From: Pseudomonadales bacterium
GTDB lineage: Bacteria; Pseudomonadota; Gammaproteobacteria; Pseudomonadales; DC-out160
Reading direction: 5' to 3'
Length of the DNA stretch: 64,000 nucleotides
Assembly: GCA_019090455.1 (NCBI GenBank)
Contig: JAHRWA010000075.1
Span: 1 to 64,000 of the forward strand
The notes beneath the pieces are model-generated. The model had not been told where the DNA came from. It saw only the letters and a program-made list of their open reading frames with translations, and made no database searches. Shown here in pieces: positions 1 through 64,000 of the stretch. Positions within the stretch are counted from its first letter, which is position 1, and each line of letters opens with the position of its first letter. The translations under genes and the position numbers were made by a program.

Positions 1-182
1 CAGCTCGCAGTTTCTCCTAAAGAGCCTACTGTTGGTGCGTCCGGCTTCCTTTAGACCAGTCCTCACGGACTGGCCCTTGCCATTCGCTAGTGGTTATCGT
101 TTACTTACAACATGGTGTTCAACGGTGATCTTCCCACGGAGGACTTTCACCTCATTAGTTAATACCCGTGCCGGGCGTACAC
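1..182 (-). mobile_element. Group II intron, 5' portion (domain I region), continues beyond window start
   Basis: Read on the minus strand, this stretch carries hallmark primary sequence of bacterial group II introns. It begins GTGTACGCCCGGCACGGG near 182, is followed by the GAGGTGAAAGTCCTC hairpin (about 153-139), then CTAGCGAATGGCAAGGG (about 96-80), a GTCCGTGAGGAC hairpin and AAGGAAGCCGGACGCA. These elements occur in this order in the ribozyme domain I of retrotransposing introns. The reverse transcriptase/maturase gene would lie to the left, outside the window. The exact 5' splice site (about 182) is inferred from the GTG start rule and could be off by a few bases. The plus-strand open frame over this stretch is an artefact. 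Confidence 0.82.
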
Positions 183-633
183 AAATTTGTCAAAGCGAAG
201 CTCCTGCGTCGCGCGCATTACAAAGACGTAAGGTCCGCTCCTGGGACATTCCAGTCATCCGGTAACAATTGAAAATGAGTTTACTTCCACAAACCCCGAT
301 GTCCGCAAAGAGAACAAAGCTGCCGTTACGCTAACTGAGGCTCGACTGCTGACAGCAATTGGGAGTTTCTTGCCTTTGAAATTCTGCAAGTTCAATTTAA
401 ATTATAATATATTGACTGTCAGGTTTGTGGCGAGTCAGACGCAGTTTGAGACTTTGCTAATATCTCTTTGGAGCAGTGGTCGGCTAGAACGCGTTTAGCA
501 TGGTTTTCATCAAATGTCAGATTTAGGTCGAAGCCAATATTATTCCTATGGTTTTTGGCATTCCTACCGTTAATGGGTATTAACAGTAGGAACATGTACG
601 CAATTATCGAAACACTAGCACCACACCCTAAGT
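183..633. other. Non-coding stretch upstream of the intron and downstream of mcrC
   Basis: About 450 bp between the group II intron 5' end and the mcrC stop. Short open frames exist (for example 468-653 plus) but have no good ribosome binding site and no recognisable protein family. The DNA next to the intron would be its 5' exon side; I could not recognise an exon gene. Otherwise I see nothing supportable here. Confidence 0.5.
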
Positions 634-1671
634 TTAAAACAATAACCCCATAAGCTCCCGCTCAACACCGTCCCAATCCTGAGCCAAATCTAGCGTTTCA
701 ATTCTAATTGTTTTCGCTCCGATTTCGTAACACGCACTCACCGTCTGATCGATCACGGGGTAAAGCAACATGCCCTGCGCCCTCGCATCATTGCCGCCAT
801 TCACCTCTAAATTATCTAAGTACGCATTTATTTGATAAAGGTTTGCGGAGTGAATACGGCTTTTACCATGAAAAGTGGACAAGGTTTTTTGATAATACTT
901 GGCATCGATAATAAGCGTTCGTTGTTCACTGCGTAGCGATACATCAGTGAGCATTGAGGGCAGTAGCGCTAGCTCCGGATCATTCTCACTACTGGCATTC
1001 CAGTGTATGCGCTCACTTGACACTTGATACTCAAACTGCATTTTTTTATAGAAGTTAAAGATAAATTTCTCATAAACCCGAGCCATCGGTCCATCATCGC
1101 GGTAGAAATCTCTAAACTTATACTTGCCTTCACTCTCATCCAATAGGCACTCGCCATAAATGAGTTCACATATATTCAGCAGAAACCGGTAAACCCTATT
1201 ATTTCGATGTAACTGCATTCGTTTAAACACTTGACGATTAAGGCGTATCGTTTCTATATCATGAAACTTCTGCAGCAGTATGCCCACTTGATGACGCAAC
1301 TCCTTATCAAGATCCTTCGCATGAAATAATCGTTGTAAGCTGGCTTTTATTATTTGGTTACTTAAAAAATCATTCGACAACTCATCAAATCGACACAATG
1401 CCCGCCCCTGCCGAGTCAGGAAACGACGTTCCGAATAAACAAAATCTATCTGGCCTCTTAAGTTAGCAACAATCTCTTCTGTTTCGATATACTCGCGACC
1501 TAAGCCCTGTTTCAATAAATGATTAACCCCACTTAGCAATACTTTTGTTAGTAGCTCAAGCGGCCTATCATTATCCGCCGAATCAATTTCAATTGTTTCG
1601 GCCTGCTCTAACACATCCCACGCATAGCAAAGCATGTGATAAATATTTTTAACGGGAATCGTAGTCGCCAT
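634..1671 (-). CDS. mcrC: McrC-family nuclease subunit of a McrBC modification-dependent restriction system
   Basis: A 345-residue protein, close to the 348 residues of Escherichia coli McrC. McrC docks on the McrB GTPase ring and supplies the PD-(D/E)xK nuclease that cuts DNA containing modified cytosines. The catalytic motif is visible as TD at residue 243, followed by the IIDAKYY segment with D256 and K258, almost the same positions as the E. coli active site. The N-terminal 230 residues form the mixed alpha/beta region with the basic RRFLTRQGR and RMQLHRNNR patches. The start lies only 4 bp after the mcrB stop, so the two genes are cotranscribed as in the classical operon. The reading frame is complete and nothing looks broken. 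Confidence 0.93.
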   Translation of the reverse strand: MATTIPVKNIYHMLCYAWDVLEQAETIEIDSADNDRPLELLTKVLLSGVNHLLKQGLGREYIETEEIVANLRGQIDFVYSERRFLTRQGRALCRFDELSNDFLSNQIIKASLQRLFHAKDLDKELRHQVGILLQKFHDIETIRLNRQVFKRMQLHRNNRVYRFLLNICELIYGECLLDESEGKYKFRDFYRDDGPMARVYEKFIFNFYKKMQFEYQVSSERIHWNASSENDPELALLPSMLTDVSLRSEQRTLIIDAKYYQKTLSTFHGKSRIHSANLYQINAYLDNLEVNGGNDARAQGMLLYPVIDQTVSACYEIGAKTIRIETLDLAQDWDGVERELMGLLF

Positions 1672-1675
1672 AATC

Positions 1676-3901
1676 CTAAGCCAACAGGTCCGACACCAAT
1701 TGCTCTACCACCTTCGGATCGTCAAACCAATATTCTTGTAAAAGTGGTTCAATTTCATAGCGTACGACCTGTTCAAACCAAGCATCGTCGTAGGTGTCAT
1801 TCGCCGGTTTTGAACAGAAAAAACTGTGGCCAATACAAAAGCCAGGCCCTAAGCTCGCGGTATCAGCGGATATTCTTTCATTCAACGAGCACATTTTAGC
1901 GATGAGTTTACTCACCATCCCATCATCCGCACCACCGTCTTTAAGGTGACGAGCAAAAGCTTCTGACTTATATTCAGGCTCTAAGGTGATAAAAGCAAAA
2001 CGACGCCGCAAGGCATAATCGACCATAGACAAGGACCGATCAGCCGTATTCATTAAACCGATGAGGTGCAAATTTTCAGGGACACTAAACTTGTTATCGA
2101 GCCCCTCACTATAAGTCAATGGTACCGACCACTCCTCACCGCGTTTGTCTGCTTCTATCAACATCATTAACTCACCGAATATCTTGCTGAGATTACCCCG
2201 GTTGATTTCATCGATAATAAAAACATAAGAACGACTCGGGTCAGCAGCCGCTTTCTGGCAAAATTTCAAAAATATCCCATCTTTCAATTCAAACCCCGAA
2301 GCTCCTGGACGATAGCCCTGCACAAAATCCTCATAGGAATAGGACTGGTGAAACTGTATCATTTCGACTCGAGAAGAATCCCGACATCCCATCAGTGCCG
2401 TCGCAAACTTTTTCGAGACAAAGGTCTTGCCCACACCCGGAGCACCCTGTAATACAATATTCTTCTTCGTCGACAACAAACTTAATGTTTGATTAATCTT
2501 TTCCTCTGAAACAAAAACCTCTTTCATTATCTCGCCAACGGTGAGCACTTCCGGTGGTTGCGAATCGGCTTCTATAACTTCTTTTGGCTTACTCTCACTT
2601 ACCCTATTTGATGACGCGCTCCCCCCTTTATCACCTACCAATTCTTTGTACTCTTCTAAAAGTACAGCGAGGTCCATTTCAATAACATCTTCAACCAGCG
2701 GCTCGTTTAAATCATAAACTTCGACAATATATGAATCCTTATATCGAATAGGATCTTTACCATATGTCTCTTGATAGTAATCTTGAACAGAAATCAAATC
2801 GTCACCACCCCAGTCAATCCCCGGCGCATTTTTCGAACTAACTCCTTTCACTAAAATAAGCAGCTTATCCGCTTTAAAATTGAAATAGGCAGGATAGATT
2901 CCTTTCGTCGGCGATTGCCCTTCAGCGAGAAAGCCTATCCAAGTGACATGAGCCTGATTACCGGAGCCAAAACTGACCCTCATAGTCAAACCACTGTGAC
3001 TCGCTGGATAATCCGCTGTTCTTAGGTTATCGGTCTTAGATTGCTCAATAAACCGTTGCAGCACGGGGTATATACTGTCGTTTACCGTCTCGCCTTTTTT
3101 TGCTGTATTGAGCCACAGGGCTCTGATAGGAGGTACATACCAATCCAAGTCCTCTGTACCATACTCTGCAACCAGCTCCTCACGTATTCTTACCAGCTCG
3201 GCATCAATGGCGATTGCCGTGTAATTCTTAAAATACTTTTTGGGATTTCCTGTAAAAACTGAAATAACGGTAAGTCGCTCATTCGCACTGAATATTCGTT
3301 CTGAATCGTCAGGAAATAACAAATAAAGCAACATATGTCGAAACTGTCGTTTTTCATTTTCCTCGACGTGCTCTAGCCAGCTAGCGAAGGCGTGTGGAGC
3401 GGCTAACGTCTCTTTTTTCTCTTGCAGGGAAAGATCACACCAGGCCAAAAAGAACTTAATACAGTAAACAAGCTCTCTCCAACGCATATTATTAAAGGCC
3501 ATGCCTCCACCGCCAACTCCGTGTAGGGTTTCCTCTCTGTAAAAAAGATTATCATCGGGCACTTCAATATCAGCCCATGATAAAATGTCACTCACATTTT
3601 TGCGTTTATTGGCCGGTTTGAGGTTACTGGGACACAACAGCATCACCCACATCATCTCACCACAAAGCTGCTTCGCTGCTGCTGGTACGGGCGCTAACTG
3701 TCTTTCCAGTTTTTCTAAAAAGTTATCTTTACCGTAATCCAACTTATCTACAAAATACTCTCGAAGATAGTCCGCGTTTTCTCGCGTCCAAATTGATGTT
3801 TCGGAAAAGATAGACCCTTGAGTCAACAAGCATTCCTGTTTCCAATGATCTGCAGCTGAGAGCAGTTGTGATAGATCTCGAGTTCCAATAAAACGACTCA
3901 T
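1676..3901 (-). CDS. mcrB: McrB-family AAA+ GTPase of the McrBC restriction system
   Basis: A 741-residue protein whose C-terminal third is the McrB AAA+ GTPase: Walker A GAPGVGKT at residues 486-493, Walker B IIDEINRGN at about 562-570, and the McrB signature MNTADRSL at about 617-624. It hydrolyses GTP to translocate DNA and activates McrC. The N-terminal roughly 460 residues are much longer than the 160-residue 5-methylcytosine-binding domain of E. coli McrB and I do not recognise them; they should hold the target-recognition module. I start at 3901 rather than the upstream alternative at 3943 because AGGAG lies 8 bases before that ATG and the upstream 14 residues are not domain-like. McrC follows after 4 bp. 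Confidence 0.92.
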   Translation of the reverse strand: MSRFIGTRDLSQLLSAADHWKQECLLTQGSIFSETSIWTRENADYLREYFVDKLDYGKDNFLEKLERQLAPVPAAAKQLCGEMMWVMLLCPSNLKPANKRKNVSDILSWADIEVPDDNLFYREETLHGVGGGGMAFNNMRWRELVYCIKFFLAWCDLSLQEKKETLAAPHAFASWLEHVEENEKRQFRHMLLYLLFPDDSERIFSANERLTVISVFTGNPKKYFKNYTAIAIDAELVRIREELVAEYGTEDLDWYVPPIRALWLNTAKKGETVNDSIYPVLQRFIEQSKTDNLRTADYPASHSGLTMRVSFGSGNQAHVTWIGFLAEGQSPTKGIYPAYFNFKADKLLILVKGVSSKNAPGIDWGGDDLISVQDYYQETYGKDPIRYKDSYIVEVYDLNEPLVEDVIEMDLAVLLEEYKELVGDKGGSASSNRVSESKPKEVIEADSQPPEVLTVGEIMKEVFVSEEKINQTLSLLSTKKNIVLQGAPGVGKTFVSKKFATALMGCRDSSRVEMIQFHQSYSYEDFVQGYRPGASGFELKDGIFLKFCQKAAADPSRSYVFIIDEINRGNLSKIFGELMMLIEADKRGEEWSVPLTYSEGLDNKFSVPENLHLIGLMNTADRSLSMVDYALRRRFAFITLEPEYKSEAFARHLKDGGADDGMVSKLIAKMCSLNERISADTASLGPGFCIGHSFFCSKPANDTYDDAWFEQVVRYEIEPLLQEYWFDDPKVVEQLVSDLLA

Positions 3902-4021
3902 TTTAATTCTCCTGCGATAAAAACAAAAATAGTTACGGCTCAAACAGTCAGGAATAACAGCGAGGGTTTCCTACTGTTCCATCTCCTCTGGTCCACCCTG
4001 GAAACCGAACCACCAACACAC

Positions 4022-6142
4022 CTACCCCCGCCGCAACTCCCCATCCACTCTCTGCAACACTTTCCGTCGAATTGCCGAATTTACGTAACGTTTAAACCGC
4101 TCCTCCGCTTTGACCGATTTACGTTTAAAACCCAGCCCCTCCAACATCATTTTATAAAGTGCATCCCGTTCGATGGATTTACCTTTTCTTAATACCTTCG
4201 CCAACACACTATCCAGGGCGTCGTTTTCATAATCGGCGAACTGGTTTTCGCGGAGGCGGTATTCCCTACCCTCTTTGATTAACAATTGCCATTGGCAGGC
4301 GGTTTTAATGGCTTTTTTAAATTGTTCTTCTTGTTCTGGATTTAGATGCTGGGGATTAATTTCCAAGGCGCTCATTTCCAAGGCATCGACCAACTGGCTG
4401 ATTAGCTCACTCTGCGATATCCAAGCCGTGCTTTTTTTAAAGCTGTTGCGTATCAGTAACGTCCATTGTTGAGGGCTTTTGTCGTGAATAGCGGGGCTTA
4501 CTTTAGACTGTGTTTCGGGCAGTGCTTGTGGTTTATTTTTTTCCTCAAGCACTGCCAGGGGCTTTTTTGTCGTGTTTGGCTCTTGTTTTAGTTCTGGTTT
4601 TGGCTTTTTGGGTTTCGATTTCTTTTTCGTTTGGCTGAGTCGTTTCGTGGCTTTGCTTAACGCAGCGGTGGCTTCACGTTGTTGCTGGATGCGGGCCAGT
4701 AGTTCGCTGGCGGGTTCGTCGTTGGGGTCTTGGGGAACCAGTTCACCGCGAAAGGCTTTGGCTAGAATGCTTTGGGTGAGGTGGTTTATTTGCTTTTGGG
4801 CGGTAGCGACTTTGGCTTCGATTTGGTCGGCGAAAGTGAATAGCTGTTCTACTCGGCGGACTATTTCTTTTTGTTCTTCTTTTGGCGGTATTGGCACAAG
4901 CATTTTCCCAAAATCAGTAATAGACAAATGGGGCATCGCCATTCCAGCCAAAACCTCCTGTATTCGAGATTGGGTTCTTTTACATTGCACACACCACAAC
5001 AAATAGTTTCGCTCCATAGGAGAATACTTTAGCCAAACTACAGCTACGCTCTGACTAATACAATATTCACTAATTCCAACAGGTGCCAAACTTGCTCGAC
5101 CAGTAGTTGCTCCATCTTTTACAATTAAAATATCACCGTTAGAAGGCTTATCTTTAGGCCTTAAACTTTGATACGCCTCATCTGTCGTCCGGTGCGCACC
5201 CTTCAAAGATATTTCACTATGCCTAACATTCTTAGCCGTAATAATTAGAGGGCCCTTATCAACATGTGGCATTGGTTTTGTGAAGCCATAAGTTATCCAC
5301 ATTGATATTTCTTCCCACGACAAACATCCCCAAGAAGAAGGTATTCCATCTAAAGTTTTATTGCACTTAGGAAGTTTATATTTGCTTTCTAAATTTTTCG
5401 GTGGCTGCTTACCTTTTTCTTGATACTTGTTTAATTCTGTTTCTACCCAAAGCTTAATCCGACTATCCTTAATTTCCTCAATGATTGCATGTGCACTACA
5501 ATCATTCTCCCCCCGCCAAGCCTCAGTCAACTTCCCACTAACAGCCGCAGCAAGAACAGATTGGCGGAAGCGTTTTAGGATGTTGGGGATGGCGTCGACG
5601 CGGGCTTTTAGGGTGTCGACCTGCGCGATCAGTTGATCGAGTTTTTGGGCTATGCGGGTTTGTTCTGGTAGGGGGGCTAGCGGAAACCCATAAGCTTCTA
5701 ACTTAGCAGTTTCGATACTATTTACTGTAGTACCAGCTTTAGAACAATCATCCAAAATTCTTTGAGAATAAGCTCGTAGCATATAGGCAATATAGTGTGG
5801 AACTATGTTGCCTATAGGTTCTATTACCTTTAAATCCTGATTTACAGTAGTCGGAAGTTCAGCAATCGCCACCGGAAACGAGTGCTGTAAAATCCCACTC
5901 CTGACAACAAACAAAATACTTCCTTTTGGAAAAAGCTTAAGTCCATCATCCACTGCAGCATCGCTGATTTTATCCTTGGTATTTTTTAATATAACTGATT
6001 TCATATCCTTAGGTGAGGCCCAGCAAACGGAGCCGTCATTCCAAAAAGAGGGATTTGCTTTAGACGGAGTCTTTCCACCTTGAAGTTTAGTAATATTACT
6101 CAGACTAAACACAGCCCAACCTTGAGGTAATCTTTCGCTCAT
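4022..6142 (-). CDS. hsdS: Type I restriction-modification specificity subunit HsdS with long C-terminal extension
   Basis: HsdS sets the DNA target of the HsdR2M2S complex through two target recognition domains. The first spans about residues 1-150, followed by the central conserved repeat beginning LPEQTRIAQKLDQLIAQVD (about 160-215). The second spans about 235-410, followed by the distal repeat starting PPKEEQKEIVRRVEQLF (about 415-480). The family is usually 400-470 residues long; this one is 706. The extra roughly 230 residues comprise a Lys/Pro/Gln-rich linker (about 490-565) and a predicted helical, basic domain ending VLQRVDGELRRG. The two recognition domains are AT-richer than their surroundings, as expected for exchangeable cassettes. 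The start overlaps the hsdM stop by 4 bp (ATGA). Confidence 0.92.
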   Translation of the reverse strand: MSERLPQGWAVFSLSNITKLQGGKTPSKANPSFWNDGSVCWASPKDMKSVILKNTKDKISDAAVDDGLKLFPKGSILFVVRSGILQHSFPVAIAELPTTVNQDLKVIEPIGNIVPHYIAYMLRAYSQRILDDCSKAGTTVNSIETAKLEAYGFPLAPLPEQTRIAQKLDQLIAQVDTLKARVDAIPNILKRFRQSVLAAAVSGKLTEAWRGENDCSAHAIIEEIKDSRIKLWVETELNKYQEKGKQPPKNLESKYKLPKCNKTLDGIPSSWGCLSWEEISMWITYGFTKPMPHVDKGPLIITAKNVRHSEISLKGAHRTTDEAYQSLRPKDKPSNGDILIVKDGATTGRASLAPVGISEYCISQSVAVVWLKYSPMERNYLLWCVQCKRTQSRIQEVLAGMAMPHLSITDFGKMLVPIPPKEEQKEIVRRVEQLFTFADQIEAKVATAQKQINHLTQSILAKAFRGELVPQDPNDEPASELLARIQQQREATAALSKATKRLSQTKKKSKPKKPKPELKQEPNTTKKPLAVLEEKNKPQALPETQSKVSPAIHDKSPQQWTLLIRNSFKKSTAWISQSELISQLVDALEMSALEINPQHLNPEQEEQFKKAIKTACQWQLLIKEGREYRLRENQFADYENDALDSVLAKVLRKGKSIERDALYKMMLEGLGFKRKSVKAEERFKRYVNSAIRRKVLQRVDGELRRG

Positions 6143-7674
6143 ACCGACACCTCTCCCTCAACACTACTCAACCCCAAAGCCTCACCCAACAAATCCCGTT
6201 GCTGCTTCGCCTCATCCTCACACCCCAGCGAGATCATCAAATCATTCAACTCCCGCAACGCTTCCGTCAACTCCCCCATCGCCTCACCCGCCAATACACC
6301 CGGCTCAGGCAAGTCAGCAGCATCCGTCACATCATCATCTTTCAGCCAACTAATATCCAAGCTATCGCCACGCTCTCGAATCCACTCCCGATCAAAACAA
6401 CGAAAACGTCCTTCTTCACCTTCATCTTTGCGCTTGCTAGACCCACCGACTTTTTTCCCATAAACCTTTTCAAAAGGCTCAAGGTGTTTGGCACTAAAGG
6501 GGTTACGTTTACCAAAGCTCTCCATATTAGTTCGCAGGTCATAGACCCAGGTTTTTTGGGTACAGTTTTCTTCCTGCAACGGATCTTTCACAGTACCTTT
6601 GGTAAAGAATAAAACATTGGTCTTCACCCCTTGGGCGTAAAAAATACCCGTGGGTAAACGCAGGATGGTATGCAGGTTACATTTATTCATCAAGTCGTTG
6701 CGAATATCCGTGCCCTTGCCTGCTTCAAACAAAACGTTATCCGGCAGCACCACAGCTCCTCGTCCACCGGGTTTTAAGTGACGGTAGATATGCTGAAGAA
6801 AGGATAATTGTTTGTTGCTGGTCTCAAAGGTTAAGTCATCACGAGTGGGACCACCGCCGCCTTTGGAGGTACCGAAAGGCGGGTTGGATAACATGACATC
6901 GCTCTTCGGTAATTGCGCACCCTCAGCGCCCAAGGTATTGCCGAGGTGTATGACGCCTTCATCATCGCCTTCCATCCCGTGCAATAAGCAATTCATCAAC
7001 GCCAGCCGACGGGTATTGGGGACTAGCTCCATACCGATAAAGGCCTTATTAATTTGAAATGCTTTTTGCTTTTGATTCAGCTCATAGAGATCATCGGTGG
7101 CGGCTTTGATGTAGGTATCGGCGGCAATTAAAAACCCGGCTGTACCCGCTGCGGGATCTTGTATAGTTTCACCGGCTTGGGGTTGGATGAGACGCACCAT
7201 GGAGTCGATCAAGGCGCGAGGGGTAAAGTATTGACCGGCACCGGACTTGGTTTCGTTGGCGTTCTTCTCCAACAGCCCTTCGTATAAATCACCTAAGCCG
7301 TCTTCGCGGGCGCTAAACCAATCGATTTTATCGATGGAGGTCACTAATACGGCTAGGTGTCGCGGCTCTTTCAAACTGGTATTGGCATTGGCATAAATGG
7401 CGGCGAGTAAGGGGTCATCACTCTTACCTAAGTCCAACAACATTTGCCGGTAGTGATCCATTTGCGTGGTGCCACTGAGGCTAGTGATGTCTTGCCAACG
7501 GCAGCCTTCGGGCAGGATGTGAGCCGCTTGAGGTCTTATCGCCGCCACTTCTTCTTCCATTTTGATAAACAGCAATAGCACCAGTTCGGTGACGTATTCG
7601 GAGTAGTTGATGCCGTCGTCACGAAGGACGTCACAAAGGTTCCAGAGTTTTTGTACGATGTCGTTGTTGGTCAT
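6139..7674 (-). CDS. hsdM: Type I restriction-modification N6-adenine methyltransferase subunit HsdM
   Basis: A 511-residue DNA methylase subunit that protects the host sites and forms the M2S core of the type I complex. Visible are the N-terminal helical HsdM_N region, motif I DPAAGTAGF (residues 173-181) for S-adenosylmethionine binding, and catalytic motif IV NPPFG (264-268), diagnostic of N6-adenine methylation. The length is typical. It overlaps hsdS by 4 bp and lies downstream of hsdR with the Imm11-like pseudogene in between, so the operon order is hsdR-(imm11)-hsdM-hsdS-mcrB-mcrC, all on the minus strand. Confidence 0.95.
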   Translation of the reverse strand: MTNNDIVQKLWNLCDVLRDDGINYSEYVTELVLLLFIKMEEEVAAIRPQAAHILPEGCRWQDITSLSGTTQMDHYRQMLLDLGKSDDPLLAAIYANANTSLKEPRHLAVLVTSIDKIDWFSAREDGLGDLYEGLLEKNANETKSGAGQYFTPRALIDSMVRLIQPQAGETIQDPAAGTAGFLIAADTYIKAATDDLYELNQKQKAFQINKAFIGMELVPNTRRLALMNCLLHGMEGDDEGVIHLGNTLGAEGAQLPKSDVMLSNPPFGTSKGGGGPTRDDLTFETSNKQLSFLQHIYRHLKPGGRGAVVLPDNVLFEAGKGTDIRNDLMNKCNLHTILRLPTGIFYAQGVKTNVLFFTKGTVKDPLQEENCTQKTWVYDLRTNMESFGKRNPFSAKHLEPFEKVYGKKVGGSSKRKDEGEEGRFRCFDREWIRERGDSLDISWLKDDDVTDAADLPEPGVLAGEAMGELTEALRELNDLMISLGCEDEAKQQRDLLGEALGLSSVEGEVSV

Positions 7675-7756
7675 TGTTTTCTCGGTAAATAAAGGAGGGA
7701 TTTGGTCTCAGCTGCTTGTCAATTTTGTGCGGTCTTTAGGATAGGAAGGAGACTCG

Positions 7757-8344
7757 TTAATGCGAGACGCCATAGGGCTCACCTATGGGATTACTGATGT
7801 CCTCACCAAATGAAATTCCTGTCAGCCCATGGCTTTCCACTTTGCTCTTAAACTCCTCATTACAAAAGATACCCAAATAAGTATCTAGCTTGGTGCGAAA
7901 CACAGGGAAAACGCTGACCTTCTCCGTGTGAAATTGGAAACTCTCCAAGTTATCGTGGGCATCAAAGCACACTAGCTCGTCATTAATACCATCAACCTCT
8001 TCCGCCGTCTTTAACGGGTTGAAGACATATCCGGTCCCTTCCTTGTAGGTTACCGGCAAAAATTCGCCACAGTCCGACAATGACTCACGAAAAACCTTAA
8101 CCGCAGCCTCACTGAAAAACAGCCGCCCATTGTTATCAATAATATCCGGTATACTTTTTCCCTTACCCTCGCCACCGTAGTGAAAGTCAATAACTAGAGG
8201 CTGAGTCCATACGGAGCCATAGGGCTTTGGCGATCGATCAATATGAAAAGGGTATTGCCGCCCTAATTTTGCAATCACCTCCTACCCAGGAACAACGAAA
8301 TTACAGTAGTGACGATCATCGCCCAGTATTCTGTAGATACTCAT
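7757..8344 (-). pseudogene. Imm11-like (DUF1629) immunity protein gene interrupted by an amber stop
   Basis: The open part from 8278 reads as a 173-residue protein. Its C-terminal half (FNPLKTAEEVD, FDAHDN, EEFKSKVESHGLTGISFGED) resembles the Imm11/DUF1629 immunity family, which neutralises polymorphic toxins. Upstream in the same frame, an ATG at 8344 preceded by GGGAG encodes MSIYRILGDDRHYCNFVVPG, a plausible family N-terminus, then TAG, then continues EVIAKLG into the open part. A single nonsense codon at position 21 therefore separates the natural start from the rest. Translation could restart at GTG 8278, which overlaps its own TAGGAGGTG. No partner toxin is seen nearby. The family assignment is from memory of the family pattern. 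Confidence 0.6.
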
Positions 8345-8428
8345 TAGGCTCTCCCTGTTTGTCTTAATTCAGCGGCGGTGAGCATAACATAGGAAGGAAA
8401 TGTGGATGTTTGCATTTAACTACAGATG

Positions 8429-11400
8429 TTAAATATTCGCTGCCCAAAGCTGAAACGCTAAGGTCGTCATGACGTCATCTAGGTGACCGTCCAACATTTT
8501 ATCAAGACGTTTTTGACCGCCGTCCTGCTCAAAGGCACGATTGACAAAGTCGTTATCTATCACCACTTCAAGCTTCAATTGATTCGCCAAGCGATTGAGC
8601 CAATTACGTTGGGGCTTGGTCCAGGGGTGCATGGCGTAAATGGATTCCATGGCCTTATTCACCCGTTCGTCAAAGGGCATCAGTGCTTCACCGATAGCGG
8701 CTTGTCGTATGTGACCGATAATGCTGGCGGCGATTTCTTGATTGGTGGTGGTGCGCCAAGCTGATTTGAGCTTCGCTTCGGTATAGCCGTTCTTGTCTAA
8801 CAATAACCGAATCTCTTTTAACTGTGCCCGAGTGAGTTCTCGGGGTTTGTTGACCACCGCAGAAAGCGCTGCGGATTCATTGATTTGTGTTTTGATAAAA
8901 TGATTGAAGCTGTCGAGGTAATCCTCCGGCCTTTTATAGTCGCCATAGCTTTGGCTACGCTCTTTGATTTTATCTTTGTGGTCCGAGAGTATGGGTTTGC
9001 GTTCAGAGCCTATCAGCGCTTTTACTTCATGCAGTTGATCAATCAAATTACCGTGCTGCTGAAGAAATTCACGCGCCGCCGATACACCCTCTTTATGCAG
9101 CTGTTGGTGTAACTGTGCCGGTGCAACGCCCCACTGACCTTCCAGTTCATCCAAGCGTTGTTGCAGCGCTGGATTACGCTCGGCTTTATTCTGTGCTTTT
9201 CGCATAATACGCATGACTTTTTGACTCAGAGCATCCAGGGCATCATCGGCATGGCTGCGGTTCTCTTCACTGCCCGGCACCTCTTGCGTTTTCGGATCAC
9301 AGACCTCATCCACCAACTGCTCAAGGGTGATGTTGGGGTTTTTGACTACGGGCTTCATAGTGGAAACTTTTTGTAAGGCGGCATAGATATCGACGGGGTC
9401 ATACACGCGAAAGACGGTTTTACCGATGTCATCACAGCGCCGGGTGGCTCGCCCTAACATTTGCTCGTAGAGAATTCGCGATTTGACTCGACGCATAAAA
9501 ACAAGGTTACAGATTTTCGGTACATCGATACCGGTGGTCAGCAGGTCAACGGTGATGGCGATATTGGGGTAACGCTCGTTTTTGTAATTTTTAATTTGTT
9601 GTTTTACTTTATCCACTTCCCCAGTGATTTTAATGGTGGCGTCGGGATTGTATTGATCGTCGTACAGAGCTTTAAAGGCCTCATCCAATAAGCGCTTGAC
9701 CATATCCGCATGGGTATTAGTCGCACAGAAGATCAGGGTCTTCTCATCACTCAGGGGGTCTAGCTCCTGGACCAACTGCTCACAAATCACTTTGTTAAAG
9801 GATTCATTAATTACCCGTCGATTAAACTGGGAGACATCAAAATCTAATTCGTCTTCTAACTCAGAGGAATCCAGCTCACCCGTAGCGGTATCCACGGCTA
9901 ACACTGTTTCGCCTTTATCAAAATGAATGCCCTTTTGCGACAGCAGTGTTTCGTAGCGAATCGGTGGCTCATGGTCAATCAACCAGTCATCTGCCACCGC
10001 CTCTCGATAGGTGTAGGTGTAAACGGGTTTGCCAAATATCTCTGAGGTGTGTTTTGCCGGAGTGGCAGTGAGCCCTATTTTTACCGCATCAAAATAATCC
10101 AGCACACGCCGATAACTGGATAGGTACTGGCTGGTATCGCGTATCCCGAGTTCACCCTCTCCCATCTCTTGATCCAAGGTGTAACCCCGGTGTGCTTCAT
10201 CGACGATGATACAGTCGAACTGATCCACCGGCATCGCCTTATCGCTTTGGAAGATGCGCTTCACCATGGCTTGCACCGTGGCCACCTGAATGCGAGTCTC
10301 TGCTTCTGCCGCCATATCGCCGAGTTCTTTCACATCATAAATTTGCGACAGGGTGTGGTTTTGTTCTAGCCGAGTATCGTGAAAGGCATCAATAGCCTGA
10401 TCACCCAGGGAGGTTCGATCCACGAGAAACAGAATACGCTTGAAACGCTCAGCCTTAAGGAAACGATACATCAAGCCGATGATGGTGCGCGTTTTTCCCG
10501 TTCCGGTGGCCATGGCTAATAAGCAATCCCGCTGATTTTTTTCTAACGCGGATTCAACTCGCTGAATCGCCTTCTCCTGATAATCACGCAAGCCCAAATA
10601 AGCGTACCCTTCTTGTCGTAAATGTTGCTCCGCTACATCACGATCGCGCTTCAGTAAATCAAATAGACCATCAGGTGTATGAAATGACGATAGAGAGCGG
10701 GCAAGGTTGGAGGGTTGCCGACAGTCTCGAAACCAGGTGCCGGACAGTTCCGGGGATTGCTTTATAAAAGGACGGCCATTGCAGGAGTAGATAAACGGTA
10801 AGTGATAGCCCCCGGTGTCAGAATGCTGGCTGGCTTTTCCGCTGTCATCGACACTCGGCCAGGGTTTTAATAATCCCTGCTGCACCCAAGGTAACCCTAA
10901 GTCTTCGAATTTTTGAAATGTTTTACTGTAGCGAGCAGCTTGAGTGAGGGCGCTTGCCACGTTGACGTTTTTTCGTTTCGCCTCCACCGCTGCAACGGGG
11001 ATCAGTCCCACGAAAAGGACATAGTCAGCCGGGCCGGATTGTGTGGGCCACTCGGCAATGGCCATGTTTTTTCTCGGGTCAGGTCTAGCGCCTTTACTGT
11101 AGCGGAGTAATTCCGTATCCGTTTCCCATCCCGCATCGATCAGTTGGGTGTCGATCAAAATACGGGTTAACTCTTCCGATAAGGTAATTCGACTGGCCGC
11201 TTTTCGAGTCTGTGCTTTAACTTGTGAGGTTTGTGTATTCTCTGCTTTGATCGCTGCATCGTTTGCGGATTTATCTTCTGCCTTCGCCTCCTTCTCTCTC
11301 GCGATCACTAATGCGGCGACGGTATTTTCGAGTTTCTTATCAAAGGCTTTTTGTGCAGTGACTAGCGCACTCTCTTGCTCATTCGCCAACTCCTTAAACG

Positions 11401-11986
11401 TCTTCGCCTCTTGCTCCATTTGTCCGGCCAGTTCCTCGTATTCCTTCGCTTCACTGGCCTTCAAATCAATCAACTCTTGGCTTTCTTCAACCTGTTTATT
11501 GGCATCCAAAAGGGAGGCTTTCAGCTGTTCTACTTCCGAGTGTAAAGTCCGCAGCTCCACGCTAGGATCTTTGGGCATGATGAATTTGCCCGCCTTAAAC
11601 TGATCCCGTTTCTCACCGAAGGATTGGTGATACCAAACCGCTAACTCCCTCGCTAGTTTTAGTCCACCAAGGGCTTCACGGTGACTGGTTTGAAACTGGT
11701 GAACGGCTTTGTTCCCTTCGATACGCAGCACATGAAAGAGGTCTCGCACCGTTTGATCCAAGTTGATTTTGCGGTTGAGTTGATAGAGCAGATCAGCTTG
11801 TGATGTTTGTTGATCGAATGCGATATTGGAACGCAAGGCAACATCTTGAGCGAACGCTTCCGCTAGTTGCCGTACTTTATAGAGCGTGGTATTGGGATCG
11901 TAGGCGAAGGCTCGCTCTGCGCTAACGGCAATCTGAAGGAATACGGCATCGTGCTCCGCTAAAAAATCGAAGTTCGAATCAGACAT
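8429..11986 (-). CDS. hsdR: Type I restriction enzyme translocase/nuclease subunit HsdR (EcoKI-like)
   Basis: An 1185-residue motor and nuclease subunit, close to EcoKI HsdR (about 1170). The N-terminus (residues 1-130, with NTTLYKVRQLAEAFA and GNKAVHQF) matches the EcoKI-type helical domain and is followed by a long charged coiled coil (about 145-260). The HSDR_N nuclease shows D321, then E335 and K337 in the VEAKRKN motif. The superfamily 2 helicase has Walker A ATGTGKT (493-499) and the DEAH box VDEAHRG (near 595), with ITVDLLTTGIDVP and GRATRR further on. It translocates DNA and cuts unmodified DNA at a distance. It is the first gene of the minus-strand restriction operon. Confidence 0.95.
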   Translation of the reverse strand: MSDSNFDFLAEHDAVFLQIAVSAERAFAYDPNTTLYKVRQLAEAFAQDVALRSNIAFDQQTSQADLLYQLNRKINLDQTVRDLFHVLRIEGNKAVHQFQTSHREALGGLKLARELAVWYHQSFGEKRDQFKAGKFIMPKDPSVELRTLHSEVEQLKASLLDANKQVEESQELIDLKASEAKEYEELAGQMEQEAKTFKELANEQESALVTAQKAFDKKLENTVAALVIAREKEAKAEDKSANDAAIKAENTQTSQVKAQTRKAASRITLSEELTRILIDTQLIDAGWETDTELLRYSKGARPDPRKNMAIAEWPTQSGPADYVLFVGLIPVAAVEAKRKNVNVASALTQAARYSKTFQKFEDLGLPWVQQGLLKPWPSVDDSGKASQHSDTGGYHLPFIYSCNGRPFIKQSPELSGTWFRDCRQPSNLARSLSSFHTPDGLFDLLKRDRDVAEQHLRQEGYAYLGLRDYQEKAIQRVESALEKNQRDCLLAMATGTGKTRTIIGLMYRFLKAERFKRILFLVDRTSLGDQAIDAFHDTRLEQNHTLSQIYDVKELGDMAAEAETRIQVATVQAMVKRIFQSDKAMPVDQFDCIIVDEAHRGYTLDQEMGEGELGIRDTSQYLSSYRRVLDYFDAVKIGLTATPAKHTSEIFGKPVYTYTYREAVADDWLIDHEPPIRYETLLSQKGIHFDKGETVLAVDTATGELDSSELEDELDFDVSQFNRRVINESFNKVICEQLVQELDPLSDEKTLIFCATNTHADMVKRLLDEAFKALYDDQYNPDATIKITGEVDKVKQQIKNYKNERYPNIAITVDLLTTGIDVPKICNLVFMRRVKSRILYEQMLGRATRRCDDIGKTVFRVYDPVDIYAALQKVSTMKPVVKNPNITLEQLVDEVCDPKTQEVPGSEENRSHADDALDALSQKVMRIMRKAQNKAERNPALQQRLDELEGQWGVAPAQLHQQLHKEGVSAAREFLQQHGNLIDQLHEVKALIGSERKPILSDHKDKIKERSQSYGDYKRPEDYLDSFNHFIKTQINESAALSAVVNKPRELTRAQLKEIRLLLDKNGYTEAKLKSAWRTTTNQEIAASIIGHIRQAAIGEALMPFDERVNKAMESIYAMHPWTKPQRNWLNRLANQLKLEVVIDNDFVNRAFEQDGGQKRLDKMLDGHLDDVMTTLAFQLWAANI

Positions 11987-12296
11987 GGATAGACGGTGTT
12001 TGTTTGGCTGATTTAATGTGTCGAAATTGTGAGGTTTTTATATTCCCTTCCATGGAGGTCTATTGCTTCCCTTTGTTCGTGATTCGACTCAGCCTACATT
12101 GTTGATGTTGTATGGCTGTAAGTTGATGATAAGGTTACATCATTGACGGTTGTTTCGCCGCATTTTCAGTAGGGAAACTAGGGGTATTGAGGTGTAAGGC
12201 TGATGCGAGAGTGATATGGAGTAGTCTACTGATCGCGCGGCGATCATCTTATCGCTTCCTACCTACCTCCCCAAATTATTCCGCATCACTCGTCGA
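11987..12296. other. Non-coding stretch upstream of hsdR
   Basis: About 310 bp between the hsdR start and the displaced phoR end. It should contain the hsdR promoter on the minus strand; I cannot place a convincing -35/-10 pair. A small perfect inverted repeat with GATCGC and GCGATC arms lies at about 12233-12247. The continuation of the displaced phoR frame (DLSTSDAE then stop) covers the right end, to about 12273. No other gene is supported. Confidence 0.5.
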
Positions 12297-12390
12297 TAAA
12301 TCCTCAGACCGGAAATGACACGAAAAAGTACTACCCACTCCCAACTCACTTTCAATGGTTAAGCTCGCATGATGCCGAATCAGAATATGC
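12297..12390 (-). repeat. Duplicated 3' end of phoR (copy A, displaced)
   Basis: This 94-bp segment matches 16007-16100, the 3' end of the intact phoR gene, at 91 of 94 positions and in the same orientation. Translated on the minus strand it continues the PhoR C-terminus (HILIRHHASLTIESELG, then GSTFSCHFRSEDL) but ends in DLSTSDAE-stop rather than DLQNATR-stop. It has no 5' part of the gene. The simplest reading is that this is the original phoR end, displaced when DNA now at 12391-16006 was inserted and supplied a substitute end. Confidence 0.85.
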
Positions 12391-12404
12391 GTCCCTAATT
12401 TCCA

Positions 12405-12486
12405 TGGTCCCCCCTGAGAACCGAACCACCGACACACTTCGCCTCACAGCAACCGTCCATCCACTCGCTGCAACACTTTTCCTCGA
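12405..12486 (-). pseudogene. Remnant of the 3' end of a second hsdS gene
   Basis: This 82-bp stretch aligns without gaps to 3989-4070, the 3' end of hsdS and the bases just beyond its stop, with about 66 of 82 identical. On the minus strand it reads RGKVLQRVDGRLL-stop, against RKVLQRVDGELRRG-stop in the intact gene. Only this tail remains. It lies 14 bp from the displaced phoR end, suggesting that another type I restriction island with a related hsdS once sat here and was replaced. At 80 percent identity it is a homologous relic, not a recent duplicate. Confidence 0.7.
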
Positions 12487-12587
12487 TTTTTCAAACTATA
12501 TAAAATAGCAATGTATTCTTTTATTTAAGGAACTTAATGCTTTTTGTAAGTCACAATGGAAACTGAACGGAGGCAGATCAAGGGCTC

Positions 12588-12800
12588 ATGACCTGTATTT
12601 CGCAACAAAAAAATTGGCAACAAAAAGACTGCCCGGAATTCCGCTTTGACCTGACAGAGATTCAGGAAGCATTGGTCGAGTTTGAAGAAAGAATCCACCT
12701 TACCGGCAAAGAATTTAATGCGCTGCCAGAAAAAACTCGTCACGTCACTTGCAGCGCTTAAAAGAGATCGGCGCATTGAAACAGCAAGGGGTAGGCCGGA
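12588..12800 (+). pseudogene. Fic-family protein remnant (N-terminal piece joined to a C-terminal piece)
   Basis: ATG at 12588 opens a 57-codon frame (WQQKDCPEFRFDLTEIQEAL, then HLTGKEFNALPEKTR) that resembles the short N-terminal domain preceding Fic AMP-transferase domains. It stops at 12761. In the adjacent frame the text continues HLQRLKEIGALKQQGVGRT, reminiscent of the C-terminal winged-helix end of Fic proteins. The catalytic HPFxxGNGR core is absent, so this looks like an internally deleted gene. The assignment rests on pattern memory only. A terminator-like palindrome follows at 12828. Confidence 0.45.
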
Positions 12801-12827
12801 CTTTAACCGGCACGGAGTTGCCTCCGA

Positions 12828-12850
12828 GGGACTTTAAGTCCCTTTTATTC
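12828..12850 (+). terminator. Terminator-like palindrome after the Fic remnant
   Basis: GGGACTTTAAGTCCC is a perfect 7+1+7 palindrome followed by TTTTATT, consistent with a short Rho-independent terminator reading rightwards and isolating the abiE promoter region from upstream transcription. Confidence 0.55.
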
Positions 12851-12972
12851 TATTACTATATATCATTGTTTTTTAACCTTTTATACGTTTTTTAAGGATC
12901 AATATTGTTAATGATTGTTACACCGATTATTACACTCAAGCATCTTCTATTTGCCCAGTGAGCGAGTGCAAA

Positions 12973-13049
12973 AGTTTAATAACATACGTATATGTACATT
13001 TAAACTGTGCAAATACAATAATTGTTAAACTTGATAATAGTTTAACAAT
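12973..13049 (+). promoter_or_regulatory. Probable AbiEi operators: two inverted repeats upstream of abiE
   Basis: Two inverted repeats share the same AGTTTAA half-site. The first has AGTTTAA at 12973-12979 and TTAAACT at 13000-13006. The second is an 11-bp perfect pair, ATTGTTAAACT at 13021-13031 and AGTTTAACAAT at 13039-13049, with a 7-base spacer. AbiEi antitoxins are known to repress their own operon by binding inverted repeats upstream of it, so these are likely the operators. The second ends only 17 bp before the abiEi start codon, where it would also block initiation. Confidence 0.7.
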
Positions 13050-13066
13050 ACACTAATTTGTTCACT

Positions 13067-13900
13067 ATGAGTGTGCAAAATGGAAGTAAGTTAAACCAGC
13101 TAGAGCGAGCCTTGCCCGAAGGCTTGCTTGTCGATGCGTCATGGCTAGAACGTCATGGATACTATCGTTCCCAACGTAGCCAGTATGTGTCTGCCGGTTG
13201 GCTAGAGCAGCCTACACGCGGGGTTTTCTGTCGTCCTCGTGGTGCGGTAAGCTGGGAGCAGGTAGTCATATCATTGCAAACCTTGCTCGAATTTCCTGTA
13301 TCTGTCGGTGGTCGTAGTGCGTTGGAGTTACAGGGGTATGCCCACTATCTGCCGCAATCTCAAAAAACCATCCATTTATATTGCGATAAAAAGCCGCCTG
13401 CTTGGGTATTTAAACTGAAGATTGAGCAGGCGTTCATTTTTCATAACCGCTTGCGCTATTTACCCGAAGTCGAATTACCCCCACAAACACTTTCACTTAC
13501 TGAGCCTATATCCGAGAGCGAGGCTTTAGAGGGTGCACTGCGGATAGAACGTTGGGGTCAGTGGAAGTGGCCGCTTGTTATGTCCATGCCTGAGCGAGCT
13601 TACCTTGAACTGCTCGACGAACTCCCTAAAAAAGAGACCTTTCATATGGCGGATGTCATTATGGAAGGATTGGTCAATTTAAGTCCGCGCCGACTGCAGC
13701 CACTTTTGGAAACTTGCACGAGCATCAAAGTTAAACGTTTATTCTTTTTCTTTGCCGAGCGTCACCAGCATCGCTGGTTGGCTCATATCAATCATGAAAA
13801 AATTGATCTCGGTAAAGGAAAGCGCATGTTAGTTAAAGGCGGAAAGCTTAATACTAAATACCAGATAACAGTGCCGGAGGAATTTAATGGCATTCAGTGA
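13067..13900 (+). CDS. abiEi: AbiEi antitoxin (type IV toxin-antitoxin, transcriptional autorepressor)
   Basis: A 277-residue protein with an N-terminal winged-helix region (about residues 10-60; LVDASWLERHGYYRSQRSQY and VSAGWLEQPTRGVFCR) typical of AbiEi antitoxins. A larger C-terminal domain with the SALELQGYAHYL motif follows and ends in a basic tail (KGKRMLVKGGKLNTKYQI). AbiEi represses the abiE operon and antagonises AbiEii toxicity, giving abortive infection against phage. I start at the ATG at 13067; the open frame begins at a TTG three codons earlier. Its end overlaps abiEii by 14 bp, implying translational coupling. Operator-like palindromes precede it. Confidence 0.88.
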   Translation: MSVQNGSKLNQLERALPEGLLVDASWLERHGYYRSQRSQYVSAGWLEQPTRGVFCRPRGAVSWEQVVISLQTLLEFPVSVGGRSALELQGYAHYLPQSQKTIHLYCDKKPPAWVFKLKIEQAFIFHNRLRYLPEVELPPQTLSLTEPISESEALEGALRIERWGQWKWPLVMSMPERAYLELLDELPKKETFHMADVIMEGLVNLSPRRLQPLLETCTSIKVKRLFFFFAERHQHRWLAHINHEKIDLGKGKRMLVKGGKLNTKYQITVPEEFNGIQ

Positions 13901-14807
13901 TGTTTATCATAATCAGGTTAGTTTGCTCATGCGAACATTGCCTTATGTGGCAGAGGAATCTTGTTTTGCCTTAAAGGGTGGCACAGCGATAAATCTGTTC
14001 ATTCGCAACTTGCCACGTTTGTCAGTTGATATTGATCTTACCTATCTGCCGGTAATGGAGCGAGGACAGTCGCTATTAGATATTGATACCGCATTGAAAA
14101 ATATTGGTAAGCGCATCCGTAAAGCAGACAACAGTATTCATATCACCGAGTCTGCACCACGCTCACAAAACGAAATCACTAAGCTGGTGGTGCGCACAAA
14201 AGAGCGTGTCCAGATCAAAATTGAGGTTACGCCGGTACTGCGGGGCTGCGTGTATGATTCCGTCAATATGGAGGTTTCGCAGAAGACCGAAGACAAGTTC
14301 GGCTTTGCAGAAATTAATGTCCTGTCTTTTGCTGATATTTATGCAGGAAAAATCATGGCTGCTTTTGATCGCCAGCACCCGCGCGATTTATTCGATGTAC
14401 ACCAATTGCTGGAAAATGAAGGCATCACAGATGATCTGCGCACGGCTATCATTGTCTACCTTATCAGCCATGATCATTCGCCTCATTCATTACTGGCACC
14501 CGTATTAAAGGATATATCCCAAGATTATGAGCAAAACTTTGTTGGCATGACAACGGAGGACATAATGCTAGATACACTTCTTGAGACCAGAGAAAAACTC
14601 ATTACCGATGTGGTTGGAAATATGCCCGATAATCATAAGGAGTTTTTGCGTTCTTTTTATCGTCGTAAACCTGATTGGAAATTACTTGGCATTGATGGGG
14701 TAGAAAACTTGCCTGCTGTCAGGTGGAGAGAACTTAACCTTGATAAATCGGGTGACGGTACGTGTGAAGAACTTCTTCGTAAGCTTGAGGCGGTGATCAC
14801 TTCATAA
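13887..14807 (+). CDS. abiEii: AbiEii toxin, nucleotidyltransferase-fold
   Basis: A 306-residue AbiEii/AbiGii family toxin. The polymerase-beta-type nucleotidyltransferase signature is intact: GGTAINLF at residues 31-38, followed by SVDIDL with metal-binding D48 and D50, and later VQIKIEVTPVLRG. The motif YAGKIMAAFDRQHPRDLFDVH (residues about 151-171) is the conserved family segment carrying the proposed catalytic Lys and Asp. The toxin modifies tRNA or similar targets and arrests growth when the antitoxin fails. No frameshift is seen, so the pair looks functional. Confidence 0.9.
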   Translation: MAFSDVYHNQVSLLMRTLPYVAEESCFALKGGTAINLFIRNLPRLSVDIDLTYLPVMERGQSLLDIDTALKNIGKRIRKADNSIHITESAPRSQNEITKLVVRTKERVQIKIEVTPVLRGCVYDSVNMEVSQKTEDKFGFAEINVLSFADIYAGKIMAAFDRQHPRDLFDVHQLLENEGITDDLRTAIIVYLISHDHSPHSLLAPVLKDISQDYEQNFVGMTTEDIMLDTLLETREKLITDVVGNMPDNHKEFLRSFYRRKPDWKLLGIDGVENLPAVRWRELNLDKSGDGTCEELLRKLEAVITS

Positions 14808-14830
14808 TGAGCTGGTTATTGGTGTTCCCC

Positions 14831-14853
14831 TTAGGCAATTAGGCAATTAGGCA
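14831..14853. repeat. 8-bp tandem repeat, about 3 copies
   Basis: TTAGGCAA repeated twice and then TTAGGCA, directly downstream of the abiEii stop. Probably slippage-generated. Confidence 0.8.
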
Positions 14854-14900
14854 GGACATGCTTTGCGCGTTTTCAAAATGCTCTTGCAAATTAAATTCGG

Positions 14901-14936
14901 GGAAGAATAAAGGGGTCAGGAAGAATAAAGGGGTCA
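14901..14936. repeat. 18-bp tandem repeat, 2 copies
   Basis: GGAAGAATAAAGGGGTCA occurs twice in perfect tandem, followed by GGTCGC. Confidence 0.85.
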
Positions 14937-15123
14937 GGTCGCTTTCCTAATAACATATAAAATCACTGGATTGATTTCTGACTTAAACGAATCGTCTTCC
15001 CGTTTTCTTTTGTAGGCCCTCTAACAACCGTCCTGAGATTCTCAATGTTCGTGTCGTCAGTACCCGCGAAACATAGCTCCAGTATCGCTTTAAAACGCCC
15101 TCACTCTGGCTGCTTACCCTAAC

Positions 15124-15147
15124 ATGTACTATCATGTGGTAGTACAT
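15124..15147 (+). promoter_or_regulatory. Palindromic operator upstream of the UPF0175/PIN toxin-antitoxin pair
   Basis: Perfect 8-bp arms ATGTACTA (15124-15131) and TAGTACAT (15140-15147) with an 8-base spacer lie 22 bp upstream of the antitoxin start. Toxin-antitoxin operons are commonly autorepressed through such a site, so this is a likely operator; the binding protein is inferred. Confidence 0.6.
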
Positions 15148-15169
15148 AACTTGAGGCGAGGCGCTTAGC

Positions 15170-15505
15170 ATGAATACAATGGGTATACGGAATATACGAG
15201 AAAACCCGGGTGAGCTCACTCGATTGGCGGAAGCTGGCCAAATAACGTTGATCACCAATCACAGTACGCCAGTGTCTGTGAATATCCCTTTTACTCAAGA
15301 GCTCTTGGAGCAAGGGGTTCATGTGAATATGGCAGCAAAACTATTTGAAGATGGTGTTTTGACCTTAGCTTCTGCTGCGAAAATTGCTCAAATGCCAATA
15401 GAAACTTTTCTAGAAAAGATATCAATTCTTGGTGTGATCATTGTTGACTATGATGAAGGTGAATTGGATGAAGAGCTAGCATGGTTAAAGGACAAAGGTA
15501 AGTGA
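15170..15505 (+). CDS. UPF0175-family antitoxin with Phd-like N-terminus
   Basis: A 111-residue protein in two parts. Residues 1-45 (MGIRNIRENPGELTRLAEAG, then ITLITNHSTPVSVNIPF) look like a Phd/YefM-type DNA-binding fold. Residues 50-105 (MAAKLFEDGVLTLASAAKIA, then FLEKISILGVIIVDYDEGEL) match the UPF0175 family pattern, a small helix-turn-helix module found next to DUF3368 PIN-domain toxins. It is expected to neutralise the toxin and repress the operon through the palindrome upstream. Its stop overlaps the toxin start by 4 bp, a typical coupled arrangement. Confidence 0.75.
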   Translation: MNTMGIRNIRENPGELTRLAEAGQITLITNHSTPVSVNIPFTQELLEQGVHVNMAAKLFEDGVLTLASAAKIAQMPIETFLEKISILGVIIVDYDEGELDEELAWLKDKGK

Positions 15506-15999
15506 CAACGAAACTTATTATTACTGACGCTGGTCCATTAATCGCTTTGGCAAATGTCGATTTGTTGTCGATTTTCAAAAAATCATCCTTTGAGTTTTGG
15601 GCTCCACAAGCGGTAATAAGAGAAGCCACTGCTGATGGGTCTAAGCCGGGTGCAGCTGCTATTCGTGATGCGATTGGTAGTAATTGGATTCAAGAAAAAA
15701 CTGTCGAGCATGATGATCTCTATTTTTCTCTTAAAAAATTACTTGATGAAGGGGAAGCTGAGGCAATCTCGCTAGCGAATCGGAATTCTACAGCAGTTCT
15801 AATCGATGAAACCCGAGGACGTAAGGTAGCGCAACGAAACAATATTCCAGTCTTAGGAACTGCCGCGCTGTTGATTCATGCTAAAGAGGAAGGGTTTATT
15901 CCAGAGGTTATGCCTATTTTAAATATTCTAAAATTAAATGGTTACAGGCTGTCTTCGGGGTTAATGTTAAAAGTGCAGGAGTTGGCGATCATCGCGTAG
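15502..15999 (+). CDS. DUF3368 PIN-domain toxin (putative ribonuclease)
   Basis: A 165-residue PIN-like protein starting at GTG. Acidic PIN residues are visible in order: D9 in LIITDAGPLIAL, E in LDEGEAEAISLA (near residue 88), and D in VLIDETRGRKVA (near 104), followed by the conserved GTAALLIHAKEEG. Such toxins are Mg-dependent RNases paired with UPF0175 antitoxins. The gene ends 11 bp inside the convergent phoR reading frame, which places its 3' end at the junction of the putative inserted element. Confidence 0.78.
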   Translation: MTTKLIITDAGPLIALANVDLLSIFKKSSFEFWAPQAVIREATADGSKPGAAAIRDAIGSNWIQEKTVEHDDLYFSLKKLLDEGEAEAISLANRNSTAVLIDETRGRKVAQRNNIPVLGTAALLIHAKEEGFIPEVMPILNILKLNGYRLSSGLMLKVQELAIIA

Positions 16000-17302
16000 C
16001 ATTCTGTAAATCCTCACTCCGGAAATGACACGAAAAAGTACTACCCACTCCCAACTCACTTTCAATGGTTAAGCTCGCATGATGCCGAATCAAAATATGC
16101 TTAACGATAGCCAATCCCAAACCCGTACCGCCTGTTTTAACAGACCGGCTTTTATCCGCGCGGTAGAAACGCTCAGTTAATCGCGGCAGATGGATATCGC
16201 TAATACCGATACCTGAATCTCGAACACTCAATACCCCTCCAGTTGGCTCGCTCACCCAGCTCACCCAAATTTCACCATCATCGTCCGTATACTTGATTGC
16301 ATTACTGAGCAGATTGGTAATCACACTTCGAATTTCTCCGGGATTGCCCGTGAGTATGACAGTCTCCGGGCAGACGTTGGTGATCGTTCTATTATCAGTG
16401 CCTACTGCAAAAAGCTCTTCACAAATGTTCTGAGTCAATTTACCCAGATTGATGGCCTCATGAGATTCGGATTCAGTTTCAATTTCTAACTGGGAGAGAG
16501 TCAATAAATCTTTGACCAAACTCTCCATCCGCATTGTTTGACCTAACATTTGTGCAAGCGCTGATTGCCAGTGAGTGGCAGAGAAATCGTTGGCAATCGA
16601 GAAGTCTTGAAACGTTTCAAGATAACCACGTACTACGGTTAAAGGAGTTCTCAATTCATGGGAGACATTGGCAACAAAGTCTTGCCGCATTCGTTCAAGC
16701 TTTATCACATTGGTAACATCGCGGACAAATAACAATTTATCGCGCTTACCAAAGAAGGTAATTCTAATTTGCAAAGTAAGGTAGTCACTCACAGGCGAAG
16801 TGATTTGCAAGTGTTCACCGAACTCTTCCTTGCCTAAATAGGTGGTAAAAAGAGGATCTCGAATTAAATTCACCAGCACTTGATTCTGATCATTGGGATA
16901 CTGCAAACCCAATAACTTTTCGGTTGATTTGTTACTCCATTCTATATGCCCACGTTTATTCAGCATCACTACCCCATCAGGCAAGGAAGAAAACGAGTCG
17001 TGCAAATAATCGATAGTCGCTTTTAACCTGAATGTCTCTTCTTTCTCTCGCCGCCGTAGGTGATATATCCCATCGTAAATCTCGCCCCACACCCCTCTTG
17101 CTTCAGGAGGTTCCTCGGTCGGTTTATCTAACCAATTGCGTATGAGACTCAAATGATAAAGGGTCCGGATAAGATACACAGCCAAACCAATAGAAAGCCC
17201 TATAAAGGGATAGCCAGCAAGATACGACAAACCAAAGAGGCTAAAACATACCACGAGAAATTGAATGACTTCTTGCTTCACAGAATTTGACAAAATAATC
17301 AC
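15989..17302 (-). CDS. phoR: Phosphate regulon sensor histidine kinase PhoR
   Basis: A 437-residue membrane sensor with two N-terminal hydrophobic segments (about residues 12-47), a PAS domain (about 95-200; DSFSSLPDGVVMLNKRGHIE), a HisKA domain with the phosphorylated H215 in FVANVSHELRTPL, and an HATPase domain with NLLSNAIKYT, VRDSGIGIS and GTGLGLAIVKHIL. It controls PhoB according to phosphate supply. phoB lies just upstream (80 bp). The open frame starts at GTG 17302. The last five codons (QNATR) differ from the displaced copy at 12.3 kb and appear to be contributed by inserted DNA; the stop overlaps the convergent toxin gene. Confidence 0.92.
   Translation of the reverse strand: MIILSNSVKQEVIQFLVVCFSLFGLSYLAGYPFIGLSIGLAVYLIRTLYHLSLIRNWLDKPTEEPPEARGVWGEIYDGIYHLRRREKEETFRLKATIDYLHDSFSSLPDGVVMLNKRGHIEWSNKSTEKLLGLQYPNDQNQVLVNLIRDPLFTTYLGKEEFGEHLQITSPVSDYLTLQIRITFFGKRDKLLFVRDVTNVIKLERMRQDFVANVSHELRTPLTVVRGYLETFQDFSIANDFSATHWQSALAQMLGQTMRMESLVKDLLTLSQLEIETESESHEAINLGKLTQNICEELFAVGTDNRTITNVCPETVILTGNPGEIRSVITNLLSNAIKYTDDDGEIWVSWVSEPTGGVLSVRDSGIGISDIHLPRLTERFYRADKSRSVKTGGTGLGLAIVKHILIRHHASLTIESELGVGSTFSCHFRSEDLQNATR
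16007..16100 (-). repeat. phoR 3' end (copy B, within intact gene), direct repeat partner of 12297-12390
   Basis: Right-hand copy of the 94-bp direct repeat (3 mismatches). Together with copy A it brackets about 3.6 kb holding the hsdS tail, the Fic remnant, abiE and the UPF0175/PIN pair, the arrangement expected after integration of an element into a gene 3' end. No integrase gene is present between the copies. Confidence 0.85.
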
Positions 17303-17382
17303 TCTCGCTGATAAAGGGGAAACGCAGTATTAAAGAAAGGGGACATAATATATCGACCTTGATGGTGGGTGAATGCTTTGTC

Positions 17383-18102
17383 TCAACCTCCTTTTTTTAC
17401 ATTAAATCGGTAACCTATACCCCGAATCGTCTCAATGTAACCGCTAGTATCAATCTCAGAAGGAGCCTGTTCTTCAAGGGTTTTGCGTAATCGGCGGATA
17501 TGAACATCCACCGTCCGCTCATCGATATAAACATCACCACCCCATACATTATCGAGAAGTTGCGTCCTCGATAATGCCAAATTCGGACTACGCATAAAAT
17601 ACGATAGCAATTTATATTCAGTAGGCCCCAAGTCAATTGCTTGATCTTCAAGATAAATTTGATGTTCATCCTCATTCACTAACAACGCACCTAACTTAAT
17701 AACGTTATCGCTACTAATACGACGTAGTAAACTCTCTATGCGTACAAGCACCTCCCGAGGCGAAAAGGGTTTCGTAATATAATCATCCGCTCCGTTTTTC
17801 AAGCCCGAGACCAAATCATCTTCCGCCGTCTTTGCCGTCAGCATTATGACAGGAATAGATTTTGTCAGATCATCTCGACGTAATTTACGCAGTATCTCAA
17901 TACCACTCATGGCGGGAAGCATCCAGTCCAGTAATATCAAATCGGGTTTATCGTTATAAATGAGACTAAATGCCTGTTCCCCAGAATCCGCCTCTGTGAC
18001 GCGATATTGAGACATCGACAAAAAGTTTGTCACCATAGCCCGAATAGCAGCCTCATCATCAATAATTAAAATAGTCTTTTGATTCATGTTGCAACATGCC
18101 AT
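17383..18102 (-). CDS. phoB: Phosphate regulon response regulator PhoB
   Basis: A 239-residue OmpR/PhoB-type regulator. The receiver domain (about residues 8-125) has the acidic pair IDDEAA, the phosphorylation Asp in DLILLDWMLPAMSG, and the conserved K in YITKPFSPREVL. The winged-helix DNA-binding domain (about 135-235) has TEYKLLSYFMRSP, RTQLLDNVWG, VDVHIRRLRKTLE and the final IRGIGYRF. It activates phosphate-starvation genes at Pho boxes. ATG codons at 18102 and 18087 are both possible; the second gives the usual MNQKTILIIDDE beginning. phoR follows on the same strand. Confidence 0.94.
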   Translation of the reverse strand: MACCNMNQKTILIIDDEAAIRAMVTNFLSMSQYRVTEADSGEQAFSLIYNDKPDLILLDWMLPAMSGIEILRKLRRDDLTKSIPVIMLTAKTAEDDLVSGLKNGADDYITKPFSPREVLVRIESLLRRISSDNVIKLGALLVNEDEHQIYLEDQAIDLGPTEYKLLSYFMRSPNLALSRTQLLDNVWGGDVYIDERTVDVHIRRLRKTLEEQAPSEIDTSGYIETIRGIGYRFNVKKGG

Positions 18103-18336
18103 CCATTCAAATTCCGCTGTCAGTATCCCTTGCTCAATTACTTTCTCAGCTGAATCCCTGCTTCTAGCAGAATGATATACGATGAAGTGTTCCTATAGAA
18201 CATCAATAATAGAAAATAGAGCATCAATAACAGGAAAAAAGATTATGTGGGTGAGGGTAAGGACGAGAGTGAAAATTATAAATACACGATGACTATCTTG
18301 AAAAAAAGCAGAAACCGTATCCTAATTGACTTGGAT

Positions 18337-19554
18337 CTAGAACAATTCAACAGAATCTGCATCATCATTGTGATCACCAGACTGCATCTGTTCATTACTT
18401 AAATCCCGAACGCGGGTAATCGAACTCATCAAGGTGAGGAAATGCCCCTCCAATGCGTCATTCGTTTGATACAACATTTCCAAAGAATCGAGCGCACCAG
18501 TGGACAGACCTAAGAGATGTTCTTCTTGGTTTTCATTGAGATCCAATGACATGGCTGCTATTTCGAGTTTGCCGGATAAGTCCTGCATTATATTTCGGGA
18601 GTGATTTTGGGTATCCGCTGACAATTGCCTCATCATATCCATAATGGACATGACTTTACCGTGTTGCTCACCAATCAATTCATTCACCATAATAGTACGC
18701 ACTCGCGCCTCCACCACTGGGCCCATTTGACAGATCAGATCCTTGATTCGGCCATACCGAGTAGCGTCTTGCCAGGGCGCGTTACTAATCATAATAACAA
18801 CATGATTTAGTCTCAGCAGTAGTAATCGTTTGTGTTCAATAAAATGCGCATTGGATGCGTGAGCATCGGATAATATTTTTTGTATGGATACACTGACATC
18901 GCTATCGGAAAACACATACGCATCGTGACCGTCGTCGATTTGCAAATACGATTTGACGCCAAGACCGTTGAGCACTTTAAATAAGGTGGCACTCACTTCA
19001 TCATAAGTCACGGCATTACCGAGATTCTCCACTAACTGCATGACATACCCGATTTCCGAGGCTGCAACCATTGCTGATTTCGCCGTATCGGACGCCGATT
19101 TATATTGCTCTTCTAGTTGAACATGCTCAGCGTGAACTTGATAACCTGAAATTAAATTTACTGTGATTTGTTCGGCAGTAAAGGGTGCAAAAAAAATCGA
19201 CTCTACATCCAACTCCCCAAGATGTTTCACCAGCTCTTCTTGTGCAGTCTCTTGTGTAATCACGACCCAATAGGGAGGAACGGAACAGCTGTCTGATGCA
19301 GTTTTTTTAGCCTGAGTTAGTATTTTTGAGGCCATGACAATATCATCTAACAAGATAATGACGATATGAGGGTCTGTCTGTGACATGATATCACTAAGAG
19401 TGACGGTCAATTCTTTTTCGCTCTGCTCAGCAAGTGGCAATTTACGTATATTGACTCGAAATTTATCTAAGGTACCTTCTAATAGACCGGCGTCAGCCGT
19501 GCTGGAAGTTAAGCCCAGCACACCCAGTTCTGATGGATTTACCACTTTAAGCAT
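18337..19554 (-). CDS. Regulator-like protein: degenerate receiver plus GAF-like module and coiled coil
   Basis: A 405-residue cytoplasmic protein I cannot name. Residues 1-150 have the alternating alpha/beta spacing of a response-regulator receiver (PHIVIILLDD, PPYWVVITQE, DVESIFFAPFTAEQI) but no clear phosphorylation site in the usual context. Residues 150-170 form a linker helix. Residues 165-300 look like a GAF-like sensor (VTYDEVSATLFKVLNGLGV, then LLLLRLNHVVIMISNAPW, then YGRIKDLICQMGPVVEARV). Residues 300-400 are helical with an acidic tail. The middle module resembles the N-terminal half of the histidine kinase at 58048. It is probably a signalling adaptor; there is no output domain. 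Confidence 0.6.
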   Translation of the reverse strand: MLKVVNPSELGVLGLTSSTADAGLLEGTLDKFRVNIRKLPLAEQSEKELTVTLSDIMSQTDPHIVIILLDDIVMASKILTQAKKTASDSCSVPPYWVVITQETAQEELVKHLGELDVESIFFAPFTAEQITVNLISGYQVHAEHVQLEEQYKSASDTAKSAMVAASEIGYVMQLVENLGNAVTYDEVSATLFKVLNGLGVKSYLQIDDGHDAYVFSDSDVSVSIQKILSDAHASNAHFIEHKRLLLLRLNHVVIMISNAPWQDATRYGRIKDLICQMGPVVEARVRTIMVNELIGEQHGKVMSIMDMMRQLSADTQNHSRNIMQDLSGKLEIAAMSLDLNENQEEHLLGLSTGALDSLEMLYQTNDALEGHFLTLMSSITRVRDLSNEQMQSGDHNDDADSVELF

Positions 19555-19708
19555 CTCCTTTGCTACAACTCTCCATTAACCAATAGGTAATCCTTCTTAT
19601 CCCTATTGCTATGAGTATAGTCAAACAGCGACAATATTCTCAATGTCTAACAAATAAGAAAGTGTCGCCCAAATATAGCTAATAACGACAAACTACCCGC
19701 CCATTGAT

Positions 19709-20023
19709 TTATTGAGGAGGAGGAGGACCACCACCGCCTAGGCTTGTACCGCCACAGGAATTAACCGCATTATCATCCAATTCACCATAAAAAGTCGGCC
19801 CGATAATGTAAGGGAATTTAGGTGTGGAGCCGTCAGTACTTTCTACCGTGATATGATAGTGATAGCCCAAGTCGTCATGATCATGGCCGTTATGCTCGTC
19901 GAGATACTCTGCACTACTGCCTACCAAACTAGAGTCGTGATAATAATCCTCGAAAAACAAACCACTCGCAGCGCTAACGCTATTACCCGATTTAGGTGTT
20001 TCGGCTAAATAGTGAAGAGTGTT
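19709..20023 (-). pseudogene. C-terminal fragment of a YHYH-domain secreted protein
   Basis: The open frame from 20023 reads NTLHYLAETPKSG, then LFFEDYYHDSSLVGSSAEYL, then the signature DDLGYHYHITVESTDG and FPYIIGPTFYGE, and ends in a Gly/Pro-rich tail GGGGPPPPQ, all as in the C-terminus of YHYH-domain proteins. A stop codon at 20024-20026 and the lack of any signal peptide or upstream domain show that the N-terminal two thirds are missing. The annotatable start (TTG 19960) lies inside the domain, so this is a truncated relic rather than a small gene. An imperfect 16-bp tandem duplication lies beside the break. Confidence 0.65.
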
Positions 20024-20059
20024 TCAGGAAGAATGTGGCGGTATTTTTTCTGTTATTTT

Positions 20060-20091
20060 TAATAATAGCTATCTCTAATAATAGCTATTTC
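20060..20091. repeat. 16-bp tandem repeat, 2 copies
   Basis: TAATAATAGCTATCTC followed by TAATAATAGCTATTTC (one mismatch), 19 bp beyond the 3' end of the FKBP gene and next to the truncated YHYH fragment. Confidence 0.8.
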
Positions 20092-20109
20092 TTATGGCAA
20101 CTAATTAGA

Positions 20110-20583
20110 CTAATCATTAATTCCTATCAATTCCACATCAAAAATCAAGGTTGATCCCGGTGCGATTTTGCCTGCCGCTCTATTGCCATATGCTAGTTTA
20201 CTAGGGATGAAAAAACGGGTTTTATCCCCGACAACCATCAACTGAACGCCTTCGGTCCATCCTCGGATAACTTGGCTCAATCCAAAAGCGATAGGCTGAC
20301 CTCTATCCACTGAACTATCAAACACAGTACCGTCGAGGAGAGTGCCATGATAATGCACTGTCACTCTATCGCGTGCTTTGGGATGAACATCGCCATCGCC
20401 TTGCTTAAGCTCAAGATATTGCAGACCGGAGGCCGTTGTCTTCACCCCCGGCTCCTTGGTATTTTTCTCCAAAAAATCAGCGCCAATTTGGATGTTCTCT
20501 TTCGCATTGCCACTACCAGCAAACACTCGTAATGCAACAAAGGCAATGACAACCACAGCAACAATAGCAATAAAAATCTTCAT
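20110..20583 (-). CDS. Membrane-anchored FKBP-type peptidyl-prolyl cis-trans isomerase
   Basis: A 157-residue protein. Residues 1-22 (MKIFIAIVAVVVIAFVALRV) form an N-terminal membrane anchor or uncleaved signal, then a short helical linker (NIQIGADFLEKN), then an FKBP domain (about 50-155). Conserved FKBP text includes VTVHYHGTLLDGTVFDSS, RGQPIAFGLSQVIRGWTEG, FFIPSKLAYG and GSTLIFDVELIGI. It catalyses proline isomerisation during folding of exported proteins in the periplasm. It stands alone between the lipoprotein gene and the YHYH relic. Confidence 0.93.
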   Translation of the reverse strand: MKIFIAIVAVVVIAFVALRVFAGSGNAKENIQIGADFLEKNTKEPGVKTTASGLQYLELKQGDGDVHPKARDRVTVHYHGTLLDGTVFDSSVDRGQPIAFGLSQVIRGWTEGVQLMVVGDKTRFFIPSKLAYGNRAAGKIAPGSTLIFDVELIGIND

Positions 20584-20680
20584 AGTTTATTCCGAATAAA
20601 GTGAAATACACACGAATGTGCGGACGACAAATCTTATCATAGCCGGTACCCCTGAGATACCGGCAATATGGACGACTCTA

Positions 20681-22228
20681 CTAGTCCAACACAAGATCAA
20701 ATGCACCACTCCAATCTACGCCATTGGGGTATACGCTTTCTAAATAGGTCGCGTTTTCAATTGCTTCGCTTCTCCAATCCTGAGGATCTGTGCCTTGATT
20801 TTGTTCCTGGCCTTCAAAACCATCCTGGAAAACAGCGTTAAGCAGCTCATCACAATTATCGCCGATATTTTCACAAAGCCCTTGGGTAAAATAATCTAAA
20901 TCGAGATCCAAATAGGAAACCATCATATCCAGTGACGGATCTATTTCAGTGCCACCCGTGGCTGGAGTCGTGCGCCCACCTAAGAATTCACTTTCACTAA
21001 TACTTTTTTCTATCCAATCCCAAGGTTGTATTGATTGTTGGTCATCATCAAAGAAATAGATATCAGATTTATCCATCAGATAATCACCTAGATGATTATT
21101 GGATGATATTTCTAGTGGCAGCGCCAAAGAATCTATCTGGGCTATGGCTGCACCTTCACCCATTTGATTCGATACGGCGAATAATGTGACTTCGGGCACT
21201 GCCATCCCATTATCCATGTCACTGTTCACCTCCAACCACTGGCCTTTCGTCTCAATAATACCTTGTGCCTGGAAAACCGTGGTCAACGGATTCACATCCA
21301 GCGCCTTGATCACTTTAATCCGAAAACCGGTGGCAAACTCATGCTCATCATCGAATTCCATAAACATATCCGTCACCCGCTGCGTGGACGATTTGGAAAA
21401 ATCCATCCTCATCTTTATCGGCTCCTCTTCATCCAGATCAGGGTTTATGGCCAACGCATCAACAATAATTTTTCCTGTAAACTCCTCTTCCGAATCCCCA
21501 ATCCAAGTAATGAAAAACTGGGGAGTTGATTCGGTAGTCGGCGGAGTGCTTTGATCAAAGCCGTAATAAAGCTTCATAGTGATCTGATCTAGACTTTGAA
21601 TACCTTCATCAACATCGCCATCGACACTAACATCACTGGAATCTGATTCCGAAAAGAAGATGCTAGTGCTATGAACGCTGTAATGAGTCGGTTCTTCCGG
21701 GTCGTAGAATTCTGATGCTGTATCATTGTCAGCTGCCGTGATCACGCCATTTTTTTCAACAAATTCAGAAAAACTGACTAAAGTGTCACTAATACAGGAC
21801 CAAGAGGCGACGGTAGAAACCATAAACTTCGTCATCTCATACCCGTTCCGCATAAAATCATCATCCTCCGACCCCATAAAGGAGCAAGGTTGATTGCTGG
21901 TTTGAGCGGCTGTCGCAGTAATTTGCGCGCGTTCACCATTAACATTTACCATTTTAGAGGCTTGCACTCGCTTCGACGCGTTCCGAGATACCGATTGCGC
22001 GGCCAATAGGATAGGCTCGCCCCCCGTTAAGCTATCGGGTAAATTGAGATTCAAATTCAGCGCCGAGTATTCACCTCCCTCTTCTCCCGTCGGATTTTCG
22101 TCATCTGAAGCACCACATCCTAGAAGTAATGAGCTACCAAGGAGCGTTACTGCCATGTAAAGAGGTCGCCTATTTACTGGAGTTGAAAATAGTTTATTCA
22201 CCTTTCTATTCACTTTTTGATTCACCAT
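20681..22228 (-). CDS. Hypothetical lipoprotein
   Basis: A 515-residue exported protein with a lipobox: a basic N-region (MVNQKVNRKVNK, NRRPLY), a hydrophobic stretch MAVTLLGSSLLLGC, and the acylated Cys near residue 38, followed by an acidic linker (ASDDENPTGEEGG). The rest is Asp/Glu-rich, beta-rich and contains no family I recognise. It has a few Cys residues (CSFMGSEDD; CENIGDNCDE) that could form disulphides. It is divergent from the M48 protease gene, with about 240 bp between them. Outer-membrane lipoprotein of unknown role. Confidence 0.75.
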   Translation of the reverse strand: MVNQKVNRKVNKLFSTPVNRRPLYMAVTLLGSSLLLGCGASDDENPTGEEGGEYSALNLNLNLPDSLTGGEPILLAAQSVSRNASKRVQASKMVNVNGERAQITATAAQTSNQPCSFMGSEDDDFMRNGYEMTKFMVSTVASWSCISDTLVSFSEFVEKNGVITAADNDTASEFYDPEEPTHYSVHSTSIFFSESDSSDVSVDGDVDEGIQSLDQITMKLYYGFDQSTPPTTESTPQFFITWIGDSEEEFTGKIIVDALAINPDLDEEEPIKMRMDFSKSSTQRVTDMFMEFDDEHEFATGFRIKVIKALDVNPLTTVFQAQGIIETKGQWLEVNSDMDNGMAVPEVTLFAVSNQMGEGAAIAQIDSLALPLEISSNNHLGDYLMDKSDIYFFDDDQQSIQPWDWIEKSISESEFLGGRTTPATGGTEIDPSLDMMVSYLDLDLDYFTQGLCENIGDNCDELLNAVFQDGFEGQEQNQGTDPQDWRSEAIENATYLESVYPNGVDWSGAFDLVLD

Positions 22229-22469
22229 TACAGCCGCCTATCGAGATCGTGTTGCGTTAACTTGGATTTGATTGATTAGATTGTCCTGCACTGATCTATA
22301 GACTCAGACAGTTTGAATATTTGAAAAATAATTCAAACTTCTTAAAATTGGGTGTCTAGAGTAGGTGTAGGCCGATAAAATCAGTAGCACAGGCGACTGT
22401 TTTAGCTATTTCATTAAAAACACAATTATTTTTTCACAACTCAGAATGGTTATAGGCGTCAAAATAAAG

Positions 22470-24377
22470 ATGAATCCCTTTCAATTTATCAACAAGATAC
22501 ATTCCCTTGGGGTCACAATTATCCTTGCTACGTGTCTTATTTCTCAAACCTTCGGTGCAGATTACAGTTCCAACAACAGTTCCAACGACAGCGCCAAATA
22601 CAGCTCAACCCAAGCTCCGCTCAATGCGAACCAGTCTATTCATTACTGGAAGCCTCACGTCATCTCACATAAAGGTGACAAACATGTTGCGCGGGCGCAT
22701 CAAATTTTCGAACGCCTATTACGGGGCTGGGAAGCATCGCGTATTCATCCCGATCTGTATGTGGTGAATTCCACCGCTGGACCCTGGGCCGCCTCCTTGG
22801 CAGATGGCAACATCTTATTAAGTCGTTCCGCCATTGACCTTTGCTTTTCGAAAGGGACTGAACGCGGGCAGGACTTATTGGCTTTTGTACTGGCCCATGA
22901 ATTAGCCCACCAACGTGCCGATGATCTATGGCATCAGAAATTCTTCCGCATGATAGGCAATCAAGCTTCGGACATTCAACAACAATTGAATCACGGTTTA
23001 GCTGACCCTAAACACTCCATCGCACAAGTGGAGAGCATTGAAGCGCAGGCAGATCATGACGGTATTATTATGATGGCAACGGTGGGGTTTGAGCCTGCCC
23101 GTATTGTGGAGGATCAGGATTTTTTCACCCTTTGGGTAGAGAGTTTATGGAAAGCGCCCTGCGAACAGAATTCTGAAGGAGCCTGTAGCCAAGCAAAAAT
23201 CCGTGCACTACGAACGCGAACGCAATTGAGAGAGCTGATCCAACATGCCACGGTATACGAACTCGGTGTGCAAGCGATGGTTGCACAACAATTCGAATTA
23301 GCACGAGAATACTTTATTGGGTTTGGAAAACACTTTCCTGGACATGTGGTTCATACCGCTATTGCTTTAACGTATTTAATGCCCGCCATTGAGCTTGATC
23401 GTTCCATTTCTCAATTGATGCAAAAACCTCAATTATATTATCCGCTTTACTTAGCGGCATCTCCGCCCTTGGAGAACATCACGGAACGCTCATCTGAAAA
23501 ACGAGGATTACGGTTGCAAGCACAACAACAGAAGCGCAACCGCTTAGTTAAAAAATCACAAGAATATCTCAACAAAGCCATTCAACTGGCACCTGACAGA
23601 ACGGAATCACACTTGATGCTAGCCAGCAGCTATCTGATGTTGGACAACATCCCCATGGCACGAGGCATTATTCAAGGAAATTATGAGCCTGAATTTGGCA
23701 GCGATAATGCCTCGGCATTAGCACTGGCTTTGATTGAGATACGGGAGGAAAAATATAAAATGGCGGCATCACATTTGATCAAATTGCAAAACAAGTCACT
23801 CACATCTGATCAACCACTGCTAGAGTATGCGGCTGTCGCTAACCTGGCCAATGTCACGGCTCAGCTTGAAGGGGCCGAAGCTGCCGAAGCCATATGGCTG
23901 CAATCGGCCTCACTTCAACAGCACCGTGGTAATTCCATGGCTTTTCAATTATCACTTTCACAGTTATCTACGAGACAGTTATCCACGACACGACCCTCCC
24001 CAGCACACCAGCAGCCGGCGCAAATGGAAGGCATGCGGGTGGGGGATGTGTTAGACCCTCGAATTCTGGAAATGGATAAAGTCGAAGTCTCAACACTATG
24101 GCTACAGGGAGACCCCCTACAGCGGTTACGCTTAGACAATGGCATTAGCATCATCGTTGGCCAAAAAAACCGGGTTGTCGCAATATGGCAAGAGTCCCTG
24201 GATGAAGCTACTATCTTCGGACTCAATATGGGTGACGATGCATCCCGAATATCAAAAGTGCTGGGGTTACCGAATAGGACTATCCCGTTTAGCGCCGGGG
24301 AGTATCTCGCTTTTGATGATATCGGGTTGGCATTAAAAGTGGATCATCAGCAGATTCATGGCTGGTTTCTTTACTAG
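22470..24377 (+). CDS. Secreted M48-family zinc metalloprotease with TPR-like C-terminus
   Basis: About 635 residues. The start at 22470 gives a standard signal peptide (MNPFQFINKIHSLGVTIILA, cleavage near TFGA); an ATG at 22446 is in frame but adds 8 residues before it. The zinc site is HELAH (H143, E144, H147), with the second-helix acidic ligand in VESIEAQADHDG about 45 residues later. The C-terminal half is helical, with repeat-like units (LNKAIQLAPDRTESHLMLAS), as in periplasmic BepA-like proteases that act on outer-membrane proteins. It is the first gene of the plus-strand cluster leading into the sigma/anti-sigma/caspase genes; 92 bp separate it from the sigma-like gene. Confidence 0.82.
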   Translation: MNPFQFINKIHSLGVTIILATCLISQTFGADYSSNNSSNDSAKYSSTQAPLNANQSIHYWKPHVISHKGDKHVARAHQIFERLLRGWEASRIHPDLYVVNSTAGPWAASLADGNILLSRSAIDLCFSKGTERGQDLLAFVLAHELAHQRADDLWHQKFFRMIGNQASDIQQQLNHGLADPKHSIAQVESIEAQADHDGIIMMATVGFEPARIVEDQDFFTLWVESLWKAPCEQNSEGACSQAKIRALRTRTQLRELIQHATVYELGVQAMVAQQFELAREYFIGFGKHFPGHVVHTAIALTYLMPAIELDRSISQLMQKPQLYYPLYLAASPPLENITERSSEKRGLRLQAQQQKRNRLVKKSQEYLNKAIQLAPDRTESHLMLASSYLMLDNIPMARGIIQGNYEPEFGSDNASALALALIEIREEKYKMAASHLIKLQNKSLTSDQPLLEYAAVANLANVTAQLEGAEAAEAIWLQSASLQQHRGNSMAFQLSLSQLSTRQLSTTRPSPAHQQPAQMEGMRVGDVLDPRILEMDKVEVSTLWLQGDPLQRLRLDNGISIIVGQKNRVVAIWQESLDEATIFGLNMGDDASRISKVLGLPNRTIPFSAGEYLAFDDIGLALKVDHQQIHGWFLY

Positions 24378-24469
24378 ACAACACTTTTTACCATCAGCGA
24401 CAAAACTAATAGATTTTTGTAGATGAGCAAAGCAAAACAAAACAAACAAGGAAAACAAAGCCTCAATCC

Positions 24470-25393
24470 ATGACAAAGAATCAAGCCAAGGCAAAGGACA
24501 CCGCAGAATTTTGGGTCGCCGTCGTGGAGCGATCATCCTTGGGGGACAAGGACGCACGAGCTGAGATTGTTCGGAGCGCAGATCCTATGATCCAATTTCA
24601 AACGGGGAAGTTCTGTCGACGTTTTTGTCATACCAATTGCTTCCAAACTAACTGCACACTATCGCCACCTCAAGCTAAGCTCAGTAAAAACAAGCCACTT
24701 TGCGAATGGGGTAACGCCAGTTACGGCTGGATGCTGGATCAATTAACCTCTGAAAAACGCCTGGCAAACTACCAAGGCAACTCACCGTTGCCACATTATT
24801 TTTTTACCATTGTTAATTCATTGCCATTTTATGAACGCTGGAAAAACTGGCGCTTTGGAAGGCGTATCTACGTACCCACTTATATTGAACGTCTCTCTGA
24901 TATCGCCAGCAAGATATTTTTCGGACTACAAAAAGGTGACGCTATCGAACTGATGGCGAAAAATTGCAACCGCGATGTCCTAGAAGTGAAAAAAGTCGCC
25001 CATGAAATCATCGTTCTCCTCACGCAAAAAAAACGTCTCTACCTGCTAGACCAGCCCACCACCGTCTCTCTGACACAGAGTCAATCCAGCAGCGACGACG
25101 CGGAGTCCGATGACAGTCAAATAGCAGTGCCCGTATCCGATAGAACACCGGAACTGTCGCAACAAATTCAATCGGTGAAAAAAGTCTGGCCGCAGTTATC
25201 CCCGGTGGAACAATATATTCTCGAAGCCTTAGTAATTGAAGAACAAGATGTCACTGATGTATTGCATGCTCTAGCGGAACTGGATTTGACCATAAAGCCC
25301 GGCGTTGCCGCCAAGGACACCAATCCACAACAACTATACTATTTTAAGCGCAAGTGTATTGCTAAGTTAGCGCAACTCGTAGAAGAGCAATAA
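24470..25393 (+). CDS. Sigma-factor-like protein with N-terminal cysteine cluster
   Basis: A 307-residue protein resembling RNA polymerase sigma-like proteins encoded beside CHAT/caspase operons. Residues 100-180 (PHYFFTIVNSLPFYERWKNW, FGRRIYVPTYIERL) take the place of sigma region 2. Residues 225-305 (VWPQLSPVEQYILEALVIEE, then YYFKRKCIAKLAQLVEE) look like a region-4-type helix-turn-helix. Residues 49-62 hold four cysteines spaced CX3CX3CX4C, with a fifth at C78, a possible metal or Fe-S site. An anti-sigma-like zinc-finger membrane protein is encoded next, which supports the sigma role. No hit can be run here; sigma identity is inference from pattern and context. Confidence 0.55.
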   Translation: MTKNQAKAKDTAEFWVAVVERSSLGDKDARAEIVRSADPMIQFQTGKFCRRFCHTNCFQTNCTLSPPQAKLSKNKPLCEWGNASYGWMLDQLTSEKRLANYQGNSPLPHYFFTIVNSLPFYERWKNWRFGRRIYVPTYIERLSDIASKIFFGLQKGDAIELMAKNCNRDVLEVKKVAHEIIVLLTQKKRLYLLDQPTTVSLTQSQSSSDDAESDDSQIAVPVSDRTPELSQQIQSVKKVWPQLSPVEQYILEALVIEEQDVTDVLHALAELDLTIKPGVAAKDTNPQQLYYFKRKCIAKLAQLVEEQ

Positions 25394-25424
25394 GGTTAGG
25401 ATAACGATAGAATTCTGATAGTGA

Positions 25425-25454
25425 GATTTAAGATACTGGGATTTAAGATACGGG
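25425..25454. repeat. 15-bp tandem repeat, 2 copies
   Basis: GATTTAAGATACTGG followed by GATTTAAGATACGGG (one mismatch), in the gap between the sigma-like and anti-sigma-like genes. Confidence 0.8.
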
Positions 25455-25566
25455 GAAAAATAGAACTTTATTTTCAACAAATCTTTCAGTCTGTGTCTGT
25501 ATTAACCCTAACGTTAGATACAGCCCCAATTTAGAAGTTAAATAGAACCGAAAAAGAAGACGGACC

Positions 25567-26406
25567 ATGCCTCACCCACAAGCAGAGCAGTTACTCGCGT
25601 ATGCCGAAACGCCAGAAGCCGATGAATTCCACACGATACGGGATCACCTCCTCACCTGTCAGATATGCCGTATTGCAATCGAACGGGGGGTGACATTGAC
25701 CTCTCAATTGAAAGCGGTTGGTCATGACATGATAAGCGATGAGGGTAAGACTACAGCAGACTTAGACCTCAAAGCATCGTTGCACCAGTTAACTCATGAA
25801 TCGGCTATGCAACGGGAACTTTCCAACAAACAGCTATCCCACACACAATCCAGCTCGAAACTCACTAAGCGAAACACGTTAACAGAAATCCTAAATATCG
25901 GGCTTGGATGGTTAACGCAATCCCGCCCCATATGGGCTACCGCATCGGTTTCTTGTCTGCTACTCATCATCCCTCTTATGCTTAGCGATCAATTTTTCAA
26001 TCAGCAAGGTCACAGCACAATCGACGCCGTTCAGTTTATCTCCTATCAGGACTCCACCGATATCATCCTAACCGATCCCGAACAACCGCGAGTGGGCCTT
26101 GGCTTTTTCCATCAGGCAGAAGATCGGGTGGGTACTTTTACAGGTCTTGAGATTAATGCGTTGGATAGCCAAACTCTGGATATTACCTGGCCACCGGTAC
26201 TTGAGGCACAGGAATATGAGATCACTATATTTAGTATGGAGTACGGTGCTCGAAAGGCGATTCAAACTGTAACGAGTGAAACGAATCATGTTAGCCTTTC
26301 GCGAGTCGACCTCCACACAAATCGCCGATACGAGTGGGAGCTGTCAGGGCCGACGAAAACTAATCATCATTTCAAAACCAGTGGCGGCTTTATCATAAAG
26401 GATTAA
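25567..26406 (+). CDS. Zinc-finger anti-sigma-like membrane protein with periplasmic Fn3-like domain
   Basis: A 279-residue protein. The N-terminus has HTIRDHLLTCQIC (H27, C31, C34), the HxxxCxxC core of zf-HC2 anti-sigma domains. A single membrane segment lies at about residues 117-140 (ATASVSCLLLIIPLMLSD). The periplasmic part ends in a beta-sandwich-like region (LDSQTLDITWPPVLEAQEYE, then HTNRRYEWELSGP) with fibronectin type III spacing. It would hold the sigma-like protein at the membrane and sense the envelope. It is preceded by a 173-bp gap after the sigma-like gene and followed by the caspase gene after 3 bp, so caspase expression is coupled to it. Confidence 0.68.
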   Translation: MPHPQAEQLLAYAETPEADEFHTIRDHLLTCQICRIAIERGVTLTSQLKAVGHDMISDEGKTTADLDLKASLHQLTHESAMQRELSNKQLSHTQSSSKLTKRNTLTEILNIGLGWLTQSRPIWATASVSCLLLIIPLMLSDQFFNQQGHSTIDAVQFISYQDSTDIILTDPEQPRVGLGFFHQAEDRVGTFTGLEINALDSQTLDITWPPVLEAQEYEITIFSMEYGARKAIQTVTSETNHVSLSRVDLHTNRRYEWELSGPTKTNHHFKTSGGFIIKD

Positions 26407-26409
26407 CAG

Positions 26410-28101
26410 GTGAAATTAGAAACCAAACAACGTAGCTCAAAATCACCCGTAGACATGAAACTTATCTCTATCCTATTGAGTTTTATCTTGGTTCTCATAA
26501 CCTATCCTCTCACTACCTATGCATCCCCGTCGTTTGCAGATAGTTCAAAACAAAGTCGTGGCTTATCTATAAAACCAAAAATCACATCCCTAGCCGCCCT
26601 CAATAGTGGGCAATATCGGGCATTAATTATAGGTAACGATCGTTACGCCCAAAATAACAATAATGTTTGGAAACCTCTCAAAACAGCGGTCAAAGATGCG
26701 AATGCAGTGGCCTCTATCTTACGCCAGGAGTATGGCTTTAAAGATATCAACGTCCTCACCAATGCCACCCGTAAAGAGATATTACTCGCGCTGCAAAGTT
26801 TATCAAAAAGAGTTATGCGTAATGACAGTGTACTGGTCTACTACGCAGGTCATGGATTTCTCGATGACGATTCTAATAAGGGCTATTGGATTCCAGTTGA
26901 TGCCAAAGGCACAGACCACACCACCTATGTACGAAATTCAACGGTTCGTGATGAGGTCTCGTTAATCGCATCCCGCAGCCAACACACCTTATTAATCTCC
27001 GACTCCTGCTTTAGTGGCAGCCTCTTGCGTGGAGACACGCGAGGCATACAAATTCAGGAAAAAAATGAACGCTACTATGACAAAGTGTCGAAAAAGAAAA
27101 GCGTTCAAATTCTCACGGCTGGCGGCATCGAATACGTGGATGACAATTATCAACAATCAGGCCACTCCCCCTTTAGCTACTTCCTACTCAATGAATTGGA
27201 TACTAACGAACAACCTCGAATCACCTTATCTGAACTGGCATCCAACGTGGAGAAAGCCGTCGCCAATAATTCCGATCAGATACCAGAAAGTGGAGTGCTC
27301 TACGGTGCCGGTGATGAGCTGGGAGAATTTGTCTTTGTGAAAGTAAAATTAAACGTCGAAGTAGAAGGCGTGCCCAAAGATCGTGTAAAAGTGCTAGTCG
27401 AGCTAGACACAGGCAATACTGGAAAATCTATCACTACGATAAAAAAGAATTCAAATGATCTTAAGTTATTAATTGGCGGGCAACTTAACTTGTTAAGTTT
27501 TGAGGGCAATAATAACTCGAGTACCGGCACTCAATTTGAAGGGAATGGCCAAGGACTAGAACTCAAACTGGAGTTACAAACGGGCCGCTGGTATGCCGGA
27601 CTTAACCTGCTGGGTACAAACTTCGATTTCGATGACGGCTCACCGAGTAGGGAACCCAGTTCAGGCGCTACGCCAAACACAGAAAACGTCCAAATAGAAC
27701 GAGGCGAAATTAGCTTTATAGCGGGATATAATTTTTGGCCTCAAGTGTCTCTCTTTTTAGGCACAACATTCTATAGTCATGAATGGCAGGATCAAGACCA
27801 CAAGTTAGATTACAGTGGCCTCGAGTTTGGTATTTCTGGATTCCACTCTTTGAATGATCAATGGCGTTTATACGGATCATTCGCGTTAATACCGCTCACG
27901 ATCAAAATCGAAGACGAGGAAGTCGGTGACAGTGGCGGCAGCTCGATCACCATAGGTGCTATCTATCAAATTAATCCCAACACCCAATTGAACATTGCGA
28001 TCGAAGGTCAGAATCAAACGAACGAGTTCGACAATGGTGTAGAGCAAACACACCGAATTGGCGGATTGGTGCTGGGCATTAGTCATCGGTTTTTATTGTA
28101 A
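26410..28101 (+). CDS. Secreted caspase-family (C14-like) protease fused to a predicted outer-membrane beta-barrel
   Basis: A 563-residue protein. GTG 26410 has AAGGA upstream; an in-frame ATG at codon 16 begins the hydrophobic signal (MKLISILLSFILVLITYPL). Residues 68-300 are a caspase/metacaspase p20-like domain: ALIIGNDRYA, then PLKTAVKDANAVASIL, catalytic H148 in VYYAGHGF and catalytic C200 in LLISDSCFSGS. Residues 330-563 form alternating amphipathic strands (YAGLNLLGTNFDF, IERGEISFIAGYNFW, FLGTTFYSHEW, LYGSFALIPL, ITIGAIYQI) ending in SHRFLL, as in an 8-stranded outer-membrane barrel. The protease domain would face the periplasm. It lies in a cluster with sigma, anti-sigma and DUF4384 genes. 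The caspase fold is firm; the barrel is my inference. Confidence 0.85.
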   Translation: MKLETKQRSSKSPVDMKLISILLSFILVLITYPLTTYASPSFADSSKQSRGLSIKPKITSLAALNSGQYRALIIGNDRYAQNNNNVWKPLKTAVKDANAVASILRQEYGFKDINVLTNATRKEILLALQSLSKRVMRNDSVLVYYAGHGFLDDDSNKGYWIPVDAKGTDHTTYVRNSTVRDEVSLIASRSQHTLLISDSCFSGSLLRGDTRGIQIQEKNERYYDKVSKKKSVQILTAGGIEYVDDNYQQSGHSPFSYFLLNELDTNEQPRITLSELASNVEKAVANNSDQIPESGVLYGAGDELGEFVFVKVKLNVEVEGVPKDRVKVLVELDTGNTGKSITTIKKNSNDLKLLIGGQLNLLSFEGNNNSSTGTQFEGNGQGLELKLELQTGRWYAGLNLLGTNFDFDDGSPSREPSSGATPNTENVQIERGEISFIAGYNFWPQVSLFLGTTFYSHEWQDQDHKLDYSGLEFGISGFHSLNDQWRLYGSFALIPLTIKIEDEEVGDSGGSSITIGAIYQINPNTQLNIAIEGQNQTNEFDNGVEQTHRIGGLVLGISHRFLL

Positions 28102-28118
28102 GCGGCTTTTATTGTTAC
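28087..28118. repeat. 16-bp imperfect tandem duplication spanning the caspase stop codon
   Basis: CGGTTTTTATTGTAAG (28087-28102) includes the TAA stop and is followed by CGGCTTTTATTGTTAC. Confidence 0.65.
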
Positions 28119-28204
28119 CGATTCTTATTTATTCAAATCGGGTTCACGAAAACGACAGCGATATGGGTCTAGTGAAATTGAATTTACACTGCGGAGAAAA
28201 ATAG

Positions 28205-28723
28205 TTGTTTACGCTCAATAGAAGATTTACCCTGTCTTTGCTTCAACTTTGCTATTGGGCTGCGCTCTTTCTCGCTAGTGATAGCGCGATGGGCGATGGA
28301 CTTACAAAAGATAAAAAATTAGAAGTAGGCATAACCACTCACCTAGGCGACAAGCAACAATTTCAACAAGGCGACAGATTAACGCTGCTCATCACACTTT
28401 CCGATAATGCTTATTTAGTTTTGATTTACAAAGACGCGACCAATAAACTAGAGCAGATATACCCTAATCGTTGGTCGGCACAAACGGTTTTTCCAGCAGG
28501 CTATTTTCAGCCTTTCCCATCGACCACAAACCCTTTTGAATTTATTGTTAGCGAGCCGTACGGGCAGGAAGAGGTTTGGTTGGTTGCTTCAAGAAAGCCT
28601 TTTTCAGAGTTGTTTTTTAAAGATATTAAAAAACTGCATCACAGCAGCGATGGATCAGACCCACCATTGATTAACCAAAACACCATGGGATTCTCTCGAG
28701 TGACCATTGAGACTTATCCTTAA
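28205..28723 (+). CDS. Secreted DUF4384 protein
   Basis: A 172-residue protein starting at TTG with GGAG 8 bases upstream. A signal peptide (RRFTLSLLQLCYWAALFLAS, cleavage near AMG) precedes a DUF4384 domain: FQQGDRLTLLITLSDNAYLV, then KLEQIYPNRWS, then PFEFIVSEPYGQEEVWLVAS. DUF4384 modules accompany caspase and serine/threonine kinase genes in many bacteria and probably bind ligands or partners in the periplasm. It is the last gene of the cluster, 103 bp after the caspase gene. Confidence 0.78.
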   Translation: MFTLNRRFTLSLLQLCYWAALFLASDSAMGDGLTKDKKLEVGITTHLGDKQQFQQGDRLTLLITLSDNAYLVLIYKDATNKLEQIYPNRWSAQTVFPAGYFQPFPSTTNPFEFIVSEPYGQEEVWLVASRKPFSELFFKDIKKLHHSSDGSDPPLINQNTMGFSRVTIETYP

Positions 28724-28744
28724 TGACATTTATCCTTAATGACA
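28714..28744. repeat. 16-bp tandem duplication spanning the DUF4384 stop codon
   Basis: TTATCCTTAATGACAT (28714-28729, containing codons TAT CCT and the TAA stop) is repeated immediately as TTATCCTTAATGACA. Confidence 0.8.
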
Positions 28745-28762
28745 AAGACCTTCGCAGTCACT

Positions 28763-29422
28763 TTATTTGTGCAATGTAAAAACTTCATGATCGGTAAGGT
28801 AGCCATTGGTATAAACGGTCATCGCTAATGTATAACCCCGACTCGTTGTTCTAATATTAAAGACTCGTTCAACTAAATTTGACTTGCGGCTTATCCCTGC
28901 CGGCTTTGAGCCGTAAATCCCGCCAACGCCAATTATTCTTCTTCGGTATTTTTGTGTTGTTTCTATATCTTGTTCATTAAATCGAAAGTCAAAGATATGC
29001 CGCTCATCAAATAAATCGTAGTGATCGGACTTCGTTATTCTTTCCTTTGGATAGTGTTTTTCAGTGCGAATAACCATATTGTTAAATATCCCCTCCTTCG
29101 CTGTGACCTTTACCTCTGCTGTTCGACTCACACGTCGTGGATTTTTATCACTTCCCTTACACTGAGATTCAATTAATGTACCTTGCCAATCTCCCGCCAA
29201 ATATTGGTACATCTCTTTGAGTCGTTTTTCCTCAGCGGGCTCAAATTTAAAATCCGTTTCTAAATCAAAATAAGCATCACCCGCCTCTTGATAATAGGGT
29301 GACGGTGTATTGCATGTCGCCGCACCCGGATTGGTTATTGTAACGGCCTGGGTCGTGCTTTCGGCACTCACGATCATTGTCATAGCGAAAGCTAAAATAA
29401 AAAGTGGGAATCTAAAGTCCAT
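28763..29422 (-). CDS. Hypothetical secreted protein
   Basis: A 219-residue protein with a clear signal peptide (MDFRFPLFILAFAMTMIVSA). The mature part has YQYLAGDWQGTLIESQCKG, then alternating charged beta-strands (TRTAEV-like, KYRRRIIGVGG, RGYTLAMTVYTNGYLTDHEV), suggesting a lipocalin- or calycin-like barrel, but I do not recognise the family. It is convergent with the DUF4384 gene, 39 bp away. Confidence 0.65.
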   Translation of the reverse strand: MDFRFPLFILAFAMTMIVSAESTTQAVTITNPGAATCNTPSPYYQEAGDAYFDLETDFKFEPAEEKRLKEMYQYLAGDWQGTLIESQCKGSDKNPRRVSRTAEVKVTAKEGIFNNMVIRTEKHYPKERITKSDHYDLFDERHIFDFRFNEQDIETTQKYRRRIIGVGGIYGSKPAGISRKSNLVERVFNIRTTSRGYTLAMTVYTNGYLTDHEVFTLHK

Positions 29423-29723
29423 TATATTCTCTCAGCAATTTAACCACTGTCGGCAGGAATCATAGTAACGGGATCGATATAAAAAGTGGCTTTGCTTTGA
29501 TCCCATGAATAAAAGAGCACCGTACTGTAACGTGCTGTATTCATGCGGCATCTTACAGCAGAGCAGATCAAAATTAAAGCACTTCAAGAAGGAGACATCC
29601 CGTTTAACATGCCGGTATTCTGCAGACAAAATATTCGTTACACTTACGCCCCTCAATAATTAGAAGTTATAGACAAATCCCATATCAATCAGACCACTGA
29701 CCTAACAATAAGGACTTTACTCT

Positions 29724-30134
29724 ATGGCAAAGCCGAACAAATCACTCCCGCGTCCCACGCCGGAATCACAACATTTCTGGGATGGAGCACTTAAAGGAGA
29801 GCTACTTCTACAACAATGCGACGATTGTCAGCATACTTATTTTCCGCCCCGCCCCTTTTGCCCCAAATGCGCAAACCGTAGCGTCTCCATTATAAAAGCA
29901 AGCGGAAAAGCCACACTCTACTCCTACGTGATTAATCACCGCCCTTTGCCCGGCTTCGACAACCCTCATTCTATTGCGGTGGTTGAACTGGAAGAAGGTC
30001 CTCGAATGATGACCAATATTGTGGACTGCCCACAAACACCTGAAGCGCTGGTGTTGGATATGCCACTCACCGTCACATTCGAAGCCATGTCTGAAGACAT
30101 AAAGCTCGCCAAATTCAAACCTGCGGAGGCCTAA
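29724..30134 (+). CDS. DUF35 OB-fold/zinc-ribbon acyl-CoA-associated protein
   Basis: A 136-residue protein with a rubredoxin-like zinc ribbon (C32, C35, C46, C49 in LLQQCDDCQHTYFPPRPFC and PKC) followed by an OB-fold (about 55-130; SGKATLYSYVINHRPLPGF, then IAVVELEEGPRMMTNIVDC). DUF35 proteins form complexes with thiolase-like partners and are needed for acyl-CoA chemistry, for example in steroid side-chain retro-aldol cleavage. The thiolase gene begins 2 bp downstream, so the two are one functional unit. Confidence 0.9.
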   Translation: MAKPNKSLPRPTPESQHFWDGALKGELLLQQCDDCQHTYFPPRPFCPKCANRSVSIIKASGKATLYSYVINHRPLPGFDNPHSIAVVELEEGPRMMTNIVDCPQTPEALVLDMPLTVTFEAMSEDIKLAKFKPAEA

Positions 30135-30136
30135 TA

Positions 30137-31282
30137 ATGAAACCTAAATCTATTGCAATCGTAGGTGCCGCCGAAACCACTGAACTCGGTGTAATCCCCA
30201 ATGTATCCCAATTACAATTACATGCCGATGCGGCATTAAATGCCCTAGAGGATGCCGGATTAAAATTATCCGACATCGATGGCGTCGCCACCGCTGGTGA
30301 AGTTCCTACCAACCTAGCGTATTACCTTGGCATTACTCCGACTTGGGTAGACGGCACATCTGTCGGTGGATGCTCTTTCATGCTACATGTTCGCCATGCC
30401 GCCGCAGCCATCGAATCCGGCCTCTGTAAAACCGTACTGATTACTCACGGTGAAAGTGGTCGATCAAGAGTAGGAACAAGCAACTCTTGGCCTCGTGGAA
30501 AGTCCACACTGTCAGCACAGTTTGAAACCCCTTTTGGCGCAGTCGCTCCGCCCTCCATGTTCACCATTCCTGTTTTACGATACATGAAAGATTTTGGACT
30601 CACTCATGAACAGCTAGCAATGGTTGCCGTGGTGCAAAGAGAATGGGCAGCGAAAAACCCGCGCGCCTCTTTCCGAGATCCCTTGACTGTTGAAGATGTA
30701 TTGAATAGCTCCATGATTTCTTATCCCTTCCGAAAACTACAATGCTGCCTCGTCACCGACGGCGGTGGTGCTCTGATTTTAACATCAGCGGAAAGAGCAA
30801 AAGACTTCCCACAAAAACCCGTCTATCTCCTCGGTACCGGTGAAAGTGTTGAAACACCTCTCATCAGTCAGATGGAAGATTTCACCACATCCAAAGCCTT
30901 CCGAGTATCCGGCAAAAAAGCCTTTGAAGAAGCCGGCATCTCCCATAGCGATGTTGATCATCTTATGATTTACGATGCGTTTGCACACTTACCCATATAC
31001 GGACTAGAAGACTTAGGCTTCTGCGAACGGGGTACGGCAGCAGAGTATATCGCTGGACGTAACACCGCACCCGGTGGCGAACTACCGATGAACACCAACG
31101 GCGGCGGACTCAGCTACATGCATTCCGGTATGTATGGCATGTACGCATTGCAAGAAAGCGTACGCCAAATGCGAGGTATCGCCCCTGCGCAAATCGAAAA
31201 TGCAAAGGTATCCGTCGCACATGGTGTGGGCGGTATGTTTGCTGCGAGTGGCACGATAGTGATGACTAACGAAGCTCCTTAG
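30137..31282 (+). CDS. Thiolase-family (SCP2/lipid-transfer type) protein
   Basis: A 381-residue thiolase-superfamily protein of the acetyl-CoA acetyltransferase/Ltp2 type. The substrate-binding region DGTSVGGCSFMLHVRHAAAA carries C79 at the nucleophile position. Later signatures include YDAFAHLPIYGLEDLGF, NTNGGGLSYMHSGMYGMYAL and the C-terminal VAHGVGGMFAASGTIVM. Paired with the DUF35 gene, it may act as a thiolase or as an aldolase on a branched or cyclic acyl-CoA; substrate unknown. Start ATG follows TAATA of the previous gene. Confidence 0.9.
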   Translation: MKPKSIAIVGAAETTELGVIPNVSQLQLHADAALNALEDAGLKLSDIDGVATAGEVPTNLAYYLGITPTWVDGTSVGGCSFMLHVRHAAAAIESGLCKTVLITHGESGRSRVGTSNSWPRGKSTLSAQFETPFGAVAPPSMFTIPVLRYMKDFGLTHEQLAMVAVVQREWAAKNPRASFRDPLTVEDVLNSSMISYPFRKLQCCLVTDGGGALILTSAERAKDFPQKPVYLLGTGESVETPLISQMEDFTTSKAFRVSGKKAFEEAGISHSDVDHLMIYDAFAHLPIYGLEDLGFCERGTAAEYIAGRNTAPGGELPMNTNGGGLSYMHSGMYGMYALQESVRQMRGIAPAQIENAKVSVAHGVGGMFAASGTIVMTNEAP

Positions 31283-31302
31283 GGGTGGTTGGTATAGTAA
31301 TG

Positions 31303-31339
31303 AAAAGCCAGCGCCGGTAATCGGTGTTGGCTTTTTTTG
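31303..31339 (+). terminator. Rho-independent terminator after the thiolase gene
   Basis: AAGCCAGCGCCG, loop GTAAT, CGGTGTTGGCTT (with G-T pairs), then a run of T. Lies about 20 bp after the stop codon. Confidence 0.85.
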
Positions 31340-32150
31340 TGGGACTTTTTTTAAGGGTTACAGTGGGGAATGGACAAACGACCAATTGAAGTTTACGTCC
31401 TCCATAGGCAGAATTTTCTCGACATAGGCGTGAGCATACCTAATTCAAATAAAATATTGGGTTAGCTCTAGCAGATGCTCTTGTGCTAACAATTTAAATA
31501 TTTAAAAAAAATCACGAATATGGAGATAGTCTATGAAAAAAAGATATCCCACACAGCAGATCACCATTTGATATTAATATCACCGCAGGTAATAGCCTCC
31601 TCATACAATTTATCTTACGATGCAATTTAAAGATTAAAGAAATCCCATATTTATTTATGTTTTTATATTCTAACTTATTTTAATGATCGACATTTTAAGA
31701 ATATCTTGTTTTAAAAAATTCAAGGTAGCTCATCGGTCGGAATTCCTAATTTGGATGCCAGCCAATATTATGTTTCTAAAAACTTTCCGTTCTTATATTT
31801 TATAGGTAACAAATCTCTCAATTAATCACCTCATGCCATATCCCGTTACCTCTCTTATTCCTTAATAGTGACTGCACTTCGGCCCAACAAAACTTGCAAC
31901 ATAAATACGTCAATTTTTTACCGCACTCTTTAGAGAATATTAATTGCCGTTACAAAATATATTTCTGGTGCAGTCTTCAGAGGATGCTACGCTGACAAAA
32001 AGAAACAAATTGTAAAGCAACTCTAACATTGTGTCGTCTTATGAAATCAGCTAAACCTCCTGAATCTCACCAGGAAAGCCCAACAATTGTTAGAAGCCTA
32101 TCTGCTCAATGTTGAGACAGTACTTTTTGAATATGGTTTAGGAGAACTCT
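31340..32150. other. Long AT-rich non-coding stretch upstream of the porin gene
   Basis: About 810 bp with no credible protein gene. It is clearly AT-rich (for example around 31500-31720). A 24-codon frame from ATG 32041 exists but has no support. It should hold the porin promoter and could encode a small RNA; no specific structure convinced me. Confidence 0.5.
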
Positions 32151-33347
32151 ATGAAGGAAATAAATTATATTGATTCCACTAAAGACATGCGAGCTATCGC
32201 TGTAGGAGTAGTGGCTTGTCTTTTTTTGTGGATGAGCTCTACTGTTGTGTCAGCTGAAAACGCAATGGCAAATGTCCCCATCAAAATCGGCGGTTTTTTT
32301 TCAACATATGCAAATATCACAGACAAGAAGTCCCCCTATCTAAGGTTTGCTAAAGCGACCGATCAAATCGATTTCGGTAAGGAGACATTTCTTGGGCTTC
32401 AAATTAAAGCCGAGTTGGCTGAAAGATCAAACATCTATTTACAGATGGTGGGCGACCACTACCAGGATGATTTTTCAGTTAATCTCGATTGGGCCTATCT
32501 AAAATATAACATCAATGATGAGGTCGATTTTAGAATGGGGAAAATGGGTTTGCCCGCATTTCTCTATTCGGACTATACCAATGTTCGATATGCATTAACC
32601 TGGGCTCGAGTACCCAGTGAAGCTTACGAAATGTTACCGCTAGGCTCCTTCAACGGCATTGATCTTTTAATACGAGTGCCCGTGGGCGACTATACTCTCA
32701 ATATTCAACCCTATTTTGGTAATACTAGTATCACATCTCCGTTCGGGTTTGCCGGCGAGGTCACTACCACTATTGATGATCTCATAGGTATTGCCTTGTC
32801 ATTCGACCTCGATATGCAAACGTTCCGCTTGAGCTATTTCGAAGCCGTTGCAAATATGACGGACCCCGCTCTCCTGCTTAACCTGAACCTCATTCACGGC
32901 GGAACGATTCCCAACGTACCCATTAGCGATATTGTTAACGACCTCGAAATGTCCTTTACTAGCTTTGGCTATCTACTTAACTATGGCAGTTTCGAGCTAA
33001 TTGTAGAAGCATCGGAAAGGGATACACCCGTTCCAGTGATCTCTGCATTTCAAGCAGTTTTCATTTCCGCCGCCTATCAAGTTAATGATACTTATAAACC
33101 GTACATAGTATTGGCGAAGCTTGATACACGAAACGTGACAAGTCGCCCACAAGAACAGTTTTCAATTTCTCTAGGGGTCAGAATGGAACTGTCAGGAACT
33201 ATGGCCCTAAAAGCGGAGTGGCAGACAGCAGATATTGATACGGACTACACCAATAACCAGGGTCTATTTGCACTGGGGGGCTTGGTAGAGGGAGAGTCAC
33301 TGGATAGCGTAAATCTAATATCGGTAGGACTAGACGCAGTATTTTAA
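32151..33347 (+). CDS. Outer-membrane porin-like protein
   Basis: A 398-residue protein. The signal peptide is internal to a longer N-terminus (AIAVGVVACLFLWMSSTVVSA, cleavage near residue 36). The mature part is a series of alternating amphipathic strands (IKIGGFFSTYANI, NIYLQMVGDHY, WAYLKYNI, DFRMGKMGLPAFLYSDY, YTLNIQPYFG, MALKAEWQTADI) ending in VGLDAVF with a terminal Phe, the outer-membrane insertion signal. It resembles the DcaP/phosphate-selective porin type in layout. A small PstS-like gene follows after 58 bp, suggesting a shared ligand. Confidence 0.8.
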   Translation: MKEINYIDSTKDMRAIAVGVVACLFLWMSSTVVSAENAMANVPIKIGGFFSTYANITDKKSPYLRFAKATDQIDFGKETFLGLQIKAELAERSNIYLQMVGDHYQDDFSVNLDWAYLKYNINDEVDFRMGKMGLPAFLYSDYTNVRYALTWARVPSEAYEMLPLGSFNGIDLLIRVPVGDYTLNIQPYFGNTSITSPFGFAGEVTTTIDDLIGIALSFDLDMQTFRLSYFEAVANMTDPALLLNLNLIHGGTIPNVPISDIVNDLEMSFTSFGYLLNYGSFELIVEASERDTPVPVISAFQAVFISAAYQVNDTYKPYIVLAKLDTRNVTSRPQEQFSISLGVRMELSGTMALKAEWQTADIDTDYTNNQGLFALGGLVEGESLDSVNLISVGLDAVF

Positions 33348-33405
33348 CGTTAATCCTTTTCAGAATTTTAAAGAACAATATCACCACTATGGTAGCGAGG
33401 CGAAC

Positions 33406-33855
33406 ATGCAATTTATCAACACTAATTCCCGTAGAATAAAATGGCTCCTAATTTTCACTGTCAGTGTTTTTCTAACAACACCGCTGGTCGGGGTTGCAGA
33501 TATTGCAATGATAGTCCACAAGGACAGCAGTTTGAGCGATGTAAGAATTAAGGATGTGAAACTACTCTATCTAGGTAAACGAAAAAAGATAGGGGGTATA
33601 AGAACTATCCCAGTGTCGTTACCGAATCTATCGCAAGCGGCGAAACAATTCTCCACGCTTGTTTTATCCAAGACCCCGAAACAATTGAAGGCGTATTGGA
33701 CAGGGCTGGTATTTACCGGTAAGGGAGCCCCCCCTCCTGTGCTCGATAGCCCACAAGCAATAAAGCAATGGATAGTTGAAAACCCAGAAGGCATGGCTTT
33801 TATCGACTCGAATGATGTTGATGATTCCGTTAGTGTGGCAGCGACATATAAATAA
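33406..33855 (+). CDS. Small periplasmic phosphate-binding-like (PBP domain) protein
   Basis: A 149-residue protein with signal peptide (NSRRIKWLLIFTVSVFLTTP, cleavage near GVA) and a short type II periplasmic-binding-like domain: IAMIVHKDSSLSDVRIKDVK, then LYLGKRKKIGG, then FSTLVLSKTPKQLKAYWTGL, then NPEGMAFIDSNDV. These features match small phosphate ABC transporter substrate-binding-like proteins that usually lack an ABC transporter partner. It follows the porin gene and is probably cotranscribed. Confidence 0.75.
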   Translation: MQFINTNSRRIKWLLIFTVSVFLTTPLVGVADIAMIVHKDSSLSDVRIKDVKLLYLGKRKKIGGIRTIPVSLPNLSQAAKQFSTLVLSKTPKQLKAYWTGLVFTGKGAPPPVLDSPQAIKQWIVENPEGMAFIDSNDVDDSVSVAATYK

Positions 33856-34540
33856 CGTAGATAAAAATATTGAAATTTACGTGCGTAATTTAGGATGGGA
33901 TTAATGTCAGAGATTATAGTTGTTAATTATAATCGCTGATGATCGGGGTCGAAATATCCCCCCAAAAAAATAAATATAATAGTAACAAATATTTCAGTTA
34001 AATATTAAAATATCCTATCGCTTCTAATTTTTGGCACGTTACTTTTTGGTTGAGGTAACTTTCATGTTTCCCAATAAAGGCTATAGCCAGCTTCGACCAC
34101 TCTAAAACTCCCATCTAAAAACCTCCTGCAAGTGATTCAAGTCTATCAGAAGTCGAATTCGGCCGGTTAATCACTCCCGTTGCTATCCGTTAGATGCTGA
34201 GCCATTCGCTGTCTTGTCATGGTGTACTTGCCATGGACCATCTCGGTAGGATTTAGATGAGTTGTGAAAATAATTAAATAGGGTCTAAGGATGTAGCGTT
34301 GGTTTATTTTTTTATCATATCTCAGTTACCTTGTTCATGGTGGCAGTATTCTGTACCGTACAGTCAACGATGCTCCAAAACAATAGCTATCTGAAAATGG
34401 AAACAGGGTAATGCTAGTAAAGACAGAAGAATTCGGTGGTATTCACAGGCGAGTGTGTTTGTGGAGAAACCGAATATTAAATTGATGGTAAGCTTGGCCA
34501 TTTCAAGTGAGTATCCAGTTTTAACTGAGGATAATTTCCA
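33856..34540. other. Non-coding stretch between the PBP gene and the SnoaL-like gene
   Basis: About 685 bp without a supported gene. The 3' side of the PBP gene has GGGGTCGAAATATCCCC, a short palindromic stem at about 33946-33962. The rest reads like decayed sequence with frequent stops on both strands. Confidence 0.45.
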
Positions 34541-34891
34541 ATGCAACAAGAAGTAGATGATTTTATCGCGATGAATACCAAGGGCATGGTCCTGGAGTTG
34601 TGTGAGAAGTATTACGATACTGATGTACTTTTACTCAACAATGGCGTTGTCTTCGCACAATCTATGAGAGAGTCTTATGACAAGCAAAAAGGGTTTGTCG
34701 CTGCGGTAAAAGATTTCGATGTCCAGCTTGTGTCGTCTGAAATTCAGGATAATATCGTAGCATTGATCTTTCGTTATAAGATGACAGGGTATGATTCATC
34801 AATTAATGAATTTACAGGCAAGCATATTCAAACTTGGAAAAATGGGAAAATTGTACAAGAAGAGTATCTATCCATTGACTCAACAGGATAA
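34541..34891 (+). CDS. SnoaL/NTF2-like small protein
   Basis: A 116-residue protein with the NTF2-like cone fold pattern: VDDFIAMNTKGMVLELCEKY, then YDTDVLLLNNGVVFAQSMR, then VSSEIQDNIVALIFRYKM, then FTGKHIQTWKNGKIVQEEYL. Such proteins are ligand-binding or isomerase-like; the substrate is unknown. It is followed by a serine-hydrolase fragment rather than a complete gene. Confidence 0.68.
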   Translation: MQQEVDDFIAMNTKGMVLELCEKYYDTDVLLLNNGVVFAQSMRESYDKQKGFVAAVKDFDVQLVSSEIQDNIVALIFRYKMTGYDSSINEFTGKHIQTWKNGKIVQEEYLSIDSTG

Positions 34892-34969
34892 GTCGATCAA
34901 GAGTTGCTTACAAAGTACCTCGGTACGGTCCATTACAATCGCTTTTTTCCGGTTTTATTTTTTACTGAT

Positions 34970-35123
34970 ACTTAGCGCTTGTGCATTTGTGCCACCAAAA
35001 TTTGTAACGACGCTGAGATTGTATCCGGAGAAAGGAATCGGCGTTATCGTTTTTTCTAATAGCACCTATTTAGGACGTTCAATGGAATATGATATTGTAA
35101 ATTTGGTTGGGGCAGTAAAGTGA
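34970..35123 (+). pseudogene. C-terminal fragment of a serine hydrolase (beta-lactamase family)
   Basis: In one open frame the text FVTTLRLYPEKGIGVIVFSN, followed by STYLGRSMEYDIVNLVG, matches the end of beta-lactamase-related serine hydrolases (family pattern: L-x-x-x-P-E-K-G-I-G-V-V-V-L-T-N-S). The catalytic N-terminal part is missing; upstream the frame runs through the SnoaL-like gene out of phase. Hence a relic rather than a gene. Confidence 0.5.
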
Positions 35124-35491
35124 AGCTTAGCAAAATAACACCCATTTTAAGAAGCTTTGACGAATCCAAAGCAAAAGAATTCTATTTGGAATTTTTGGAA
35201 TTCAATCTGGATTGGGAGCATCGATTTAAAGAAGACCTTCCTCTCTATATGCAGATTTCAAAAGAAGATTGTGTTTTGCATATTTCGGAACATCACGGAG
35301 ACTGTAGTCCTGGTGCAGCCATTAGAATTGGGACTGATGATTTAGAAGAGTATCATCAGAGACTCTTGGAAAAAAAATATCAATACGCGAGGCCGGCGAT
35401 TCAAGATATGCCTTGGGGAGGTAAGGATATGGTTATTAGCGACCCCTTTGGCAACAGAATCATTTTTACTGGCGCGATTAATGAAAGGTAA
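35120..35491 (+). CDS. VOC-superfamily (glyoxalase/bleomycin-resistance-like) protein
   Basis: A 123-residue glyoxalase/bleomycin-resistance-type protein: ILRSFDESKAKEFYLEFLEF at the start, LYMQISKEDCVLHISEHHGD in the middle, and the terminal DMVISDPFGNRIIF typical of the family. Start GTG at 35120 overlaps the end of the serine-hydrolase frame. A second VOC gene follows within 8 bp. Such proteins bind or modify small molecules, often conferring resistance; the substrate is unknown. Confidence 0.85.
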   Translation: MKLSKITPILRSFDESKAKEFYLEFLEFNLDWEHRFKEDLPLYMQISKEDCVLHISEHHGDCSPGAAIRIGTDDLEEYHQRLLEKKYQYARPAIQDMPWGGKDMVISDPFGNRIIFTGAINER

Positions 35492-35498
35492 ATTTATA

Positions 35499-35852
35499 AT
35501 GCGAGCTAGTCCTGGGTTTAATATTGTCGATATGGTTACCACCATTGAATGGTACGAACATTTTCTAGGCTTCGAATGCACCTTTTGCGTTCCGGGCGAG
35601 TCTATTCCACCTTATGCCATTGTCGAAAAAGATAACATCTGCATTCATTTGTCATTCGATCGAACCAACTCCCTAGCCGGTACGGGGTTCTGTTACATCG
35701 AAACTGAGAATATTGACGAGTTGTACGAAACACTCAATGAAGCTGGCGTCATATTTGTTCGGGAAATAGAAAACAGCTCTTATGGAATGAGGGATTTTGT
35801 AATCAAGGACTACGAAGGAAATAAAATCAACTTCAGTATGTCCCAAACATAA
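35499..35852 (+). CDS. Second VOC-superfamily protein
   Basis: A 117-residue protein from ATG 35499 (AAGG 11 bases upstream), better than the longer alternative at 35448, which would overlap the previous VOC gene. Family text: FNIVDMVTTIEWYEHFLGFE, then ICIHLSFDR, then FCYIETENIDELYETLNEAG, then YGMRDFVIKDYEGNKINF. It is paired with the upstream VOC gene and may form a heterodimer or a parallel activity. Confidence 0.85.
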   Translation: MRASPGFNIVDMVTTIEWYEHFLGFECTFCVPGESIPPYAIVEKDNICIHLSFDRTNSLAGTGFCYIETENIDELYETLNEAGVIFVREIENSSYGMRDFVIKDYEGNKINFSMSQT

Positions 35853-35909
35853 CCCGCACTAAGCAAATTGGCGACTGCGCAAAACGTTATTGCCCTTAAG
35901 TATTAACAT

Positions 35910-36614
35910 ATGAAAATATTTATCGCTGTCTTTATTAGCCTTTTGAGTGCAACGGCTCATTCTTCCTGTGTTGTTTTGTTGCATGGCCTCGCCAGGACGG
36001 AGAGCTCAATGGTAAAAATGGAAATTAGGTTATCTGCTGAAGGGTACCAGCCAGTTAATCTAGGTTATCCATCACGAGACTACGGCATTGAAATTCTGGC
36101 AGAGAAAGCAATTAGTCCCGCGCTTAAGAAATGCGGAGGCTCAAAAGAGATCAACTTCGTCACTCACTCTTTGGGCGGCATACTTGTTCGTCAATACCTA
36201 TCCACCCATGAGATTCCAAATTTGAAATATGTAGTGATGCTCGGTCCACCCAACAAAGGGAGTGAAGTGGTGGATAAGTTACAGGATGTACCAGGGTTCC
36301 ACTTTATAAATGGAGATGCCGGTTTGCAGCTAGGTACGGGTGAGTTCAGTTTACCTAATAAATTAGGCGCTCCTAAATTTAACGTTGGTATAATAGCGGG
36401 GAACCAAAGTATCAACTGGGTTTTGTCATCTCTAATACCCGGTAGAGATGACGGAAAAGTATCGATTGAGAGAACTAAACTCGAAGGAATGAACGATCAC
36501 ATTGAAATTTCTACAACTCATCCTTTTATGATGAAAAATAAAAACGTAATTTCTCAAGTTATTTACTATCTAAAAAACGGTGAATTTGAGCGTACTGTTA
36601 AAAATAACAATTGA
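35910..36614 (+). CDS. Secreted lipase-like alpha/beta hydrolase
   Basis: A 234-residue exported esterase or lipase. The signal peptide is MKIFIAVFISLLSATAHSS. The oxyanion/lid motif VVLLHGLART is followed by the nucleophile elbow NFVTHSLGGILVRQY, with Ser87 in THSLG rather than the common GHSxG. The likely acid is in GRDDGKVSIE and the likely His in THPFMM near residue 212. Related small periplasmic lipases act on acyl lipids. Confidence 0.83.
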   Translation: MKIFIAVFISLLSATAHSSCVVLLHGLARTESSMVKMEIRLSAEGYQPVNLGYPSRDYGIEILAEKAISPALKKCGGSKEINFVTHSLGGILVRQYLSTHEIPNLKYVVMLGPPNKGSEVVDKLQDVPGFHFINGDAGLQLGTGEFSLPNKLGAPKFNVGIIAGNQSINWVLSSLIPGRDDGKVSIERTKLEGMNDHIEISTTHPFMMKNKNVISQVIYYLKNGEFERTVKNNN

Positions 36615-36814
36615 AACAAGGAGGACGCTGAACTTCACTCGATATCACATTTATTTGTTAGAGTAGCCCCATTTTTATAACCGAACGTACAGTATACAAA
36701 TCATTTCCCTCCCTCTTTTGCTTATTTTCTTAAATAAACCGCCAACTATACGATTAAAGTGTGATCAAGTTCCGTCAACTTGTCTATCATTGACGTATAG
36801 AGAGGGAGATTTAT

Positions 36815-38326
36815 ATGGGTTCTGCATTATCGATTGAACAAACACAAGCTCAAAAGTTGCCAGATCATCCTTCGCTTAAGAATTGGGTCAGCTGCCTAAG
36901 CAAAGAAGATTTACCTTTATTCGACCATACCGCTAGGCGCATCGCTGAGATCGCTGACGCGGATCATAGTACCTCTTCAGCGGCCAATATCGCGGAGATC
37001 ATCCTTAGCGATACGGTGATGACTGCCCGAGTATTGAGAACCGCCAACGCCGCCTACTACAATCCGAGCAATCAGAGTATTCATACCGTAAGTAAAGCCA
37101 TTGTTGTGCTTGGCTTTAATACGGTAAGGAATATATCCCTCAGCATCAGCATGATTGATACCGTACTCTCTGGTGTACAACATGAAAGAGCCCAAGAAGA
37201 ATTGGTCCGCTCATTTCACGCTGCTATACAGGCGAAAGAAATTGCGAGGGCTCAGGGTAAGATCGATGTAGAAGAGATTTTCATTGCCGCGTTATTGCAT
37301 CGGGTTGGTCATATGCTCTTTTGGTGTTTCCCATATGGGCATGCCGCCCAACTCGATAAAGCGTACCGTAAAACCGACGATGAATGTAAAGCTGAAACCA
37401 CAGTATTAGGTTTCAGTTTAAAAGCGTTAACCCATACACTCACCGAACATTGGCATCTAAGCCCCATACTGGATACAGCCTTAAAAATCGGTTTCAACAA
37501 GAATGATGAGAAAGGTGAGCATCGCCAAAAAATAGACTGCGTTGAATTGGGCTACGAAGTTGCCATTGCTTCCAAAGCGGGATGGGATGAACCTATTACC
37601 CAAGAAAAGATCGTTGATATTGCCGCTTTTTTGAAAGCGGATACGTCCGATGCAACTGAAATAGTGTTTAACAGCGCGAAGAAAGCCACGAGAGCCTTGG
37701 CTGACCTAGGTTTGAATTCCGCCCTGAATTTGATTTCAGCTCCGCCTCAGCCAAATGAATTGATGGAGGAGAATGCAGAAGTTGAAGTTGAAGTTGAAAT
37801 TAACCCTCAATATGCTTTACAGCTTTCTATTTTGAGAGACCTTTGTCTGATGTTAGGTGAGCAGTTTGACCTAAACACCTTACTGGCAACAGTCATGGAA
37901 GGAATACATCGCTCTCTTAATATGCAACATACTGTATTTGCCCTGGCCGGCCCCAAAAAAATTCAAGCGAAGCACATCATAGGGAAAAATCGGGACGTCA
38001 TGCTCAGACGTTTTAACTTTGGATCAAGGCATACTAAATTGGATATATTTAATTATGTAATGCAGACCAACAAACCTTTGTGGATATCCGAAAATAACCG
38101 AGACGAGTATTCCGATCGAATAACACCGGAAATTCTAAAGTGTATTGGGAGAACCGATTTTTTTGTTATGCCAATACGCGTCGGGGGAGTACCCAAAGGC
38201 ATCCTCTATACTGACCGAAATAGAAATACTCAATCAATCAATGAACAAGACTTTCAGACTTTTATTCACTTCTGCGAGCACGTTAATATTGGCTTTAAAA
38301 TATTAAGTCAGCGAAAAAATATATAG
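36815..38326 (+). CDS. HDOD domain plus GAF domain regulator
   Basis: A 503-residue cytoplasmic signalling protein with GGGAG before the ATG. The HDOD domain (about residues 25-235) includes IAEIILSDTVMTARVLRTAN and SIHTVSKAIVVLGFNTVRNI, then the degenerate HD-like stretch IFIAALLHRVGHMLFW. An acidic linker (EENAEVEVEVEI) leads to a GAF domain (about 335-495; LMLGEQFDLNTLLATVMEGI, then FFVMPIRVGGVPKGILYTDR). HDOD proteins act as adaptors in motility, biofilm and c-di-GMP signalling. Confidence 0.88.
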   Translation: MGSALSIEQTQAQKLPDHPSLKNWVSCLSKEDLPLFDHTARRIAEIADADHSTSSAANIAEIILSDTVMTARVLRTANAAYYNPSNQSIHTVSKAIVVLGFNTVRNISLSISMIDTVLSGVQHERAQEELVRSFHAAIQAKEIARAQGKIDVEEIFIAALLHRVGHMLFWCFPYGHAAQLDKAYRKTDDECKAETTVLGFSLKALTHTLTEHWHLSPILDTALKIGFNKNDEKGEHRQKIDCVELGYEVAIASKAGWDEPITQEKIVDIAAFLKADTSDATEIVFNSAKKATRALADLGLNSALNLISAPPQPNELMEENAEVEVEVEINPQYALQLSILRDLCLMLGEQFDLNTLLATVMEGIHRSLNMQHTVFALAGPKKIQAKHIIGKNRDVMLRRFNFGSRHTKLDIFNYVMQTNKPLWISENNRDEYSDRITPEILKCIGRTDFFVMPIRVGGVPKGILYTDRNRNTQSINEQDFQTFIHFCEHVNIGFKILSQRKNI

Positions 38327-38395
38327 AACCCTATCCGGTTCTACGATAAATTCCAGCAACATCGCGTTTGTAAAATAATAATTATTTTGAAAAAC

Positions 38396-39088
38396 CTAAA
38401 GCACCGGAATATCCGGTCGCATCCCACGTTTAATGATTTTGTAGGTGGAGCGATCTTTATCCGCTAAAGCCGCAGCTAACTTCAACGCCTCTTGCTGTAA
38501 CGTTTCTAGCGGATAAATATAATCCACCACATTTTGCTCACAGCACTCTTTGCCTGTCAGAGCAATTCCCGTCAGTGCCATATTTTTTAGCGTGTGTTTA
38601 TTTGAGATTAAATTAATGACTTTTATCATCACTTTGGTGAAGGGTATATTGATATTGACCTCCGGCAAACAAAAGCGTCCTCTATCGGATCTCATGACAC
38701 GAAAATCACAAGCTGCTGCTAAGATTGCGCCTCCCGCATAAGCATTTCCATTGAGGCATGCCACGGTGGGGGCATTCAAAAGGGCCAATCGAGACAACAG
38801 TTTTTCTAACGTTTTGACAAAGTCACTAGCTGCATCTGGCGCCAGCTTGGTAAACCAAGATAACTTAATGCCGTTGCACCATGTTTTCGGATCTTCGCAA
38901 GTGATGAGCAATGCCGTGTTACCTTGATAGGATTCCACTTCATCCAAAACAGCCAGATACTCATTTACCACATCTAAGGTGAATGTATTTTCATTTTCGT
39001 TATCCGTTAAAGTCAATACATGCATATTCCCTTCTCTTTTGAGGTTCATGCTCCGAAGATTATTTGTCATAACATTATTTTTACTCAT
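38396..39088 (-). CDS. Enoyl-CoA hydratase/isomerase family protein
   Basis: A 230-residue crotonase-fold protein. The oxyanion-hole regions are LLITCEDPKTWCNGIKLSWF and LNAPTVACLNGNAYAGGAIL, followed by AAACDFRVMRSDRGRFCLPE and VNINIPF. The second acidic catalytic position of hydratases is not clearly conserved, so it resembles the delta3-delta2-enoyl-CoA isomerase branch. Internal ATG codons (residue 7 or 14) are alternative starts. Confidence 0.85.
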   Translation of the reverse strand: MSKNNVMTNNLRSMNLKREGNMHVLTLTDNENENTFTLDVVNEYLAVLDEVESYQGNTALLITCEDPKTWCNGIKLSWFTKLAPDAASDFVKTLEKLLSRLALLNAPTVACLNGNAYAGGAILAAACDFRVMRSDRGRFCLPEVNINIPFTKVMIKVINLISNKHTLKNMALTGIALTGKECCEQNVVDYIYPLETLQQEALKLAAALADKDRSTYKIIKRGMRPDIPVL

Positions 39089-39670
39089 TACAGGCTCCGA
39101 TAAAATGACGACCCCAAATATAACACTAAATTTTATAAGTGATAGTGAGATGGTCTAGCAATGGAGACAATAGAATTCAAGAAGCAGCTCATATAAAAAT
39201 TTGTTATTAGTGAAGCGGAACTGCTGGGGTGGGAAGAATTGGCTCCCAAGAGAAACAGAGATTTCATATAAGGTGAGACTCAAGATCCGTGCAAAGCGTT
39301 TTCGACTAAAAAATGAGATTAGAATGCTTGCCCATCAAAAGCTGATTATTGAGTGGACCCTGAAGCCGCTTACTTGACGGCAGGGTTTTGCCCGTTAAGG
39401 GCAGGTTCGTACTGTGAATTAAACGGCATCAAGTGTAGCGAGTTAGCTGCATGATTTTTCAAATATCTATTTTTTCATTGGTCGGTGGTGCGCTTACTTA
39501 TTGAATCCGAGCATGGGACACAGCAGTGAAGTAATGACAATTGTACCAGTCGGGGCATGAAATCGAATACGCGGAAACGTGGGTAAACCTGGTTATTCGT
39601 GGAGAAATATTATGTCGGGATTTTCTAGCTTAAGAAATAAAACTCTAGATTATTGAATAGTAAAAGGAAT
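39089..39670. other. Non-coding stretch downstream of tRNA-Pro
   Basis: About 580 bp with no gene I can support on either strand. In related bacteria the 3' side of this tRNA-Pro is an integration hotspot; here no integrase, attachment repeat of the tRNA end, or IS is visible. It may be the scar of an excised element. Confidence 0.45.
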
Positions 39671-39747
39671 TGGTCGGGACGAGAGGATTTGAACCTCTGA
39701 CCACCACACCCCCAGTGTGGTGCGCTACCAAGCTGCGCTACGCCCCG
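39671..39747 (-). tRNA. tRNA-Pro (GGG)
   Basis: Minus-strand cloverleaf: acceptor CGGGGCG pairing with the CGTCCCG end, D arm GCGC/GCGC, anticodon stem CCACA/TGTGG with loop CTGGGGG giving anticodon GGG, T arm with GGTTCAAATCC, and an encoded 3' ACCA. It follows pheST-ihfA-merR on the same strand, the usual order in Pseudomonas-like bacteria. Confidence 0.95.
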
Positions 39748-39899
39748 AAACTTCAACCGTCCTTTAAGCTTGTGCTCTTAGACCATCAGCACAACTGATA
39801 CTTAACCTACCAGTGAAGAGGCCAGGATAATACCGGAATTGAATTTGATATGAAATGAAAAACTGTCATGATTTTGAATTTATAAGGATTAAATTCAAC

Positions 39900-40256
39900 C
39901 TACTCTTTTAGTACCACCAACACAGCTTCTAGCTCTAGAATCATTTGCTTTATTAGTTGATTCGACTTATTTAAATCTTCTTTACCAATATCCCCCTCCA
40001 TGTTCTGTCTCGCCCCGCCAATGGTATAACCTTGGTCGTAGAGCAAACTACGTATTTGGCGAATCATGATGACGTCTTGGCGCTGGTAGTAGCGGCGATT
40101 ACCTCTACGTTTTACTGGCTTGAGTTGAGAGAATTCTTGCTCCCAATAACGAAGAACGTGGGGCTTTACTGCACACAATTCGCTGACTTCGCCAATGGTG
40201 AAATAGCGTTTCCCAGGAATAACAGGTAGTTCATCGTTATTGCTGAGTTCCGGCAT
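39900..40256 (-). CDS. MerR-family transcriptional regulator
   Basis: A 118-residue MerR-type protein: [20 protein letters not shown] and [20 protein letters not shown] form the winged-helix DNA-binding domain, then a helical tail. It is the small regulator conserved directly downstream of ihfA in many Gammaproteobacteria, and overlaps ihfA by 20 bp. Its target is unknown. Confidence 0.9.
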
Positions 40257-40539
40257 AAGCTTCCACTCGTTGTTTTAGCTTTTGCCCAGGCCTGAAAGTG
40301 ACAACACGACGTGCAGTGATCGGTATCTCTTCACCCGTTTTAGGGTTCCGACCTGGCCGTTGGCTTTTATTTCTCAGGTCAAAATTACCGAAGCCTGATA
40401 GCTTAACGTGTTCGTTGTTTTCAAGCGAAGCACGAATCTCTTCAAAAAAGAGTTCTACCACTTCTTTTGCTTCTCGTTTATTTAAACCCAATTCCTGAAA
40501 CAACTTTTCAGCTAAATCAGCTTTGGTGAGAGCGGTCAT
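40237..40539 (-). CDS. ihfA: Integration host factor subunit alpha
   Basis: A 100-residue HU/IHF protein: [20 protein letters not shown], then [19 protein letters not shown], then [20 protein letters not shown]. The RNPKTGE loop with its Pro is the DNA-intercalating arm. It bends DNA for recombination, replication and transcription. It starts 3 bp after the pheT stop, in the classical pheST-ihfA operon. Confidence 0.97.
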
Positions 40540-40542
40540 ACG

Positions 40543-42921
40543 CTAATCCCTCAATATCGCTTTAAACTCCTGTCTTAACGAGGAAACGACTCCATCAACT
40601 GTCTCACTAACCTCGCTATCTTTAAGAGTGCGTGATGGATGCTGGAAGGTCAAGGCTAATGCCAAACTCTTCTTACCAGCGTCAATCCCATTCCCTTGAT
40701 AAATATCGAAAATATTGACGCTTTTCAGACTGTCTCCGCCCTCTTTCTGTACCTTTGCCACAATATCGCTGGAAGTTGTCGTTTCATCGACGACTATCGC
40801 GATATCTCGCCTCATTTCTGGGAATTTAGAAAGCTCTTGATATTGTGGTAACTGCCCTTCCAGTATTGCAGACAGTTGGAATTCAAACAAATAAGCAGAT
40901 CCATTTATTCCTAACTCTTGCTGTAAGGAGGGGTGCAATGCGCCAATCAAGCCAATCTCATCACTACCCTTGGATATCGTCGCAGTTTGCCCTGGATGAA
41001 GAGCGGGATGATGGCCAGGTGTAAAGTGAAAGGGGTCTACTGTACCGCCCATTTCAAACATAGTTTCCAGATGCCCTTTGACATCAAAGAAATCCATCGG
41101 CCTTTTTTCATTGGCCCAACTTTCAGGTACGGTTGCGCCGACAACCAAACCGGCAATCACCCGCTCTTGAGATAATCCAGATTTTTTAGGTATGAACCTT
41201 AAACCCGTTTCAAATATTTGTAGTCGTTGTTGTTGTCTGGCTTGATTGTACTGAACTGTCTTTATTAGACCCGCCCAAAGCGTTGTTCGCATCACCGACA
41301 TATCAGCCGAAATAGGGTTTGCCAACGCCAAAGGTTCATAATTGGGATCTAGCTTCTTGAGTAATACGGGGTCTACGAAGCTGTAACTAATCGTCTCTTG
41401 ATATCCCATATCAACCAACAAATGCCTAATTCGAGGTAAGCCGATAGACACCTCAGGCTCATGATCCTGACAATAATCCAGTGAAGGAATCACGGTGGGT
41501 AAATTGTTATAGCCGTAGATACGACCCAACTCTTCAATTAGATCCACTTCCAACTCCACATCGAATCGATAGGAGGGGGCGACGACAATCCAATGGCCGT
41601 CTTTCTCCGTTACATCCATCCCTAAACGCAACAAAATATCAGTGATTTCTTGCTTAGGAATACTGAAACCCAATAATCGAGTGACTCGATCTTCGCGTAA
41701 CTGAATAGTTTTCTTTACCGGTAAAAATGCTTTGTTCGCGACCTCAACAATAGGGCCGGCCTGACCACCTACGATCTCTAACAACAATTCGGTGGCACGT
41801 TCCATAGCAGGAGTTTGCAACTTAAAGTCCACACCCCTTTCATATCGATGGGAAGAGTCTGTATGCAAGCCGTATGACCTGGCTTTTCCCGCTATGGCAA
41901 TGGGATCAAAATAAGCACTTTCCAAAAACAAATCTGTAGTTTCTTGCGTCACGCCAGATTCAGCCCCACCCATTACACCGGCAATGGCTAATGCGTGTTT
42001 TTGGTCGGCTATCATTAATGTATCGGGCTTAAGTTCAATCTCTTGCCCATCGAGCAAAACCAGCTTTTCTTTTTCTTTGGCTAATCGAACACAAATGCCG
42101 CCTTCCAACTGATTCAAATCGAAAGCATGCATGGGCTGTCCCTGTTCCAGCATCACGTAGTTGGTAACATCAACTACAGGGTCAATGGAGCGAATGCCAC
42201 TGCGACGTAGCTTTTCCACCATCCACAAAGGCGTTTTTGCTGAAATATTGACTTGTCGAATTACTCGCCCCACATACCGCCCACATTGTTCGGCCGCGAT
42301 AATCTCAACGGGGAACGTATCTTCTATGCTCGCCTGAATCGGTGAGATTTCAATTGCGCTCACCGCCTCTTTATACAGCACCCCAACTTCCCTCGCCAAC
42401 CCTGAGATACCCAAGCAGTCGCTACGGTTTGGAGTCAGATCCACTTCGATCATTTGGTCATCTAGACCAAGATACTCGCGCAAATCAACACCGATAGGCG
42501 CATCCTCTGCAAGCTCCATGAGACCTTCGGCATTATCGGACAAACCCAGTTCAGATTCCGCGCAGAGCATTCCGATTGAAGGCTGACCTCGCAGTTTTGC
42601 CTTTTTAATTTTAAAATTGCCCGGTAACACTGCACCGACGATGGCCACAGGTATTTTCAATCCTTCCCGTACATTCGGAGCCCCACAAACAATGTCAAGC
42701 AATTCAGCGCCATTCACATCCACTTTACACAAGCTAAGTTTATCGGCATCGGGGTGAGGGCCTTTCTCTTTAACCTGCCCAACTACAACTCCACTAAACT
42801 CCCCGGCAACAGGCTCGACGCTATCGACTTCTAAGCCAGCCATCGTTAGCTGGGCAACCAATTCTTCTGTGCTAACACTGGGGTTAACCCACTCTCGCAA
42901 CCATTGCTCACTGAATAGCAT
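40543..42921 (-). CDS. pheT: Phenylalanine-tRNA ligase beta subunit
   Basis: A 792-residue beta subunit of the alpha2-beta2 synthetase, the expected length. The N-terminal tRNA-binding EMAP-like domain (residues about 40-150; VVVGQVKEKGPHPDADKLSL), the B3/B4 editing domain, the B5 DNA-binding-like domain, and the C-terminal ferredoxin-like anticodon-binding domain (FPEMRRDIAIVVDE) are all recognisable. It charges tRNA-Phe with the pheS product and is encoded just downstream of it. Confidence 0.97.
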   Translation of the reverse strand: MLFSEQWLREWVNPSVSTEELVAQLTMAGLEVDSVEPVAGEFSGVVVGQVKEKGPHPDADKLSLCKVDVNGAELLDIVCGAPNVREGLKIPVAIVGAVLPGNFKIKKAKLRGQPSIGMLCAESELGLSDNAEGLMELAEDAPIGVDLREYLGLDDQMIEVDLTPNRSDCLGISGLAREVGVLYKEAVSAIEISPIQASIEDTFPVEIIAAEQCGRYVGRVIRQVNISAKTPLWMVEKLRRSGIRSIDPVVDVTNYVMLEQGQPMHAFDLNQLEGGICVRLAKEKEKLVLLDGQEIELKPDTLMIADQKHALAIAGVMGGAESGVTQETTDLFLESAYFDPIAIAGKARSYGLHTDSSHRYERGVDFKLQTPAMERATELLLEIVGGQAGPIVEVANKAFLPVKKTIQLREDRVTRLLGFSIPKQEITDILLRLGMDVTEKDGHWIVVAPSYRFDVELEVDLIEELGRIYGYNNLPTVIPSLDYCQDHEPEVSIGLPRIRHLLVDMGYQETISYSFVDPVLLKKLDPNYEPLALANPISADMSVMRTTLWAGLIKTVQYNQARQQQRLQIFETGLRFIPKKSGLSQERVIAGLVVGATVPESWANEKRPMDFFDVKGHLETMFEMGGTVDPFHFTPGHHPALHPGQTATISKGSDEIGLIGALHPSLQQELGINGSAYLFEFQLSAILEGQLPQYQELSKFPEMRRDIAIVVDETTTSSDIVAKVQKEGGDSLKSVNIFDIYQGNGIDAGKKSLALALTFQHPSRTLKDSEVSETVDGVVSSLRQEFKAILRD

Positions 42922-43030
42922 GTTGTTCTTTCCGTTTTATTTTCATTTCAAAATTAAAATAATGTTGTTCTCTATCCGCAAACACAAAGCATCAAAGACC
43001 GAAGCCGCTTCAAAATAGAATCACACAAAT

Positions 43031-44047
<1,017 letters not shown>

Positions 44048-44102
44048 TTATCTTTCTCCTCAGTCCACATTCAATGGAATAACACTTTATCGGTCCAGAA
44101 AC

Positions 44103-44139
44103 AAATAAGGGAAGAGACCTTTCAGCTCTTCCCTTATTT
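44103..44139 (-). terminator. Stem-loop between rplT and pheS (terminator or attenuator)
   Basis: Perfect 14-bp arms AAATAAGGGAAGAG and CTCTTCCCTTATTT with a 9-base loop. On the minus strand the 3' arm is followed by TTATTTGTTT. Located where Enterobacteria carry the pheM attenuator, but I found no Phe-rich leader peptide, so it is either a simple partial terminator or regulated differently. Confidence 0.75.
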
Positions 44140-44210
44140 TTTAACTCTTACATACTCTTGCTCTCATCTTTTACCTAGACAACTAGATGAGCAGCAGGAG
44201 TAGAACACGT

Positions 44211-44567
44211 CTAGGCTAAGCTGGCTTTTGCTTTTTCGGCAATGACTGCAAACGCGACTTTGTCGTGGACAGCTATGTCAGCTAAAATTTTTCGATCAAT
44301 TTCGATTGATGCCAATTTTAAGCCATTAATCATACGGCTATAAGACAACCCATTAACGCGCGCTTGGGCATTAATACGAGTAATCCACAATCGACGAAAT
44401 TGACGTTTTCTTTGTCGGCGATCTCGGTACGCGTATTGGCCGGCTTTCGTTACTGCTTGAATAGCGACGCGATAGATACGGCTTCTAGCTCCGTAGTATC
44501 CTTTCGCCTGCTTTAATATTTTTTTATGACGACGTCTAGCTTGTACGCCGCGTTTTACTCTTGCCAT
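44211..44567 (-). CDS. rplT: 50S ribosomal protein L20
   Basis: A 118-residue L20: [20 protein letters not shown], then [20 protein letters not shown], then [20 protein letters not shown]. Canonical length and sequence. L20 binds 23S rRNA and usually autoregulates this operon. Follows rpmI on the minus strand. Confidence 0.98.
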
Positions 44568-44633
44568 TATTGATCTCTCCTAAAAACTGAGCTTTAAAAA
44601 TTACGAATGCAATTTAATTGTCTATATACAGCC

Positions 44634-44825
44634 TTACAGGCCTAACATTCGTTTTACTAAAGGTGTATCTGAAGCCGCTACCAATTGTTTAGGTCTTAGC
44701 TGACGAATACGTTTAGGAGATTTTTTGGTGAGAATATGGTTTTTGAAAGCCTGTTTTCTCTTGAATCCAGAGGCGGTTTTTTTAAAACGCTTTGCGGCCC
44801 CTCGGACTGTTTTAATCTTTGGCAT
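44634..44825 (-). CDS. rpmI: 50S ribosomal protein L35
   Basis: A 63-residue L35: [20 protein letters not shown], then [19 protein letters not shown]. Conserved position between infC and rplT. Confidence 0.97.
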
Positions 44826-44909
44826 TTTTGCACCTTACAATAATGGAGATTAGCCGTTACAGCACAGTAGAGTATCTACAGTTAGCCAGCCAATCAGTTT
44901 TTCAGTGGT

Positions 44910-45458
44910 TTACTTCTTCTTCTTTGGTCCGATCACCATGATCATTTGCCGACCTTCCATTTTAGGAAACTGTTCGACGGACCCATACTGCTCTAAGTCT
45001 GCTTGGACTCTTTGCAATAACTTCATACCCAATTCCTGGTGAGCCATTTCTCGGCCCCGGAATCGTAGTGTCACTTTCGCTTTATCGCCATCTTCTAAGA
45101 ATCGAGTAAGACTACGTAACTTAACTTGATAGTCCCCATCCTCAGTCCCTGGGCGGAATTTAATTTCTTTAACTTGTGTTTGTTTTTGTTTCTTACGAGA
45201 TTCTGCTCGCTTCTTCTTCTCTTCAAAAATATGTTTACCGTAATCCATCAATCGACAAACGGGAGGTTCTGCATCAGGTGAAATTTCTACCAGGTCAAGT
45301 TCCGCTTCTGTCGCAGCTTGCAGAGCATCAGATATGGGAACTACACCCACTTGCTCTCCTTCAGCTGCTATCAATCTTACTTCTTGATGATCATCAATCT
45401 CTTCATTGATTCTATTCTTCCTGGTTGCGCGACCTGCGCCTTTTCCACGTTGTTTGAT
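44910..45458 (-). CDS. infC: Translation initiation factor IF-3, probable ATC start codon
   Basis: 182 residues. The open frame with a standard start codon begins only at a TTG (45374), inside the conserved N-domain. Upstream in frame the protein continues [20 protein letters not shown] and [13 protein letters not shown], matching IF-3 N-termini, back to ATC at 45458 with GGAGG 8 bases before it. Escherichia coli infC uses ATT, which lets IF-3 autoregulate by rejecting non-canonical starts; here ATC would play that role. No ATG, GTG or TTG lies between the Shine-Dalgarno and this position. The start is 3 bp after the thrS stop. The C-domain ends GPKKKK. Confidence 0.93.
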
Positions 45459-45461
45459 GGT

Positions 45462-47387
45462 CTATTCCTCCGACAGATATCTGCCGCGTTGTGCGATTGC
45501 GCTGGATAACAAAGTTTCAAATTCGGCAATGGGCATGGAACCCATGTCTTTGCCTTCTCGCGTTCTCACTGATATGGTATTGTTTTCTATCTCTTTATCA
45601 CCAGCAACCAATAAATAGGGAACTCGTTGTAAGGTGTGCTCACGGATTTTATAGCCGATTTTCTCATTTCTCAAGTCCGAGGTAGCTCTAAACCCGTTCT
45701 TTTCTATCTGCATCCGTACTTTTTCACAGTAATCAGAGTGTTTATCGGTAATCCCCATCACAACGGCTTGTGTTGGAGCAAGCCATGGCGGCATCCAACC
45801 AGCATAGTTTTCGATGAGAATACCAATAAACCGTTCAAAAGACCCCAATATAGCGCGATGCAACATAACCGGTGTCTGCCTGCTTCCATCTTCGGCAATA
45901 TAGGTTGCATCAAGACGGCCCGGCATAGAGAAATCAACTTGGATAGTACCGCACTGCCATACGCGACCAATACAATCCTGCAAAGAAAACTCAATCTTCG
46001 GCCCGTAAAAAGCACCTTCACCAGGTAACAATTCAAATTCAAGGTCTTTATTATTTAAGGCTAATTCTAGCGATTTTTCCGCTTTTTCCCATATTTCATC
46101 ACTACCAACTCGTTTTTCCGGTCTGGTCGATAATTTAATGAGCACATCATCAAATCCAAAATCTTTGTAAACAGCAAAAACTAGGTCAATAAATTCAGAC
46201 ACTTCTTCTTGAACTTGCTCTTCTGTACAAAATATATGGGCATCGTCTTGGGTAAAGTTCCTCACTCGCATCAAGCCATGCAATGTACCAGACGGTTCAT
46301 TTCGATGACATGATCCGAACTCCGCAAGCCGTATAGGCAATTCATGATGGCTTGTTAGTCCTTGATTAAAGACCTGCACATGGCATGGGCAGTTCATGGG
46401 CTTTACGGCATATTCACGATGTTCAGAATGGGTCGTAAACATGTCCTCATGAAATTTCTCCCAATGCCCTGATTTTTCCCAGAGGATACGGTCCACTACC
46501 TGAGGTGTTCTAATCTCTTTATAGTTATTTTGGTTAAGAATATTTCTAATGTACTGCTCTAAAACCAGATAAATTGACCATCCGCTAGGATGCCAAAACA
46601 CCATTCCCGGCGCCTCTTCCTGAGTATGAAATAGTCCGAGCTGCTTGCCGATTTTACGATGATCCCGCTTCTCGGCTTCTTCCAGCCGCTTCATATAGAG
46701 CTTAAGGTCTTTCTTGTTAGCCCAAGCGGTACCATAAACCCGTTGTAGCATTTCGTTATTAGAATCGGCGCGCCAATAAGCACCCGCATTTTTCGTTAAC
46801 TTAAACGCTTTAAGATGACGCGTATTCGGGACATGCGGACCACGACACATATCCACATACTCTTCGTGATAATAAAGCTTGATCACCTCGCCTTCAGGTA
46901 TCTCATCAATAATTTGAATTTTATAGTTTTCACCACGCTCTACAAAAGTATTTCTAGCTTCTTCCCGGCTCATCACCCTTACGACGACATCATATTCCGT
47001 AGATATCAAATTCTTCATACGTTTTTCTATGGGAATCAAATCTTCAGGGGTGAAGGTTTTATCTATACCTATATCGTAATAAAAACCATTTTCCACCACA
47101 GGCCCAATCGCCATTTTAGCATCGCTGTACAACTGCTTAACCGCGTGACCGATAAGATGAGCACAAGAATGTCGAATTATTTCAAGGCCTTCAGGATCTT
47201 TTGCGGTAATAATATTTAACGTGGCATCAACTTCAATCGGTAAAGTCGCATCCAACAATTCACCGTTCACACGACCGGCAATAGTGGCCTTTGCCAAACC
47301 AGGACCAATGGATTCAGCCACTTGCATGACAGTAACAGGCTGATCAAATCTTTTTTCAGACCCGTCCGGTAGAGTAATTATTGGCAT
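45462..47387 (-). CDS. thrS: Threonine-tRNA ligase
   Basis: A 641-residue class II synthetase of typical length. An N-terminal TGS domain (1-62; [20 protein letters not shown]), an editing domain with [14 protein letters not shown], the catalytic core ([10 protein letters not shown] and [20 protein letters not shown]) with zinc-binding Cys in NCPCH, and the anticodon-binding domain at the C-terminus are visible. It charges tRNA-Thr and edits mischarged Ser. The last codons contain the infC ribosome binding site (GGAGGAATAG), so infC translation is coupled to thrS. Confidence 0.98.
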
Positions 47388-47476
47388 GATTTCTCGTTTT
47401 AAAGTGTGCTTCCCGATATCCTAGGTCTTAATATCTACACTACCGGAAAATAAAGGTAACTTTTTTATAGCACAAA

Positions 47477-47537
47477 ATTCCAATAGCATGAAAAAGGCAC
47501 TTCCAAACGGGAAGTGCCTTTTTCATGCTATTGGAAT
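47477..47537 (-). terminator. 61-nt perfect inverted repeat between thrS and tRNA-Val
   Basis: Arms 47477-47504 and 47510-47537 are perfect 28-bp complements with a 5-base loop. The core GGCACTTCC/GGAAGTGCC flanked by A5/T5 makes a strong terminator in either direction. On the minus strand it would end tRNA-Val transcription before thrS. Its length and perfection are unusual. Confidence 0.85.
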
Positions 47538-47598
47538 GATCTAACCTAATATCAAAAAGCCAATTTAAAAGTTAATGTTTAAAAGGCTCTATAAATTA

Positions 47599-47675
47599 TG
47601 GTAGACGCGATTGGATTCGAACCAACGACCCCCACCATGTCAAGGTGGTGCTCTAACCAGCTGAGCTACGCGTCT
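47599..47675 (-). tRNA. tRNA-Val (GAC)
   Basis: Minus-strand cloverleaf: acceptor AGACGCG/CGCGTCT, D arm GCTC/GAGC, anticodon stem CCACC/GGTGG with loop TTGACAT giving GAC, T arm GGTTCGAATCC, encoded ACCA end. It lies downstream of uvrB on the same strand and is terminated by the inverted repeat at 47477-47537. Confidence 0.95.
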
Positions 47676-47810
47676 AAAATAGGCTGCGGATTATATGCCG
47701 ATCAGTCTAACTGAACAAGGTATTTTTGTTTTCAATCAAGAAGCTGGCGTAAACCAATCTTAAAGATCTCCATCCTACATAAAGAAACCGCAATATCAGA
47801 AAAATTTACC

Positions 47811-49832
47811 TTATACCAAAAAAGCCGACTTTTTAATTGCTGTGATCTGATCCCTCACCTTAGCTGCAGCCTCAAACTCTAAATTCTTAGCATGTGAGAT
47901 CATTAACTCCTCCAAGTCCTTCAACTTCGCACTTAACTGTTTCGGCGTTAATTGAGTGATCTCAGCTAAATAGCCCTTTTTAGGTTCTGCAGCTTTACGC
48001 CTGCCAACCTTACCAGGGATAGAATAAGCACCCTCTAAAATATCAGAGACATCTTTTTCAACCCCTTTAGGAACAATGCCATGCTCCTCATTGTGGGCTT
48101 GCTGCTTGATTCTTCGACGCTCGGTTTCATCTATCGCCCTTTGCATGGACCCTGTCACCCTATCCGCATAAAGAATGGCTCGCCCCTCGAGGTTTCTCGC
48201 AGCTCGGCCAATTGTTTGAATAAGGGAGCGCTCCGAGCGCAGAAAACCCTCCTTATCTGCATCTAGGATTGCCACCAGAGACACTTCAGGCATGTCCAAC
48301 CCTTCACGTAATAGATTTATTCCCACCAATACGTCAAACACACCCAGCCGTAAGTCTCTGATAATCTCTACTCGCTCAACCGTATCAATATCAGAATGCA
48401 GATAACGCACTTGCACACCATGATCCGCCAAATATTCCGTTAGATCTTCTGACATTCGCTTGGTTAACGTAGTGACCAACACCCGTTCACCCTTACCAGT
48501 ACAGATCTTAATTTCTGATAGCAGATCGTCCACCTGGGTCGTCGCGGGCCGAATCTCAATATCGGGATCAATCAAGCCTGTGGGCCTAACCACCTGATCC
48601 ACCACTTGAGCAGCATGATCTCCTTCATAGTTTCCTGGGGTCGCAGAAACGAATATCATCTGCGGCGCCAATCGCTCCCATTCATCAAATCTCAACGGCC
48701 TATTGTCGAGCGCAGATGGCAGACGAAAACCATACTCCACCAACGTCTCTTTACGAGATCTATCCCCCTTATACATAGCGCCCAACTGAGGCACCATAAT
48801 GTGAGACTCATCTATTATCAGCATCGCATCATCGGGCAAATAATCAAAAAGAGTCGGTGGCGACTCGCCGGTATTGCGACCTGACAAATGCCTAGAATAG
48901 TTTTCTACTCCACTGCAATATCCAAGCTCTTGCAACATCTCGATATCAAACCGAACCCGCTCAGACAAACGCTGATGTTCCACTAACTTATTGTTAGCCT
49001 CCAATTGCGCAAGCCGCTCATGGAGCTCATCACGGATACCGCTAATTGCCGACACCACATTTTCCCTCGGCGTCACATAATGAGATTTAGGATATATAGT
49101 AAATCGCGGCACACGCTTAACAACTTCACCTGTTAAGGGATCAAATACGCTTATTTGTTCAATCTCATCATCAAACAGCTCAATTCGCACCGCCAGCTGC
49201 TCAGACTCAGCTGGAAATACATCGATCACATCACCACGTACACGATATGTGGCTCGCTGAAAATCAATATCATTACGCGTGTACTGCAGCTCAGCTAACC
49301 GGCGCAATATATCGCGCTGATCCATACGATCGCCACGATCAATGTGTAAAATCATTTTCAGATAGGAGCCAGGGTCACCCAAACCGTAAATACAAGAAAC
49401 CGTCGCAATAACAATCGTACCCTTCCTCTCCAACATCGCCTTAGTCGCAGAAAGACGCATTTGCTCGATATGCTCATTCACTGAAGCATCTTTCTCGATA
49501 AAAGTATTGGAAGAAGGGACGTATGCTTCGGGTTGATAGTAATCGTAATAAGAAACGAAATATTCGACAGAATTTTCGGGAAAAAACGTTTTAAACTCAC
49601 CGTAAAGCTGAGCCGCTAGCGTTTTATTCGGCGCCAATATCATAGCGGGCCGCTGAGTGCGCTCAATCACATTCGCGATCGTAAATGTCTTACCAGACCC
49701 CGTGACACCCAAAAGCGTTTGGTGCGCCAGCCCGTTATTGAGCCCCTCTACCAACTTATCAATGGCCTCAGGCTGATCTCCGGCCGGACTGAAATTTGAA
49801 TGAATTTTAAACTGCTGCAATTCTTCGTTCAA
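47811..49832 (-). CDS. uvrB: Excinuclease ABC subunit B
   Basis: A 673-residue UvrB, the damage-verifying helicase-like subunit of nucleotide excision repair. Walker [11 protein letters not shown] (about 38-47), the beta-hairpin segment [16 protein letters not shown] that clamps DNA, the helicase motifs ([20 protein letters not shown] and GRAARN), and the C-terminal UVR motif [20 protein letters not shown] are present. The frame opens at TTG 49832. Divergent from the aminotransferase gene, 131 bp apart. Confidence 0.98.
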
Positions 49833-49963
49833 TTTAATTAATTACCCCATTTTACCGCCACTAAAGTTCGCGTATTATTACTACACTTATTATTACATAG
49901 TTTTCCCTAATTTCTTTTAATCTCAACGCATTGAAATGTTGCTGAAAAATGTGAGGCCCAACC

Positions 49964-51151
49964 TTGGAAGTTAAACTTTCTACTCGTGTTCAAAATATCA
50001 AACCCTCCCCTACTTTGGCTGTCACCAATCGAGCCAACGAATTACGTGCAGCCGGCAAGAACATTATTGGATTGGGGGCTGGTGAACCCGATTTTGACAC
50101 GCCACAGCATATTAAGGATGCGGCTATAGATGCACTAAAAGCTGGCCAAACAAAATACACGGCCGTTGACGGAACACCCGCCCTCAAAAAAGCAATCATC
50201 GCCAAATTCAAAAAAGACAACGGCTTAGAATATGCTGCCAATCAAGTTTTGGTTTCATGCGGCGGCAAGCAAAGCTTCTTTAATTTGAGTCTGGCAATAT
50301 TAGACTCGGGCGACGAAGTTATCATCCCCGCTCCCTACTGGGTATCCTATCCAGACATGGTTCGTGTCGCTGAAGGAACTCCCATCATCGTCCCAGCCGG
50401 ACAGGACCAACGCTTCAAAATAACAGCTGATCAATTAGAAGCCGCTATCACTTCGAAAACAAAGCTATTCGTTATCAACAGTCCCTCAAACCCTACCGGT
50501 GTGGCTTATACATTAGAGGAGCTGAAAGCGCTCGCTGAAGTGCTATTGCGTCACCCCCACGTCATGGTGGCAACAGACGATATGTATGAACATATCTTGT
50601 GGACTGGAAAGCCCTTCTGCAATATTTTGAATGCCTGCCCAGAACTCTATGATCGCACCTTCGTACTCAACGGTGTATCGAAAGCCTACTCCATGACAGG
50701 CTGGCGCATTGGTTACGCCGCAGGACCGGCAAGCGCGATAATAGCCATGAAAAAAATCCAATCTCAAAGCACTTCCAACCCCACTTCATTCGCCCAAGCC
50801 GGTGCACAAGCGGCCCTGGAAGGCCCACAGTCTTGCGTAAAAGAAATGACCGTTGCATTTAAAAAACGCCACGATTTCGTCATCAAAGCACTCAATCAAA
50901 TCCCCGGAGTTGATTGCGCAACGGCAGACGGCACCTTTTACGCATTCCCCAATATTCAAGGAGTCATTGATTCGATAGAGGGCATCAATAATGACGTAGA
51001 ACTGGCAGAACATCTGCTACAAAAAGCGGGAGTCGCCTTGGTACCAGGCTCCGCCTTTGGCTTACCTGGACATGTTAGGCTATCCTTTGCTACCAGCATG
51101 GACATACTCAAAGACGCACTCAGCCGCATTACCGCTGCAGTGAAGATCTAG
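49964..51151 (+). CDS. Pyridoxal-phosphate class I aminotransferase (aspartate aminotransferase type)
   Basis: A 395-residue class I aminotransferase of the AspB/AspC-Ib type: GLGAGEPDFDTPQHIKDAA, NSPSNPTGVAYTLEEL, and the PLP-lysine segment VLNGVSKAYSMTGWRIGYAA (Lys near 236), then RLSFATSMDIL at the end. The start is TTG 49964 with GAGG upstream. It makes aspartate from oxaloacetate and glutamate. The neighbouring tRNA-Asn downstream is a conserved arrangement. Confidence 0.95.
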   Translation: MEVKLSTRVQNIKPSPTLAVTNRANELRAAGKNIIGLGAGEPDFDTPQHIKDAAIDALKAGQTKYTAVDGTPALKKAIIAKFKKDNGLEYAANQVLVSCGGKQSFFNLSLAILDSGDEVIIPAPYWVSYPDMVRVAEGTPIIVPAGQDQRFKITADQLEAAITSKTKLFVINSPSNPTGVAYTLEELKALAEVLLRHPHVMVATDDMYEHILWTGKPFCNILNACPELYDRTFVLNGVSKAYSMTGWRIGYAAGPASAIIAMKKIQSQSTSNPTSFAQAGAQAALEGPQSCVKEMTVAFKKRHDFVIKALNQIPGVDCATADGTFYAFPNIQGVIDSIEGINNDVELAEHLLQKAGVALVPGSAFGLPGHVRLSFATSMDILKDALSRITAAVKI

Positions 51152-51323
51152 ACTCGAACAAACGTTTAGAGGCAATACTGAGAGAGTATAAAAGGGGTAA
51201 TCACGAAGCCTCTAAGCTGCTGATACAAAAGATCTAAAAAAGAGTTGACCCAGTGCCATCACATCTCTAATATACGCGGCCTATGCTGATCTGAACAAGA
51301 AGTTCGGCTAAGCTAAAAACTAT

Positions 51324-51399
51324 TCCACAGTAGCTCAGTTGGTAGAGCAAGCGACTGTTAATCGCTGGGTCACAGGTTCGAGCCCTGTCTGTGGAGCCA
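51324..51399 (+). tRNA. tRNA-Asn (GTT)
   Basis: Cloverleaf: acceptor TCCACAG/CTGTGGA, anticodon stem AGCGA/TCGCT with loop CTGTTAA giving GTT, T arm GGTTCGAGCCC, encoded GCCA end. A terminator follows 7 bp later. Confidence 0.96.
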
Positions 51400-51406
51400 C
51401 ATTGAA

Positions 51407-51444
51407 AACAAAAAAGGCTATTCCTAGGAATAGCCTTTTTTGTT
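51407..51444 (+). terminator. Terminator after tRNA-Asn
   Basis: A 38-bp perfect palindrome (AACAAAAAAGGCTATTCCT and its complement) with a GC core and flanking A6/T6 tracts; works in both directions and also separates the converging exopolysaccharide gene. Confidence 0.9.
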
Positions 51445-51492
51445 GATCGATCTAAGCCTGCTGGTCGATTTACGCATTGAAAACCGCAAATA

Positions 51493-52920
51493 TCAGTAAG
51501 CGTTCTTATTGATAAAACCTTTATAAACGGTAAGAAAGATAATCTTCAGATCCAAGATCAAAGACCAGTTTTCTATATAAAACAAATCGAATTCAACTCG
51601 CTTCTGCATTTTATCAATAGTGTCGGTCTCTCCGCGCAACCCATTGACTTGCGCCCAACCTGTTATCCCTGGCTTGACCTTATGGCGCTTCATATATGAT
51701 TCGACAATTTCTTTATAGTATTCATTGTGTGCTAATGCATGCGGTCTCGGACCTACTATCGACATCTTTCCTTGTATTACATTAAAAAACTGTGGCAACT
51801 CATCAAGGCTGGTTTTTCGTAAAAAAGCCCCCAATCGGGTAATCCGACTATCATTTACTGTCGCCTGCGTCACGACCCCCTCGACTTCTTCATGAACCTC
51901 CATCGAACGGAATTTATAAACATTAATTGGCTTACCATCAATACCATGTCGATACTGTTTAAACAGTATCGGTCCAGGTGAAGACAGTTTCACCCCTATC
52001 GCAATCAACAACAACATTGGAGAAATACAGACGAAAATAATAAACCCGAGCAAACGGTCCTCAAGGGATTTTATGTACTGATTTGCCCCGCTCAATGGCG
52101 AGCAACTAAGATCCAGCACTTGAATCCCCGCTATATCAGAAACTTTGTGATTGAGAAGCCTGAAGTCTGACAAGTCAGGCACGTATCGAATATTAGCCGT
52201 ACTATGCCGAAGCGAATACAAGATTCGATCAACCTCTTCACCTTTTCTTAAGGGCAAGCAAATCCACACTTCCTGTATATCCTTTGCCTCCACCATACTC
52301 GAAATATCACTAATCTCCCCACCCACGGAAATACCTTGATAAGGGTCACTCAACTCAGCAGCATCAACGGGCACAATTTGCACGATATCAAAACCAATCC
52401 AAGCATTGTGCTTTAACGATGCGATAACCGAGCGGGCAGAATTACCAGCCCCCACAACGAGAACGCGCTTATGATTAATTCCTCGAGTTCGCAAATTTCC
52501 AAGCGCCTTATAAACCACCACTCGAAAAACAGCAGAACCTAAAGTACCACCCAGTATCCAAGTCCCTAACCACATTCGGGAAAAATAGTCAGCCTGGTGC
52601 GAAAACACGAGTAATGCTAACAGGATGCCAACAGCAATAGCCCACGCTAAAAATATCCTGGCAATCAGCCCCACCTTTCGCCGCCCTCGCCATGAAGCAT
52701 AGACACCAAAAAAAGACGAGCACAGGCTCACCAACACAGCCCCCATCAATATCAAGGACTGGTAATGAATAGAGACTTCTACGGTTGCAAAACGAAAGTA
52801 AAATGCAATTACGGCAGATGACACAGCCCACACAAAATCGAATACCCGAGCTGATATGACCGTAAAATAGTCGAAGCCAGTATTATTTGAATCTTTACCC
52901 ACTAGAAAATGTCCTGGCAC
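51493..52920 (-). CDS. Undecaprenyl-phosphate glycosyl-1-phosphate transferase (WcaJ/PssY-like)
   Basis: A 475-residue membrane protein that transfers a sugar-1-phosphate to undecaprenyl phosphate to begin exopolysaccharide synthesis. Four N-terminal membrane helices (about 20-140), a CoA-binding-like Rossmann region (RGINHKRVLVVGAGNSARSV), a fifth hydrophobic segment (FIIFVCISPMLLLIAIGV), and the C-terminal catalytic domain with PILFKQYRHGIDGKPINVYK, FRSME, RKTSLDELPQFFNVIQG and the final ITGWAQVNGLRGET. Start GTG; a 14-bp tandem repeat lies just upstream. The dTDP-rhamnose and GDP-mannose genes lie to the right on the same strand. Confidence 0.94.
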   Translation of the reverse strand: MPGHFLVGKDSNNTGFDYFTVISARVFDFVWAVSSAVIAFYFRFATVEVSIHYQSLILMGAVLVSLCSSFFGVYASWRGRRKVGLIARIFLAWAIAVGILLALLVFSHQADYFSRMWLGTWILGGTLGSAVFRVVVYKALGNLRTRGINHKRVLVVGAGNSARSVIASLKHNAWIGFDIVQIVPVDAAELSDPYQGISVGGEISDISSMVEAKDIQEVWICLPLRKGEEVDRILYSLRHSTANIRYVPDLSDFRLLNHKVSDIAGIQVLDLSCSPLSGANQYIKSLEDRLLGFIIFVCISPMLLLIAIGVKLSSPGPILFKQYRHGIDGKPINVYKFRSMEVHEEVEGVVTQATVNDSRITRLGAFLRKTSLDELPQFFNVIQGKMSIVGPRPHALAHNEYYKEIVESYMKRHKVKPGITGWAQVNGLRGETDTIDKMQKRVEFDLFYIENWSLILDLKIIFLTVYKGFINKNAY

Positions 52921-52926
52921 ACTGAA

Positions 52927-52990
52927 GTTGTAGCGTTATTGTTGTAGCACTAATAGTTGTAGCACTACGGTTGCAGCACTACAGTTGTGA
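52927..52990. repeat. 14-15-bp degenerate tandem repeat, about 4.5 copies
   Basis: Units GTTGTAGCGTTATT, GTTGTAGCACTAATA, GTTGTAGCACTACG, GTTGCAGCACTACA and a partial GTTGTGA, starting 7 bp upstream of the polyprenyl glycosylphosphotransferase gene, in its 5' leader. Confidence 0.85.
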
Positions 52991-53087
52991 AGTAAGTTTA
53001 TAGGGTTTTGAAAATAAATCGACTTGGATTTTAAATGACTTACGCCTTATTCTCCCATTACCAATCACTCACTCAATTATTCACTAT

Positions 53088-53633
53088 TCAATAAGGCTGA
53101 GCATCCTTAAAGCGCAACCCTGCTTGATCTTTTGCCGACAATTGAGGTGCTTTTCCTGGAATCAACGGCCACTCGATACCAATATCCAAATCATTCCAAA
53201 GCACAGATCTTTCGTATTCTGGCGCATAATAATCAGTACATTTGTAGACAAATTCGGCCTCTTCGCTAAGCACGTAAAAACCATGAGCGAACCCTGGCGG
53301 CACCCACATCATTTTTTTATTCTCTTCCGATAGCGTTTCTCCTACCCACTGGCCGTAGCTAGGTGATGACTTTCGCATATCCACGGCCACATCGAACACC
53401 TCACCCTTAAGTACTCGAACTAGCTTTCCTTGAGCATTTGATATTTGGTAGTGCAAGCCACGCAACACGCCTTGCTGGGATTTACTGTGGTTGTCCTGCA
53501 CAAACTGAGCTGTTATGCCCCCTTCAGCAAATTTACTTTGAGTCCATGTTTCCATAAAGTATCCCCGCTCATCACCAAAGACAGTGGGTTCAATCACTAT
53601 GATTTCAGGGATACTCGTCGGCGTAAATTTCAT
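53088..53633 (-). CDS. rfbC: dTDP-4-dehydrorhamnose 3,5-epimerase
   Basis: A 181-residue RmlC cupin: FGDERGYFMETWTQSKF, VQDNHSKSQQGVLRGLHYQ with the catalytic His of LHYQ, and YKCTDYYAPEYERSVLWND. It converts dTDP-4-keto-6-deoxyglucose to the rhamnose epimer. rfbA is 7 bp away on the same strand. rfbB and rfbD, needed for complete dTDP-rhamnose synthesis, are not in this window. Confidence 0.96.
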   Translation of the reverse strand: MKFTPTSIPEIIVIEPTVFGDERGYFMETWTQSKFAEGGITAQFVQDNHSKSQQGVLRGLHYQISNAQGKLVRVLKGEVFDVAVDMRKSSPSYGQWVGETLSEENKKMMWVPPGFAHGFYVLSEEAEFVYKCTDYYAPEYERSVLWNDLDIGIEWPLIPGKAPQLSAKDQAGLRFKDAQPY

Positions 53634-53640
53634 TCTTCTC

Positions 53641-54513
53641 TTAATCCTTCAGTAAGTTGGTAAGGTAACGTCCAAAACTATTTTTACTATATCGAGCCGC
53701 TTGTACCGCCACCTCATCTGCACTAATTCTACCTTGGCTATAAGCTATTTCTTCAAGGCAAGCAATTTTAAGACCTTGGCGTTCCTCAATAATCCGAATG
53801 AAATTAGCGGCATCTAACAAAGAATCATGAGTTCCCGTATCCAACCAGGCCGTACCTCTACTGAACTTTTCAACGTACAGTTTATCTTTTTCTAAATACA
53901 TTTTATTCACATCTGTTATTTCAAGCTCACCTCGTGCCGAGGGCTTAATGGTTTTTGCAATATCCACCACATCCGTATCGTAAAAATACAAACCCGTCAC
54001 AGCATAATGAGAACTGGGTTTTTTAGGTTTTTCCTCAATCGCAATGGCTTTTCCACTGTCATCAAAGGTCACCACTCCGTAACGTTCCGGATCATTGACA
54101 TAATAGCCAAACACCGTCGCCCCCTCAGTTCGCTGCGCGCATTCTCGAAGCTTAATCTGTAAACCATCAGAATAAAAAATATTGTCTCCCAAAATGAGGC
54201 AGGACGGACTACCCGCGAGAAACTTTTCACCAATAATAAAGGCCTGAGCCAAACCATCGGGGGATGGCTGCACCGCATAACTGATATTCAGCCCCCAAAT
54301 AGAGCCATCTCCAAGCAGCCCCTGAAACGCACTTTGATCTTCAGGCGTAGTAATTATCAATATATCCTCAATACCTGCCAGCATAAGGGTGGATATTGGA
54401 TAGTAAATCATCGGTTTATCGTAGATAGGCATGAGCTGCTTGCTCACGGGCAACGTCAATGGATGAAGTCGAGTTCCTGATCCACCTGCGAGAATAATAC
54501 CTTTGTATTGCAT
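53641..54513 (-). CDS. rfbA: Glucose-1-phosphate thymidylyltransferase
   Basis: A 290-residue RmlA nucleotidyltransferase: [20 protein letters not shown] with the signature GGSGTRL, then [20 protein letters not shown], then LGDNIFY and [20 protein letters not shown]. It makes dTDP-glucose for rhamnose and related sugars. Precedes rfbC. Confidence 0.97.
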
Positions 54514-54643
54514 ACAACTACCTTATTCTAAAAAATTACATCACCCAACGTGAAACATTCACTATCAGTGATCTTTTAATCAAACGCACTCAATTTTTGT
54601 GAAGACGAATAGGATCTTTCTTTTAATAAGAGAACCAGAGGGC

Positions 54644-56080
54644 TTATCGACCAAAATTATCCTCGAACCTGACAATGTCATCCTCTCCAAGGTAACTACC
54701 GGTTTGTACCTCGATAATTTCCAACGGAATAACACCTGGGTTCGCCAACCGATGAACCTCCCCCAAAGGTATATAAGTGGACTGATCTTCGGTATAGGTC
54801 TGCACAGTTTCACCACGCGTAATAGTAGCAGTCCCTCTCACGACCACCCAATGTTCTGCGCGATGATGGTGTTTCTGCAAGGAGAGACTCAATCCGGGTT
54901 TCACTTGAATTCGCTTCACCTGAAAGCGCTCACTTAAGCAAATGGTTTCATACCAACCCCATGGCCGATAGACCTTTTGGTGAATTTCAGCCTCAGGTCG
55001 CTCATCGCTATTCAACTTATTCACGATGGCTTTAATCTCTTGCGATCTCGATTTGTCAGCGACCAGCACCGCGTCAGCCGTTTCAATCACGATGACGTCA
55101 TCAATTCCAACTGTCGCCACCAAACGAGACTCTGCTCGAATTAAACTATTGTGGGTCTCCGAAGTGAGGACATCACCACTGATAATATTATTATTCTCAT
55201 CTGCACTGGTAATTTCAGTTAACGAGGACCATACCCCCAAATCGTTCCAGCCAACGTCCAATGACATCACCGCCGCATTTCGAGTATTTTCCATCACCGC
55301 ATAATCAATGGATTCAGACCTAATATCAGCAAAAACCTGCTCCGGCAAACGGATAAAATCCAAATCCTTCTCTATACCTTCAAACGCCAAATTAACGCCA
55401 ACGTGAATATCAGCAGCATGCTCAAGTAACTCACTAAGATAAGCACTGGCACCAAACAAAAACATGCCGCTATTCCAGTAATATTCACCTGAATCCATAT
55501 AACGCTGCGCTGTACTCAAATCCGGTTTCTCAACAAACTTTTCAATGCAATGAGCAGCATCGATATCCGCTACACTTTTCTGATCATCACAACGAGCACC
55601 CTGCTTGATGTACCCGTAACCTGTTTCCGGTTTAACAACCTTAATCCCAAAGGTCACCAAATACCCCTTACTAGAGACCTCGCTAGCCAACTGAACTCGC
55701 TTAACAAATCCACCCTCATCCGCAATAGCATGATCAGAAGGAAGCACCAGAATTTGCGCATCCTTATCCCTGTGGACCATCGCATAATGTGCAGCAACGC
55801 CAATTGCTGGCGCTGTATTGCGCCCAACAGGCTCTAAAATTACAGAGGCATTCTCAATATTGATTGCTCTTAATTGCTCCGACACTAAAAAACGATGTTC
55901 TTCATTACACAGAATAATAGGGGGCTGATCAGTCAAAGTATCTTTCACACGCAAAACAGTTTGCTGAAACAAGCTCAGCTGATCATCCACGAGATTAATA
56001 AACTGCTTCGGGTAGGACTTTCGCGATACGGGCCAAAGTCGTGTACCGGAACCGCCAGCTAAAATAACAGGGATAATCAT
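54644..56080 (-). CDS. manC: Mannose-1-phosphate guanylyltransferase / mannose-6-phosphate isomerase
   Basis: A 478-residue bifunctional type II enzyme. The N-terminal nucleotidyltransferase has [20 protein letters not shown] and KQFINL; the cupin isomerase C-terminal domain has VYRPWGWYETICLSERFQVK, then LSLQKHHHRAEHWVVVRGTA, then YIPLGEVHRLANPG. It makes GDP-mannose and fructose-6-phosphate interconversion products for polysaccharide. It stands upstream of rfbA with about 130 bp between. Confidence 0.95.
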   Translation of the reverse strand: MIIPVILAGGSGTRLWPVSRKSYPKQFINLVDDQLSLFQQTVLRVKDTLTDQPPIILCNEEHRFLVSEQLRAINIENASVILEPVGRNTAPAIGVAAHYAMVHRDKDAQILVLPSDHAIADEGGFVKRVQLASEVSSKGYLVTFGIKVVKPETGYGYIKQGARCDDQKSVADIDAAHCIEKFVEKPDLSTAQRYMDSGEYYWNSGMFLFGASAYLSELLEHAADIHVGVNLAFEGIEKDLDFIRLPEQVFADIRSESIDYAVMENTRNAAVMSLDVGWNDLGVWSSLTEITSADENNNIISGDVLTSETHNSLIRAESRLVATVGIDDVIVIETADAVLVADKSRSQEIKAIVNKLNSDERPEAEIHQKVYRPWGWYETICLSERFQVKRIQVKPGLSLSLQKHHHRAEHWVVVRGTATITRGETVQTYTEDQSTYIPLGEVHRLANPGVIPLEIIEVQTGSYLGEDDIVRFEDNFGR

Positions 56081-56332
56081 AAACAGAGATTCCTTTTCAA
56101 TCTAAACGAATTCAAAAATCAAAATAAAAGCGACAACAGTTCTGACGCAGATGGGAAATCCAGACGCCAGAGGGAAAGAATAACGCGCACATTATATCAC
56201 TCGCTGCGCATTACTCTAGTACGCGAACGGGGTTTATACCAAAGACATCGTCAGGCATCGAGGCTTTCAAATAAAGCCAAGTACTTCTATCATTACGTAC
56301 CATCCCTTCCAACGTAAAGGCTCTGATTTACG

Positions 56333-57790
56333 ATGAGAAACTTTTTCCTGTTTGACACTTTCAAAATTCATAAACATCATTTACTACTTTGCTCCCTCCT
56401 AACCCTTCCGATAACGGGATACAGTGCAAATTGGATTCCCCCTCACGACCCCTGGCTGAGAGCAGAGTTGGAACACCAAGCCAGCTTTCATCAGATTGCT
56501 CAACCCATTTCTACTTGGCCTCTTCCCACCAGCATCCTCGAATCAGCCAAGCAAAAACTATCGCAAAGCGCCTTACTCTCTGTCAGTCAGCGGGAAAAAA
56601 ATGGCCTTCGACTTCGATTATCAGCATCTGGCTCACAACCCGTATTAACACACTTTGGGTCAACCAACAGAGAAAAATCAAAATCCAATATTTCTTACCA
56701 TTTTTCTAACAACAATATATCGACACAAATTTCCAGTCAGTATATAGACAATGAAAATTCCGACCCCACACTCAAGTTTGACAACAGCTTTATGAATATT
56801 GACATTGATCATTGGACTGTTGGCGTAGGTGCAATAGACCGCTGGTGGGGCCCCGGATGGGATACCGGACTGATTCTCTCGAGTAATGCGAGACCCCTAC
56901 CCAGCGTTTACCTGTCTCGAAATCGCAGCAATGCCTTTCAATCAAAATGGTTGAGTTGGATCGGACCCTGGACGCTAGTCACGTTTATGGGACAACTAGA
57001 ACAAGAGCGAGTCGTGCCGAATGCATTGCTATGGGGAATGCGTATCGCTTTCAAGCCGACAGCGTCATGGGAAATCGGCTTGAGCCGCACAGCTATGTGG
57101 GCTGGAGACGGACGCCCTAAAGATCTCAGCGTCTTCATTGATTTGTTAGCGGGCAATGATAATTTTGAAGCCGACGATGCAGGTAAAGCCGAAGAACCTG
57201 GCAATCAATTAGCCGGATTTGATTTTAAGTATTCGAATCACACTCCCTCCATCGGTTATAGTTTCTACGGCGAAGTCATTGGTGAAGACGAAGCCGGCGG
57301 CTTACCTTCAAGACCTATCGCTATGCTAGGCGCATCACTTCATTTTACCCTTTTTCAAAGGAGAGCCACTTTTTATACCGAGTTTTCAGATACGGCCATG
57401 GATGCATTTCAATCCGACAAAATGTATGGCAGTGCCTATCGACACGGCACCTATAGCACCGGCTATCTTTATAAAGGCGTCACTTTGGGTAGCACCTACG
57501 ACAACGACACTCACGCCTTCGTTTTGGGCGCTCTGATGAACCTTCCTTCCAATTATAAATTCAAAATGACGCTGCGCCTGCTCAACCTCAACAGAGATAA
57601 CACGACCAATGCCTCTAACAATAGCGTTTCCGCAACAAAATTGAGAACGAAACAGGCTGCCTTTACGTTAGCTAAAAACTGGAGGAAATTATCATTACAA
57701 GCTTCGTATTTATGGAATAGCGACAACACTGAAGACAGCGTTAGCACACTCCGATCACTAGCGGAACTCTCAGCAGAATTTCAATTTTGA
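56333..57790 (+). CDS. Wzi-like capsule assembly outer-membrane protein
   Basis: A 485-residue secreted barrel. The signal peptide lies at about residues 10-30 (HHLLLCSLLTLPITGYSA). The mature start WIPPHDPWLRAELEHQASF, the motif IDRWWGPGWDTGLILSSNAR, then SKWLSWIGPWTLVTFMGQLE and RPIAMLGASLHF match the Wzi family. The last strand ends LAELSAEFQF with terminal Phe. Wzi anchors or organises surface polysaccharide at the outer membrane, which fits the divergent polysaccharide precursor genes. Confidence 0.9.
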   Translation: MRNFFLFDTFKIHKHHLLLCSLLTLPITGYSANWIPPHDPWLRAELEHQASFHQIAQPISTWPLPTSILESAKQKLSQSALLSVSQREKNGLRLRLSASGSQPVLTHFGSTNREKSKSNISYHFSNNNISTQISSQYIDNENSDPTLKFDNSFMNIDIDHWTVGVGAIDRWWGPGWDTGLILSSNARPLPSVYLSRNRSNAFQSKWLSWIGPWTLVTFMGQLEQERVVPNALLWGMRIAFKPTASWEIGLSRTAMWAGDGRPKDLSVFIDLLAGNDNFEADDAGKAEEPGNQLAGFDFKYSNHTPSIGYSFYGEVIGEDEAGGLPSRPIAMLGASLHFTLFQRRATFYTEFSDTAMDAFQSDKMYGSAYRHGTYSTGYLYKGVTLGSTYDNDTHAFVLGALMNLPSNYKFKMTLRLLNLNRDNTTNASNNSVSATKLRTKQAAFTLAKNWRKLSLQASYLWNSDNTEDSVSTLRSLAELSAEFQF

Positions 57791-57829
57791 ATCATAACTG
57801 AACACTTGATCGATCACGCAATATTATTC

Positions 57830-57854
57830 AGCTAATCCAGCTCTTGGATTAGCT
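57830..57854 (+). terminator. Inverted repeat after wzi-like gene
   Basis: Perfect 10-bp arms AGCTAATCCA and TGGATTAGCT with a 5-base loop, 40 bp after the stop codon. It lacks a T-run, so it is a weak or Rho-associated terminator at best. Confidence 0.5.
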
Positions 57855-58047
57855 AATGAACCAATGATTAGTACCCTAAATACAGCCATACCGATCATTC
57901 TAGCCAAACAATAAACAAAAAGATTTCCTGGTGATTGTCACTATACTTTTAATATGATTCTCCGGTTTTTAACCCATGTCCATGACTGGTATTTACGACT
58001 GAATTTTTAATTGCGTTACGTTACCTGTATAACAAGTTGAATGTAGG

Positions 58048-59610
58048 ATGATGCACAATAACAGCATTGTATTTATTGAAGGCAACAACGGCAGCGATAC
58101 CAGCCTATCGGCGCGCGTCAGAGATGTGGACAGCACACTGACGATTACATGCCACCCTACTCTCCCCGACATTACTGATGCATCCATCTATATCATTGAA
58201 GAAACATTTCTCAATAAACTCTCCGGCGACTGGACAGTAACCGGAGCCATTAAATGTGCCTTAATTGAAGGAAACCCTTCAAATATACCGGTACGTTTAG
58301 ACGGGCAACCATTATTAATTTTCCGAATTCCTGCAAACGCTTCAGCAGAGGTTTGGAGCCAAAACATTACTTCGCTTCAAACTACTATAAGCACACATAA
58401 TCAACTCAGTAACGAATTGGTAGAAGCCAGTGACATTGCCGTTTTATCCATGCGTAACAGCAGCTTTCTTGGCGATATAATACGATTTATGGAGGCCAGT
58501 GCAGAGATTCAAACCATTCAAGAATTAGGCGAAAGCATCATTACGTTGAGTGAAAGACTTCAAATCAAAGCTAATGTACGCATCGAAAATGATACCGATC
58601 AATTTGACTACTATCTGGATTCGTCACTAAAAAGCCGACTACTTAAGAATCGCAACTCCAATCATCGAATCATCGAGTCGATTGAAACCTGCCAAATCAA
58701 TTTCCCCTACATTTCATTTCTGTTCCAATACCCTAAGGAGGATTCTGGTTTCGTCGATCAAATAAAAGATTCTCTATCGGTGTTAATGGGTGAGTTAAAC
58801 CAAAGAATATTCAACATACAACTAGAACAAGATGCACTAGAGGCAGAGCGAACAAAAGAGCTTATTCTCGCAACGTTATCACATGAGCTAAGAACGCCTT
58901 TGCATATCATCCACGGTTTTTCAGACCGGCTACGAAAAAAGGTGGAGGGCGACAGACTGACCGCGCGCGAGGTATCAGGGCTTCACTCTATCCATGAAAA
59001 AGCACTTCTTCTGCAATCGTTTTTAGACCAGCAACTCTACTTATTTAAGCTTTTGTCTGGAAGCATAAAATCGTCCAAAGAGGAAATTAAAATCGGTCAT
59101 ATCGTCAACCTAATAAGTGATGAGTACGGACATAAATGCAAAGAAAAAGGCCTAGAGTTTAATTTTTGGTCCGATGTTAGTGACATAATAATTGAGACTG
59201 ACAGAGACAAACTCATGCGGGCAATCCTCATCACTCTCGACAATGCCATCAAATTTACCCCCAAAGGTAAAATCGAATTTAGCTGTCTTTTACAAACACA
59301 CGATAATGAAAAGCAGGTCGTTTTTAAAATATCAGATACTGGCATTGGCATCGCTCCAGAATATATTGATCATATTTTTAATCCTTTTTCTCAACAAGAT
59401 ATGGGAACTTCAAGAGAATTTGGTGGCTGCGGTCTAGGACTCGCTGTCGCCTCCACCTTAATGTTACAACTGCAAGGTACTATTCATGTTGATAGCACAG
59501 AGAACTCGGGCAGCGTCTTCTCCATTTCGCTGCCTATCCCTTCTGAATCCAATAACCAAAGTAGAACTGAAGAACCTCCGCTATTAGACACCGATGTCGT
59601 ATTGTTCTAG
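58048..59610 (+). CDS. Sensor histidine kinase with N-terminal GAF-like module
   Basis: A 520-residue soluble kinase. Residues 1-110 are alpha/beta with no clear family. Residues 125-260 form a GAF-like sensor preceded by a linker helix (VEASDIAVLSMRNSSFLGDI, then IEND, then FPYISFLFQYP) resembling the middle of the protein at 18337. HisKA has H279 in ATLSHELRTPLHIIHGFSDR. The ATPase domain has ILITLDNAIKFTPKGKIEF, ISDTGIGIAPEYIDHIFNPF and GGCGLGLAVASTLM. No receiver or partner regulator gene is adjacent, so the partner is unknown. The stop codon lies inside a heptamer array. Confidence 0.85.
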   Translation: MMHNNSIVFIEGNNGSDTSLSARVRDVDSTLTITCHPTLPDITDASIYIIEETFLNKLSGDWTVTGAIKCALIEGNPSNIPVRLDGQPLLIFRIPANASAEVWSQNITSLQTTISTHNQLSNELVEASDIAVLSMRNSSFLGDIIRFMEASAEIQTIQELGESIITLSERLQIKANVRIENDTDQFDYYLDSSLKSRLLKNRNSNHRIIESIETCQINFPYISFLFQYPKEDSGFVDQIKDSLSVLMGELNQRIFNIQLEQDALEAERTKELILATLSHELRTPLHIIHGFSDRLRKKVEGDRLTAREVSGLHSIHEKALLLQSFLDQQLYLFKLLSGSIKSSKEEIKIGHIVNLISDEYGHKCKEKGLEFNFWSDVSDIIIETDRDKLMRAILITLDNAIKFTPKGKIEFSCLLQTHDNEKQVVFKISDTGIGIAPEYIDHIFNPFSQQDMGTSREFGGCGLGLAVASTLMLQLQGTIHVDSTENSGSVFSISLPIPSESNNQSRTEEPPLLDTDVVLF

Positions 59611-59681
59611 ATTCTAGGTTCTAAATTCTAGGTTCTAGGTTCTAGGTTCTAGGTTCTAGGTTCTAGGTTCTAGGTTCTAGA
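59605..59681. repeat. 7-bp tandem array (TTCTAGG), 11 units
   Basis: Eleven units of TTCTAGG or one-or-two-base variants (TTCTAGA at both ends, TTCTAAA third), beginning at the last codons of the histidine kinase gene; its TAG stop is part of the first unit. CTAG, usually rare in bacterial DNA, occurs ten times. Confidence 0.95.
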
Positions 59682-59900
59682 TTCCGCGCCAATTCTGCTG
59701 ATTAAGTTGCGCCCCTCCTCCAAAACTGTGATTATCTATTTATTGACTCACACGCACCCCTATTGATTGAACTACCAGTTACAAAACTTTCCCGCCGCGA
59801 AATTTTTATCGCGTGGCACCTCTTTTTGTTATAAGTACTCTCTTGATAGATATTGGCCCAAAAATATTGCACGATAAAATCATAAAATAAGGACAATAAA

Positions 59901-60800
59901 ATGCCATCACAAGAATCCAAATATTTAGAAACACTTTACCAAGACTGGGCCGCTCGTATGGCCGCAGAACCCGAAATGACAATGGAAGGATTACGCTCAT
60001 TATTTGATGAATGGGAAAAAGCGACATTAGAGCCAGAGGAGGTCACCTACAAAAGTGACAACGTTGCAGGTATTAATGTCATTTGGGCCCTGCCAGTGGG
60101 TGCGGATAAATCAAAAGTGCTGTTGTATACACATGGTGGTGGGTTTGCAGTGGGTTCCGCATCAAGCCACCGAAAACTCGCAGGACACATGGCAAAGGCA
60201 TTAGGCACCACATCTATCGTATTGGATTACCGCCTGGCTCCTGAAAACCCCTACCCTGCACAAATCGAAGACGCTGTTGCGGTTTACCAGGCGCTACTAA
60301 GCCAGGGAATAAAACCTGAGAACGTGACCACCATAGGTGATTCAGCCGGCGGAAACCTCGCCGTATCCTCTGTACTCAAATTTCGTGAACTTGATTTACC
60401 ATTACCCGGTAGCGTCATCGCCTTCTCCCCTTGGCTAGATATGGCCTTAACTGGCGACACCCTTGCCACCAATGAAGCGACGGACTTACTTGTCCAACGC
60501 CCCATTCTTGAATCCATGGCCGAAATGTTTCTTGGCGAGTCGGGCAAAGTTGATGACCCTCTCACCAGCCCCTTACTCGCAGACTTTACTGGATTTCCAC
60601 CACTATATACGACTGCCGGTAGTGTCGAAACTCTATTAAGCGACTCACAAAGATTACATGCTAAAGCGACAGCTGCGGGCGTTAACTCAACGCTTTCTAT
60701 TGTCGAAGGGATGCAACACGTATTCCCATTCTTAGCGGGCCGTGCACCAGAAGCCGACGGTGAAATTGCAAAGATCGCAAAATGGTTTAAGGCTCTCTAG
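59901..60800 (+). CDS. Alpha/beta hydrolase of the hormone-sensitive lipase family
   Basis: A 299-residue esterase: the oxyanion-hole motif THGGGFAVGS at residues 77-86, nucleophile Ser148 in IGDSAGGNLAVSS, and the catalytic Asp/His near DPLTSPLLADFTGFPPLYTT and EGMQHVFPF (His near 276). It hydrolyses esters of small or lactone-like substrates. The Baeyer-Villiger monooxygenase gene follows, and such pairs commonly convert a ketone to an ester or lactone, then hydrolyse it. Confidence 0.92.
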   Translation: MPSQESKYLETLYQDWAARMAAEPEMTMEGLRSLFDEWEKATLEPEEVTYKSDNVAGINVIWALPVGADKSKVLLYTHGGGFAVGSASSHRKLAGHMAKALGTTSIVLDYRLAPENPYPAQIEDAVAVYQALLSQGIKPENVTTIGDSAGGNLAVSSVLKFRELDLPLPGSVIAFSPWLDMALTGDTLATNEATDLLVQRPILESMAEMFLGESGKVDDPLTSPLLADFTGFPPLYTTAGSVETLLSDSQRLHAKATAAGVNSTLSIVEGMQHVFPFLAGRAPEADGEIAKIAKWFKAL

Positions 60801-60831
60801 GTTCTATGGTCCTAGTGGTTCTATGGTCCTG
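60800..60831. repeat. 17-bp tandem duplication at the hydrolase stop codon
   Basis: GGTTCTATGGTCCTAGT followed by GGTTCTATGGTCCTG, starting with the last base of the TAG stop. The unit begins with the same TAGGTTCT text as the heptamer array at 59605. Confidence 0.8.
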
Positions 60832-60897
60832 GAAGAATAGCGACCCCGAGGAATAGTTTTTAATTTTAATATTAGAACAATTATACTGAAGGCAATT

Positions 60898-62520
60898 ATG
60901 ACAACACAAAATAAAGAAGTAACAACCGTATCGGGTGCCGATGTCGACGCCATTGTTGTGGGTGCGGGATTTGGCGGTTTATACATGACTTATAAACTAC
61001 GTAATGAATTAGGGTTAAAAATACAATCCTATGACAACGGCTCTGATGTGGGCGGCACCTGGTATTGGAACCGTTACCCAGGTGCGCTTTCCGATACGGA
61101 GAGTTTTGTCTATTGTTTTTCTTTCGACAAAGACCTCTTGCAAGAATGGACTTGGAAAAACCGCTACGTGACGCAACCTGAAATATTGGCTTATCTTAAT
61201 AATTTTGCAGATCGATTTGAATTACGCAAGCACTATCAATTCAATACTAAAGTTACCAAAGCCGTATTTAACGAAAGCACTAATCTGTGGGAAGTTGAAA
61301 CGGACAAAGGAGATAAGGTCACAGCCCAATATCTTATTACCGGTTTAGGCCTGTTGTCAGCCGCTAACAAACCTAATTTCAAAGGCCACGACGCCTTTAA
61401 AGGCGAACAGTACCATACCAGCAACTGGCCTCGTGGCGGTGTAGACTTCACTGGCAAACGGGTAGGCGTCATTGGAACCGGCTCCACTGGAGTACAAACA
61501 ATCACTGCCGCCGCACCCTCAGCAAAACACTTAACCGTATTTCAACGCTCTCCTCAATATTCAGTACCCGTAGCCAATGGCCCAATGCCAAAGGAAGCGA
61601 CAGATAAAATAAAAGCAAACTACGACCCTATATGGAATCAGGTCAGTGAATCTAGCTTAGCTTTTGGCTTCGTCGAAAGTGAAGTGCCCGCAGCGGATCT
61701 TTCTGAAGCGGAAACTGACAAAGTCTTTGAGGCTGCTTGGAAGAATGGTGGCGGCTTCCGCTTCATGTTCGAGACTTTCTCTGATATCGCAACCGACATC
61801 AAAGCCAATGAGGCTGCCGCTTCTTTTATTCGTCGAAAGATCAGTACCATTGTAAAAGATCCGGAAACTGCGGCAATGCTCACGCCCCATGACATCTACG
61901 CCAAACGCCCACTGTGTGATTCCGGCTATTACGACACATTTAATCGCGATAATGTTTCCTTGGTGGATGTTAAAACCAACCCTATTACTGAAGTGACGTC
62001 TTCAGGTATACGGACCGATCAAGGGGAGTACGAACTTGATATTATCATCTATGCAACAGGGTTTGACGCTGTAGACGGAAGTTACACAAGATTGGATCTC
62101 AGGGGTACGGACGGCCTCCAGATAAAGGATAAGTGGGCCGATGGACCGACTAGTTATCTAGGTATGACCTGCGCTGGGTTTCCAAACATGTTCACCGTTT
62201 TAGGACCCAATGGACCTTTTACCAATCTTCCACCCAGTATCGAAACTCAGGTAAATTGGATAGCAGATTTCATTTCAAAAATGCGTAAAGATAAAAATGC
62301 CGTTATGGAATTAAGCCTGACTGCTGAAAACCAATGGACTGCTACTTGTTCAGAAATAGCTGATATGACCCTCTTTCCAAAAGCAGAATCTTGGATCTTT
62401 GGGGCAAATATTCCCGGCAAGAGTAACTCTGTCATGTTTTATTTAGGTGGACTTAGCAATTATCGCCAGGCGATTAATGACGAAGTTGCTAGTGGCTATA
62501 GCAGCTTCACCTTTAATTAA
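60898..62520 (+). CDS. Baeyer-Villiger flavin monooxygenase (cyclohexanone-monooxygenase type)
   Basis: A 540-residue FAD/NADPH monooxygenase. First Rossmann motif GAGFGG (22-27), the family fingerprint FKGEQYHTSNWP (167-178; FxGxxxHxxxWP), and the second Rossmann GTGSTG (193-198). It inserts oxygen into ketones to make esters or lactones. Start ATG 60898 lies 8 bp after a weak GAAGG. It lies 97 bp after the esterase gene on the same strand. Confidence 0.94.
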   Translation: MTTQNKEVTTVSGADVDAIVVGAGFGGLYMTYKLRNELGLKIQSYDNGSDVGGTWYWNRYPGALSDTESFVYCFSFDKDLLQEWTWKNRYVTQPEILAYLNNFADRFELRKHYQFNTKVTKAVFNESTNLWEVETDKGDKVTAQYLITGLGLLSAANKPNFKGHDAFKGEQYHTSNWPRGGVDFTGKRVGVIGTGSTGVQTITAAAPSAKHLTVFQRSPQYSVPVANGPMPKEATDKIKANYDPIWNQVSESSLAFGFVESEVPAADLSEAETDKVFEAAWKNGGGFRFMFETFSDIATDIKANEAAASFIRRKISTIVKDPETAAMLTPHDIYAKRPLCDSGYYDTFNRDNVSLVDVKTNPITEVTSSGIRTDQGEYELDIIIYATGFDAVDGSYTRLDLRGTDGLQIKDKWADGPTSYLGMTCAGFPNMFTVLGPNGPFTNLPPSIETQVNWIADFISKMRKDKNAVMELSLTAENQWTATCSEIADMTLFPKAESWIFGANIPGKSNSVMFYLGGLSNYRQAINDEVASGYSSFTFN

Positions 62521-62551
62521 GGCATCTTTGATTAGCCAAGAGCACACCGAA

Positions 62552-62578
62552 AAATGGAACGCTGACAACGTTCCATTT
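62552..62578 (-). terminator. Stem-loop between converging monooxygenase and rhodanese genes
   Basis: Perfect 10-bp arms AAATGGAACG and CGTTCCATTT with loop CTGACAA, at the convergence point of two genes; likely a shared terminator though the T-run is short. Confidence 0.7.
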
Positions 62579-62589
62579 AAACAATAATC

Positions 62590-63342
62590 TTACTGTGGGA
62601 CAGAGGCTACGCCTCCGCGTAAGAACAAATAGTCGGAGTAACCAAACTCATTCAAATAATACTGTAACCAGCGCACTTGCTTACCTACCGCATCTATGAA
62701 TATTAATTTTTTATTCTTATATTTCCCAAGCATAAATTTCGTGAGTAACACATCTAGCTTAATTTGCTTAAGATCATTATATGCTGGAGTATGATCTATT
62801 TGAAATTTATCGCGAATATCAATAACCAACACATCATTTTTTAAGCTTAACTCATGCAAATACGAGTACTTTTTCAATACCGATTTGAACCTGTCATTAG
62901 AGATTATTTTCGATCTCTCCGCTGGGTTAGTACCAAGAAGTGTCGTTTTATCAGGATGTGCGTTAGTCCAATCAAATACACCCCCACCAAAAGCCGCAAC
63001 ATTATCTATATTTGCAGCTAGTATTTTTTTGACTGCTTTATAGCTCTTAGCGCAACTATGCCCATTGCAATAAATAACCATTCTTTGACCTGGGTTTTTA
63101 CGCCGCACCGACGCTATCTCATCAACGAATGACGGCTTAGAAAGCGACACCCATATTGCGTTGCTTATATGGACAGTCCTAAATTCCAAATCACTTCGTA
63201 CATCTACGATGACGACATTATTATACTGTTCATAGAGTTCGTCGATTTCTATATACGGAACTTCCGGATATTTCGCCCTTAACGGATAGCCTTCTCCGAA
63301 GACTATATGAGGAGACAACGAGATAGTCATCACTACAATCAA
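62590..63342 (-). CDS. Secreted tandem rhodanese-like protein
   Basis: A 250-residue exported protein. The signal peptide is MIVVMTISLSPHIVFGEG when started at TTG 63342, which has only CAC CTA AAC CGA CTC ATA before it in frame and no better start codon. First rhodanese domain (about 30-130): VVIVDVRSDLEFRTVHISNA, then the active-site loop VIYCNGHSCAKSY with the catalytic Cys. The second domain (about 150-250; VLVIDIRDKFQIDHTPAYND) lacks a Cys loop (LIFIDAVGKQVRW), so it is probably structural. A periplasmic sulfurtransferase-like role is inferred. Confidence 0.78.
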   Translation of the reverse strand: MIVVMTISLSPHIVFGEGYPLRAKYPEVPYIEIDELYEQYNNVVIVDVRSDLEFRTVHISNAIWVSLSKPSFVDEIASVRRKNPGQRMVIYCNGHSCAKSYKAVKKILAANIDNVAAFGGGVFDWTNAHPDKTTLLGTNPAERSKIISNDRFKSVLKKYSYLHELSLKNDVLVIDIRDKFQIDHTPAYNDLKQIKLDVLLTKFMLGKYKNKKLIFIDAVGKQVRWLQYYLNEFGYSDYLFLRGGVASVPQ

Positions 63343-63502
63343 TATGAGTCGGTTTAGGTGTTACCAATTTGCCATAAATTCAAATTCGTACTCGATGAGA
63401 AGAATATTATAAGCGTAGTTTAGATCAACAGCCCCAACACTGTGATTTGTACCGCCTAGTTAACACAAAACCTACTTAGCCCATATTATAAATAGCTATG
63501 CA

Positions 63503-64000
63503 TTATTTGCCTGAAGCTGTCACCTCAACAGGTACACCATTGAACGCTGCATTCCCCGACAACTCATCATAATAATGATCATCTGTCACATCATTCACAC
63601 TCACCCCTTCCTGTTGACTCGCGACATCTAACTTCACGCCTTTTCGTCGATGCCCCCAACCATGGGGCAAACTGACCACTCCACGCATCATATCCTCACT
63701 CGCTAATACCTGAGTCTCAACTGCATTTACCGCAGACTGAATTGTCACTTGAGATCCGTCCACTAGTGATCTTTCTTCCATATCTTTAGGATGCATAAAC
63801 AATTGCCATCGAGGCTTTCCCTTAACCAATCGGTGGGAGTTATGAAGCCATGAATTATTACTTCGAATGTGGCGTCGTCCTATTAGACTAAGATGGCTCT
63901 GTTCCGTGGGTTCCAAAATGGAATCGTTTAATTCTGCTCTAAGCCGACCTAGGTCCTGCATATAGACTTCTGGCGCAAGATCGATTAAACCGTCCTTGGT
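63503..64000 (-). CDS. Molybdopterin oxidoreductase, C-terminal part (5' end outside window)
   Basis: The open frame continues to the window end (reading DGLIDLAPEVYMQDLGRLRA), so only the last 165 or so residues are seen. RRHIRSNNSWLHNSHRLVKG, then LVDGSQVTIQSAVNAVETQV, then GVVSLPHGWGHRRKGVKLDV, then GNAAFNGVPVEVTA match the molybdopterin-dinucleotide-binding C-terminus of the DMSO-reductase/formate-dehydrogenase superfamily. Which oxidoreductase it is cannot be told from this end. Confidence 0.9.
   Translation of the reverse strand, partial: TKDGLIDLAPEVYMQDLGRLRAELNDSILEPTEQSHLSLIGRRHIRSNNSWLHNSHRLVKGKPRWQLFMHPKDMEERSLVDGSQVTIQSAVNAVETQVLASEDMMRGVVSLPHGWGHRRKGVKLDVASQQEGVSVNDVTDDHYYDELSGNAAFNGVPVEVTASGK

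Follow-up and report, generated by a model that had tools for sequence, protein, structure and literature searches.

A candidate autoregulated envelope module pairing a sigma-like protein with a secreted caspase and an M48 protease in Gammaproteobacteria

A cluster of genes from a Pseudomonadales bacterium probably constitutes a self-contained, autoregulated envelope module, in which a sigma-like protein (SIG) and an anti-sigma-like protein (ASIG) would control an inducible set of periplasmic and outer-membrane proteases. The stretch of DNA analysed, here called the window, is 64,000 nucleotides long. What is observed is the gene set and its order, the conservation of catalytic residues, the placement of a promoter-like motif and the scarcity of good sites for that motif elsewhere. 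The purpose of the locus is probably envelope protection or damage control.

The gene cluster and its conservation

An ORF check of the window found the five plus-strand genes of the original prediction open at their predicted positions. The first encodes a secreted M48 metalloprotease (22470-24377, plus strand) with the sequence HELAH and a TPR region, recognized by Pfam M48, conserved residues and TPR profile matches. It is followed by SIG (24470-25393, plus), with four invariant cysteines (49, 53, 62, 78), and by ASIG (25567-26406, plus), with an HxxxCxxC motif, one hydrophobic helix and an Fn3-like C-terminal part. The fourth is a caspase-barrel fused gene (26410-28101, plus; Peptidase_C14 E=8.7e-23, OMP_b-brl E=0.0024, below the cut-off), comprising a signal-peptide-like start and caspase (C14) domain (26410-27384) and an outer-membrane beta-barrel part (27385-28101) that is a separate gene in most relatives. 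Its GTG start lies 3 bp beyond the ASIG stop, as had been predicted; translation could alternatively begin at an ATG at 26458. The last gene encodes a secreted DUF4384 protein (28205-28723, plus; Pfam E=8.6e-18). All five genes are real, but they are not the full set, as a divergent lipoprotein gene identified by HMM relatives (LIPO, 20681-22228, minus strand) also belongs; the promoter-like motif and the usual separation of caspase and barrel genes had likewise been missed.

With SIG alone as the query, 43 public loci were recovered, in which the usual order is divergent LIPO, then M48-TPR, SIG, ASIG (zf-HC2), caspase, outer-membrane barrel and DUF4384. SIG has ASIG as its neighbour or fusion partner in 39 of the 43, M48 lies 5' of SIG on the same strand in 34, LIPO relatives detected by HMM stand divergent beside M48 in 25, and the run from SIG through ASIG, caspase and barrel to DUF4384 is unbroken in 26. 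The five genes are thus neighbours in most related loci, rather than rarely so. Of the 27 public loci with both caspase and barrel, 26 encode the barrel in an ORF of its own, the fusion being confined to locus L114 and the window. Loci L100 and L101 retain LIPO, M48 and SIG together with the motif that faces M48, but neither ASIG nor a caspase is present, only 1.1 kb of room being available in L101.

SIG relatives were matched in 12 of 369 genomes of the class at E<=0.01, or 11 without a noise match (G212, E=0.0033), which was discarded for its three internal stops. In the phylum sample no further SIG was found, the one positive among 398 genomes being the window's own. The cluster is present in uncultured Gammaproteobacteria and in cultured Reinekea forsetii, where the locus (L094) has all its genes. 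The SIG tree (40 rows) is poorly resolved, with stars on 10 of its 37 inner branches, and tells little about transfer.

A diverged sigma-like protein and its membrane partner

Pfam, NCBIfam and PADLOC searches of the five window proteins found no sigma domain in the window's SIG. Among 40 SIG members, Pfam matched Sigma70_r2 in one (E 0.027) and r4_2 in one (E 0.051), these two being among 16 families with similarly weak matches. The NCBIfam sigma70-ECF model matched 12 of the 40 (best E 0.0056), the most of any family, though two unrelated families give lower E-values in single members. In profile comparisons with 17 RpoH and 14 ECF proteins, retained from 30 and 29 loci by a length and frame filter, SIG as a whole scored 49% with RpoH and 2% with ECF. 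Only the middle part stood out (56% and 18%); the N-terminal part (at most 2.3%) and the C-terminal part (at most 0.7%) did no better than unrelated profiles (at most 2.4%). Against sigma profiles from its own genome, SIG scored 77% with an RpoH/FliA-like pair, 8% with the ECF set and at most 1.0% with controls. In both comparisons the signal is weak.

By title, all 50 of the 50 Foldseek matches listed for the predicted SIG model are sigma factors or RNA polymerase-sigma complexes. Because the best E-value is 1.4e-3, with none at or below 0.001, query TM-scores are 0.16-0.25 and the pTM of the model is 0.48, the domain arrangement is uncertain. In the model, residues 225-307 fit region 4 of SigL (rmsd 2.1 A over 69 positions) with a Z of 9.2, which falls short of what is recommended for helical bundles, and helices at 137-193 lie between the outer, sigma2-like and sigma4-like parts. 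The predicted fold of SIG thus resembles that of sigma factors though its sequence barely matches sigma profiles. The sigma-like identity first proposed finds no Pfam match in the window's protein but does gain some support from the NCBIfam matches, the predicted fold and the motif described below, and we infer that SIG is a highly diverged, very unusual sigma-70-type factor.

The HxxxCxxC residues are found in 37 of 40 ASIGs, including that of the window, and are absent in 3; a single hydrophobic segment is present in all 38 members of at least 180 aa. Pfam recognizes zf-HC2 in 16 of 35 ASIG relatives. The window's own ASIG has no zf-HC2 match, so that its description as a membrane anti-sigma protein of zf-HC2 type stands through those relatives, the HxxxCxxC residues and the single hydrophobic helix. 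The best PDB match of the ASIG profile is ChrR (E=0.0018), with RslA at 0.043 and Fn3-type chains also among the matches. The adjacency of the two genes in 39 of 43 loci, together with the occurrence of SIG and a zf-HC2 ASIG as a single ORF in locus L122, suggests that ASIG inhibits SIG.

Promoter-like motif and predicted transcription units

The motif TTCAAA-16 bp-GTCT has 73 exact matches in 602,065 bp, against 1.15 expected with uniform bases, and among spacer lengths enrichment is seen at 16 bp only. In the window, exact matches face LIPO (22300-22325, minus strand; matrix score 33.9) and M48 (22332-22357, plus; 22.5), and a match with one mismatch, TTCAAC-N16-GTCT, faces ASIG (25473-25498, plus). 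Allowing up to one mismatch, the motif lies 5' of LIPO in 24 of 27 cases, of M48 in 30 of 33 and of ASIG in 35 of 40, and is absent 5' of SIG (0/42), caspase (0/35), barrel (0/27) and DUF4384 (0/29); shuffled M48 upstream regions contained it in 11 of 640. It was not found at this stringency in seven regions (27,630 bp) that hold LIPO or M48 relatives away from SIG. Loci L115, L122, L123 and L126, where SIG is present, have no motif 5' of ASIG within two mismatches. Overlapping the region of the M48 motif is a sigma70-like match (TTGAAA, TAAAAT), a kind of match no commoner than in shuffles (11 vs 12.3).

This placement suggests three transcription units: LIPO; M48-SIG; and ASIG-caspase(-barrel)-DUF4384. 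A single operon for all the genes was set aside because ASIG is preceded by a motif of its own. The window's genome has 18 exact motif matches versus 12 for the reversed pattern, and the only exact matches with a matrix score above 20 are the two at the locus; on these counts a broad envelope-stress regulon was rejected. Because only the locus sites score well in this genome, the switch appears to be local and self-activating.

The motif is likely to be read by SIG itself. That another sigma factor or activator reads it, SIG being a different type of DNA-binding regulator, is quite unlikely. SIG is only weakly related to sigma factors in sequence, and a PDB sequence search with its profile returned short, weak HTH stretches, mostly in LuxR-type chains (best E=0.0071), as such a regulator might. 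However, the motif is directional, with two asymmetric boxes and a fixed spacer, stands at the heads of the units and is absent at LIPO and M48 relatives away from SIG; the Foldseek matches listed are sigma folds, and L122 carries SIG and a zf-HC2 anti-sigma part in one ORF.

Proteases and envelope components

The window's M48 protein scores 20.3 bits with Pfam, exactly the cut-off, and the HExxH motif and downstream glutamate (H143, E144, H147, E191) are each conserved in 34 of 34 members. Among the 60 of 82 PDB matches listed for the M48 profile, most are TPR chains and none is an M48 protease. Strong M48 matches (E<1e-100) number nine among the 369 class genomes, every one in a SIG-positive genome; in G392 the genes immediately preceding an M48 paralogue are a canonical ECF sigma gene (Pfam 2.1e-20) and one resembling zf-HC2 (0.0046, short of the cut-off). 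The caspase dyad, His148 and Cys200, is conserved in 35 of 35. The NCBIfam EACC1-type caspase model matches the window's caspase with an E-value of 1.8e-21, but the score of 76.6 bits falls short of the model's cut-off, 140. From residue conservation, both predicted proteases are presumed active.

The barrel model has 10 long strands (pLDDT 89.8) and resembles omptin- and OpcA-type barrels in Foldseek (OpcA TM 0.60/0.63). For modelling, alignment A8 was taken; alignment A7, with joint caspase and barrel rows, was set aside since its barrel rows lay partly on caspase columns. LIPO belongs to no Pfam family; its lipobox cysteine is conserved in 26 of 26, and it has four more conserved cysteines.

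The proteases might also act upstream, the caspase, M48 or both cutting the periplasmic part of ASIG and so triggering or reinforcing SIG release. This is possible though doubtful, and is compatible with the main reading. The caspase gene lies directly 3' of ASIG in most loci, and SIG-ASIG still has a caspase with it in L116 and L126 (by contig the same as L040 and L041), whose caspases belong to a different subfamily. A precedent exists in the cutting of Csx30 by Csx29, which relieves inhibition of CASP-sigma, as outlined in PMC10028731. Against it, no caspase was found after ASIG in L117 and L123, though no more than about 1 kb of contig follows there. Host proteases of the DegS/RseP type could cut ASIG instead.

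Proposed mechanism

In the autoregulated module, ASIG, a zinc-type protein with one transmembrane helix and an Fn3-like periplasmic sensor, would keep SIG at the inner membrane until an envelope signal disables ASIG. Freed SIG, with RNA polymerase, would read the TTCAAA-N16-GTCT promoters of the three units; the resulting rise in SIG would provide positive feedback and that in ASIG negative feedback. The periplasm and outer membrane would receive the lipoprotein, M48-TPR, a caspase that is tethered to the 10-stranded barrel or paired with it, and the DUF4384 protein. Their most likely role would be to clear or process envelope proteins that are damaged or foreign. The original proposal that a membrane anti-sigma protein restrains a sigma factor which activates the caspase and its partners is well supported in this regulatory half, by inference, because SIG gains sigma support and the genes are neighbours in most loci; its cascade and cell-death-like execution are hypothetical. 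More speculatively, and with low probability, SIG would found a new sigma family, marked by a Cys4 insert (zinc or redox), and the loop would be closed in the periplasm: damage would lead the caspase or M48 to cut ASIG, freeing SIG and yielding more protease, a bistable caspase switch outside the cytoplasm.

Programmed cell death or abortive defence, in which phage attack or severe damage would lead the switch to free the periplasmic caspase and M48, which then dismantle the envelope of their own cell, is unlikely. The conserved catalytic residues of both proteases, a positive feedback that fits an all-or-none response, the patchy distribution in the class and the Reinekea locus, which adjoins genes resembling Fic- and restriction-like genes as read from translations, would accord with it. 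Yet PADLOC gives just one, partial match in the five window proteins, to a model named 'caspase' (8.2e-14, profile positions 5-130 of 453), and no SIG relative was found in plasmid and phage collections. Cytoplasmic bacterial caspase effectors also differ from the secreted caspase of this locus.

Relation to known systems

Among the known systems closest to this putative module are the ECF sigma/ZAS pairs (SigL-RslA, RpoE-ChrR) and sigmaE-RseA, with which it shares a sigma gene followed by an HxxxCxxC anti-sigma gene with one hydrophobic helix and, as inferred here, an autoregulated two-box promoter. SIG differs in its length of about 300 aa, a predicted stretch of additional helices that separates the sigma2-like from the sigma4-like part, and the invariant Cys4 stretch; it is nearly invisible to sigma HMMs, and its predicted regulon is mainly its own locus. 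Proteases of the BepA type are periplasmic M48-TPR enzymes and resemble the secreted M48 with its TPR region, which here is sigma-linked.

Caspase-sigma operons were already reported in 2012. Metacaspase operons with sigma-70 genes are described in Myxococcus, Anaeromyxobacter, Haliangium, Sorangium, Ralstonia and Fibrobacter (PMC3501461), where a caspase homologue and a sigma factor are likewise encoded together; the section on these operons makes no mention of an anti-sigma protein, M48, barrel, DUF4384 or promoter. Type III-E CRISPR likewise combines a caspase-fold protease with a sigma factor and the inhibitor of that factor but is an RNA-guided complex (PMC10028731), whereas the protease here has a signal-peptide-like start; no CRISPR model matched the five window proteins in Pfam or PADLOC. 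The EACC1/EACC2 systems (PMC8195603) have caspase genes near ECF sigma genes; EACC or TRADD-N domains were not matched by the five window proteins in Pfam. A literature search of titles and abstracts, most subscription papers being outside its scope, found no description of this gene set.

Bacterial caspase homologues are common, and to our knowledge their triggers and substrates are mostly unknown. In this locus the caspase has a regulator and a promoter, both predicted, and a list of partners, and SIG points to a sigma factor family overlooked by standard HMMs. What triggers a bacterial caspase outside the cytoplasm is now a directly testable question.

Gene set and distribution

The original prediction named five consecutive plus-strand genes, and gene calls together with Pfam find them in the window as described: an M48 protease gene with HELAH and a TPR region (22470-24377), a sigma-like gene (SIG, 24470-25393), an anti-sigma-like gene encoding a hydrophobic helix (ASIG, 25567-26406), a caspase gene (26410-28101) whose C14 domain (8.7e-23) precedes a weak OMP barrel match, and finally a DUF4384 gene (28205-28723). 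The window's SIG and ASIG have no convincing Pfam match of their own; Sigma70_r2 matches 12 genes in this genome, SIG not among them. The genome has three C14 genes altogether. The second (L004, G000:C54, 8077-14405) has Sel1-type repeats and a lipoprotein-like start; judged by their translations, its neighbours look like a Ser/Thr kinase, a PP2C phosphatase and an FHA protein. The third (L005, G000:C2, 9207-11930) is lipoprotein-like, with a divergent secreted protein nearby that reads as DUF4384-like in its C-terminal part, a possible second caspase-DUF4384 pairing.

Relatives were sought with SIG as the sole bait, so that its neighbours constitute an independent test. SIG was found in 3 of 95 relatives (the window's own genome counted), in 12 of 369 class genomes at E<=0.01 (11 after removal of G212) and in 1 of 398 genomes of the phylum sample, the window's own; plasmid and phage collections gave no match. 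The public genome collection yielded 43 loci (L084-L126), labelled mostly as uncultured Gammaproteobacteria, four as Proteobacteria only, and including one strain, Reinekea forsetii (L094). The match in the Olavius Gamma 3 symbiont (L124) is limited to residues 18-144. With labels as given and binning taken at face value, SIG occurs in one MAG each of Desulfosarcinaceae, Manganitrophaceae and Nitrospira.

The M48 profile gave 12 matches at E<=1e-20 in 369 class genomes, by the handles listed the same set as for SIG: nine at E<1e-100, all in SIG-positive genomes, and three weaker ones in SIG-negative genomes (G157, G168, G404); SIG-positive G271 and G342 had none at E<=1e-20. The profile of the divergent lipoprotein gene (window 20681-22228, minus strand) gave 10 matches at E<=1e-10, eight in SIG-positive genomes and two in SIG-negative ones (G145, G157). 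A remnant-like locus in G157 (L226, G157:C95) holds a C-terminal M48 fragment, a DUF4384 gene and a partial lipoprotein; SIG, ASIG, caspase and the promoter-like motif considered below are all absent from it.

Gene order and variants

When gene order was recounted over all 43 loci by per-gene profiles, with contig ends taken in, the predicted neighbourhood proved conserved, the genes adjoining in most loci. In 39/43 ASIG is the next gene after SIG or forms one fused gene with it. The exceptions are L100, L124 and two loci with little contig left, 44 bp in L088 and 1.1 kb in L101. An M48 gene stands ahead of SIG on its strand in 34/43 (including a fragment in L115), and the divergent lipoprotein gene upstream of M48 in 25/43. 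The run SIG-ASIG-caspase-barrel-DUF4384 is whole in 26/43, 24 of these with M48 in front.

The variation among loci is that of a modular cassette. Of the 27 public loci having both caspase and barrel, 26 encode them separately and one, L114, as a fusion like the window's; aligned caspases are 57-63% identical to the window's across the caspase region, and the L114 fusion protein is 47% identical over its whole length. In L116 and L126, SIG-ASIG is accompanied by a caspase nearer the Pfam C14 consensus (6.6e-39 on the L116 contig, L040; 2.6e-39 on the L126 contig, L041). In L089 an Omp85 gene (1.8e-7) takes the lipoprotein's place, with the promoter-like motif in front, and L119 carries a divergent DUF4384-M48-caspase unit whose caspase has an extra C-terminal part, FGE-sulfatase-like by reading.

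Some loci deserve separate mention. L126, from the window's nearest relative, of the same genus, retains ASIG and a SIG with a long insertion; its caspase is a different one, and it shows no motif. L100 (also L075; 6300-12300) has lipoprotein-M48-SIG and the M48 motif without ASIG or caspase; the gene downstream is presumably glycyl-tRNA synthetase-like. Behind the locus in Reinekea forsetii come genes (L094, 14993-20700) whose translations suggest Fic, DUF927-like, YgjP/SprT-like and restriction-associated proteins.

The sigma-like and anti-sigma-like proteins

Sequence comparison weakly suggests that SIG is a sigma factor. C49, C53, C62 and C78 are invariant in 40/40 members. The NCBIfam family matched by most members is sigma70-ECF (12/40, best 0.0056); single members match two unrelated families at lower E-values. 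In hhalign the SIG profile scored 49% against 17 RpoH proteins versus 2% against 14 ECFs; the middle segment carries the signal (56% to RpoH), and the two ends taken singly stay at or below 2.3% (N-terminal) and 0.7% (C-terminal), versus up to 2.4% for unrelated profiles. The AlphaFold2 model (40 rows; pLDDT 83.9, pTM 0.48) is almost wholly helical, residues 196-224 being modelled with low confidence. A Foldseek search of the PDB gave 172 matches at E<=10, the best at 1.4e-3 and none at E<=0.001; the best 50 of the 172 are, by title, sigma factors or RNA polymerase-sigma complexes. Modelled residues 225-307 superpose on SigL region 4 at 2.1 A over 69 residues with Z 9.2, and because this is below the Z of ~13 advised for helical bundles, the superposition supports, and does not prove, a sigma fold.

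HxxxCxxC residues occur in 37/40 ASIGs, and exactly one strongly hydrophobic segment in 38/38 of those of at least 180 aa. In the three ASIGs without HxxxCxxC (L091, L098, L111) the accompanying SIG retains its four cysteines. The zf-HC2 model matches 16/35 ASIGs (best 1.1e-6) and fn3 models two each, neither matching the window's. Against the PDB the ASIG profile best matches the anti-sigma ChrR (0.0018), with RslA (chain 3hug_B) at 0.043 and Fn3-type chains among the other matches. L122 joins SIG to the zf-HC2/TM part in a single ORF.

In G392 an M48-TPR paralogue (L229, G392:C3, 204-3820) lies directly behind a canonical ECF sigma gene (Sigma70_r2 2.1e-20) and a gene that matches zf-HC2 below threshold (0.0046), which makes it another M48 locus linked to a sigma gene. 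The G168 paralogue follows an unassigned 361-aa gene and, near a contig end, a 115-aa frame that matches sigma region 4 below threshold (0.0004) and HTH_10 better. At least in G392, the position held here by SIG is taken by an ordinary sigma factor.

A promoter-like motif

Counting word pairs in front of M48 and the lipoprotein gene revealed an asymmetric pair, TCAAA and GTCT at 16 bp, in 27/33 and 21/27 upstreams, respectively; in five shuffles no pair exceeded 4. The exact form TTCAAA-N16-GTCT occurs 73 times in 602,065 bp (loci plus window) versus 1.15 expected with uniform bases, other spacers of 8 to 25 bp giving 0-4 matches each. M48 (26), ASIG (23) or the lipoprotein gene (20) is faced by 69 of the 73; of the remaining four, L089 and L121 hold one each and L119 two, three of them heading variant or split units by reading. 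At <=1 mismatch the motif precedes the lipoprotein gene in 24/27, M48 in 30/33 and ASIG in 35/40 cases, and was not found before SIG (0/42), caspase (0/35), barrel (0/27) or DUF4384 (0/29); shuffled M48 upstreams had it in 11/640. The window has exact sites at 22300-22325 (minus) and 22332-22357 (plus), and a one-mismatch site at 25473-25498 (plus). Within two mismatches, no motif precedes ASIG in L122, L123, L126 or L115, the SIGs of the first three being among the most diverged.

Seven control regions in which relatives of the lipoprotein or M48 genes lie apart from SIG (27,630 bp; four from SIG-negative genomes, three from SIG-positive) held no motif at <=1 mismatch. The window's genome has 18 exact sites, and the reversed pattern occurs 12 times. 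When scored by a matrix derived from loci other than the window's, only two sites, both at the locus, exceed 20, and the next, at 17.4, has no open frame of 80 codons beginning within 260 bp. A stricter pattern matched eight times in four other genomes, six at the locus, with none in the control, and misses all Reinekea sites. A generic sigma70 scan gave 11 matches versus 12.3 in shuffles, one overlapping the M48 motif region. A terminator-like stem near the caspase gene end (28064-28084) means that transcription of the window's DUF4384 gene may be partly separate. We conclude that SIG and ASIG probably form a dedicated switch acting chiefly on their own locus.

Output proteins and their probable purpose

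H143, E144, H147 and E191 are each kept in 34/34 M48 proteins, and H148 and C200 in 35/35 caspases. M48, caspase, barrel and DUF4384 proteins have signal-peptide-like starts by reading of translations. The modelled barrel has ten long strands (pLDDT 89.8, pTM 0.82) and resembles omptin- and OpcA-type barrels in fold only. An even strand number should leave both barrel ends facing the periplasm, and on this model the fused caspase should sit at the periplasmic face of the outer membrane.

The locus is a variant of a known theme, since sigma-70 genes were noted in caspase operons of myxobacteria and others in 2012 (PMC3501461), the likeness being a caspase encoded with a sigma factor, ECF sigma genes were later noted near EACC caspases (PMC8195603), and DUF4384 was already linked to caspases in alphaproteobacteria and cyanobacteria (PMC6426788, PMC8283722). 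The literature searched gave no description of the gene set, SIG or the motif. Cleavage of ASIG by caspase or M48 would close a loop akin to that of Csx29-Csx30 (PMC10028731); such cleavage is rather doubtful, and is compatible with a dedicated switch.

We conclude that the products of the locus probably make up an envelope protease module. Cell death as its purpose is improbable: searched against PADLOC, the five window proteins matched the generic caspase model and no specific toxin or defence model beyond it. Because of this, and because the outputs look extracytoplasmic, envelope protection is the preferred purpose.
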